From Candidatus Rokuibacteriota bacterium (GTDB lineage Bacteria; Methylomirabilota; Methylomirabilia; Rokubacteriales; CSP1-6), in NCBI GenBank assembly GCA_003221695.1, contig QHSX01000068.1, positions 1 through 39,129 on the forward strand: DNA of 39,129 bases, written 5' to 3'. Shown here one piece after another: positions 1 through 39,129 of this stretch. Each line of letters starts with the position of its first letter. Position 1 is the stretch's first letter. The notes beneath the pieces are model-generated. The model made no database searches, was not told where the DNA came from, and saw only the letters and a list, made by a program, of their open reading frames with translations. Both the position numbers and the translations under genes were made by a program.

Positions 1-2
1 TG

Positions 3-803
3 GTGCTTGCCTGGATCGGACATCCCGTGCCCCCTGACGAGCTGGCCGAGCAAGTCTATTCGCGCGCGCGGCAAGGCAGCCTTCCCACGGACATGACTGG
101 CGCGGCCAGGCGACACGGGCTCGTTGCATATCCAATCTCAACGCTGCGAGCCGTCGTCACCGAAGTCGCCGCCGGGAACCCGGTCATCGTCCTGCAGAAC
201 TTGGGGAGCCCGGACCGTCCGCGCTGGCACTACGCCGTCGTCGTAGGATACGACCTCGTCCGAGACCAGTTCATTCTCCGCTCAGGACTTACACCACGAC
301 AGGTGTCTTCCATCGCGCGCCTCGAGCAGACCTGGGCACCGAGCGGGGGCTGGGCACTGTTGGTTCTACCTCCGCGAAAACAGCCAGCCACGGTCAACGA
401 ACAGGCTTTGCTGGAAGCGATCGTCGGCCTGGAACGGGCGAAACAGTGGCAGGCCGCCGTCGAGGCCTATGAGGTCGCAAACGAGCGGTGGCCGCAGAGC
501 CTCGGTGCGCTGATTGGTCTCGGGAACAGTCGCTACGCCTTGAATGATTTCTCGGGTGCCGAACAAGCATTTCGGCTGGCCACCCAAGCGCACCCGGAGG
601 CCGCCGCCGCGTTCAACAACCTGGCGCACGTGCTGGCCGAGTTGGGACGTCGCGAAGAAGCGCTGAGCGCCGCTCGCCGAGCCACGGAGTTGGCAGGTCC
701 ATTGGAGCCCGCATATCGGGCGACACTCATGAAGATCGAGAATCAGCTCTTAAAGGCGTCCCAGAGCTCCCAGGGCCACGGGACCCAATCCCCAAGAAGA
801 TGA
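3..803 (+). CDS. PA2778-type C39-like cysteine peptidase with C-terminal TPRs (5' partial)
   Basis: The frame is open at the left window edge, so the start and the catalytic-Cys segment lie outside; 266 residues are visible. The first ~125 residues resemble the second half of a papain-like C39 fold: a W-H-Y-A-V-V-V-G-Y-D segment carries the likely catalytic His (about residue 76), followed by a strand reading F-I-L-R-S-G. Residues ~130-245 form two to three tetratricopeptide-like helical hairpins (A-x-x-G-L-G-N-x-x-Y-A-L, then A-F-N-N-L-A-H-V-L-A-E-L-G-R). This peptidase-plus-TPR order is typical of PA2778-family proteins, which are usually exported or membrane-anchored; their substrate is unknown to me. 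The tail is polar and ends in RR before TGA. The family call is fairly firm; the activity is inferred. Confidence 0.75.
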   Translation: MLAWIGHPVPPDELAEQVYSRARQGSLPTDMTGAARRHGLVAYPISTLRAVVTEVAAGNPVIVLQNLGSPDRPRWHYAVVVGYDLVRDQFILRSGLTPRQVSSIARLEQTWAPSGGWALLVLPPRKQPATVNEQALLEAIVGLERAKQWQAAVEAYEVANERWPQSLGALIGLGNSRYALNDFSGAEQAFRLATQAHPEAAAAFNNLAHVLAELGRREEALSAARRATELAGPLEPAYRATLMKIENQLLKASQSSQGHGTQSPRR

Positions 804-862
804 GCGAGATATTTGGGATCTAGAAAATTCATCGCGATAAAGGGCTTTAATAACAAAGCAGA

Positions 863-1120
863 TTGAGAGGAGATGGGACGATCAACCCACCGTTCAGGCT
901 GGTTCTCGGCCTCCGCACGCGGTTTATCCGTGTTGCCGACGGAACTCTCATTCACGAGGGGACCTTCGAGTCCGAGAGTACGAAGCGCAAGTTCGTCGAG
1001 TGGGCGGAAAATGACGCCCAGCCGCTGCGGGAAGGGTTTGATAGCGTGACCCTGAAATTAGCGAATGACATTGTGGCTCGCGTGCTCGCGCGAGACTTGT
1101 CCGGAGAGTTCCGGCGGTGA
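863..1120 (+). pseudogene. Gene tail: C-terminal fragment of an uncharacterised (lipo)protein
   Basis: The open frame begins at a TTG with no convincing ribosome site. Its strand-rich segment (L-G-L-R-T-R-F-I-R-V-A-D-G-T) and then E-W-A-E-N-D-A-Q-P-L-R-E-G-F followed by a helix resemble, from memory, the C-terminal half of larger uncharacterised exported proteins. No signal peptide or N-terminal half is present. The 60 bp upstream is AT-richer than its surroundings, consistent with a breakpoint. I therefore read it as a remnant rather than a real 85-residue gene. I cannot name a function. Confidence 0.4.
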
Positions 1121-1166
1121 GCAGGCGTGACGTTGGGCTCGTCCAAGCTGGGTTAGGCTAGTTTTC

Positions 1167-2006
1167 ATGCGGTTTGGCGTCGGCGTGTTTGCTACGCAGG
1201 ACGACGTGAATCCGGTGACGCTTGCGCAGGCGGTCGAGGAGCGGGGATTCGAATCGTTGTGGCTCCCGGACATCATTCAGATCGATGCGACGGCGTCTCC
1301 AGACGCCGCCGAGTGGCACGCAGCGTTTCCGGATCGCGACGAGCGGCTCTTGAGAAAGAAGGGCTACTGGCACGCTGACGATCCCTTTATCGCACTCACG
1401 GCGGCAGCGGTCGTCACGAGTCGGCTGCAGATCGCCACAATCGCCCAAATCGCGGAACGTGATCCAGTGGTCACCGCCAAGGTGATCGCAACCGTCGACC
1501 GGATCTCGGGCGGTCGATTGCTTCTCGCCGTGCACAGTCACGCACCGGGTACACAGAAGCACTGGGCGGCGCTCCGGGAGCGTCTCCTCGCCATGAGGCA
1601 GATCTGGACGAACGAGAATGCCGAGTTCCACGGCGATTTCGTCACGTTCGGTCCTATCCGGTCATACCCCAAGCCCATCCAGCAGCCCTATCCTCCGATT
1701 CTCCTTGACGGCGACGGTTCCGAGGCGTTCCGGCACGTGATCGACTTCTGTGACGGCTGGATCTCCGATCGCTCGTACTCCCCCCCGGTGTTCGCAACGA
1801 AGATCGCGAGATTGCGCGCCCGCGCTGTGGCCGCCGGTCGCGATCCGCGAGCACTCTCCGTCACAATCTTCACGGGGGATCCCGCCCGTGGCCACATTGA
1901 AGCACTCGCGGAGGCGGGCGCTGATCGCGTCGTGTTCAGGGTAGGCGCCGGTGAGATCACCCAGCTGCTTCCAAGACTCGACACCTATGCGGCACTCATA
2001 CGTTGA
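1167..2006 (+). CDS. LLM-class (luciferase-like) flavin-dependent oxidoreductase, TIGR03619-like
   Basis: This 279-residue protein starts with the family's first strand M-R-F-G-V-G-V-F and continues G-F-E-S-L-W-L-P-D. The mid-region ER-D-P-V-V-T-A-K-V-I-A-T-V-D-R-I-S-G-G-R-L is the conserved signature of F420/FMN-dependent luciferase-like monooxygenases. The segment M-R-Q-I-W-T-N-E-N-A-E-F-H-G-D-F-V and then P-K-P-I-Q-Q-P-Y-P-P-I-L-L follow at the expected places. Where relatives usually have a glycine-rich G-V-G-x-G-W loop after S-G-G-R, this protein has L-L-A-V-H-S-H-A-P-G-T, so the substrate side of the pocket differs. It likely acts in the cytoplasm on an unknown substrate. It stands alone between relics. 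The ATG at 1167 fits the family's N-terminus, although the ribosome site is weak. Confidence 0.85.
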   Translation: MRFGVGVFATQDDVNPVTLAQAVEERGFESLWLPDIIQIDATASPDAAEWHAAFPDRDERLLRKKGYWHADDPFIALTAAAVVTSRLQIATIAQIAERDPVVTAKVIATVDRISGGRLLLAVHSHAPGTQKHWAALRERLLAMRQIWTNENAEFHGDFVTFGPIRSYPKPIQQPYPPILLDGDGSEAFRHVIDFCDGWISDRSYSPPVFATKIARLRARAVAAGRDPRALSVTIFTGDPARGHIEALAEAGADRVVFRVGAGEITQLLPRLDTYAALIR

Positions 2007-2527
2007 TGCGCCGGGCGAGTCCCGCTCGTCGGTCGAAGGGCTGCCTGAGATTCGGCAGTCCGTCTGATTGAGGCGGCCGACAGAGACTAAGAACAAACGC
2101 GCGGCGATCGGGCCGTTCGATGGGGCGCACGCACCGGCGGTGGTCGATGCTTCAGGGGAACAAAGTTGGGCTATGCGGAGGTGAACTCCGGATGGAACTG
2201 CCAGCGCGGCTGACGGTCCACAGCTCCCGGTATGTCCTCGACGGTGGCACGGCCGTGCTGCAGGCTACCGATGAAGCCGGTTCAATCATCCGACTCCGAC
2301 CTTCGTCCATACTTCGTTGGTAGCGAGCGAGAGGCGTGCGACGGCTCGCCCCCCTGCGTCTGGAAAAGTTCGGGATCGCGTCCGAGATTGCCGATCAGAA
2401 CTACTTTGTTGACCATTGCCCTTTAGTCGATACAAGCGACGAGAGCACGAAGATCAGCGTCACCGTCAAGAGCTAGGTCGCCGGAGAGGCTCGCCGGTCG
2501 GCACGTGCCGATCGGCGACGATCGCGC
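2007..2527. other. 520-bp stretch without an intact gene; possible decayed coding sequence
   Basis: No convincing gene is present. On the plus strand, an ATG at 2191 opens a short protein-like frame (M-E-L-P-A-R-L-T-V-H-S-S-R-Y-V-L) that loses coherence near 2290. A second protein-like stretch in another frame (K-F-G-I-A-S-E-I-A-D-Q-N-Y-F) runs to a TAG ending at 2475. Together they could be one frameshifted small gene, but I recognise no family. No RNA gene or clear terminator is visible. Confidence 0.3.
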
Positions 2528-2767
2528 TTACTTGACGTAGGCCTCCGCGATCTGGCCGACGAGCGTAGCCCACGGCATGTCGAGAGCGCCGTAAACGGGG
2601 CCGGCCAGCGGACAGGCGTTGTCCTTGAGGATCTCGACCATCAGCGTAGCGTAGTCGGAGAGAATCACGCCGGCCTGCTGCATGCGGAGCAGGCCCGCTT
2701 GACGCTTAGAGCCGATCGCGAGTTGACTCAGCGCCTGTTTGCGCAGATCATCCGGCGCATCGAGCAG
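2528..2767 (-). pseudogene. C-terminal fragment resembling an isochorismatase-family cysteine hydrolase
   Basis: The minus-strand frame ends at 2528. Its last ~79 residues look like real protein: helix D-D-L-R-K-Q-A-L-S-Q-L, then R-M-Q-Q-A-G-V-I-L-S-D-Y-A-T-L-M-V-E-I-L-K-D-N and V-Y-G-A-L-D-M-P-W. The R-M-x-x-A-G-V-x-x-x-x-x-x-x-x-x-E-x-L pattern is typical of the last helix of isochorismatase-fold hydrolases. Nothing upstream in the frame resembles the catalytic Asp, Lys or Cys regions, and the frame runs into the promoter side of the next gene. I take it as a truncated remnant. The family assignment is from memory of the motif and is uncertain. Confidence 0.35.
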
Positions 2768-3049
2768 CTCGCATGGCATCCGACGTGATCGAGAGCCCCA
2801 CCCGGGAGCGGAGGCAACGAGGAGCGGGGGTTCGAAGCAGTGGAGGTGTCTCTGAACAGGGCCGTCGGATTGACCAAACTCCCAAGCGCGAGGCCGCGGA
2901 CGGTCCATACGTTGCGAGCATGACTTCCCTCAACCTGCCGGAAAGGATGAACGAGCTGAGCGACGGGGCGATCCGCCCGTTCAACGCCACGAGGGAGGGG
3001 AGACGTGGGTCCATATCGGAAATCCCAGCTCACAAGGGAGGGCACAAGG

Positions 3050-3892
3050 ATGAAGCGGGTTGCTGAGATCTTGACGATATCTCTCATCGGCGGTCTCTTG
3101 CCCCTCTCGACCATGGCCGCGGCCGATGACGCATGTGAAGGGCTGCCGAGCCACGCGGCGCTGCGAGGCGCTCTAGCGACTGCGACCGCGGCAGAAGCTA
3201 GCGGGCTTAACAACAACATGTGGGCCGCGATCGTTAACCGCGACGGCATTGTATGCGCCGTGGCATTCTCAGGGGCCAACCGTGGGGCGCAGTGGCCTGG
3301 CAGTCGCGTGATCTCCGCCCAGAAGGCCAACACGGCGAACGCGTTCAGCCTCGACAGCTCATCGTTCAGCAACGGCTCGGGACAATCTGCGGGCCTCGCG
3401 CTGTCGACGGCGAATCTGTATTCCGCGGTCAACCCTGGCGGGAGCCTGTATGGGCTCCAGCATAGCAATCCCGTGAACCCCGCAGTCGCGTATGCTGGCG
3501 ATCCTGAGCTCTACGGAGCCGACGAGGATCCGATGGTCGGCAAGCGGATCGGCGGAGTCAACGTCTTCGGGGGCGGTCTCGCTCTCTATGCGACGGGACA
3601 TGTGATCACGGGGGGGCTCGGGGTGAGCGGTGACACTTCATGCGCCGATCACAACGTCGCTTGGCGGACACGGAATCTCCTCGGCTTGGATCACCTGGCT
3701 GCGTCGGGATCGTTGCCGGCAGTGCCGGGCCCCGCGAGCCTCTTTGCGGGTGATGCCGCGCATCCCGACAACATCATCTTCGACATCACCCCGAACCCCA
3801 ACGGGGGCACCGGCAACAGCGCGAGCGGGTTCGGCCATCCGAGGTGCTTGAACACGGGGAACTCGGCTGCTCTTCCGCCGGTTCGACCCTAG
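3050..3892 (+). CDS. Exported GlcG/HbpS-family heme-binding-like protein
   Basis: I chose the ATG at 3050 because a strong ribosome site (AAGGGAGGG, 3034-3042) lies 7 nt upstream and it gives a clean signal peptide: M-K-R-V start, hydrophobic core to ~residue 20, A-x-A-like cleavage before D-D-A-C. The 280-residue product contains the GlcG/HbpS (DUF336) pattern: an N-terminal helix A-L-R-G-A-L-A-T-A-T-A-A-E, W-A-A-I-V-N-R-D-G-I-V-C-A-V, S-R-V-I-S-A-Q-K-A-N-T-A-N-A-F, and later G-G-V-N-V-F-G-G-G-L-A-L-Y followed by G-G-L-G-V-S-G-D-T-S-C-A-D-H. Relatives bind heme or degradation products in the periplasm or extracellularly. The protein is about twice the size of cytosolic GlcG because of inserted loops and a Gly/Asn/Pro-rich tail. 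It is transcribed alone. Confidence 0.8.
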   Translation: MKRVAEILTISLIGGLLPLSTMAAADDACEGLPSHAALRGALATATAAEASGLNNNMWAAIVNRDGIVCAVAFSGANRGAQWPGSRVISAQKANTANAFSLDSSSFSNGSGQSAGLALSTANLYSAVNPGGSLYGLQHSNPVNPAVAYAGDPELYGADEDPMVGKRIGGVNVFGGGLALYATGHVITGGLGVSGDTSCADHNVAWRTRNLLGLDHLAASGSLPAVPGPASLFAGDAAHPDNIIFDITPNPNGGTGNSASGFGHPRCLNTGNSAALPPVRP

Positions 3893-4061
3893 GGCTACTT
3901 GTGCGCCCCTCGAGAGCGCTCGACGACTAGCGCGGCGCACGCCCCGAGGAGCCGCGGCTCGAGCGCGTCGTGGAGGCCGTCGCCAGGTTGAAGCCGAAGC
4001 AGCCAGACGACGACCGCGAGGCGGGCGTGTTGATACAAGCTTAAACACCAGGAGGTTCGCC

Positions 4062-4382
4062 ATGCCCAAGTATCTAATCCAGGCTTCATACACGGCGGAA
4101 GGTGTGCAAGGACTCCTGAAGGACGGCGGCTCAAAGCGGAAGGCCGCGGCTGAGCAGGCGATCAAGGGTCTCGGAGGCAGGCTAGAAGTCTTCTACTTCG
4201 CCTTCGGCGACACGGATGTCTTCGCGATCGCTGACGCCCCAGACAACATGAGTGCAGCCGCCGTTTCATTAGCGGTGACCGCCAGCGGTGCCGTGCACGC
4301 CAAGACAACGGTTCTTATGACCCCGGAGGAAATGGATCAGGCGACGAAGAGGAGCGTGAGTTACCGGCCACCAGGGAAGTAG
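4062..4382 (+). CDS. GYD-domain protein
   Basis: This 106-residue cytoplasmic protein has a near-perfect ribosome site (AGGAGG, 4050-4055) 6 nt before ATG. It opens with M-P-K-Y-L-I-Q-A-S-Y-T, continues G-x-x-G-L-L-K-D-G-G-S-K-R, and has L-G-G-R-L-E-V-F-Y-F-A-F-G-D-T-D-V-F in the middle. This is the ferredoxin-like fold of the GYD family (PF08734), named for a Gly-Tyr-Asp motif that here reads F-G-D-T-D. The biochemical function of the family is unknown. The gene is monocistronic and is followed at 4399 by a long hairpin. No neighbour suggests a pathway. Confidence 0.85.
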   Translation: MPKYLIQASYTAEGVQGLLKDGGSKRKAAAEQAIKGLGGRLEVFYFAFGDTDVFAIADAPDNMSAAAVSLAVTASGAVHAKTTVLMTPEEMDQATKRSVSYRPPGK

Positions 4383-4398
4383 CGCGGACTCGGGCGAC

Positions 4399-4437
4399 AC
4401 CACGGGCGTCGAGCCTCCCTCGGCGCTCGTGGTATTT
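4399..4437 (+). terminator. Terminator-like hairpin after the GYD gene
   Basis: Arms 4399-4413 and 4419-4433 form a 15-bp stem with two G-U wobbles around a 5-nt loop (CCTCC). It lies 16 nt after the GYD stop codon. Only a short A-T-T-T follows, so it is a strong hairpin but an imperfect intrinsic terminator. Confidence 0.6.
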
Positions 4438-4517
4438 CGCCGGTGATGCTCCTCCCTTGTGGATTGGATAGAGACGGTTGCAAAGGCGACTCAACCCCCT
4501 TCAGTTGCGCCACCCAC

Positions 4518-4653
4518 TGGACGCGCCTGTTACCGCTTCCAGGCCAACGAGGTGCGCCTGCTCCTGGGGGTTACCGCCTACAACCTGGGTAATCGCCTGC
4601 GCCGGCTCCTCCTGCCGCTCGCCATCAGCGGCTCTTCAAGACCGGCGGACGCC
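4518..4653 (+). mobile_element. Remnant of an IS1380-type transposase C-terminus
   Basis: Three pieces in alternating frames match, from memory, the conserved C-terminal region of IS1380-family DDE transposases. W-T-R is at 4518. C-Y-R-F-Q-A-N-E-V-R-L-L-L-G-V-T-A-Y-N-L then G-N-R-L-R-R-L-L-L-P-L-A-I lies in a second frame (about 4528-4626). Q-R-L-F-K-T-G-G-R returns to the first frame (4626-4652). Intact relatives join the last two blocks through a short W-S-L-T-S-L segment, so that linker has been deleted with loss of frame. No inverted terminal repeats or other transposase domains are visible nearby. This is a fossil, not an active element. Confidence 0.6.
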
Positions 4654-4665
4654 TTGTATGATGGA

Positions 4666-5142
4666 TTATTTCTTTCTTAGTTCCTTCACCTTCTCCGCCG
4701 CACCTGACGCCTGAGGGTCGAGAACACCGAGTCGAACGGTTTCCGCAGCTGTCAGCAATTCGCGATCGCTTGTCACCATCACTGACAGGACGCCTGGGGC
4801 GAGGCCCGCTATCGTTTGCGCTGCGGCAAGATGTCAGCTGAACGGAGCTTGTGTTGCTCGATCACGGCAACAGCGCTGACGGCAACCTCTTCGCTCAGGG
4901 GCCAGACTTTGTAGAACTCGCGAACGTCGCTGCGGAACTGGGCCAGAATCCGGGTTGCTGTCGCGTCGCGGAGCCGGCCGGCCTTGGCGAGCCTGAGGAT
5001 GCCGGAGGTCAGCTCGAGGATCGAGAGGAAGAAGCGGTCTTCCGGCCGCGGATCCTTGAGGAGCTGTTCAACGACCTCGGTTCCAGGCTCGGAGCGGTAG
5101 CGCTTCACGAGCGCAGAAGTATCCAGGTAGAAGACCGAGCAT
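4666..5142 (-). pseudogene. PIN-domain (VapC-type) toxin gene with two frameshifts
   Basis: Read across frames, the minus strand encodes a full-length PIN ribonuclease of ~155 residues. An ATG at 5142-5140 directly follows the antitoxin stop, but one extra base separates it from the proper frame S-V-F-Y-L-D-T-S-A-L-V-K-R-Y, which holds the first catalytic Asp. The middle (E-L-T-S-G-I-L-R-L) runs to S-A-D-I-L. Near 4825 the frame shifts again into A-A-Q-T-I-A-G-L. The conserved PIN C-terminus V-T-S-D-R-E-L-L then leads to V-L-D-P-Q and TAA at 4668-4666. VapC toxins cleave tRNA or rRNA. With two indels the product should be inactive, unless these are assembly errors. The annotated-looking GTG start within the frame would omit the catalytic Asp. 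Confidence 0.7.
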
Positions 5143-5331
5143 CTACCATCCTGCTTCCCGTTCCTTCAGTATCAACCCGGTTAATGAGATGCCGCTAAGC
5201 TCGCGGTCAAGTGTCGCGCGCAGTTCGGCGAGCGGAATGGCGGGCTTGCCGTAGCGCTTCAACGCCTGGTCCGCTGCCTTGCCGGCCCGTTTCACCAGGT
5301 CGGCGTACGGCGTGGAATCGAGCTTGTACAT
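5143..5331 (-). CDS. Antitoxin of a VapBC-like pair
   Basis: This 62-residue protein lies immediately upstream of the PIN toxin frame; its TAG abuts the toxin's ATG, the usual antitoxin-toxin arrangement. It begins M-Y-K-L-D-S-T-P-Y-A-D-L-V-K-R-A-G and contains K-R-Y-G-K-P-A-I-P-L-A-E-L-R-A-T-L-D-R-E-L, a helical segment followed by a C-terminal toxin-wrapping tail rich in E, R and W. I chose the ATG at 5331 because AGGTGG lies 5-6 nt upstream; a GTG three codons earlier (5340) is possible. I recognise no classical AbrB or RHH motif, so the class is inferred from position. It remains intact although the toxin is broken. Confidence 0.6.
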   Translation of the reverse strand: MYKLDSTPYADLVKRAGKAADQALKRYGKPAIPLAELRATLDRELSGISLTGLILKEREAGW

Positions 5332-5532
5332 GTCGGCCACCTTGCCGGATCGTTCTCGTGTTGCATGCTTCTCTATCTAGTCCGTTTGCGAGCCTGTCTC
5401 GGTCAATCCAATGGATCGCGATCTCTGCCGCACAGCCCGCACTGAGCCATTCCGTTCTCCCTCGTCCCGCGTCAGCAAGCGTCACCAAGGCGTCACCACG
5501 ACCCAAGCGCTGATCTGTAAGTATTTAATATA

Positions 5533-8325
<2,793 letters not shown>

Positions 8326-8350
8326 AATCGATTATGGCACATCGAGCGAC

Positions 8351-10039
8351 TCATGCCCGCCTTTCGCGCGACCCGGAAGCGCCGAGCAGCTCCCTCGCGT
8401 GACCGCGCGCGGTGTCGGTGACGCGCTCGCCCGCGAGCATGCGCGCGATCTCCTCGACGCGGGCGTCGCCGGCAAGCCCCTCGACGGCGACCCGCGAACG
8501 ACCCGCGCGGAGACTCTTGCTCACGCGCACGTGGTGGTCGGCACGCGCGGCGATCGGCGCCAGGTGGGTCACGCAGAGCACCTGGCGACCCGCCGCGACC
8601 GCCGCGAGCTTCTGCGCGACGACCGCCGCAACGCGTCCGCCGATGCCCGCGTCCACCTCGTCGAAGACCATCGTGGGCACGCGGTCCGCCTTCGCCAGGA
8701 CGGTCGTCAGCCCGAGCATCGTCCGCGAGAGCTCACCTCCGGACGCCACGCGTGCGAGCGGCCGCACCTCCTCACCGGGATTGGTCGAGAGGCGGAACTC
8801 GACCCGCTCGAGCCCCCGGGGCGACACGTCCTCGCGCTCCGCTCGTTCCAGCTCGATCCGGAACCGGGAGCGCTCCATGCCGAGCGCGCGTAGCTCCCGC
8901 TCCACGGCGGGACCCAGACTCTCCGTCGCGGCCCGCCGCCGCTCGGAGAGCTCCGCGGCCGCCTGGCCGAGTTCGGCCTGGAGCTCGCCGAGCCGCCGTT
9001 CCTCGGCGGCGAGGATCTCCTCGTGTCGCGCGAAGCGGTCGAACTCGGCTGCGACCTCGTCGCGGAACTTGAGCATCGCCTCCTCGGTATCGCCGTACTT
9101 CCGCTTGAGGCGCGTGAGCACGTCGAGACGCTCGTCGATCGCCTCGAGCCGGCCGGGCTCGGCCAGCACCGACTCGCGGAGCACCCGGACCGCGGCGAGG
9201 ACCTCCTCGAGCTGCGCCTGGGCCGCGTCGAGCGGCTCGACGGGCGCCGCCACCGCGGGGTCGAGACGCGCCAGGTCGCCAAGGATGCGCGTCGCGCGGT
9301 GGAGCCGGGCCGTCGCCGAGTCGCGATCGTCGTCCAGGAGCGCCGCGACCTCGGCGAAGCCCGCGGTGAGTTTGTCGGCGTGCTGGAGTCGTCGCCGCTC
9401 CTGCCGGAGCTCCTCCTCCTCGCCCGGGCGCAGGCGCGCGCCGTCGAGTTCGGAGAGCTGAAAACGCAGGAGATCCTCGCGCTGGGCGCGATCGCGCTCG
9501 GCGGCCCGCGTCCGCTCCGCCTCGGCGCGCGCCGCACGGAACTTCGCGACGAGGCCAGCCACGCGCTCCCGGAGTTCCTCCGCATCCGCGAAGCGATCCA
9601 AGAGCTCGAGCTGGCGGGCGGGCTCGAGCAGGCGCTGGTGCTCGTGCTGGCCGTGAACCTCCACGAGGTGGTCACCCAGGCGCTCGAGGAGGGCGACGGT
9701 GACGGCCGCGTCGTTGACGAAGGCACGGTGGCGACCCGAGCGACTGAGCTCGCGCCGCGCCACCAGCACGCCGTCGTCGAGCGCGAGCCCCGCTTCCTCG
9801 AGCGTCACGGCCACGGGGCCGCGCGGCTCGACGTCGAAGACCGCCTCGACCGTCGCGGCGTCGGCATCGCTCCGGATCACATCCGTCTGGGCGCGCGCGC
9901 CGAGAACTAACAGAATGGCGTCGATGAGCATCGACTTCCCGGCGCCGGTCTCGCCGGTCAGGACGTTGAGGCCCGGGCGAAACTCCACGGCGACGCTCTC
10001 GATGACGGCGAAGTTCCGGATCCGAAGCTCGCGGAGCAT
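8351..10039 (-). CDS. recN: DNA repair protein RecN
   Basis: This 562-residue SMC-like ATPase has N-terminal R-N-F-A-V-I-E and Walker A T-G-E-T-G-A-G-K-S-M (about residues 28-37). Two long charged coiled-coil arms (about 150-370) follow, and the C-terminal head carries the signature G-G-E-L-S-R-T-M-L and Walker B V-F-D-E-V-D-A-G-I-G-G. RecN acts on double-strand breaks together with RecA. The length matches the family. It lies between nadK (59-bp gap) and secA in one minus-strand run. No LexA-like box is obvious upstream, so SOS control cannot be argued from sequence. Confidence 0.97.
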   Translation of the reverse strand: MLRELRIRNFAVIESVAVEFRPGLNVLTGETGAGKSMLIDAILLVLGARAQTDVIRSDADAATVEAVFDVEPRGPVAVTLEEAGLALDDGVLVARRELSRSGRHRAFVNDAAVTVALLERLGDHLVEVHGQHEHQRLLEPARQLELLDRFADAEELRERVAGLVAKFRAARAEAERTRAAERDRAQREDLLRFQLSELDGARLRPGEEEELRQERRRLQHADKLTAGFAEVAALLDDDRDSATARLHRATRILGDLARLDPAVAAPVEPLDAAQAQLEEVLAAVRVLRESVLAEPGRLEAIDERLDVLTRLKRKYGDTEEAMLKFRDEVAAEFDRFARHEEILAAEERRLGELQAELGQAAAELSERRRAATESLGPAVERELRALGMERSRFRIELERAEREDVSPRGLERVEFRLSTNPGEEVRPLARVASGGELSRTMLGLTTVLAKADRVPTMVFDEVDAGIGGRVAAVVAQKLAAVAAGRQVLCVTHLAPIAARADHHVRVSKSLRAGRSRVAVEGLAGDARVEEIARMLAGERVTDTARGHARELLGASGSRERRA

Positions 10040-10098
10040 CGACGACGATGCTAGGTCAGTCGCCGCGGCCGCTCAAGTCGTATCCGGGGGATGACGCC

Positions 10099-10956
10099 TT
10101 AGCGCTCCCCCCACTTCAGTTTTGTCCGGAGGACGGAGAAGAACTCCTTCTGCGGGAAGCGCACGAGGCGGATCCGCGCGGCGGCCTTCACCACCTCCAC
10201 GGTGTCGTGCTCTCTCAGGCCCACGCCGATCTGACCGTCCACGGTCACCATGACATCCTGGTCCGCCATCAGCGTGACCTCGACCCGGTGCGTCCCGGGC
10301 AGGACGATCGGTCGGTTCGTCAGGGTGTGGGAACAGATCGGCGTGAGCACGATCGCGTCCATCGTCGGGAACAGGATCGGCCCGCCCGCCGAGAGGTTGT
10401 AAGCGGTCGAGCCGGTGGGCGTCGAGATGATGAGCCCGTCGGCCCGGTAGGCGGTGGCGTGCTGTCCCTCGACCGACACCGTGAGATCGATGATGCGACT
10501 CATCGCGGACTTGGTGATGACGATGTCGTTGAGGGCGGCGTACTCCCCGAGCCGCTGGCCGTTCCGCACGACGCGGACGGTCAGCATCATGCGCTCGTCC
10601 ACCGCCATCCGGCCTGCGAGCAACGCCTCGAGGGCTGGGAACATCTCCTCGAGCGTCGTCGCGGTGAGGAAGCCGAGCCCGCCGAGGTTCACGCCCAGCA
10701 GGGGCACGCCAAGGTCGCCGACCGCCCGCGCCATGGACAGGAGGGTCCCGTCGCCGCCGAGGACGACGAGCAGGTCCGCGTGCGCGGGCAGCTCCGCCTT
10801 GGTCACGGAGGGGACGCTCGCCGCCGGGACGAGCCCGGCGGTCTCCTTCTCGAGCACCGCGGAAAGTCCCCGCGCCCGGAGCCACTCGAGGAGCCCTTGG
10901 ACCGGGGCCCGCGCCTCCAGGGCGCCGGGCTTCGCCACAACGCCAACGCGCTTCAC
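10099..10956 (-). CDS. nadK: NAD kinase
   Basis: This 285-residue protein phosphorylates NAD to NADP in the cytoplasm. The G-G-D-G-T motif (residues 67-71) that binds ATP is present after L-L-V-V-L. N-D-I-V-I (substrate binding) and the glycine-rich T-P-T-G-S-T-A-Y-N-L-S-A-G-G-P-I segment follow in the correct order. Translation starts at GTG 10956-10954, which overlaps the tlyA stop by 4 nt (GTGA), indicating coupling. The tlyA-nadK-recN order is a common conserved neighbourhood in bacteria. Confidence 0.96.
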   Translation of the reverse strand: MKRVGVVAKPGALEARAPVQGLLEWLRARGLSAVLEKETAGLVPAASVPSVTKAELPAHADLLVVLGGDGTLLSMARAVGDLGVPLLGVNLGGLGFLTATTLEEMFPALEALLAGRMAVDERMMLTVRVVRNGQRLGEYAALNDIVITKSAMSRIIDLTVSVEGQHATAYRADGLIISTPTGSTAYNLSAGGPILFPTMDAIVLTPICSHTLTNRPIVLPGTHRVEVTLMADQDVMVTVDGQIGVGLREHDTVEVVKAAARIRLVRFPQKEFFSVLRTKLKWGER

Positions 10957-11762
10957 GCAAGCGCCTCGACACTCCGGTCGATCATGGACTCGAGGTCGCT
11001 CGCCGTGCGCCCGTGGCTCGAGCAGTGGAGGAAGAACTCGCGGTTACCCTTCGGACCCCGGAGCGGCGAGGCGGTGACGCCGAGCACGTGCCAGCTGCGC
11101 AGCACCGCGTATCGGGCGAGGCGGGCGACCGCTTGGCGGTGGAGCGCCGGGTCCCGGACGACTCCGCCCTTGCCCACGGCCTCGCGCCCCACCTCGAACT
11201 GCGGCTTCACCAGCGCGATGACCTCGCCGCGCGGCGCGAGCACGCCGAACACCGAGGGCAGGATCTTCTCCAGCGAAATAAATGCGACGTCGATGACCGC
11301 GAGCGTCGGCTGCTCGCCGAAGATCCGCGGGTCGAGCGCCCGCGCATTGGTCTTTTCCATGACCACCACGCGGGGGTCCTTGCGCAGCTTGGCGTCGAGC
11401 TGGCCCACGCCGACGTCCACAGCGTACACGCGTGCGGCGCCGCGCTGGAGCAGGCAGTCGGTGAAACCACCGGTCGAGGCGCCCACGTCGAGGCAGACGC
11501 GGCCAGCGACTTTCAGCTGGAAGGCGTCGAGCGCGTGGGCGAGCTTCTCGCCGCCCCGGCTCACGAACGGTGACCGCCCCTGGAGCTCAACGCCCGCGTC
11601 TCTGGCAACCAGGGCACCAGCCTTGCTCACGCGCTTGCCGTCCACGAGGACCTCGCCCGCCAGGAGAAGGCGAGCGGCCTGCTCCCGGCTCTCGACGAGC
11701 CCGCGCTCGACGAGCAGGCGGTCGATTCGCACGCGCGCCGCGGGCTTGGCCACGCCTTTCAT
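10953..11762 (-). CDS. tlyA: TlyA-family rRNA methyltransferase/hemolysin
   Basis: The ATG at 11762 shares one base with the rhomboid stop (TAATG), giving a 269-residue protein. Residues ~12-70 are an S4 RNA-binding domain (R-I-D-R-L-L-V-E-R-G-L, then A-G-E-V-L-V-D-G-K-R-V). Next is a Rossmann methyltransferase of the FtsJ/RrmJ type with SAM motif C-L-D-V-G-A-S-T-G-G-F-T-D and V-K-P-Q-F-E-V-G. Mycobacterial TlyA methylates 16S and 23S rRNA ribose (2'-O); relatives are often labelled hemolysin for historical reasons. The same frame extends far upstream through the rhomboid gene, but the S4 start and the coupled overlap fix the start. Confidence 0.94.
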   Translation of the reverse strand: MKGVAKPAARVRIDRLLVERGLVESREQAARLLLAGEVLVDGKRVSKAGALVARDAGVELQGRSPFVSRGGEKLAHALDAFQLKVAGRVCLDVGASTGGFTDCLLQRGAARVYAVDVGVGQLDAKLRKDPRVVVMEKTNARALDPRIFGEQPTLAVIDVAFISLEKILPSVFGVLAPRGEVIALVKPQFEVGREAVGKGGVVRDPALHRQAVARLARYAVLRSWHVLGVTASPLRGPKGNREFFLHCSSHGRTASDLESMIDRSVEALA

Positions 11763-12478
11763 TATAGGCGACCGTCCCGCCGCGGCCGCAGCAGAAACAG
11801 CAGCACGATCCCCGCGAGAAACCCGCCGATATGCGCGAACCACGCCGTCCCTCCTGTCTCGCCGCCGCCGAGCGCTGACGCCCTGACGGTGATCAGGCCG
11901 TTGACAAACTGGACCACGATCCAGAAGCCGAGCACGACGAGTGCCGGAACGTACACGGGTCGGACGAAGAAACCGAAGATCAGCAACACGAGGACGCGCG
12001 CGTACGGGAACAGCAACAGGTAGGCGCCGAGGATCCCGGACACGGCGCCACTCGCGCCGATCATCGGCACCGTCGAGTGGGGGTTCACCAGCGTCTGGGC
12101 GTAGGCTGCCATGACGCCCGACACAAGATAGAAAAGGAGGAACCGTCCGTGGCCGAGCGTGTCCTCGACGTTGTTGCCGAAGATCCAGAGGTAGAGCATG
12201 TTCCCGCCGACGTGGAACAGGCCGCCGTGGAGAAACATCGCGGTGAAGATCGTGACGAAGGGGGCTGGGAACTCGTCGGCCGCCGAGCAGCTCCCGCTGA
12301 GCCGGCACGGGATCGTCCCGAACTCGGCGACGAACGCCTCGACGACGCCGGCCGCCTCCGGCTCGGCGCTCATGCCGAGGGAAGCCTGGTAGAGAAACAC
12401 GAGGACGTTCGCCACGATCAGCCCGATCGTGACGAGCGGGACCGTGCGGCTCGGAACATCGTCGCTGATCGGGATCAT
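11762..12478 (-). CDS. Rhomboid-family intramembrane serine protease
   Basis: This 238-residue membrane protein has about six hydrophobic segments. The catalytic dyad is visible: Ser143 in M-I-G-A-S-G-A-V-S-G and His216 in A-H-I-G-G-F. The conserved H-G-G-L-F-H-V-G-G-N-M-L-Y-L-W-I-F-G-N (residues 84-102) precedes them, as in bacterial rhomboids. A Cys-containing insert lies in loop 1 (about residues 35-72). Rhomboids cleave transmembrane helices within the bilayer; the substrate is unknown. The start ATG overlaps the M16 stop by 4 nt (12475-12478), and its stop overlaps tlyA, so it is translated in a coupled run. Confidence 0.95.
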   Translation of the reverse strand: MIPISDDVPSRTVPLVTIGLIVANVLVFLYQASLGMSAEPEAAGVVEAFVAEFGTIPCRLSGSCSAADEFPAPFVTIFTAMFLHGGLFHVGGNMLYLWIFGNNVEDTLGHGRFLLFYLVSGVMAAYAQTLVNPHSTVPMIGASGAVSGILGAYLLLFPYARVLVLLIFGFFVRPVYVPALVVLGFWIVVQFVNGLITVRASALGGGETGGTAWFAHIGGFLAGIVLLFLLRPRRDGRL

Positions 12479-13785
12479 CGCGCCGGAGGCAGAAGGACGA
12501 CGATTGTCGGGTGGATCAGGAAGCGCCGCGCGGCGGCCTCGACATCCGCCGCCGTGACCGCGTCGAGTGCCTGCGCGTAACGCTCAGGAAAATCCCAGCC
12601 CGCGCCGATGACCTCGAAGAACGCGAGGTACCAGGCCTGTCGCGCGTTCGTCCGCCGATCGAGCGCAAAGTTCCCGAGGAGGTAGGCTTTCGCCCGCGCG
12701 AGCTCCTCGCGGCCGACCGACGCCTGGCGAATCCGCTCGAGCTCGGCGAGGAGACCCGCCTCGGCCGCGGCGGAGTTCTCGGGCGCCGTGCCGAGGTGCG
12801 TGACGAAGAAGCTGGGTCCGGTCCGGAACGGTATCAGGACCCCGAGCGCATACGCGAGCCCGCGCTTTTCCCTGAGCTCGACGAAGAGTCGGCCCGCCAT
12901 CCCGCCGCCGAGCACGGCGCCCAGCACGCGGACGGCGGGATACGCCGGGTCGCTGAGCCCGGGCCCGAGGTAGCCGACGAGGACCTGCGCCTGTTGGGCC
13001 GGCCGCTCGAGAACGCGCCGTGCGCCGACAGGCGTGGTGGGCGCGGCGGCGCCGACCTCGCCCGTGCCCGGGCGCGGGAGCTTCGCGAAGAGCCGCTCGG
13101 AGATCCGCACGACGCGCTCGTGCGACACCTGGCCGCTCACCGCGAGCACCATCCGCTCCGCCCGGAACACCGCGCGGTAACGCGCGACGAGCTCGCCGCG
13201 CCCGAGTCGCCCGACCGCCGACGCGAGGCCGACGCCGGGCCATGCGTACGGATGGCTTCCGTAGAGCTCCCGCAGCAGCGCGTCGAGGCTCAGCGTGAAC
13301 GGCGTCTCGGCACGTGTCTTGATCTGGCTCAGGATGAGCCGCCGCTCGCGCTCGATCTCCTCGCCCGGGAACGAGGGCTCGAGGGCGACCTCGGCGATGA
13401 GCCCGAGCAGCCCCTCCCAGTGACGCGCGAGCGCTTCGCCGCGGATCTCCGCGGACTCCACCTCCCCCGACGCGTCCAGGTTTCCGCCGATCTCCTCCGC
13501 CGCCTCGGCGAGCTCCGTGGCCGAGCGCCGCGAAGTGCCGCGGATCATCGTCCGGAGCAGGAAGTTGGTGATCCCGGCCATCTCGGGCGTCTCGAACCGC
13601 GAGCCCGCCCGCACCTGGAGTGACGCCGTGACGACCGGCGCCGCCGGGTTCTCGCGAACGATGACCGTCATCCCGTTGGGCAGGAGGTGCCGCGTGATGC
13701 CCGGCGGCTGCGCCGCCGCGGCGCTGGGGATGCCGACGAGGGCCAGGGCGAGGCCGAGCCGGGCGAGGCTCACTCTGGACGTCAT
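12475..13785 (-). CDS. M16-family peptidase homologue, non-catalytic partner subunit
   Basis: This 436-residue protein has a Sec signal peptide (A-A-A-A-Q-P cleavage near residue 26) and the two-domain M16 fold. The place of the HxxEH zinc motif is occupied by G-I-T-N-F-L-L-R-T-M, so it cannot bind catalytic zinc. It does retain the R/Y substrate-binding signature E-L-R-E-K-R-G-L-A-Y-A-L-G in the second half. This is the classic pattern of the inactive subunit in heterodimeric bacterial M16 peptidases. It overlaps the catalytic gene by 4 nt, which supports stoichiometric partnership in the periplasm. Confidence 0.92.
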   Translation of the reverse strand: MTSRVSLARLGLALALVGIPSAAAAQPPGITRHLLPNGMTVIVRENPAAPVVTASLQVRAGSRFETPEMAGITNFLLRTMIRGTSRRSATELAEAAEEIGGNLDASGEVESAEIRGEALARHWEGLLGLIAEVALEPSFPGEEIERERRLILSQIKTRAETPFTLSLDALLRELYGSHPYAWPGVGLASAVGRLGRGELVARYRAVFRAERMVLAVSGQVSHERVVRISERLFAKLPRPGTGEVGAAAPTTPVGARRVLERPAQQAQVLVGYLGPGLSDPAYPAVRVLGAVLGGGMAGRLFVELREKRGLAYALGVLIPFRTGPSFFVTHLGTAPENSAAAEAGLLAELERIRQASVGREELARAKAYLLGNFALDRRTNARQAWYLAFFEVIGAGWDFPERYAQALDAVTAADVEAAARRFLIHPTIVVLLPPAR

Positions 13786-15113
13786 CGCGCGGGCGGCACG
13801 AACGCCACTCGATTGTAGCGCTCGGGATCGAGGTAGCGACGAGCCGCCGAGCGGATCTGGTCCGGCGTGACCGAGCGCAGGCGATCGACGTAGGCGAGCT
13901 CCTCCTCGAGGCGCCAGACCGTCTCCGCGCGCCCGAACGCGTAGGCACGGCCCTCCGCGGTCTCGGTCGAGAAGGCGTCACGCGCCTCGGCCGCAGTCAC
14001 GGCCCGCCTGAGCTCCGCGTCGGTCACGCCGTGCTCGCGCACGCGCTGGAGCTCCGTCAGGATCGCGGCCTCGGCGCGTGCCAGGTTTGCCGGCTCCAGC
14101 TGCGCCGTGATGGTGACGGCGCCGGCGGCCTCGAGGGGCGAGTAGCCCGCGCTCACGGAGCTGACGAGGCCGAGCCTCTCGCGCAGTGCTTGCGGCAGCC
14201 GAGACGATCGCGACTGGCCGAGGATCGACACGAGCAAGTCCACCACCGGCGTGTCAGCGTGATCGAGCTTCGGGCCGAGCCACGCCATGCCCAGATAGGC
14301 CTGCGTCCCAGGCCGCTCGACCTCGAGCATCTTCGTGCGCACGGCGGCGGGCGCCGGCAGCGGAAGCCGCTTGAGCCCGGAGCGCGGCAGCTGGCCGAGC
14401 GTGCGCTCGGCCGCCGCCAGCACCGCCGACGGCACGACGGGTCCCACGACAACCAGCACGAAGGACTCGGGAACGTAGTGCCTGCGGTAGAAAGCGACGA
14501 GCGTTTCCCGCGAGAGCGCCTGGATGAGCTCCCGGGTGCCGATCACCGGCCGACCGTAGGGGTGGCCGTCGAAGAGGACCTCGTAGAGCCGAAGGGCGAG
14601 GTGGCGACGCGGGTTGTCCTCGCCGAGCCGCATCTCCTCGAGGACGATGCGCTTCTCAAGCTCGAGGGTCTCCTGGCTCAGCGTCGAGTTCACGCTGATG
14701 TCGCTGAGCATCTCGATGGTGGCGACCGTGCGCGGCGGGGGAAGCAGGGCGTGATAGTAGGTGTAATCGAGCGACGTCCCCGCGTTGATCCGCCCTCCGA
14801 GACCTTCGACCTCGCGCTCCACGAATCCCGGGGCGCGGGTCACCGTGCCTTTGAACAGCATGTGCTCGAGGTAGTGGGCGAGGCCGAGCTCTGACGACGT
14901 CTCGTCGCGTCCGCCCGCGTCAACCCAGAGCTGGATGGCGACGACGTCGCTGGCATGGAACTCCTGGACGACGACCCGGGTGCCGTTCGCCAGCACGCGC
15001 CGCGTCGGCATCGAGCGCCCAGCATCGGGCGTCCTAACTGAGGTGACAGCGCTGCACGCGCTCCCGAGCAGTACGGCGAGTAGCACGGGCGCGAGGCGCG
15101 CCGGGGGGGACAT
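13782..15113 (-). CDS. M16-family zinc metallopeptidase, catalytic lipoprotein subunit
   Basis: The ATG at 15113 gives a 443-residue protein with a lipoprotein signal ending L-L-G-S-A-C (Cys20). Zinc motif H80-Y-L-E-H84 is intact, with the third ligand in the E-L-E-K-R-I-V-L-E-E helix about 76 residues later. An upstream extension of the frame to 15308 lacks protein character and is not used. The paired partner follows with a 4-nt overlap. Such pairs form clam-shell peptidases that degrade small unfolded peptides. Lipid anchoring would place this one at the inner face of the outer membrane or the outer face of the inner membrane. It heads the M16-M16-rhomboid-tlyA-nadK run. Confidence 0.92.
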   Translation of the reverse strand: MSPPARLAPVLLAVLLGSACSAVTSVRTPDAGRSMPTRRVLANGTRVVVQEFHASDVVAIQLWVDAGGRDETSSELGLAHYLEHMLFKGTVTRAPGFVEREVEGLGGRINAGTSLDYTYYHALLPPPRTVATIEMLSDISVNSTLSQETLELEKRIVLEEMRLGEDNPRRHLALRLYEVLFDGHPYGRPVIGTRELIQALSRETLVAFYRRHYVPESFVLVVVGPVVPSAVLAAAERTLGQLPRSGLKRLPLPAPAAVRTKMLEVERPGTQAYLGMAWLGPKLDHADTPVVDLLVSILGQSRSSRLPQALRERLGLVSSVSAGYSPLEAAGAVTITAQLEPANLARAEAAILTELQRVREHGVTDAELRRAVTAAEARDAFSTETAEGRAYAFGRAETVWRLEEELAYVDRLRSVTPDQIRSAARRYLDPERYNRVAFVPPAR

Positions 15114-15406
15114 ATGTGGCAGCGAGGGTACCACAGGGGTCACGCCGCGACGGGCAGAATGCCGGGCCAGCGCTCGGGGGAACGTCGGGCACAACGCCGG
15201 GACCTTGGGCCGCCGGTGACCGTAACATTTTGATATTGCGTGGAATCTTTGGGCCAGCCGAGCTTGGCAGTGGCCTTGCTGATCATGAACCCATCGAGCT
15301 TGGAGCAAGCCGACAAACTCTCAGGACGAAAGGGGGGTGAAGCGGCCCACAGTAAGCGCGGTGAGAACGCACCACACCTCAACAACCTAGAAGGAACGGG
15401 AGAGAG
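15114..15406. other. Divergent intergenic region
   Basis: This 293-bp region must hold the promoters of the minus-strand M16 operon and of the plus-strand repeat-protein gene. AT-richer sequence around 15222-15250 is the best candidate zone, but I see no convincing -35/-10 pair. A purine-rich ribosome site (GGGAGAG) ends 2-3 nt before the ATG at 15407. Confidence 0.35.
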
Positions 15407-16309
15407 ATGAAAAGATTTTTCGCAGCGATCGTGAGCGTGGCAGTGCTCGGCGCCCTGGCGCCCACGGTGGACGCTCAGTCGTCCTGCCCGTCCGAGGTCC
15501 AGCAGGCGAAGGAAATGTTCGCCAAGGTCGCCAAGGCTCCGGAAGTTCAGGCGCCGCGCACGCTGGCCGGCGCTCGCCAGGATACGCAGGTTCAGTCTCC
15601 ACGCGGTAAGGAGGATGTGCAGGCGCCGCGGTCACTCGCTGGCGCTCGCACTCAGATTGATGTTCAGTCCCCGCGTGGCAAGGAAGATGTCCAGTCCCCG
15701 CGTGGCAAGCAGGATGTTCAGTCCCCGCGCGGCAAGGAAGATGTCCAGTCCCCGCGTGGCAAGCAGGATGTTCAGTCCCCGCGCGGCAAGGAAGATGTCC
15801 AGTCCCCGCGTGGCAAGGAAGATGTCCAGTCCCCGCGTGGCAAGCAGGATGTTCAGTCTCCGCGCGGTAAAGAAGATGTCCAATCTCCGCGCGGTAAAGA
15901 AGATGTCCAGTCCCCGCGCGGCAAGCAGGATGTCCAGTCCCCGCGCGGTAAAGAAGACGTCCAGTCCCCGCGCGGTAAGGAAGATGTCCAGTCCCCGCGT
16001 GGCAAGCAGGATGTTCAGGCTCCGCGCGGTAAAGAAGATGTCCAGTCCCCACGTGGCAAGCAGGATGTTCAGGCCCCGCGTGGCAAGGAAGATGTCCAGT
16101 CCCCGCGTGGCAAGCAGGATGTCCAGGCTCCGCGCGGTAAGCAGGATGTTCAGGCGCCACGTAGCGATCAGGGTGCCGGTCAGGCTGTTCAGGCTCCGCG
16201 CGGCAGCGACGCCGCGAAGCTGATCCACGAGGCCGAGGCCGCGTGCAAGGCCGGCAACATGGCGGAGGCGAAGGCGAAGGCCGAAGCCGCTCTCAGAATT
16301 CTAAAGTAG
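15407..16309 (+). CDS. Exported protein built of tandem nonapeptide repeats (VQSPRGKED/VQSPRGKQD)
   Basis: The 300-residue product has a signal peptide (M-K-R-F-F, hydrophobic core, V-D-A-Q cleavage near residue 24). A short helix with one Cys follows (S-C-P-S-E-V-Q-Q-A-K-E-M-F). Two degenerate longer units contain L-A-G-A-R. Then come eighteen uninterrupted nonapeptides V-Q-(S/A)-P-R-G-K-(E/Q)-D and two decayed units. A C-terminal helical hairpin with the second Cys (E-A-E-A-A-C-K-A-G-N-M-A-E-A-K-A-K-A-E) closes it. The repeat is hydrophilic, Pro/Gly-containing, near charge-neutral (E form) or +1 (Q form), and probably disordered or extended. I recognise no family; a spacer, surface or polyanion-binding role is only a guess. 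The gene is monocistronic, with a strong terminator just after it. Confidence 0.85.
   Translation: MKRFFAAIVSVAVLGALAPTVDAQSSCPSEVQQAKEMFAKVAKAPEVQAPRTLAGARQDTQVQSPRGKEDVQAPRSLAGARTQIDVQSPRGKEDVQSPRGKQDVQSPRGKEDVQSPRGKQDVQSPRGKEDVQSPRGKEDVQSPRGKQDVQSPRGKEDVQSPRGKEDVQSPRGKQDVQSPRGKEDVQSPRGKEDVQSPRGKQDVQAPRGKEDVQSPRGKQDVQAPRGKEDVQSPRGKQDVQAPRGKQDVQAPRSDQGAGQAVQAPRGSDAAKLIHEAEAACKAGNMAEAKAKAEAALRILK
15662..16147 (+). repeat. 18 x 27-bp in-frame tandem repeat
   Basis: The block is exactly 486 bp, eighteen 27-bp units without spacers. Each encodes V-Q-S/A-P-R-G-K-E/Q-D. The Glu (E) and Gln (Q) units alternate as EQ EQ EEQ EEQ EEQ EQ EQ Q, giving an 81-bp higher-order period in the middle. Copies differ by synonymous changes (cgt/cgc, ggc/ggt, aag/aaa, tcc/tct) and by S/A near the 3' end, so they are not all recent duplicates. 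Because the period is a multiple of three, several other frames stay open across it. Confidence 0.97.
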
Positions 16310-16326
16310 GCGGAGGCCGTGTCACC

Positions 16327-16364
16327 GAAGGCTCCAGGGGGGCATCCCTGGAGCCTTCTTTTTT
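16327..16364 (+). terminator. Strong intrinsic terminator of the repeat-protein gene
   Basis: A perfect 13-bp stem (16327-16339 with 16346-16358, GAAGGCTCCAGGG and its complement) closes a 6-nt loop. The T-run at 16359-16364 follows directly. It lies 17 nt after the stop codon and 30 nt before the next gene, so that gene needs its own promoter or readthrough. Confidence 0.93.
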
Positions 16365-16393
16365 CATCGCGACGAGAGTATAAGATTCGTCAG

Positions 16394-17893
16394 ATGCGCC
16401 TTTGGTTCACGGGTGCGCTCCTCCTCCTTCTTCCCGCGACCGCGGCGGCCGCGGAGATTTCGGTGCAGGAAGCCCTGCTCCGCGCGAAGCCGGCCGTTGC
16501 GCTCGTCGTCGCGGAGGTCGGCTCGGAAGTCATCGTGACCTGTCCGGGTCGCGGCGAGAAGCTCGTCCGCCCGGCTCCGTTCCGTGAAACGGGCACCGGT
16601 TGGTTCGTCAGCCCGAGCGGGTGGATGCTCACGAACGCCCATGTCGTGTCCCCCGCCCACCGGCCGCCCACGTGGGTCGCCGACCAGCAGGCGCGCCGCG
16701 CGGTGCGCGAGGCGTGCGGCGAGCTCCCGCCCGAGACGCTGGCGGCGACCGCCACGCGGGCCAGGGTCAAGCTCGATCCGTCGCTCGCCGTGATCCTCTC
16801 GAACGGCGTTCGCTTGGCCCCAGCCGTGACCAAGTACAGCCTACCCGTCGCGGCCGAGAGCATGTCGGGCCGCGACCTTGCTCTGCTCAAGCTCGACGCC
16901 GCCGACATGCCCACGCTCCGGCTCGCCGATTCCTCGAACACACAGATCGGCGACAAGCTCCACATCCTGGGTTTTCCGGGCGTGGTGCTGAGCCACGAAC
17001 TCCTCAACGCGTCGGCCAAGGTCGAGGCGTCGGTGACGACCGGCGCGATCTCGGGGTTCAAGGAGGACGTGACGAACCAGCCGGTCATCCAGACCGACGC
17101 GCCGGCGGCGTGGGGCAACAGCGGCGGCCCTGCGGTGAGCTCGCGCGGCGAGGTTCTCGGTGTCGTCACGTTCGTTTCGGTCGCCGGCGGCGACGAGGGC
17201 GGCATCGTCCAGGGCTTCAACTTCGTGATCCCGTCAGCGGCGGTGCGCGAGTTCCTCAAGGGCACCGACGTCCCTCTCGACGAACCGAGCCGGTTCAACG
17301 CGGCCTGGTACGCCGGTCTGGGCGCCTACTTCTCGGGCGATTACACGCGCGCCTCAGAGCACTTCGCCGAGGCCGATCGGCTCATCCCCAAGCTTCCCGA
17401 CGTCCGCCGCGTGACGGCCGAGGCCAAGAATCCGCCGCCAAAGCCGTTCCCGTGGGCCACCGTTGCGGTGGTCGTGACGGTCGCGAGCCTCGGCGCCTAT
17501 GCCGGAATGTGGGGGCTCTCCTGGCGACGAAACCGCTACCGCATCCGCCCGTCGGAGGTGATGCGCCTGCTCGAGACGTCGAGGGAGCGGCCGATCATCC
17601 TCGACGTGCGCGATGGAGCGACGTACGCGAAGAGCCCGGTCCGCATCCCCGACTCGCGGCACATCACCCCGCAGGAGCTCGAGACCGGCGTCACCCGCCT
17701 CGAGATCGAGCCGACCCGCGTGGTCGTCGCCTATTGCACCTGACCCGACGAGGCGACCAGCGCCCGGGTGGCGCACAAGCTCAGGCAGCTCGGCTACAAG
17801 GACGTGAGGATCCTCAAGGGCGGCCTCGGGAGCTGGGCCAACGCCGGCCTGCCGCTCGAGCCGAAGACCTCGCCTTCCGCGGCGCCCGCCTAA
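16394..17893 (+). CDS. Secreted trypsin-like protease fused to a rhodanese domain, candidate selenoprotein (in-frame TGA)
   Basis: An ATG at 16394 begins a signal peptide (L-L-L-L-L-P-A-T-A-A-A-A). Residues ~25-290 are a HtrA/trypsin-like protease with His83 (T-N-A-H-V-V), Asp161 (S-G-R-D-L-A-L-L) and Ser243 (G-N-S-G-G-P). Residues ~300-345 form a TPR-like hairpin. A transmembrane helix spans ~354-376, and a cytosolic rhodanese domain follows from ~383. The rhodanese loop reads Y-C448-T-[TGA450]-P-D-E-A-T-S-A-R, and the frame then continues L-R-Q-L-G-Y-K-D-V-R-I-L-K-G-G to TAA at 17891-17893. DedA-fused rhodanese domains, from memory, have Y-C-x-C-P-N-E at this site, so TGA replaces the second Cys. 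I infer selenocysteine insertion; the alternative is truncation at 449 residues or a base error. The full product would be 499 residues. Confidence 0.75.
17741..17774 (+). promoter_or_regulatory. Candidate bacterial SECIS hairpin downstream of the TGA
   Basis: TGA at 17741-17743 is followed by a perfect 5-bp stem GCGCC/GGCGC (17760-17764, 17770-17774) around loop CGGGT. The loop starts 21 nt after the TGA, within the usual spacing for bacterial SECIS elements, and has a G at its second position as such loops usually do. The stem also encodes conserved residues and the region is GC-rich, so the hairpin alone is weak evidence. Confidence 0.4.
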
Positions 17894-19245
17894 CGGTTCA
17901 AGCGGCGCGCCTCCCGCACGACGCGATCCACGAAGGGCCCCGCGAGGCCCGTGTACGCCGCCGGATCGAGGAGCTGGTCGAGCTCGTCTCCCGGGAGCGC
18001 CGCCGCGACCCGCGGATCCGCGAGCAGACGCTCGCGGAAGCTCCCCTTGCCGTCGAACGCGGCCATGGCGGCGTCGTAGACGAGATCATGGGCCGCGTTC
18101 CGGCCGAGCGTCTCGCCCAGCTTGAGCATCACCGGCTCGGAGAGCAGGAGCCCGCCGAGGCGTCCGAGGTTCTCCTTCATGCGTCCGACGTTGACGCGGA
18201 GCCCGCGCGCAACGACGAGCGACCAGTGCTCGGTCGCCGCCGCCAGACACGCGGCCTCCGGGACCAGCACCCACTCGGCGCGTCCCACGCTCATGTCGCG
18301 CTCGTGCGCCGCGACCATCGTCTCTAGCGCCGTCGCCGCAAGCCCGCGGAGGAGCCGCCCGATCGCGACGATCCGCTCGGCGTGAGTGGGGTTGCGCTTG
18401 TGGGGCATCGTGGAGCTGCCCACCTTGCCGTGCGCGAACGGCTCCTCGAGCTCCATGATCTCGGAGCGCTGGAGCTGGACGACCTCGTTCGCGATGCGCG
18501 CGAGCGTCCCGCCGATCAGCGCCAGCAACGTCACGAACTCCGCGATCGTGTCGCGCGAGGCGTGCCACGCGATGGGCGGCACGCCGAGCCCGAGACGCTC
18601 CAGCGCCCTGCGCTGGACGGCTTCGCCCTGCGGGCCGAAGCCGGCGAGCGTGCCGACCGCGCCGCCCAGCTCACCGACGAAGAGGCGCGGCGCCCCATCA
18701 TCGAGTCGCTCGACCTGCCGGACGCACTCGGCCGTCCACGTGGCCACCTTGAAGCCGAAGGTGATCGGCAGCGCCTGCTGAGCGTGGGTGCGTCCCGCCA
18801 TGACCGTGTCGCGATGGCTCTCGGCGAGGTCGGCGAGCGCGAGCACGAGGGCGACGAGGTCGCGGCGGAGGATCGTGTGCGCCGCACGGAGCTGGAGCAC
18901 CATGCCCGTGTCCATGATGTCCTGCGTGGTCGCTCCCCAGTGCACCCACCTCCCCGCGTCCCCGGCGAGCCGTGCGAGCTCACGGACGAGCGGCACGATC
19001 GGGTGGGCCGTGACAGCCACGTCGCGCCGGACCGCGTCGAGGTCGAGCGCCTCGACCTTCGCCACGCGGGCGATCGCCGCGGCGGACCCCGTCGGGATCA
19101 GCCCGAGCTCCTCCTGCGCGGCGGCGAGCGCGGCCTCGACGTCGAGCCAGCGCTGGAGCATCGTGCGCTCGTCGAACACTGCCCGCATCTCGGGCGTCGA
19201 GAACTGGTCGCCGAAGAGCTGGTAGTCGATGAAGTGGCTAGCCAC
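17890..19245 (-). CDS. Aspartase/fumarase-superfamily lyase, PcaB/PurB-like
   Basis: This 451-residue cytoplasmic lyase carries the superfamily signature G-S-S-T-M-P-H-K-R-N-P. The N-terminal L-F-G-D-Q-F-S-T-P-E-M, W-V-H-W-G-A-T-T-Q-D-I-M-D-T and M-A-G-R-T-H-A-Q-Q-A-L-P-I-T-F-G resemble 3-carboxy-muconate cycloisomerase (PcaB) more than housekeeping adenylosuccinate lyase, which typically has V-H-Y-G-L-T-S-S-D. Members of this subgroup are often annotated as adenylosuccinate lyase without proof. The GTG start at 19245 overlaps the HIT gene by 8 nt, implying coupled translation. Its stop overlaps the protease-rhodanese stop on the other strand. The substrate cannot be fixed from sequence, so no gene symbol is given. 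Confidence 0.85.
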   Translation of the reverse strand: MASHFIDYQLFGDQFSTPEMRAVFDERTMLQRWLDVEAALAAAQEELGLIPTGSAAAIARVAKVEALDLDAVRRDVAVTAHPIVPLVRELARLAGDAGRWVHWGATTQDIMDTGMVLQLRAAHTILRRDLVALVLALADLAESHRDTVMAGRTHAQQALPITFGFKVATWTAECVRQVERLDDGAPRLFVGELGGAVGTLAGFGPQGEAVQRRALERLGLGVPPIAWHASRDTIAEFVTLLALIGGTLARIANEVVQLQRSEIMELEEPFAHGKVGSSTMPHKRNPTHAERIVAIGRLLRGLAATALETMVAAHERDMSVGRAEWVLVPEAACLAAATEHWSLVVARGLRVNVGRMKENLGRLGGLLLSEPVMLKLGETLGRNAAHDLVYDAAMAAFDGKGSFRERLLADPRVAAALPGDELDQLLDPAAYTGLAGPFVDRVVREARRLNR

Positions 19246-19576
19246 CGCCGCCCCGGCCGCCGGCGAGGAAGTGCATGTGGACGTGGTGGACGACCTGCCC
19301 GCCCTCCGGGCCGCAGTGCACTCGGAGCCGGTAGCCGCGCTCGGCGAAGCCCGTCGCTTCGCCCAGCGCCTGCGCGGCGAGGAAGCAGCGGCCCAGCACC
19401 TCGGCGTCGGTCACCTCCATCGCCATGACCGACGGGATGTGGCGCCGCGGAACGATCAGGAGGTGCACCGGCGCCTTCGGATAGATGTCGCGGAACGCGA
19501 CGACCGCGTCGTCCTCGTACTCGATGTCCGCGGGGCTCTCGCGTGCGATGATGCGGCAAAAAACGCAGTCCGTCAC
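19238..19576 (-). CDS. HIT-family nucleotide-binding hydrolase
   Basis: This 112-residue protein has C-V-F-C-R-I-I near the N-terminus and the histidine triad in V-V-H-H-V-H-M-H-F-L-A-G near the C-terminus. Hint-type proteins hydrolyse AMP-lysine or other purine phosphoramidates. The tail is five residues of Gly/Arg after the triad. Start GTG at 19576 has GGAGG 7 nt upstream. It is cotranscribed with the lyase downstream; pairing of HIT with purine-type lyases is suggestive only. Confidence 0.93.
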   Translation of the reverse strand: MTDCVFCRIIARESPADIEYEDDAVVAFRDIYPKAPVHLLIVPRRHIPSVMAMEVTDAEVLGRCFLAAQALGEATGFAERGYRLRVHCGPEGGQVVHHVHMHFLAGGRGGGG

Positions 19577-19597
19577 GGCGCCTCCTCGACGCCCTGT

Positions 19598-19603
19598 TAT
19601 AAT
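19598..19603 (+). promoter_or_regulatory. Candidate -10 element (TATAAT) in a divergent 68-bp intergenic region
   Basis: A perfect TATAAT lies 42 nt before the zinc-ribbon ATG. No good -35 precedes it at 17 nt. Read in reverse, TATTAT (19604-19599) could serve the HIT gene, so the element may be bidirectional. Confidence 0.4.
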
Positions 19604-19644
19604 ACCCGCCTGTCGCCCAGAGACGACGCGCGAAGGAGCGCCCG

Positions 19645-19797
19645 ATGGGAACGTGTCCGAAGTGCAAGCGCAAGATCCGAAAGAACGGCAACCACGTGAA
19701 GCTCGGGTCGACGTGGTACCACAAGGTGTGTCCCGGTCGTTCCGCCTCGCCGGGCCTAGCGACGGCTCCGGTTCGCGAAGACTCCGCGAAACGCTAA
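19645..19797 (+). CDS. 50-residue zinc-ribbon-like protein
   Basis: A good ribosome site (AAGGAG, 19633-19638) lies 6 nt before the ATG. The product reads M-G-T-C-P-K-C-K-R-K-I-R-K-N-G-N-H-V-K, then W-Y-H-K-V-C-P-G-R and a low-complexity tail. C4-x2-C7 plus His26 and Cys29 could bind one zinc ion. The protein is very basic in its first half, suggesting nucleic-acid or ribosome contact. Its TAA overlaps the stop of the opposing relic by two bases. It is too short for typical gene-callers. Function unknown. Confidence 0.6.
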   Translation: MGTCPKCKRKIRKNGNHVKLGSTWYHKVCPGRSASPGLATAPVREDSAKR

Positions 19798-20188
19798 CCG
19801 CCGCCCTCCCGGCCCTGTCGACCCCGGTAGGGGATCGGGACGTACTCCACCGAGGGCCGCGTGCGCGTCGGCTGGGGAAAGAGGCTCATGAACTCGTAGA
19901 TCTCCTCGGGCACCTCCGTGCTCACGGGAAGCCCGAGCACCTTCGCCTCCTCCGCGGTGATCGGATAGTCGTGGGTCCAGCCCCCGCGTGAGAGCTTGTC
20001 GGCGAGGGCGTCTGCCGCCGCGGGCTCCATCCGGGCGGCCAGGAGCTCGCGCACAGTCGCCCGCGCCGCTTCTCGAGGTGGACGAGAAGCCGCAGCCGTC
20101 GCATCTCCAGGAGCCGCTGCTTGAGAATCGGCTGGAGCGCCGTGATCATGAGGAAGATCCACAGGACGTCGCTGAACCCCAGCGTCAT
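19794..20188 (-). pseudogene. Clp-fold (SDH-type) serine protease with internal deletion
   Basis: The N-terminal 43 residues (M-T-L-G-F-S-D-V-L-W-I-F-L, a membrane helix, then R-R-L-R-L-L-V-H-L-E-K-R-R-G) match the start of the DUF114/ClpP-fold membrane serine proteases. At about 20055-20066 the frame shifts directly into R-A-T-V-R-E-L-L-A-A-R, G-G-W-T-H-D-Y-P-I-T-A-E-E-A and P-E-E-I-Y-E-F-M-S-L-F, the family's C-terminal end. From memory intact members are about 280 residues; here ~130 remain, so ~150 residues holding the catalytic Ser and Lys region are missing. The product cannot be a protease. This could be a genuine deletion or an assembly collapse. Confidence 0.7.
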
Positions 20189-20209
20189 CGGTCGGCCGCC
20201 TCCTCCCCG

Positions 20210-21652
20210 CTACGGACGCGAGACCGGACGCTTCACATACTCGCCCGCGGGCCGGCCCTGCACGCGCCCGTCCTGGAACACGACACGGCCGCGGAGGATC
20301 GTGTGGGTGGGCCAGCCGCGGACGCGCATGCCTGCGAACGGCGTGAAGTCCTGCGCCGAGTGCAGGACGTCCGGGGTGACGACCCGCTCGCGGTCGGGGT
20401 CGAGGACGACGAGGTCGGCGTCGCTGCCGACGGCGATCGTCCCCTTCTTCGGATAGAGGCCGAAGGCGCGCGCGGGGTTGGCGCTCGCCAGCTCGGCGAC
20501 GCGCGTGAGCCCGAGGCCGCGCTTGCCGTGACCCTCCGAGACGAGGTAGGGGTAGAGGAGCGCGGTGCCGCCGAAGCCCGGGAGCGCCTTCCAGAGGTCC
20601 TCGCCCTTGTCCGCCTCCGCGCAGCACGCGTGGTCGCTCACCACCGTGTCGATGGACCCCCGCACCACCGCGTCCCAGAGCGCGTCGCGGTCGGCCTCCG
20701 TCCGGATCGGCGGGTTGACCTTGCCGAGGATCCCGTGCGCCGTGGCGTGCGTGAGCGCCAGGTGATGGAGCGTCGTCTCGAGCCGGATGTCCAGGTGGGG
20801 GAACTCGCGTCGTCCCTGCGCCGCCGCCCGCAGAGCCTCCCCGCTCGAGAGGTGGAGTAAGTTGACGGGGCAGCGCGTCTCGTCGGCCAGCACGAGCGCC
20901 TCGGCGATCGACAACCGCTCGGTCAGCGGTGGACGGGCGCGATGGTAGCCCTCGAGGCCGCCCGGCCCCGAACGCTTCACCTCGTCGATGAAGACGCGAA
21001 TGAGCTCGGCCTGCTCGCAGTGGAGGCTGAGCGAGACACGCCCGCGCGCGCCGTGGACGGCCGACGCCGATGCGACCTGACGCATGAGGAGGTAGAGATG
21101 ACCCAGGTCGTACGCGTCGGACATGGTATAGGCGCTGCCGCGCGTCGAGTCCGACGTCAGATTCAGCCCCTTGTAGAACATGTAGTACTTGAACGAGCCG
21201 ACCCCCTGCTCGCCGACGAGCCAGTCGACTTCGTCGAGCTGCTCCGACGTCATGATGCCGAGGTGGTACCCGAAGTCCGTGTACGCGTGGCCTTCGGTGG
21301 CGGCGACGACCTCGGGAAAGATCGTACGGTACGGGCCGCTCTTGTTGAGATAGTGCTGGCCCGTCCTGAAGTAGCTCAGCACCGTCGTGACGCCGCCCGC
21401 GAGCGCGGAGGCGGTCTCGCTCGTCGCGTCGGTGGCGAGGTCGCGGTAGATTCCGATGTGGAAGTGCGAGTCGACCGCCCCGGGGAGGACGAGGCGGCCG
21501 CGGGCGTCCACGACGTCGGCCGCGTCCCCCGGCGCGAGCGCGTCGGCGAGCGCGACGACGCGGCCGTCGCGGACACCGATATCGCAGCGGACGGGATCGA
21601 CGTAAGGCATGATGACCGTGCCGTTGAGCACGACCGTGTCGTAGCGCGGCAT
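20210..21652 (-). CDS. Dihydroorotase/hydantoinase-family amidohydrolase
   Basis: The ATG at 21652 gives 480 residues with the classical N-terminus of cyclic amidases (Y-D-T-V-V-L-N-G-T-V-I). Metal ligands are visible: H63 and H65 in V-D-S-H-F-H-I, carbamylated-Lys candidate K155 in G-S-F-K-Y-Y-M-F-Y-K-G, H in L-S-L-H-C-E, and Asp in V-V-S-D-H-A-C-C. The C-terminal composite sandwich (G-S-D-A-D-L-V-V-L-D-P-D) is present. It hydrolyses a cyclic amide such as a hydantoin or dihydropyrimidine. The divergent isochorismatase-fold neighbour suggests an amide or ureide catabolic pair. The long upstream extension of the frame is not coding. Confidence 0.9.
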   Translation of the reverse strand: MPRYDTVVLNGTVIMPYVDPVRCDIGVRDGRVVALADALAPGDAADVVDARGRLVLPGAVDSHFHIGIYRDLATDATSETASALAGGVTTVLSYFRTGQHYLNKSGPYRTIFPEVVAATEGHAYTDFGYHLGIMTSEQLDEVDWLVGEQGVGSFKYYMFYKGLNLTSDSTRGSAYTMSDAYDLGHLYLLMRQVASASAVHGARGRVSLSLHCEQAELIRVFIDEVKRSGPGGLEGYHRARPPLTERLSIAEALVLADETRCPVNLLHLSSGEALRAAAQGRREFPHLDIRLETTLHHLALTHATAHGILGKVNPPIRTEADRDALWDAVVRGSIDTVVSDHACCAEADKGEDLWKALPGFGGTALLYPYLVSEGHGKRGLGLTRVAELASANPARAFGLYPKKGTIAVGSDADLVVLDPDRERVVTPDVLHSAQDFTPFAGMRVRGWPTHTILRGRVVFQDGRVQGRPAGEYVKRPVSRP

Positions 21653-21670
21653 GGGGCAGACTATACCATC

Positions 21671-22273
21671 ATGACGATCAGCCGAGGCTCCACCGCCCTC
21701 CTCCTGCTCGACCTCCAGCGCGATTTCTTGGACCCGGACGGCGTCTACGCGCGCCACGGCCTGCCGGTGCACCGGCTGCGCGGGATCATCCCGGTGATCG
21801 CCCGCGTCACGGCGGCCAGCCGGACGGCCCACGTGCCGATCTTCGCGTCCAAGTTCACGGTCTACACGTCGCCCGGCGGTGCGCCGCTCGGCCTCGACCA
21901 CATCGTCAAGGCGCGCCCCTTCCTCCGGACCACGGGCTTCCGTCTGGGCGATCCAGGCCGTGAGTTGATCCCCGAGGTGGGCCGGGCGGACTACGAGCTC
22001 GACAAGCCCCGCTTCTCAGCGTTCCACGGTACGCCGCTCGAGGTGCTCCTGCGCTCGCTCGAGATCGACACCGTCGTCCTCACGGGGATCGTCACCCACG
22101 GCGGGGTCGAAGGCACCGCGCGCGACGCGATGATTCGCGACTTCTCGGTCGTCATCCTCGAGGACTGCGTCGCTGCCTTCGACGAGGAGCTCCACCTGGC
22201 GTCGCTGCGCGGCATGGGGATGTACGTCACCGTGATGGACGCCGCCGCCTACTTGAAGGCGCTGGCGCAGTGA
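21671..22273 (+). CDS. Isochorismatase-fold protein lacking the catalytic Cys
   Basis: This 200-residue protein has the fold's landmarks: Asp14 in L-L-L-L-D-L-Q-R-D-F and Lys112 in E-L-D-K-P-R-F-S-A-F. In T-G-I-V-T-H-G-G-V-E-G-T-A-R-D-A a Gly (145) occupies the site where cysteine hydrolases have N-x-C-V-E. True isochorismatases (EntB, PhzD) also lack that Cys, so the protein may catalyse a Cys-independent hydrolysis rather than be dead. Only 18 bp separate its ATG from the divergent amidohydrolase ATG, so at least one promoter lies inside coding sequence. It converges with the Arg-rich protein gene. The call as a family member is solid; the reaction is open. Confidence 0.88.
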   Translation: MTISRGSTALLLLDLQRDFLDPDGVYARHGLPVHRLRGIIPVIARVTAASRTAHVPIFASKFTVYTSPGGAPLGLDHIVKARPFLRTTGFRLGDPGRELIPEVGRADYELDKPRFSAFHGTPLEVLLRSLEIDTVVLTGIVTHGGVEGTARDAMIRDFSVVILEDCVAAFDEELHLASLRGMGMYVTVMDAAAYLKALAQ

Positions 22274-22296
22274 CGCGGCGTGCTCGATGGAATCGC

Positions 22297-22605
22297 TTAC
22301 GGGCGGTGGGTCTGCGGGTGGAAGTTGACCGCGGTGTAGCCCAGGGCGGACACCTTCCCGCGCTGCAGGCGCCGCTCGCGCTGGCGGCGCTCGACGGCCA
22401 TATCCTGGCTCTGTCGGCGGCGGTCGCCTTGCCGACGCTCCAGGATCACCTTGATCCCTCTGACGTCGGCGAAGATCTTCGTGAGGTGCTCGTACAGGTC
22501 CGTCTCCGTGGACGCGACGACAATGAGGAAGTCGACATCGGAAAGGGAGCTCTCGGGCATGGCGCGGGTGAGGACGTCGGCCTGCGCGGTCTTCTCGTGT
22601 TCCAT
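22297..22605 (-). CDS. 102-residue protein with E-R-R-x-x-D-R-R motifs, function unknown
   Basis: The ATG at 22605 has a GGGAAGGGGA ribosome site. Residues ~22-55 form strand-helix-strand (D-F-L-I-V-V-A-S-T-E-T-D-L-Y-E-H-L, then G-I-K-V-I-L), like half of a Rossmann or receiver fold. The protein then turns into an Arg-rich segment, L-E-R-R-Q-G-D-R-R-R followed by V-E-R-R-Q-R-E-R-R, and ends with an aromatic tail. E-R-R-x-x-D-R-R segments recur in small proteins of GC-rich soil bacteria in my experience, but I know no function. Nucleic-acid or nucleotide binding is a guess. A palindrome 49-64 bp upstream could regulate it. Confidence 0.65.
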   Translation of the reverse strand: MEHEKTAQADVLTRAMPESSLSDVDFLIVVASTETDLYEHLTKIFADVRGIKVILERRQGDRRRQSQDMAVERRQRERRLQRGKVSALGYTAVNFHPQTHRP

Positions 22606-22653
22606 TCCGTCCCCTTCCCGCCTCGGGCACGTCGCGCGCCGGGTATCCGGAAT

Positions 22654-22669
22654 TCCAGAAGTTTCTGGA
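22654..22669. promoter_or_regulatory. 16-bp inverted repeat TCCAGAA-GT-TTCTGGA
   Basis: Two perfect 7-bp arms surround a 2-nt centre. It is located upstream of the Arg-rich protein gene and has no T-run on either strand, so an operator is more likely than a terminator. No known binding motif is assigned. Confidence 0.4.
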
Positions 22670-22769
22670 GCATCCGACCGCGACCGATCGTGGGAGTGTA
22701 GCACAGAGCGGCGGGCAAGCGTTGAGGTCGCTCTTCTCAGGATCAAACCAGACGTTGCGCGCCAGAGAT

Positions 22770-23312
22770 TCAGCTTGTTGGGCCTGTCCGCGCCCTCGAT
22801 GGGTCGTGCGACGCCATCAACTGTAGTAACGCGTCTGGCGGAAGCAGGAAGAGAAGCCGGGCAGTGCCACGGGCGGGTTTACCTGCGCAGTCCAGAGCGA
22901 TCACCCCACTTTTGGAGAGAGCGATCCTCACCGTGCCATCAGGGTGGAGGAGTGCGGCGGCAAATCGTGAGAGATGGGGCTCGTGCCCGACGCAGGCGAC
23001 GACCGCGCGGTCCGGAAAATCGCCAAGCTTCTCGAGAAGCGCTGACACCGAAAAGTTCTCTCCGAGCGCGTCGACGGACTCGATGGCTTCGGTCCAACCC
23101 AGCGTACGCGCGGTGATCTCAGCCGTCTGGTGTGCTCGCCGGAGTGGGCTCGTAAGAAGATGTGTGAAGCCAAGACCCATTCCGGCCAGAATCTGCCCGA
23201 CGACGCGATGCTCGTGTTCGCCCTTGGGCGTGAGAGGCCGCAGCCGGTCGTCTGGGTAGCGCCCCGGGTCGGGATCGCCGGCATCACCATGGCGGATCAG
23301 GACGAGTTTCAC
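22770..23312 (-). CDS. sixA: SixA-like histidine phosphatase
   Basis: The 180-residue product begins V/M-K-L-V-L-I-R-H-G-D-A, the RHG catalytic motif with the phospho-accepting His at residue 7. It continues T-S-P-L-R-R-A-H-Q-T-A-E and V-G-H-E-P-H-L-S, the second catalytic His. SixA-type enzymes dephosphorylate phosphohistidine in HPt or PTS domains. I prefer the GTG at 23312, which follows the asparagine-synthase stop (23315-23317) by 2 nt; a GTG at 23324 would overlap it. It forms the tail of the GT39-asparagine synthase-SixA run. The C-terminus is slightly longer than E. coli SixA. Confidence 0.85.
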   Translation of the reverse strand: MKLVLIRHGDAGDPDPGRYPDDRLRPLTPKGEHEHRVVGQILAGMGLGFTHLLTSPLRRAHQTAEITARTLGWTEAIESVDALGENFSVSALLEKLGDFPDRAVVACVGHEPHLSRFAAALLHPDGTVRIALSKSGVIALDCAGKPARGTARLLFLLPPDALLQLMASHDPSRARTGPTS

Positions 23313-23314
23313 TC

Positions 23315-25216
23315 TCAACCCCACTGAGCGCCTGGCAGGTATCGCTCGCGCCAGGCATCGAACATGAGGAGCGCCCAGAGAACCTTCGTGTGATCTCGCA
23401 CCCCATCGAGATGTTCAGTCATCAGCCGCGTTGTGGCCTCGGGATTGAAGAGACCGAGGCGGTCCACTCGCGCTGGTGCCAGGCGCTCCTGCAGCGCGCA
23501 CCGCAGCGGACCGCGCAACCACAGACCAATCGGGACGCCAAACCCCTGCTTCCGGCGGGCGAGGATCGCTTTTGGAAGGAGGTCGCGAAGGGCGCGCTTC
23601 AGGATGTACTTGGTCTGCCACCCAGCCAACTTGAGCTGGGGTGGGATGCGACCCGCCATCTCGACAAGGGCCCGATCGAGGAACGGCGCCCGGACTTCGA
23701 GACCACAAGCCATGCTGGCACGGTCCACCGTCACCAAGTTCTGGCCGGCGAGATAGAACTTGCAGTGCTGATAGATCAGGCGGTCAATCGGGGCCGATCT
23801 CGGCGCCGCGCCGACGGCCGTTGCCAGCTCCTCGAAGGGCTCACACTCGACGCACGCCGCGCGCGCGCCCTCCGAGAGGAGGGTCGCCCGCTCCGAAGGA
23901 GTGAGCCCCCCCAGCAGGAGCTGGGTGCGGACCTCTGGAGAGAACGGAAGACCTCGGAAGAACTGCTTCAGGAGAAACTCGACGCTGCCGTACCGCGGCG
24001 AGGGTGCCAGCCGGCTCACCGCGCGAGCCGCGGCGCTCTGCACCCACAGTGGTAGCCCCTGCACCCATCGCGCCCCGCGATCCGCGAGGAACGTTGGGTA
24101 TCCGCAGAAGAGCTCGTCGCCCCCGTCCCCGCTGAGCACGACGGTCACGCTCCGTCGGGCCGCTTGCGAGAGCCGGTAGAGCGGCAGGAACGAGCTGTCG
24201 ACGAGAGGCTCATCGAGCAGGTCGCCCACGTTCTCCAGGAGCACGGCGACGTCCTTCGAGGAGAACTCGACTTCGGTATGGTCCGTGCCGCAGTGGCGGG
24301 CCACCGTGCGGGCGAACGGCCGCTCATCGTAACTGGCTTCGGCAAAGCCGAGACTGAACGTCTTGATCGAGCTCCTACCGCACACCTGGGTGGCGAACGC
24401 AGTGATGGCACTGGAATCGATCCCTCCACTCAGGAACAGTCCGAGCGGCACATCACTGACGAGCTGGTGGCGGATCGATCGCTCCAGCTGTTGCCTGAGC
24501 GCCCGCGCCCACTCGTCCACGCTCGTAGAGTCCTCCGGGGCGAATGCCAGGTCCCAGTACGGAATGACTCGGGGCTTGCTCCCCGGGCTCACTGTCAGCA
24601 GATGGCCTGGAGGGAGCTTTTCGATCCCGGCGAGGATCGAGTGGGGTGCGGGAACGTGCTCGAAGGTGAGGTACCGGGCCAAGCTCTCGAGGTTCAGCTC
24701 ACGCGGCACTGCCGGATGCTCGAGGAGCGCTCGCAGCTCTGAACCAAACACGAAGGCGTCGGATCCCGCGTAGTAATGGAGCGGCTTCTCGCCCATCCGG
24801 TCGCGTGCCAGCAACAACGTACGCTGACCGACGTCCCAGACAGCGAGGGCGAACATGCCGTCGAAATGGTGCACGCAGTCCTCGCCCCACGTCTCGTATG
24901 CGTGCACGAGGACCTCGGTATCGGACCGCGTGCGAAAGCGGTGCCCCAGACGCTGCAGATGGGCGCGGAGCGGCTGGAAGTTATAGATCTCGCCGTTCAA
25001 GGCGCCCCAGACCGTCCCGGCCTCGTTGGAGATCGGCTGATCACCGGTCTCAGGGTCGATGATGCTGAGGCGTCGGACGCCCAGCGCGAAGAAGGCGTCA
25101 ACGTAGAGACCCTCACTGTCGGGGCCGCGATGGCGCAGCGTCTCGGCCATTCGCCGCGCCGTGTGACGGCGACCGTCGTGGAGCCCGTTCTGAAGAAACC
25201 CTGCGAGCCCGCAGAT
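23315..25216 (-). CDS. asnB: Asparagine synthase (glutamine-hydrolysing), non-canonical start
   Basis: This 633-residue two-domain enzyme has an N-terminal glutaminase (C2-G-L-A-G-F, R-H-R-G-P-D-S, N-G-E-I-Y-N-F) and a C-terminal ATP-pyrophosphatase domain with S-G-G-I-D-S (263-268). The catalytic Cys must be N-terminal after Met removal, yet the codon before it is ATC (25216-25214), 10 nt after the upstream stop. The only upstream in-frame ATG (25282) would add 22 residues that show no protein character and overlap the GT39 gene. So initiation is at ATC, or the base is an error, or there is a cleaved extension. Within a saccharide cluster the enzyme may amidate a sugar or peptide rather than make Asn. 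Confidence 0.88.
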   Translation of the reverse strand: MCGLAGFLQNGLHDGRRHTARRMAETLRHRGPDSEGLYVDAFFALGVRRLSIIDPETGDQPISNEAGTVWGALNGEIYNFQPLRAHLQRLGHRFRTRSDTEVLVHAYETWGEDCVHHFDGMFALAVWDVGQRTLLLARDRMGEKPLHYYAGSDAFVFGSELRALLEHPAVPRELNLESLARYLTFEHVPAPHSILAGIEKLPPGHLLTVSPGSKPRVIPYWDLAFAPEDSTSVDEWARALRQQLERSIRHQLVSDVPLGLFLSGGIDSSAITAFATQVCGRSSIKTFSLGFAEASYDERPFARTVARHCGTDHTEVEFSSKDVAVLLENVGDLLDEPLVDSSFLPLYRLSQAARRSVTVVLSGDGGDELFCGYPTFLADRGARWVQGLPLWVQSAAARAVSRLAPSPRYGSVEFLLKQFFRGLPFSPEVRTQLLLGGLTPSERATLLSEGARAACVECEPFEELATAVGAAPRSAPIDRLIYQHCKFYLAGQNLVTVDRASMACGLEVRAPFLDRALVEMAGRIPPQLKLAGWQTKYILKRALRDLLPKAILARRKQGFGVPIGLWLRGPLRCALQERLAPARVDRLGLFNPEATTRLMTEHLDGVRDHTKVLWALLMFDAWRERYLPGAQWG

Positions 25217-25226
25217 GGCTGGATCC

Positions 25227-26714
25227 TCAGCGCTGCATACGCGACGGCGACTCCGGCGCCAAAACGGAGAACCCCTGACCATTCACCACCCCGGTCGCGA
25301 TCGTCACGACGAGGCGGTGGCCGAGCCACTGAGGCAGCACCCGATCGGCCACGGCAAAATAGCCGGTCGGAGGGATCGGGCCGTCGGAGGCGGACGCCGC
25401 GTAGGTTCGAAGCGCCACCACGGGCCGGTCCAGATAGAAGGCGAGCACGAGCTCCGGCACGTCGACCGCGTAGATCGGCGTGTCGACCTTCACGGTGCTC
25501 GGATCGAGAGCGCGAAGGTTGGTGAGGGCGTTGTGGCGAGCGTCGTCGGCAGTCTGCCACACCATGAGGCCAGCGACGACCAGGGCGGCGGTCGCCATAC
25601 CCAGCACCTTGCGGTGCCGCAACGTCAGCTGGTGGTACCACAGCGCGACGAGCAGGGCGGCCGGGGGACACAGGGGGAGGTAATACCGCATCCGCTGCTG
25701 CGTGGAGGCTCCGACGAGGACAAAGACGACACCAAGCCAGACCAGGAGCAGGGCGGCGTTCCTCGCCCGCGTCTTGGCCTCCATCCCGACAGCCGAGACG
25801 ACGGCGAACGGGAGCAGCGGTGACCACGGGAGCAGGATTGATAGCGTCTGCGCGATCGGCTCCGTGATCACGTGCCACCTCCATTGGCCGATCGGCAGGT
25901 ACCATAGCAACCAGTCGGTCATCACGATCTCCCGCAGGAATCGCCCGCGGCCGGAAGTGGCGCTGAGTACGAACCACGGGGCGATCATCAGCGCGACAAG
26001 GAGGAGGCCGGCGGGCAAGGCCAGCCGCCGTCCTGGCCACCCCCTGACTGGGCGGAGGGTGAAGACGACGACGGTCGCCAGACCCAGGAGTGCAGCAAGG
26101 CCCTTCGTCCAGAAGCCAACGCCAAGAAGAACGTAGAAGACGGCCAGCATGAGACGGCGGCCGCTGAATTCCGCGGCGACGAAGGCCGCCATCGCCGCGG
26201 TGATGACGAAGCACAGCATCATGTCAGGCATCGGCGCTCGGGCCAGCGTGAGGACGCCATGCGTCGTCAACACGATGAACCCGGCGGTCAGCCCGATCCC
26301 CCTGTTCCAAAGTCGCCAGCCGATCCACGACGTCGCGATCATGACACCGACTGCGGCGACGAGGGACGGCCAGAGCGCGCTCGATTGCGTGACCGCGCCG
26401 CCGGGCCACGCGGCCAACGCGACCAGCCAAGCATAGAGTGGGGGCTTGTTGAGGTGCGGGAGACCGCCAAGACGCGGGAGGAGCCAATCGCCGCGGGCCA
26501 AGATGTCGCGCGCAAGCATTGGGAACCTGGTCTCATCGTTCGTCGCCAGGACGCGGACGCCGAAATCGAAGAAGAGAAGGAGAACACTGACGGCCAAAAG
26601 CGTCGAGGGGCCAGCGTAACGTGTAATTCTTCCACGCCATTGCGGCCTGCGTCGCAGCCACTCGAAGCGCTGGTGGAGCGCGAAGGCCACGATCCGGGTG
26701 ATCATGCGGTCCAC
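25227..26714 (-). CDS. GT39-like (ArnT/PMT-type) membrane glycosyltransferase
   Basis: This 495-residue protein has about eleven hydrophobic helices. The first periplasmic loop carries the acidic motif N-D-E-T-R-F-P-M-L-A-R and then H-L-N-K-P-P-L-Y-A-W-L, the lipid-phosphate sugar donor site of GT-C transferases (PF13231/ArnT-like). Later P-M-P-D-M-M-L is typical too. It probably transfers a sugar from a polyprenyl-phosphate carrier to a lipid or protein in the periplasmic leaflet. A GTG at 26714 and an ATG at 26705 are both possible starts. It is followed after 10 nt by the asparagine synthase, so the two are cotranscribed. Confidence 0.88.
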   Translation of the reverse strand: MDRMITRIVAFALHQRFEWLRRRPQWRGRITRYAGPSTLLAVSVLLLFFDFGVRVLATNDETRFPMLARDILARGDWLLPRLGGLPHLNKPPLYAWLVALAAWPGGAVTQSSALWPSLVAAVGVMIATSWIGWRLWNRGIGLTAGFIVLTTHGVLTLARAPMPDMMLCFVITAAMAAFVAAEFSGRRLMLAVFYVLLGVGFWTKGLAALLGLATVVVFTLRPVRGWPGRRLALPAGLLLVALMIAPWFVLSATSGRGRFLREIVMTDWLLWYLPIGQWRWHVITEPIAQTLSILLPWSPLLPFAVVSAVGMEAKTRARNAALLLVWLGVVFVLVGASTQQRMRYYLPLCPPAALLVALWYHQLTLRHRKVLGMATAALVVAGLMVWQTADDARHNALTNLRALDPSTVKVDTPIYAVDVPELVLAFYLDRPVVALRTYAASASDGPIPPTGYFAVADRVLPQWLGHRLVVTIATGVVNGQGFSVLAPESPSRMQR

Positions 26715-26923
26715 GACTCGAGGACGCGTGTGTCCTGCGTTTTTCCGGGCGCCATGCTTCGGCGCATTGCTGCTCCCCCCTACCCGACCGAGCGTTGTCG
26801 GGGCATACGCGATCGCTGCAACGACCAGCCTGATCGCAGACGTGCGTCTGCCGCTCGAACGCGACGAGTTCGGAACCGGTCAGAACGCCCGCCAGCGGCG
26901 GGCGGCCATGCTACGGGAGAGGC

Positions 26924-27211
26924 TCAGGCGAGCGGGGGACCTCGAGGAGGGTGCGGCGGAATGACCGGACCGGGAACGAGCGACTCGTTGTCCAGAGGAA
27001 CGATCCACACCGACGTCCAGTGCGGCCGTAGGGCGCCAAGGGGAGCGGTCTCGGTTGTGCCGAACGACGTGGTCTGGAAGACCATGTCGTCATAGTCGTC
27101 GTCTTCCCAGAATCCTCCGATCCAGGTCGGGTCGGGAAGGTCCGCGTAGGCGAGTGTTCGGAGGCAGACCAGAACCCCAATCAATGCCAGCTTGAGAAAC
27201 TGAAGGGACAT
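26924..27211 (-). CDS. Small exported protein of unknown function
   Basis: The 95-residue product has an N-terminal signal (M-S-L-Q-F-L-K-L-A-L-I-G-V-L-V, cleavage near A-Y-A-D). D-P-T-W-I-G-G-F-W-E-D-D-D-Y-D-D follows, then a predicted strand and a Pro-rich tail. The W-I-x-G-F-W-D/E-D-D-D pattern is familiar from short exported proteins in GC-rich soil bacteria, without known function. The acidic D-rich patch could bind a cation. The ribosome site is weak. It stands alone between GT39 and the Hsp20 relic; the 208 bp between it and GT39 (26715-26923) shows nothing definite. Confidence 0.6.
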   Translation of the reverse strand: MSLQFLKLALIGVLVCLRTLAYADLPDPTWIGGFWEDDDYDDMVFQTTSFGTTETAPLGALRPHWTSVWIVPLDNESLVPGPVIPPHPPRGPPLA

Positions 27212-27285
27212 ACTGGTTCTTCAACCTAACCGAGTCTCGGGTTGCGCGCAAGACACTCTGAGAGCTCTTCTGACGCGCCGCCCGA

Positions 27286-27475
27286 GACGGCAAGCTCGTC
27301 ATCCGGTGCGATGTGCCTGGCGTCGATCCGGCCGATAGATTCCCGCCGACGACTACTGGGTCCGAGGCATCGACTACGGCAGCTTCGAGCGCACGATCAT
27401 GCTGCCGGAGAGCATCGACTCGAACGCCATCAAGGCCACCTACCGGATGCGCCGGTGATCCTCGTCCCGACGGGG
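27286..27475 (+). pseudogene. Hsp20/alpha-crystallin small heat-shock protein relic
   Basis: Two blocks in different frames match the alpha-crystallin domain. D-G-K-L-V-I-R-C-D-V-P-G-V-D-P-A-D (27286-27336) is the domain's entry (usually D-L-P-G-V). D-D-Y-W-V-R-G-I-D-Y-G-S-F-E-R-T-I-M-L-P then E-S-I-D-S-N-A-I-K-A-T-Y-R (from 27348 to 27446) is its second half. The ~25 residues normally between them are gone. After T-Y-R the frame shifts again into D-A-P-V-I-L-V-P. No start region remains. This is a decayed chaperone gene. Confidence 0.7.
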
Positions 27476-27614
27476 CTGAGGCTCGCCCCGAAGGGGACGG
27501 CTCGATCCGTTCGTCGCGTCTCCAAATCCCCGGCCGCTGAGAAAGTTCTCATCTGACCCTCATCGCCCTTTCATCTGGCCTTGATACGGGGTACATCGAG
27601 GACTCAAACTGGGA

Positions 27615-28769
27615 ATGAAGTCTCTCCTGCTCGTGGCCTTCGGCCTCGCCCTCTCCCTGGTGCTCGCCGAGGCGGCCCTTCGGATACTCGGCGTTGCGTT
27701 TGACGCGTCACTCTTCGACGACGATCCCATCACCGGCTGGCGGTTACGACCGAACGCTGAGGGATGGTGGGTCAGCGAAGGCCACGCGTACGTGCGGATC
27801 AACAGCGCCGGCATGCACGATCGCGAATACCCCGTCGAGAAGCCTCGCGATACTGTGCGGATCGCGGTCCTCGGCGATTCGACGACCGCGGCGTTTCAGG
27901 TCGACGTCGAACAGAACTTCTGTCGCGTGTTGGAACGGAAGCTGGCCGGTTGCGACGCGTACGGAGGCAAGCGGGTCGAGGTCATGAACTTCGGAGTGCC
28001 GGGCTTTGGAACCGCGCAGGAGCTTCTCACCTTCCGTCACCGGGTCCTCCGCTATCAGCCCGATGCAGTTATTCTCGCCTTCTACACGCTAAACGACGTT
28101 CACAATAATCATCGCGCTCTCAATCCGGTGGACGCGTCCAAGAGCCCCTACTTCTTGCTCAGAGGCGACGAGCTCGTGCTGGACAACTCGTTTCGAGAGA
28201 CCCAGGGGCGTCAGATGTATGTCCGCTTGCGCAAAGCCTTTGCGAACGTGGTGAACCGAAGCCGGGTGACGCAGCTGATGGCAGAGCTTGTGATCCGGCG
28301 CATGCTCTTTACCCTGGCCCAGCGTCCGGAGATGATCGAGCGGACAAATCGCTTTGGAGCCCACGTGGACGACCTTATCTACGGACCGCCAGAGGTTCCA
28401 GAGATGAAGGAGGCCTGGCGCGTGACCGAGGCGTTGCTTCTGGCCCTGAACAACGAAGCGAGAAGCCATGGCGTGCGATTCCGGATCGTGACCCTATGGC
28501 AAAGCCCGCAAGACCGTCCGCCGGCCCTGCGGGAGGATGAGGTGAGGCAAAGACAGATCAAGGACCTCTTCTATCCCGACCGGCGGCTCGAAGAGTTTGC
28601 CCGGCGCCACGACATCCCGGCCATCGTCCTGGCTCCCCGCGTCGCCGAGTATGCCGCGCGCCACCACGAGCCTCTCGCCTTCGAGCGTTATGAGCCCGGA
28701 CATTACAACGATTCGGGCCATCGTTTCATTGGAGAAGCCATCGGCGAACGGTTGTGCGCGGGCTTGTGA
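27615..28769 (+). CDS. Membrane-anchored SGNH/GDSL-family hydrolase
   Basis: This 384-residue protein has an N-terminal hydrophobic anchor (residues 2-22). Block I, I-A-V-L-G-D-S-T-T-A-A-F, contains nucleophile Ser89. Block II is M-N-F-G-V-P-G-F-G, block III A-F-Y-T-L-N-D-V, and block V's catalytic Asp/His appear in Y-N-D-S-G-H-R-F-I-G. Such proteins deacetylate or acylate surface polysaccharides or lipids. The neighbouring nucleotidyltransferase and GT39 genes suggest work on an extracellular glycan. The ribosome site (GGGA) is short. It has no cotranscribed partner on the plus strand. Confidence 0.85.
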   Translation: MKSLLLVAFGLALSLVLAEAALRILGVAFDASLFDDDPITGWRLRPNAEGWWVSEGHAYVRINSAGMHDREYPVEKPRDTVRIAVLGDSTTAAFQVDVEQNFCRVLERKLAGCDAYGGKRVEVMNFGVPGFGTAQELLTFRHRVLRYQPDAVILAFYTLNDVHNNHRALNPVDASKSPYFLLRGDELVLDNSFRETQGRQMYVRLRKAFANVVNRSRVTQLMAELVIRRMLFTLAQRPEMIERTNRFGAHVDDLIYGPPEVPEMKEAWRVTEALLLALNNEARSHGVRFRIVTLWQSPQDRPPALREDEVRQRQIKDLFYPDRRLEEFARRHDIPAIVLAPRVAEYAARHHEPLAFERYEPGHYNDSGHRFIGEAIGERLCAGL

Positions 28770-28772
28770 CCT

Positions 28773-28835
28773 CCGGAGTCAGCTCGCTGTCGAGATACTC
28801 GGCCAGCTTCTCGATTGCCGCTTGACAAGTCGTGG
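28773..28835 (-). pseudogene. Scrap of an anti-sigma-factor zinc-finger domain
   Basis: About 20 codons on the minus strand read T-C-Q-A-A-I-E-K-L-A-E-Y-L-D-S-E-L-T-P-E, resembling the first helix of zf-HC2 anti-sigma factors. The H-x3-C-x2-C part is absent. It is too short to be more than a fragment. Confidence 0.35.
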
Positions 28836-28888
28836 CCGCGGTTCTGACTGACGGGTAAGTTGCTCGCGCGGCACGACGAGCGCGCCGC

Positions 28889-29797
28889 TCACGCGGAGGC
28901 GAGCCGCCAGCGGGTCCGCTTCCGCGTCGCCAGGACGCGTGCCGGATCGCCGAGATCGTTCCACTCGACACCGGTGATCGGCAGCACGGCGAGATCGGCC
29001 GGTCTCGCCTGGAGGACCTGCTTCGAGAAGTCGGTGGTGGGCAGCCGCACGTACACGGCGCGTGCCGTCTCCTCCTCCCACGGGGTGCCGAGCCGTGACA
29101 CGAGCGGTGCGAGCGCTTCCACGAGCTCGGGCACGGCGCCGCGGATGAGGCGCGCGAGCATTCCGGGGTTGGCGACGACCACAAAGCTGTTCCAGAGACA
29201 CCCGGCCTGCACGAGCCGCTCGACCACCGGCGCCGACGGCTTCTCCCAGAAGCGCCGCACCGCGTAGAGGGGCGAGGGCGACGGCCCGAGGAGCAGCTCC
29301 GAGGGCTCAATCCAGCCGTACTCGGTCTCCGCGCGATCGGGGGCGACCCCGAGAAGGATCACCTTGTCGGGTCGCGTCTGCGCGGCCTCGAGCGCACTCT
29401 CGACCCACGCCATGAAGGCGTCGTCGTCGGAGACGTAATGGTCGCTCGGAAGGAGGACGACAGGGCGCTCGGGCGCAACGAGCGCGACCCGGTGCAACGC
29501 GTAGAGGATCGCCGGCGCCGTGCCGCGGCTCTCGGGTTGGACGACGACGGTGTTCGGAGCGGTGTCGGCGAGCTCCGGCCGGTAGAAGCTCTCGTGCCTG
29601 CGCGTCACCACGGTGAAGAGACGCTCGGGCGCGATGAGGCGGCGGGCGCGGCGGCGCGTCGCGCCGAGAAGGGTCTCGGCGCCGAGGAGGTGGCAAAATT
29701 GCTTAGGCCTGTCGTCTCCCGCGAGCTGCCGAGTTAGGGAGCGGAGCCGCGTCCCGTCGCCGCCCGCGAGGACGACCGCCGAGTAGCCTCGAGTCAT
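28889..29797 (-). CDS. Mannose-1-phosphate guanylyltransferase-like nucleotidyltransferase
   Basis: This 302-residue protein has the NTP-transferase signature L-A-G-G-D-G-T-R-L near the N-terminus, and D-R-P-K-Q-F-C. Q-P-E-S-R-G-T-A-P-A-I (GMP-type), L-P-S-D-H-Y-V, F-W-E-K-P and G-V-E-W-N-D-L-G-D-P follow, all as in ManC. The C-terminal mannose-6-phosphate isomerase domain of long ManC proteins is missing, so this is the short form. It would make GDP-mannose or a related nucleotide sugar in the cytoplasm for glycan synthesis. A GC hairpin lies just upstream. Confidence 0.87.
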   Translation of the reverse strand: MTRGYSAVVLAGGDGTRLRSLTRQLAGDDRPKQFCHLLGAETLLGATRRRARRLIAPERLFTVVTRRHESFYRPELADTAPNTVVVQPESRGTAPAILYALHRVALVAPERPVVLLPSDHYVSDDDAFMAWVESALEAAQTRPDKVILLGVAPDRAETEYGWIEPSELLLGPSPSPLYAVRRFWEKPSAPVVERLVQAGCLWNSFVVVANPGMLARLIRGAVPELVEALAPLVSRLGTPWEEETARAVYVRLPTTDFSKQVLQARPADLAVLPITGVEWNDLGDPARVLATRKRTRWRLASA

Positions 29798-29810
29798 GGC
29801 CTTTCAGACA

Positions 29811-29828
29811 CCCGGGCCGCCGCCCGGG
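29811..29828 (-). terminator. GC-rich hairpin between the small lipoprotein and the nucleotidyltransferase
   Basis: CCCGGGC and GCCCGGG arms (7 bp) around a 4-nt loop sit 7 nt after the lipoprotein's possible TAA and 13 nt before the ATG of the next gene. There is no T-run, so it could attenuate or simply be structural. Confidence 0.35.
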
Positions 29829-29835
29829 GTTCGGG

Positions 29836-30001
29836 TTACTCGCCGCTCTGCTGCGAGAGCTTGGCGACGAGCTTCTGGATGATCTTGTTGCTCGCGTCCC
29901 AGCTCCTGCTGCGTCACGCCGGACTTCGTCCACGTGCCCCCGGACGAAGCGCAGCCTCCACGCAGGACGAGGACGACAAGGGGGGCGGCGCGCGTTCCCA
30001 T
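29836..30001 (-). pseudogene. Small lipoprotein gene, probably frameshifted
   Basis: The ATG at 30001 has a GGGAGA ribosome site. The start M-G-T-R, a hydrophobic stretch and R-G-G-C-A-S-S look like a short lipoprotein signal, although Arg at position -3 is poor. G-T-W-T-K-S-G-V-T-Q-Q-E follows. The annotated frame then becomes Arg/Gly-rich noise, whereas the +1 frame gives D-A-S-N-K-I-I-Q-K-L-V-A-K-L-S-Q-Q-S and TAA at 29838. One extra base near the Q-Q-E codons explains this. Unframeshifted, it would be ~55 residues. Confidence 0.4.
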
Positions 30002-30152
30002 GATCTCCCGCCATCCTGAGGCGTGAGAGCAGCCCCTACCATCGGACCAAGGTCCCATGGCCCGCCCGGCGTGAGGCTGAGAGCATTCCCGCCATGAGCC
30101 GATCGCTTTCATGGTCGCGAGCCGAATGCACTCGCCGGAAAAGGAGTCCCCT

Positions 30153-31013
30153 GTGATCCGATGGCTGACGCTGCTGCTGTTGCTCACCGCGCTGCTGAGT
30201 GCACCCGCCCTTGCCGCCGACCTCGACGGCACGCTGAAGAAGATCAAGCGCACCAAGACGATCACGCTCGGGTACCAGGAGTCCGCCCGCCCGTTTTCCT
30301 TCGCGAACGCCGAGGGCAAGCCCGCGGGCTATTCGGTCGACCTGTGCGCGCTCGTCGCCGCCGGCGTCGGAAAGCAGCTCGGCCTGCCGGAGCTCCAGCT
30401 GAAATGGGTGAAGGTCTCGGTAGAAAACCGGGTTCAGGCGGTCGCCAGGGGCACAATCGACCTCGAGTGCAGCACCACGACCACCGCGCTCTCGCGTTAC
30501 GAGCTGGTGGATTTCAGCCTCCTGACCTTCATCGACGGCGCCAGCCTGCTCGTCACGGACGTCTCCGGCATCCAGGGCGTCTCGAATCTGGAAGGCAAAC
30601 GCGTCGCCCTCATTCGCGGCACGACGACCGAGACGCAGCTGACCGCGGCGCTTCGCAAGCGCAACGTCACGGCGACCATCGTGATGGTACAGGACCACGC
30701 GGCGGGCGTGGCGGCGCTGGACGAGGGCACGGCGGACGCGTATGCCTCTGATCGCGTCATTCTCACGGGCATTGGCCGCACGGCGAAGCATCCGGAGAAA
30801 CTATCGCTGCTCGGCGAGTTCTTCTCCTACGAACCGTACGGCCTCATGCTGCGCCGAGACGACGCGGGCTTCCGGCTGTCGGTGAATCGGACGCTGGCGC
30901 AGCTCTATCGATCACGCGAGATCGTGCCGATCTTCGAGAAGTGGTTCGCAGACATGTCGACGGCCGGCCCGATCATCGCGGCGATGTACTTGATCAACGG
31001 GCTCCCCGAATGA
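30153..31013 (+). CDS. Periplasmic amino-acid-type ABC transporter substrate-binding protein
   Basis: I chose the GTG at 30153 because AAGGAG (30141-30146) lies 6 nt upstream and it gives a neat signal peptide (I-R-W-L-T-L-L-L-L-L, A-L-A-A cleavage). The 286-residue protein has the family-3 solute-binding pattern: I-T-L-G-Y-Q-E-S-A-R-P-F-S-F, Y-S-V-D-L-C, W-V-K-V-S-V-E-N-R-V-Q-A-V, then D-L-E-C-S-T-T-T-T and the typical C-terminal I-V-P-I-F-E-K-W-F. Polar amino acids or small organic acids are likely ligands. No permease or ATPase lies beside it, so it is an orphan component. Confidence 0.88.
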   Translation: MIRWLTLLLLLTALLSAPALAADLDGTLKKIKRTKTITLGYQESARPFSFANAEGKPAGYSVDLCALVAAGVGKQLGLPELQLKWVKVSVENRVQAVARGTIDLECSTTTTALSRYELVDFSLLTFIDGASLLVTDVSGIQGVSNLEGKRVALIRGTTTETQLTAALRKRNVTATIVMVQDHAAGVAALDEGTADAYASDRVILTGIGRTAKHPEKLSLLGEFFSYEPYGLMLRRDDAGFRLSVNRTLAQLYRSREIVPIFEKWFADMSTAGPIIAAMYLINGLPE

Positions 31014-31556
31014 TCGGGCTCGCGGCCGGCCTGCCGCTGTCGGTTCCAGCCCCACTCGGACGGCGCGAAAGCCCGATCCGGTCGAGGCTCTGTACCGGGC
31101 CCTGGAGCTTCGCGACAACCAGATCCCGGACGTCCTGATCGAGAACCGCGCCGTCCTACGGCACATGTCATCGCGCTCGCCTTCGACCGCCGCCAGGCGC
31201 ACCGCATCACTCAGCAGGAAAGGAATCACGGCCGCGATGGCCGTGCAGGACGCGGGCGGACGGGTGCAGGGAGTTTCGACCGTCGATTTCAGCCTCGCGG
31301 GGATCGACACCTTCCTCGGCCGCATCAGGATCGGTCAGCGTGGTGTCGTCGCGCTGTTCGACGGTGGCGGACCCCGCTTCATCACCCGCAGCGACAGTCG
31401 CCGATGGCCTACAGTCGCTGACTCGAGGAGCTCGAGCTGCTTGTGAACCATCACGCCAGTCCTCGGGCTTCAGGGGAATCTACTGGATCTTCGTTGCGCC
31501 CTCCAGAGACGGGCGCCCGCCTGTGCCCAGGGCTTGCGACGCGCAGGAATCTCCCG
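31014..31556 (+). other. 540-bp stretch with a probable Cache-domain sensor fragment
   Basis: No intact gene is visible. In one plus frame, about 31225-31365, the residues A-A-M-A-V-Q-D-A-G-G-R-V-Q-G-V then D-F-S-L-A-G-I-D-T-F-L-G-R-I and I-G-Q-R-G-V-V-A-L-F-D resemble the membrane-distal end of a dCache sensor domain. A different frame upstream (31075-31155) has E-A-L-Y-R-A-L-E-L-R-D-N-Q-I-P-D. They look like remains of one frameshifted receptor or cyclase. Nothing else is recognised. Confidence 0.4.
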
Positions 31557-33899
31557 CTACGACTTCTCCTTGCGCCGCTTATGCGCGTACAGCGCCTCGT
31601 CGGCTCGCGCCAACAATTCCTCGATCGAGCAGGGGCTCGTCGGGTCGAAACGGACCACGCCAACGCTGAAGGCCAAGGCATAGCCACGGTCCGTCTGGGC
31701 GTTGCACTGGCTTAGCGTTTCGGCCAAACGCTTCGTGATCGTCGATGCACTATCATCGTCAGCGTGGACCGCCAGCACGGTGAACTCGTCCCCGCCAAGG
31801 CGCGCAATGATGTCCGACTCCCGAAAGCTCCGCGTGAGAATCTCCGCCGTCTTCTTCAGCGCGCGATCACCCTCAGGGTGACCGAAGGTATCGTTGATCT
31901 GTTTAAAGTCGTCCAAGTCGACGACGATGAGCCAGCACCCTCGCTTGGTACGACGAGCGGACTTCAGGTGCTGTGCGGCGAGTGCGAGAAAACCGCGACG
32001 GTTGTACAGGCCCGTCAGCGGATCGCTCAGGGCCAGATTCTGCAGCTCCGCCACGAGGTGTTCCTTCTCCTCGAGCGCGGCTTGGAGCTGTTGCGTTCGC
32101 TCCGCGACGCGAGATTCCAGGGCTTCGTTGGCCCTGCGCAGCGCCTCCTCGGCCCGCATGCGCTCCGTGAGGTCGCGCGTGATTTTCGCGAACCCGCGAA
32201 CCTGCCCGCTTTCATCCGGCAGCGCGGTCACCACGACGTCCGCCCAGAACCGCGTGCCATCCTTGCGCAGGCGCCAGCCTTCGTCCTCTACTCGACCCTG
32301 CTCCCGAGCCAGTTGCAGCACTTTCTCCGGCTTGCCGGCTTCGCGATCCTCTGCGGTGTAAAAGCACGAAAAATGCTGTCCCAGGATCTCGTCATCGGTA
32401 TACCCCTTCAACAGCCTGGCGCCGGTATTCCACGTGATCACGTGGCCGTCGGGGTCCATCATGAAAATGGCATAGCCCCTGACGCTCTCGACGAGGAGGC
32501 CGACATGCTCATCGTGACGCCGCGCTTCCTCGGCTGCCTTGCGCTCCGTGATGTCACGCGTAAAGCAACGGGTATGCACGAACTTCCCGTTCTCCCAGAA
32601 CACGTTGGAGGTGATCAGCACGTACCTGATTGACCCGTCTTTGCGCCGCAGGCGCGCCTCATAGTTATGCAGCGCCTCGCGACGAGAGAGGCGGCGGAGG
32701 ATGTCAGGGATCACGTCAGCGTCCGCGTGGAATTCCGCAATATTGCGACCGATGTACTCCTCGCTGGGGTATCCCAGGAGCTCGAGTTCAGCCCGGTTGG
32801 CCCAGAGGATTCGGCCATCCTCTGCGACCCAGTGCAACGCAACCGGGGCATTCTCAAAGAAGTCGATCAACTCCCGCTGCAGCTGTCGACTCCACGCGTC
32901 GACATAGGGGGCGGGGATTTCACCGACCAACTTGTCAGCACGCGATGAGAGAAGCCTCACATCTTGACCCCTCGGAAAATTGGTCTCCCGCTTCCATGAG
33001 GGCAACACCAGGCGCGCTTCGCTGGCGGAAGGATGGTCGCGGACCCACTTCGTGATGCTCATCATCGCTCCGCGACCCTCGCCGGAGAGCACCTCGAACT
33101 CGTCCATGAGGGGCCCGACCTCGGGCAGGGCCGGCAGAAGGTCGGTGGGCGTGAGCTCCGTCTGCTCCACGCGCACCGTCACGCGCAGCCCGAGCCGGTG
33201 GCCGCGCTCGAGGCGCCGCAGGATCAGCTCGCCGTGCAGGCCGCGCTCCACAGCGTTCCGCGCCAGCTCAGAGACCACCGTCCACATGAGCGTGAGGTCG
33301 CCGGGATCGAATCCCAGCGGTTCCGCCATGGCCCAGCCCCGCCAGCGCACGGCTCCGACGTCAGTCCCGTCCGTCAGCGGTATTCGGACGATGCAGTGCA
33401 GGCCAAGCGCCTTGCGCTCGACGCTCGACGAGACATGCTGGGCGTTGTATTGACAGATGGCGGCGGCGGGGCGGCCGGGCACGAGAGACGTCACGAGCTC
33501 CTCGTACGCCGCCACTTCTTCGGTTCCTGCCTTGGGCCCGAGCGCCCAAGTCACATCTCCTGTGACCACGACGCCAGAAAAGCCGTCGGCCAGCCCGGCC
33601 GTGATGCTCCGCTCCAAGAAGGCCGCCATGTCTCCGGTTCTGAACTCCCCTGACGGGGAATATCCGTCGCGCTCGGTCACCAGGCGCAAGGCGCGGCGGT
33701 CGCGGGCTTCGGACACATCCACCGTGGCGGCGAGGGCGCCCGCCACGTGCGCCGCGGTGGTCTCGTCGCCCAGATAGATGCACTGTTCCCCGCTGGCGAG
33801 GGCCTCGCGGACCGAGGGTACGACCGACTCGAGCAACTCGGCCGGCCTGTCGTAGAGGAGGCAAGCGTGCTCTCCTTCGCGACGCTGGCGAATCTCCAC
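31557..33899 (-). CDS. Diguanylate cyclase with MEDS, HATPase-like, two PAS and GGDEF domains
   Basis: This 780-residue soluble protein has five parts. Residues ~8-180 are a MEDS (DcmR-type) sensory domain (H-A-C-L-L-Y-D, Y-L-G-D-E, V-T-G-D-V-T-W). Residues ~190-310 resemble an RsbT-type HATPase with S-E-L-A-R-N-A-V-E but an incomplete G-box. PAS domains lie at ~340-455 and ~470-590, and a coiled coil follows. The GGDEF domain has G-G-D-E-F at 702-706 and an R-x-x-D inhibitory site at 693-696, so it should make cyclic-di-GMP and be product-inhibited. There are no transmembrane helices. A 16-bp palindrome lies 72 bp upstream. Confidence 0.9.
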   Translation of the reverse strand: MEIRQRREGEHACLLYDRPAELLESVVPSVREALASGEQCIYLGDETTAAHVAGALAATVDVSEARDRRALRLVTERDGYSPSGEFRTGDMAAFLERSITAGLADGFSGVVVTGDVTWALGPKAGTEEVAAYEELVTSLVPGRPAAAICQYNAQHVSSSVERKALGLHCIVRIPLTDGTDVGAVRWRGWAMAEPLGFDPGDLTLMWTVVSELARNAVERGLHGELILRRLERGHRLGLRVTVRVEQTELTPTDLLPALPEVGPLMDEFEVLSGEGRGAMMSITKWVRDHPSASEARLVLPSWKRETNFPRGQDVRLLSSRADKLVGEIPAPYVDAWSRQLQRELIDFFENAPVALHWVAEDGRILWANRAELELLGYPSEEYIGRNIAEFHADADVIPDILRRLSRREALHNYEARLRRKDGSIRYVLITSNVFWENGKFVHTRCFTRDITERKAAEEARRHDEHVGLLVESVRGYAIFMMDPDGHVITWNTGARLLKGYTDDEILGQHFSCFYTAEDREAGKPEKVLQLAREQGRVEDEGWRLRKDGTRFWADVVVTALPDESGQVRGFAKITRDLTERMRAEEALRRANEALESRVAERTQQLQAALEEKEHLVAELQNLALSDPLTGLYNRRGFLALAAQHLKSARRTKRGCWLIVVDLDDFKQINDTFGHPEGDRALKKTAEILTRSFRESDIIARLGGDEFTVLAVHADDDSASTITKRLAETLSQCNAQTDRGYALAFSVGVVRFDPTSPCSIEELLARADEALYAHKRRKEKS

Positions 33900-33970
33900 A
33901 CTCCGACCGTACCCCGCTCGCCTGTCCCTGCTCCAGGACTTTCTGTATCGGTAAATCCCTCACCCGGAAT

Positions 33971-33986
33971 TCAGTGAATTCACTGA
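33971..33986. promoter_or_regulatory. 16-bp perfect palindrome TCAGTGAATTCACTGA
   Basis: It is a full two-fold-symmetric site without spacer, in the 230-bp gap between the diguanylate cyclase and the outer-membrane factor. Its symmetry and position fit a dimeric regulator's operator for the cyclase gene; it has no T-run. Confidence 0.5.
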
Positions 33987-34129
33987 GCCGCACCCCGCGT
34001 GCCCTACTCCCCTCTACTGCCGATGGGCGACCTCCGGGGAGCAGGGATTTGCGCTGCGGTGGCGGGGGCAGCTTCCGATGCCGAGCGTGGTCATGAGCGC
34101 GCATCGCATGTAGTTGCTCCTCCTCCTTC

Positions 34130-35581
34130 TCACTTCGTCGCGGCCTCGCCCTGCCACTGCGCGTCCGTCAGCGCCCAGCCGCCGCCGAGCGCCCGGTAGA
34201 GCTGGGCGTAGGCAAGCAGGCGGTTCTGCCGAATCTGGGCGAGTGCGTTCTGGGCGGGGTAGAGCTGCTGCTGGGCCTCGAGCACCTCGAAATAGTTTGC
34301 CAGGCCCTGCCGATAGCGATCCATCGCATGCTCGACGGCCTCCCCGAGCGCCTTCACCGCCATGTCCTGCGCCGTCTCGGCCGAGCTCAGCCGAGTCAGC
34401 CTGGTGAGTGCATCCGAGACCTCGCGCAGTGCGAGGAGGACAGTTTGCTCGAACTGCAGCCGTGCTTGGTCCCACTGTGCGACGGACGCGCGATAGGTTC
34501 CCAGCGTGCGCCCGGCGTTGAGGAGCGGCCCGCTCACGAGGCCCGAGACCGCCCAGATCGTCGCGCTTCCGCCCGTGAGTGCGGAGACCTCGGGGCTGGC
34601 GGTGCCGAGGAGCGCGGTCAGGCTGAGCTTGGGAAAGAACTCGGCCTTGGCGACGCCGATCCGCGCGTTGGCGCTCACGAGCGCCTGCTCCGCCTGGCGC
34701 AGATCGGGACGGCGCTCGAGCAAGGTCGACGGCAAGCCCGCCGGCACCGACGGCACGACGACCTGGTCGTACATTGGCTTGCCCCGCGCAATCGGGCCGG
34801 GCGCTTTGCCGAGCAGGGTGCTGATCTGGTTTTCCTTCGCGACGATATCGCTCTCGAGCTGCGGAATATTGGCCTGCGCGTCACTGAGCGCACCGAGCGC
34901 GCGCGACGTCTCGAGCTTCGACGCCACGCCGAGGTTGAGGCGATCGAGGAACAGATCGTACGTGCGCTGATAGGCCGCCGTGCTGTCGCGCGCGATCTGC
35001 AGGCGCACGTCGAGAGCGAGCAGCTCGAAGTACGCCTGGGCCAGGTCGCTGACCAGAGTCAGCCAGACAGCCCGGCGCGCGTCCTCGGTGGCCAGCAGGG
35101 CGGCGCGGGCTGCCTCGTTCAAGCGACGGATGCGGCCCCAGACGTCGAGCTCCCACGACATGATCGTCGAGGCGGAGTAGAAGTTGGTCGCATTGGGCAC
35201 CGGGCCGCCGGCTCCTCCCAGGACGCCGGGGCCCACCTTGGTCCTCGAGGCGCCGACGTTAGAGTTGAGTGACGGGAAGTAGTCGGAGCGCGCCACGCCG
35301 ACATTCGCGCGTGCCTCCTGCACACGCGCCGCGGCGATGGCGGCGTCGTAGTTGTTACGCAGAGCCTCCTGGATCAGCGTCTTCAAGATCGGATCCTGGA
35401 ACACCTCCCACCACGGCGCATCCGCGAACGACACCGCCTCCGGCGTCTCCTGGCCGCGGAACGTGGGCGGCTCGGCGACAGCGGGACGCTTGTAATCGGG
35501 ACCGATCGCGCAGCCGGCGATGAGCGCACCGGCGAGCACTGCTGTCGCGACGACCATCCAGTCGGAAGCCCGGGATCTCAC
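34130..35581 (-). CDS. Outer-membrane efflux factor (OprM/NodT type)
   Basis: This 483-residue lipoprotein has signal L-I-A-G-C24-A-I-G-P-D-Y-K-R-P, the hallmark of the NodT/OprM family. It contains the duplicated helical-hairpin region (Y-F-P-S-L-N, E-L-D-V-W-G-R-I-R-R, R-R-P-D-L-R-Q-A-E-Q). It forms the trimeric outer-membrane channel of the RND pump. Its start overlaps the pump gene's stop by 4 nt, so the two are coupled. No terminator is clear downstream. Confidence 0.95.
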   Translation of the reverse strand: MRSRASDWMVVATAVLAGALIAGCAIGPDYKRPAVAEPPTFRGQETPEAVSFADAPWWEVFQDPILKTLIQEALRNNYDAAIAAARVQEARANVGVARSDYFPSLNSNVGASRTKVGPGVLGGAGGPVPNATNFYSASTIMSWELDVWGRIRRLNEAARAALLATEDARRAVWLTLVSDLAQAYFELLALDVRLQIARDSTAAYQRTYDLFLDRLNLGVASKLETSRALGALSDAQANIPQLESDIVAKENQISTLLGKAPGPIARGKPMYDQVVVPSVPAGLPSTLLERRPDLRQAEQALVSANARIGVAKAEFFPKLSLTALLGTASPEVSALTGGSATIWAVSGLVSGPLLNAGRTLGTYRASVAQWDQARLQFEQTVLLALREVSDALTRLTRLSSAETAQDMAVKALGEAVEHAMDRYRQGLANYFEVLEAQQQLYPAQNALAQIRQNRLLAYAQLYRALGGGWALTDAQWQGEAATK

Positions 35582-38500
35582 GGGCGCGATCCACCCGCCG
35601 AAGGCTCGTCGCCGGCCCCGCCGGAAATCGCGGCCGGAGCGGAGATCGGCGGCGCGGCGGCGTGCGGCGACGTCCGACGGGAGCGCTCACTGACATAGAA
35701 GCTCACCGAGATGAAGAGACTGGCGATGAGCGTGTCGGTCAGCATCCCGCCGATCACGACGGTGCCGAGGATCCGGCGTCCAACCGCGCCGGCGCCGGAG
35801 GCGGTCCACAACGGCACGCAGCCCAGGATGAACGCGAACGAGGTCATGAAGAGGGCGCGCCGACGCACACGGACGCCTTCGAGCGCGGCGTCGACGAGCG
35901 ACATACCCCCCTCGTAGGCGACCTTGGCAAACTCGACGATGAGGATCGCGTTCTTGGCCGCGAGGCCGATCACCATGAGCAGGCCGATCTGCGAGAAGAC
36001 GTCGAGCTCGAGGCGGCGGAGCCAGAGCGCTCCGAGGGCGCCGAACATGGCGATGGGCGTGGCGAGAAGAACGGCGAACGGAAGCGTCCAGCTCTCGTAC
36101 AGGGCGGCCATGAGCAAGAACACCACCAGCACCGAGAAGGCGATCACCGCGCTCGCCGGCACCCCCTGGGAAGCTACCTGCTCCTGGAACGACATCCCCG
36201 AGTAGTCGAAGCCCATGTCGCGCGACATGGTTTGTGCGAATACCTCTTCGAGTGCCTGCATCCCCTGCCGGGTGGTGGACCCGGGTGCGAGAAGCCCGTT
36301 GATCTGCGCCGCGCGATACTCGTTGAACCGGGTCGTGAACTCCGGACCGTTGACCTCTCTCATCCGGACCAGCGTCGACAGCGGCACCGGCTGGCCCGCG
36401 GCGTTGCGCACATAGAACCGGCCGACGTTGTCGGCGTGGGTCCGGAACTCGCCCTCGGCCTGGACGTACACCTGCCACACTCGTCCGTACTGGTTGAAGT
36501 AGTTCACGAAGGCCCCTCCCAGGAAAGCCTGGAGGGCCTGGTACACCGAGGTCAGGGAGATGCCTTGCTTCAGAACCTTGTCGCGATCCACCTCGGCGAA
36601 GAACTGCGGCACACTCGGCAGCAGGGTCGTGAAGAGCCGCGCGAACTCAGGTCGCTTCCGGGCGGCGGCGAGAAACTTGTCCGTGTTCTCGGCGAGGAAC
36701 GCGGGATCCTTGCCGGAGCGATCCTCGAGGATGAAGGTCACGCCGCCGGATGTGCCGATACCAGGAATCGCAGGCGGCGAGAACGCGAAGACCTGAGCCT
36801 CGGCCACCCCGGCCAGCTTCTGGTTCAGCTGTCGGATGATCACGTCGGCCGTGAGCCCGTGCTTGTGGCGGGCGTCCCAGTCTTCCAGCGTGATGAAGTA
36901 GAACGAGTTGTAGGTCGTCGTGACCAGGCTCAGCAGGCTGAAGCCCGCCACGCCCGTGTAGTACTTGATGCCTGGTTGCGTCTTGAAGATCGCGTCGAGC
37001 TTGTCGTTGACCGCCGCGGTGCGGTCGAGCGAGGCGGCCATGGGAAGCTGGACGTTGACGAAGATGTAGCCCTGGTCCTCCTCCGGGACGAAACCACCTG
37101 GCAGCCGGATGCCGAGGAGGCCCGACACGGCCGCCGCGGCGAGCAGCAGGAGTATCGCGAAGGCGGCCTTGCGGATCAGGAAGCGACTCCCGTTAAGATA
37201 CCCGCCCATCACCCGCTCGAAGACGCGGTTGAACCCACGGAAGAACCACCCGAGCGGGCCGCGCATCTCGCGCCTCGGCCGCAGGAGCAGCGCCGAGAGC
37301 GCCGGGCTCAGCGTAAGGGCGTTGAAGGCCGAGATGAGCACGGACACCGCGATGGTGACCGCGAACTGTTGATACATCCGGCCGGTGATGCCCGGGATGA
37401 ACGCCGTCGGGATGAACACCGCGGCCATGACGAGGGCGATGGCCACGACCGGTCCCGACACCTCGTCCATCGCCTTCAGCGCCGCGTCGCGCGGGGAGAG
37501 GCCCTGCTCGATGTGTTGCTCGACGGCCTCGACGACCACGATGGCGTCGTCCACCACGAGGCCGATGGCCAGCACGAGGCCGAAGAGCGACAGCGTGTTG
37601 ATCGAGAATCCCAGCAGAGGAAAGACCATGAACGCGCCGACGAGCGCGACCGGCACCGCCAGCAGCGGGATGAGCGTCGCGCGGAAGCCCTGCAAGAAGA
37701 TGAAGACGACGAGGACGACCAGGACGAGCGCCTCGACGAGCGTCTTCGCGATCTCGCGAATCCCCGCGCTGACCGCCAAGGTCGTGTCGAGCGACGTGAC
37801 GTAGTCCAGGTCGGCGGGGAACCTGGCCTTGATCTCCTCCATCAGCTTCGTCGCCCCCTTCATGGTCTCGATGGCGTTCGAGCCGGGAAGCTGGTAGACG
37901 GCGATCAGCGCGGCCGGCTGACCATTCAGGCGGCCGCGCCGGATGTAGTTCTGCGCGCCGAGCTCCACGCGGGCGACGTCCTTGATTCGCACCAAGGCAC
38001 CGTCCGGCTTCGCCCGCACGACGACGTTCTCGAACTCCGCGAGGCTCTTCAAGCGCCCCTGCGCTAGCACCGTGTACGTGAACTCCTGCCCGCGCGGGAT
38101 CGGATCGCCACCCAGCTGGCCGGCCGGATTGACGGTGTTCTGCGCCTGCAGCGCACTGGCGATCTCGTTGACGGTGATGTCGAGCTTCGCGAGCGTGTCG
38201 GGATTGACCCAGAGCCGGATCGCGTACTGAGACGCGCCGAAAATCTGCACCTGGCCGATGCCGGGCACGCGCGTCATCGGGTCGTTGATGTTGACGTAGG
38301 CATAGTTGGCGAGGAACAACGGGTCGTACGTGCTCTTCGGCGAGTACAGCACGAACAGACCCAGCGGACTCGTCACGGATTTCGTGACGCTCACGCCCTG
38401 GTTCACGACGTCGGGCGGGAGCTGGGAGGCGGCCTGCGAGTATCTCAGGTTGGTGAGGACCTGGTCGACGCTCGGGTCGGTGGTGACGTCGAAATCGACC

Positions 38501-38775
38501 CGCAGCTGCATCTGGCTGCCGGCGCTCTGGTTGAGCGAGTACATGTACAGCATCTTGTCGACGCCGCTCATCTGCTGCTCGATCGGCGTGGCCACCGATT
38601 GCTCGAGCGTGACGGCATCGGCGCCCGGATACCGCGCGGTCAGCAGAATCTCCGGCGGCGCGATGTTGGGATAGAGCGCGATGGGGAGTTGCACCATCGC
38701 GACGACGCCGAGGATCACCATGAGGATGGAGATGACCATGGCGACGATGGGCCGGTTGATGAAGACCCTGGCCAT
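35578..38775 (-). CDS. RND multidrug efflux permease (HAE1/AcrB type)
   Basis: This 1065-residue inner-membrane transporter starts M-A-R-V-F-I-N-R-P-I-V-A-M-V. It has 12 helices, two large periplasmic loops and the proton-relay segment G-L-V-V-D-D-A-I-V-V-V-E in TM4. The duplicated A-A-K-N-A-I-L-I-V-E-F-A-K is in TM10-11. It exports hydrophobic drugs or organic compounds by proton antiport. It lies 7 nt downstream of the adaptor gene and overlaps the channel gene, so the operon order is adaptor-pump-channel. No regulator is visible inside the window. Confidence 0.97.
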   Translation of the reverse strand: MARVFINRPIVAMVISILMVILGVVAMVQLPIALYPNIAPPEILLTARYPGADAVTLEQSVATPIEQQMSGVDKMLYMYSLNQSAGSQMQLRVDFDVTTDPSVDQVLTNLRYSQAASQLPPDVVNQGVSVTKSVTSPLGLFVLYSPKSTYDPLFLANYAYVNINDPMTRVPGIGQVQIFGASQYAIRLWVNPDTLAKLDITVNEIASALQAQNTVNPAGQLGGDPIPRGQEFTYTVLAQGRLKSLAEFENVVVRAKPDGALVRIKDVARVELGAQNYIRRGRLNGQPAALIAVYQLPGSNAIETMKGATKLMEEIKARFPADLDYVTSLDTTLAVSAGIREIAKTLVEALVLVVLVVFIFLQGFRATLIPLLAVPVALVGAFMVFPLLGFSINTLSLFGLVLAIGLVVDDAIVVVEAVEQHIEQGLSPRDAALKAMDEVSGPVVAIALVMAAVFIPTAFIPGITGRMYQQFAVTIAVSVLISAFNALTLSPALSALLLRPRREMRGPLGWFFRGFNRVFERVMGGYLNGSRFLIRKAAFAILLLLAAAAVSGLLGIRLPGGFVPEEDQGYIFVNVQLPMAASLDRTAAVNDKLDAIFKTQPGIKYYTGVAGFSLLSLVTTTYNSFYFITLEDWDARHKHGLTADVIIRQLNQKLAGVAEAQVFAFSPPAIPGIGTSGGVTFILEDRSGKDPAFLAENTDKFLAAARKRPEFARLFTTLLPSVPQFFAEVDRDKVLKQGISLTSVYQALQAFLGGAFVNYFNQYGRVWQVYVQAEGEFRTHADNVGRFYVRNAAGQPVPLSTLVRMREVNGPEFTTRFNEYRAAQINGLLAPGSTTRQGMQALEEVFAQTMSRDMGFDYSGMSFQEQVASQGVPASAVIAFSVLVVFLLMAALYESWTLPFAVLLATPIAMFGALGALWLRRLELDVFSQIGLLMVIGLAAKNAILIVEFAKVAYEGGMSLVDAALEGVRVRRRALFMTSFAFILGCVPLWTASGAGAVGRRILGTVVIGGMLTDTLIASLFISVSFYVSERSRRTSPHAAAPPISAPAAISGGAGDEPSAGGSRP

Positions 38776-38782
38776 CGTCGGT

Positions 38783-39129
38783 CTACTTCGCCGCCGCGCT
38801 CGACTCCGCGGGCGCGTTCGCCGCCAGCCGGACTTTCTGGCCGGCGCGTACCCGGTCGCCTCCCTCGACGACGACCCGCTCGCCGGGCTTCAGCCCCTCG
38901 GTCACCATCCACAACGAGCCAACTCGCACGTCGACCTTGATCTTGCGGATGTCGACCGTGTCGTCGGCGCGGACCACGGCGACCTGATGAATGCCCTGCA
39001 CGTCCTGGACGGCACGCTGCGGGATCAAGAGCGCGGCCTTCTTCACCTCGACGACGGCGCGGACCTTGGCGTACTGGCCGGGCCGCAGCAGATTGCCCGG
39101 GTTCGGAAACACCCCTCGCGCGAGCACGG
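38783..39129 (-). CDS. RND efflux periplasmic adaptor (5' partial)
   Basis: Only the C-terminal ~115 residues are visible; the start lies beyond the right edge. N-P-G-N-L-L-R-P-G-Q-Y-A-K-V, I-P-Q-R-A-V-Q-D, V-V-E-G-G-D-R-V-R-A-G-Q-K-V are the beta-barrel and membrane-proximal segments of MexA/AcrA-type adaptors. An Ala/Ser tail ends at TAG. It bridges pump and channel. Confidence 0.92.
   Translation of the reverse strand, partial: VLARGVFPNPGNLLRPGQYAKVRAVVEVKKAALLIPQRAVQDVQGIHQVAVVRADDTVDIRKIKVDVRVGSLWMVTEGLKPGERVVVEGGDRVRAGQKVRLAANAPAESSAAAK

Follow-up and report, generated by a model that had tools for sequence, protein, structure and literature searches.

A probable selenocysteine codon in a predicted membrane protease-rhodanese fusion of an uncultured Methylomirabilota bacterium

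The locus described here raises the question of whether an in-frame TGA codon ends a gene, marks a lesion within it or is read as selenocysteine (Sec). The window, by which we mean the whole 39,129-nucleotide stretch that was analysed, comes from an uncultured soil bacterium of the Candidatus Rokuibacteriota/Methylomirabilota lineage, a relative of Rokubacteria, whose genome comprises 4.6 Mb (completeness 100, contamination 0.12). Starting from the ATG at 16394 on the plus strand, the frame meets a TGA at codon 450 (17741-17743) and then stays open for 49 codons until the TAA at 17891-17893. If the TGA is taken as a stop, the protein is cut inside the active-site loop of a rhodanese domain and half of that domain is lost. 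Translated with the TGA as Sec, the gene (16394-17893) encodes 499 amino acids, and homologues with the same read-through aligned to it over their full length. We consider it very probable that 16394-17893 is a selenoprotein gene, neither a pseudogene nor a gene ending at the TGA. Its product is predicted to be a single-pass inner-membrane protein, composed of an exported HtrA-like serine protease, TPR-like helices, a membrane helix and a cytosolic rhodanese domain.

The TGA codon in the window and in homologous loci

A preliminary description of this DNA had placed the TGA two residues past the rhodanese cysteine, in a frame that stays open and rhodanese-like for 49 codons and ends on a TAA overlapping the stop of the neighbouring gene. 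These points were borne out. The active-site loop reads Y-C-T-U-P-D-E, the TAA overlaps the stop codon (17890-17892, minus strand) of a convergent adenylosuccinate lyase gene (17890-19245), and the match to the Pfam rhodanese model (PF00581, 44.2 bits against a cut-off of 22.2), which covers residues 387-483 (17552-17842, plus strand), spans the TGA. A scan of the window for other Sec codons, based on codon-usage read-through, ranked 17741 first; position 9654 was also among its candidates, at a lower rank. Positions 18383, 13421 and 13139 were rejected as further Sec codons because their frames overlap other genes.

Homologues were collected by a read-through search of 119 relatives, and the majority of genomes in the same family contained full-length copies. 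The closest were found in Candidatus Rokuibacteriota and Methylomirabilota, including a copy with 83% identity in QHTD01000054.1. The resulting set comprises 89 loci; roughly twelve additional matches to paralogues lacking the TGA are not part of it. TGA occupied the position of codon 450 in 61 of the 89 loci, namely 48 long protease fusions, eight DedA-type proteins and five fragments; as the sequences are related, such counts do not represent independent events. Where the 3' end was present, the homologues ran on for 42-64 codons past the TGA. The remaining 28 loci encoded Ser (AGC in 20, AGT, TCG and TCC in one each), Thr (two), Cys (two; TGC in L061 and TGT in L095) or Glu (one). TGC or TGT in relatives, or random residues at the site, had been named beforehand as observations that would speak against Sec; the relatives carried mostly TGA instead, and the site held only Sec, Cys, Ser or Thr and a single Glu. 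Homologues with a CxC motif were also detected in other phyla by a scan whose pattern itself selects for Cys. On a quickly built, unrooted tree, from which the site had been masked, the distribution of Sec, Cys and Ser/other required seven changes, compared with 23.5 when the labels were shuffled. Most Ser copies formed one clade on that tree, and isolated copies with Glu, Ser or Cys were placed in or beside the Sec clades. The codon thus looks like an old Sec site that has been lost repeatedly, as far as can be judged from the sequences. The persistence of Ser and Thr paralogues, with neither Sec nor Cys at position 450, indicates that the protein as a whole may not depend on Sec.

The downstream hairpin and the selenocysteine machinery

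The preliminary description had also noted a 5-bp hairpin 16-37 nt downstream of the TGA, as in bacterial SECIS (bSECIS) elements. Such a hairpin is present at 17760-17774 (plus strand), +17 to +31 after the TGA, and its standing as an element was established by comparison. It consists of a GCGCC/GGCGC stem (arms 17760-17764 and 17770-17774) and the loop CGGGT (17765-17769), which agrees with the consensus NGKRY and contains a G in the apical loop, as expected of a bSECIS hairpin. Both arms were identical in all 61 TGA loci and were kept in only two of the 28 non-TGA loci. The loop followed NGKRY in every TGA locus (CGGGT in 32, CGTGT in 14, AGTGT in five, AGGAT in four, AGTAT in four and CGGGC in two). 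Folded as a single copy, the hairpin region of the window was unremarkable (z = −0.54) and preferred a competing structure, the mean pair probability of the hairpin being 0.014; single-sequence folding was therefore unusable as proof of a SECIS element, and comparative evidence was used. RNAalifold predicted this hairpin alone from 57 distinct TGA sequences and none from 25 non-Sec homologues. The stem arms are invariant among the TGA genes, so there was no covariation to test.

Since the amino acids over the hairpin are conserved, synonymous sites were tested. Among 48 Sec genes, codon entropy was zero in only four of 89 conserved four- or six-fold degenerate columns (median 1.225), and these four columns, Ser456 (AGC), Ala457 (GCC), Val459 (GTG) and Ala460 (GCG), were those that overlap the hairpin. 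In the non-Sec genes, column 459 was split between GTC (14) and GTG (9). When the pattern of TGA, 16 nucleotides and the hairpin was searched for in the 4.6-Mb genome, three matches were obtained (this gene, a DedA-rhodanese gene and C1:311512), with none in the reversed control. The third match lies in an arginine-rich frame with 47 and 85 residues on either side that is not rhodanese-like, and it was taken as a chance occurrence.

The genome also encodes the components required for Sec insertion. The genes selA, selB, selD and that of tRNA-Sec had been proposed as a check, and all four were found. The selA (588.6 bits), selB (373.3 bits) and tRNA-Sec (69.8 bits) genes form one cluster on contig C52, and ARAGORN identified the tRNA-SeC with the anticodon tca. 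The selD gene, on contig C35, contains an in-frame TGA of its own in the motif CAG-U-ASK; Sec at this place is expected for a Sec-containing SelD. Because selA scored above the cut-off in 81 of 93 relatives and is thus near-universal in the class, its co-occurrence with the TGA gene is uninformative. A Methylomirabilota metagenome-assembled genome with 63 predicted selenoproteins is noted in a review (PMC13188914), a mention which, as far as it goes, points to a selenium-rich lineage.

Taken together with the pattern at the codon, these findings strongly support the reading of the TGA at 17741 as Sec, a conclusion reached by sequence comparison. Decay of the gene or a sequencing error, that is, a nonsense TGA in a former Cys or Trp codon with the downstream part not yet eroded, has nothing in its favour other than the presence of a stop codon. 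The same TGA recurs in the 61 loci, across dozens of species; these loci extend from members of the genus to a different family within the class, where protein identity falls to 35-40%, and include the DedA proteins. Past the TGA, both the protein sequence and the synonymous sites of the RNA are constrained. The preliminary description had argued that a decayed gene would hardly keep the end of its domain; we regard decay or error as very improbable, given the conservation of the codon and of the downstream region. Genome-wide reassignment of TGA, for instance to Trp, would likewise account for a TGA that is read through, and it can practically be dismissed, as many homologues of the gene themselves end at TGA, the conserved read-through TGA is always accompanied by the hairpin, the TGA-less homologues never carry Trp, and the genome holds the full Sec machinery.

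Two TGA-less loci, L052 (GAA) and L095 (TGT), retain an intact hairpin. They appear to represent recent Sec losses, which is the simplest explanation, or SECIS fossils; the GAA of L052 could also be an assembly error. Sec, Cys, Ser, Thr and Glu all occur naturally at this one codon, with the hairpin kept or decayed, a series that should be useful for studies of Sec gain and loss.

Predicted architecture and relation to known proteins

The full-length structure model had a pLDDT of 86.5. An N-terminal export signal or signal peptide is predicted at 16394-16453 (MRLWFTGALLLLLPATAAAA), which coincides with the second-ranked hydropathy segment and a model helix at residues 2-10. It is followed by an HtrA-like protease of the trypsin fold (Trypsin_2, PF13365, 85.1 bits; residues 67-257, 16592-17164), the catalytic triad of which (H83, D161 and S243) was invariant in 76 of 76 long homologues. 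The nearest structures to this part of the model were DegQ, AlgW and DegS. A search of Pfam (E ≤ 1) gave no PDZ match after the protease. On the export side there are two further cysteines, C50, with a conservation of at least 90%, and C108, which is invariant; from the sequence they could form a disulfide. Residues 300-345 (17291-17428) form a TPR-like helical region, with model helices at 300-313, 317-330 and 335-345 and a weak TPR match in a paralogue. The single transmembrane helix (residues 354-380, 17453-17533) corresponds to the highest-ranked hydropathy segment and to a model helix of the same extent, and it is followed by a basic stretch. As the arginines just past this helix (R381 and R383) are conserved among the homologues, the positive-inside rule would place the rhodanese domain in the cytosol.

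The model of the rhodanese domain (pLDDT 86.3) resembled solved rhodaneses with a TM score of about 0.75. In a profile of 32 sequences, Cys448 (codon 17735-17737), which 75 of the 76 long homologues share, was aligned to the Y-C of the solved rhodaneses and is thus the probable equivalent of their catalytic cysteine. An ungapped phmmer alignment that put Sec450 on the canonical catalytic Cys was set aside on the basis of this profile. By the profile alignment, which contains two extra residues in the loop, the active-site loop Cys448-Thr-Sec450-Pro-Asp-Glu is two residues longer than that of ordinary sulfurtransferases.

Rhodaneses with a CxU motif are listed among selenoproteins in reviews (PMC9312934, PMC13188914). 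The domain described here shares the Cys-x-Sec arrangement in the active-site loop with these proteins (rhodanese-like form 3, NF041203 rhodanese_LYCAU; COG0607 form 2). It differs from NF041203 in that the motif is AYCTU, not LYCAU, and in its fusion to an exported protease via a membrane helix. NF041203 matched residues 397-491 with 73.2 bits, below its 115-bit cut-off, so that the domain is related to this family and not a member of it. With membrane-anchored proteases of the HtrA/DegS type, the protein has in common the trypsin fold and the conserved triad. Unlike in these, PDZ was not found and the chain continues into a C-terminal membrane helix and a cytosolic rhodanese; the HtrA family models stayed below their cut-offs (TIGR02037, 74.4 versus 416.2 bits; TIGR02038, 56.6 versus 422.95 bits). 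Fusions of DedA with rhodanese (PMC10127716) also combine a membrane protein with a rhodanese domain, their membrane part being an UndP-flippase-like DedA domain where a protease is found here. Sec-containing serine proteases have been predicted from the GOS metagenome (PMC2398784); their Sec belongs to the trypsin domain or to a CxxU motif, and no rhodanese domain is described for them. The fusion of a protease, a membrane helix and a Sec-rhodanese was not found in the literature searched, and the study behind the Methylomirabilota genome with 63 selenoproteins may list it. Hence, CxU rhodanese selenoproteins are already known, and their fusion to a protease appears to be undescribed in searchable papers. 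The gene would add a well-supported selenoprotein architecture in an uncultured phylum.

The preliminary description had pointed to a second Cys at this site in DedA-type rhodaneses; the analogy held in that the genome's own DedA-rhodanese carries TGA at the equivalent codon. This gene (L054, G000:C1, 1075-2061, minus strand) encodes an UndP-flippase-like DedA protein with a Sec-rhodanese and the same hairpin, and seven other loci do likewise. Cation antiporter-like proteins of Anaerolineae (L119-L122 and L124; one record is titled Bacteroidetes) end in a rhodanese with the loop YCTCPDEA. As this loop differs from that of the window only in having Cys for Sec, such a rhodanese appears to have been appended to membrane proteins repeatedly.

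Possible function and gene surroundings

A second copy of the gene in the same genome (L053, G000:C2, 1466-3439, minus strand) has Ser at the Sec site and lacks the hairpin. It encodes the protease, the membrane helix and the rhodanese, followed by an added cNMP-binding domain (PF00027, 77 bits), which suggests a family of transmembrane proteases with exchangeable cytosolic sensors. The cNMP-binding domain after the same core is in keeping with an exported protease that is controlled from the cytosol, and the association of one protease core with different sensor domains in the cytosol speaks for regulation from inside to outside, on which the mechanism proposed here is based. The TGA at 17741 is very probably decoded as Sec by the cell's own SelA, SelB, SelD and tRNA-Sec, directed by the hairpin at 17760-17774. 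Cys448 and Sec450 may then form a reversible selenenylsulfide, or a persulfide/selenosulfide, and so read the redox or sulfane-sulfur state of the cytosol; the membrane helix would relay the state of the rhodanese to the protease and thereby switch proteolysis on the outer side of the inner membrane. Sensing by the Cys448-Sec450 pair with relay through the helix has, in our estimate, slightly less than an even chance of being correct. More tentatively, the protein could be a protease that signals across the membrane, its Cys-x-Sec rhodanese sensing redox or sulfane sulfur in the cytosol and controlling proteolysis beyond the inner membrane, and could belong to a family with the sensor being exchangeable (Sec-rhodanese, or Ser-rhodanese with a cNMP-binding domain) and a neighbouring repeat protein serving as a candidate substrate or partner. 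The Sec-rhodanese may thus be linked to envelope proteolysis, and, if this signalling reading is true, envelope proteolysis would be governed by intracellular selenium chemistry.

The rhodanese might instead be a sulfur- or selenium-transfer enzyme acting as a persulfide carrier, with the protease as a mere membrane-anchored partner and no signalling between the two. Such a role is consistent with the rhodanese fold, with the conserved Cys448 and with the occurrence of similar CxC or CxU rhodaneses on DedA and cation antiporter proteins. The longer active-site loop sets the domain apart from solved sulfurtransferases, and the exchange of Sec for Ser together with the added cNMP-binding domain in paralogues suggests regulation over catalysis; we regard pure transfer activity as unlikely. 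It is also rather doubtful that the TGA serves additionally as a true stop, so that cells short of selenium would make a short form with the rhodanese cut at Thr449 and cells with ample selenium the long Sec form. UGA codons are inherently contested between release factor 2 and SelB, the short form would lose only the last 50 residues and keep the protease and membrane helix whole, and the genome retains the Sec-free paralogue, all of which would suit such a switch. According to the structure model, however, a rhodanese truncated before its last helices would probably misfold.

The gene directly upstream (15407-16309, plus strand) encodes a secreted repeat protein with many units of the PRGKEDVQ type, the candidate substrate or partner of the protease. 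Genes for this repeat protein were seen beside about 30 Sec-type loci, on the same strand, and none was seen near the genome's own Ser paralogue. Two adjoining genes for M16-type peptidases (12475-15122, minus strand) retain their place next to the repeat-protein and Sec-protease genes among close relatives. A very strong intrinsic terminator (16327-16358, plus strand; −29 kcal/mol, z = −5.4) lies between the repeat gene and the Sec protease gene, about 36 nt ahead of the ATG of the latter.
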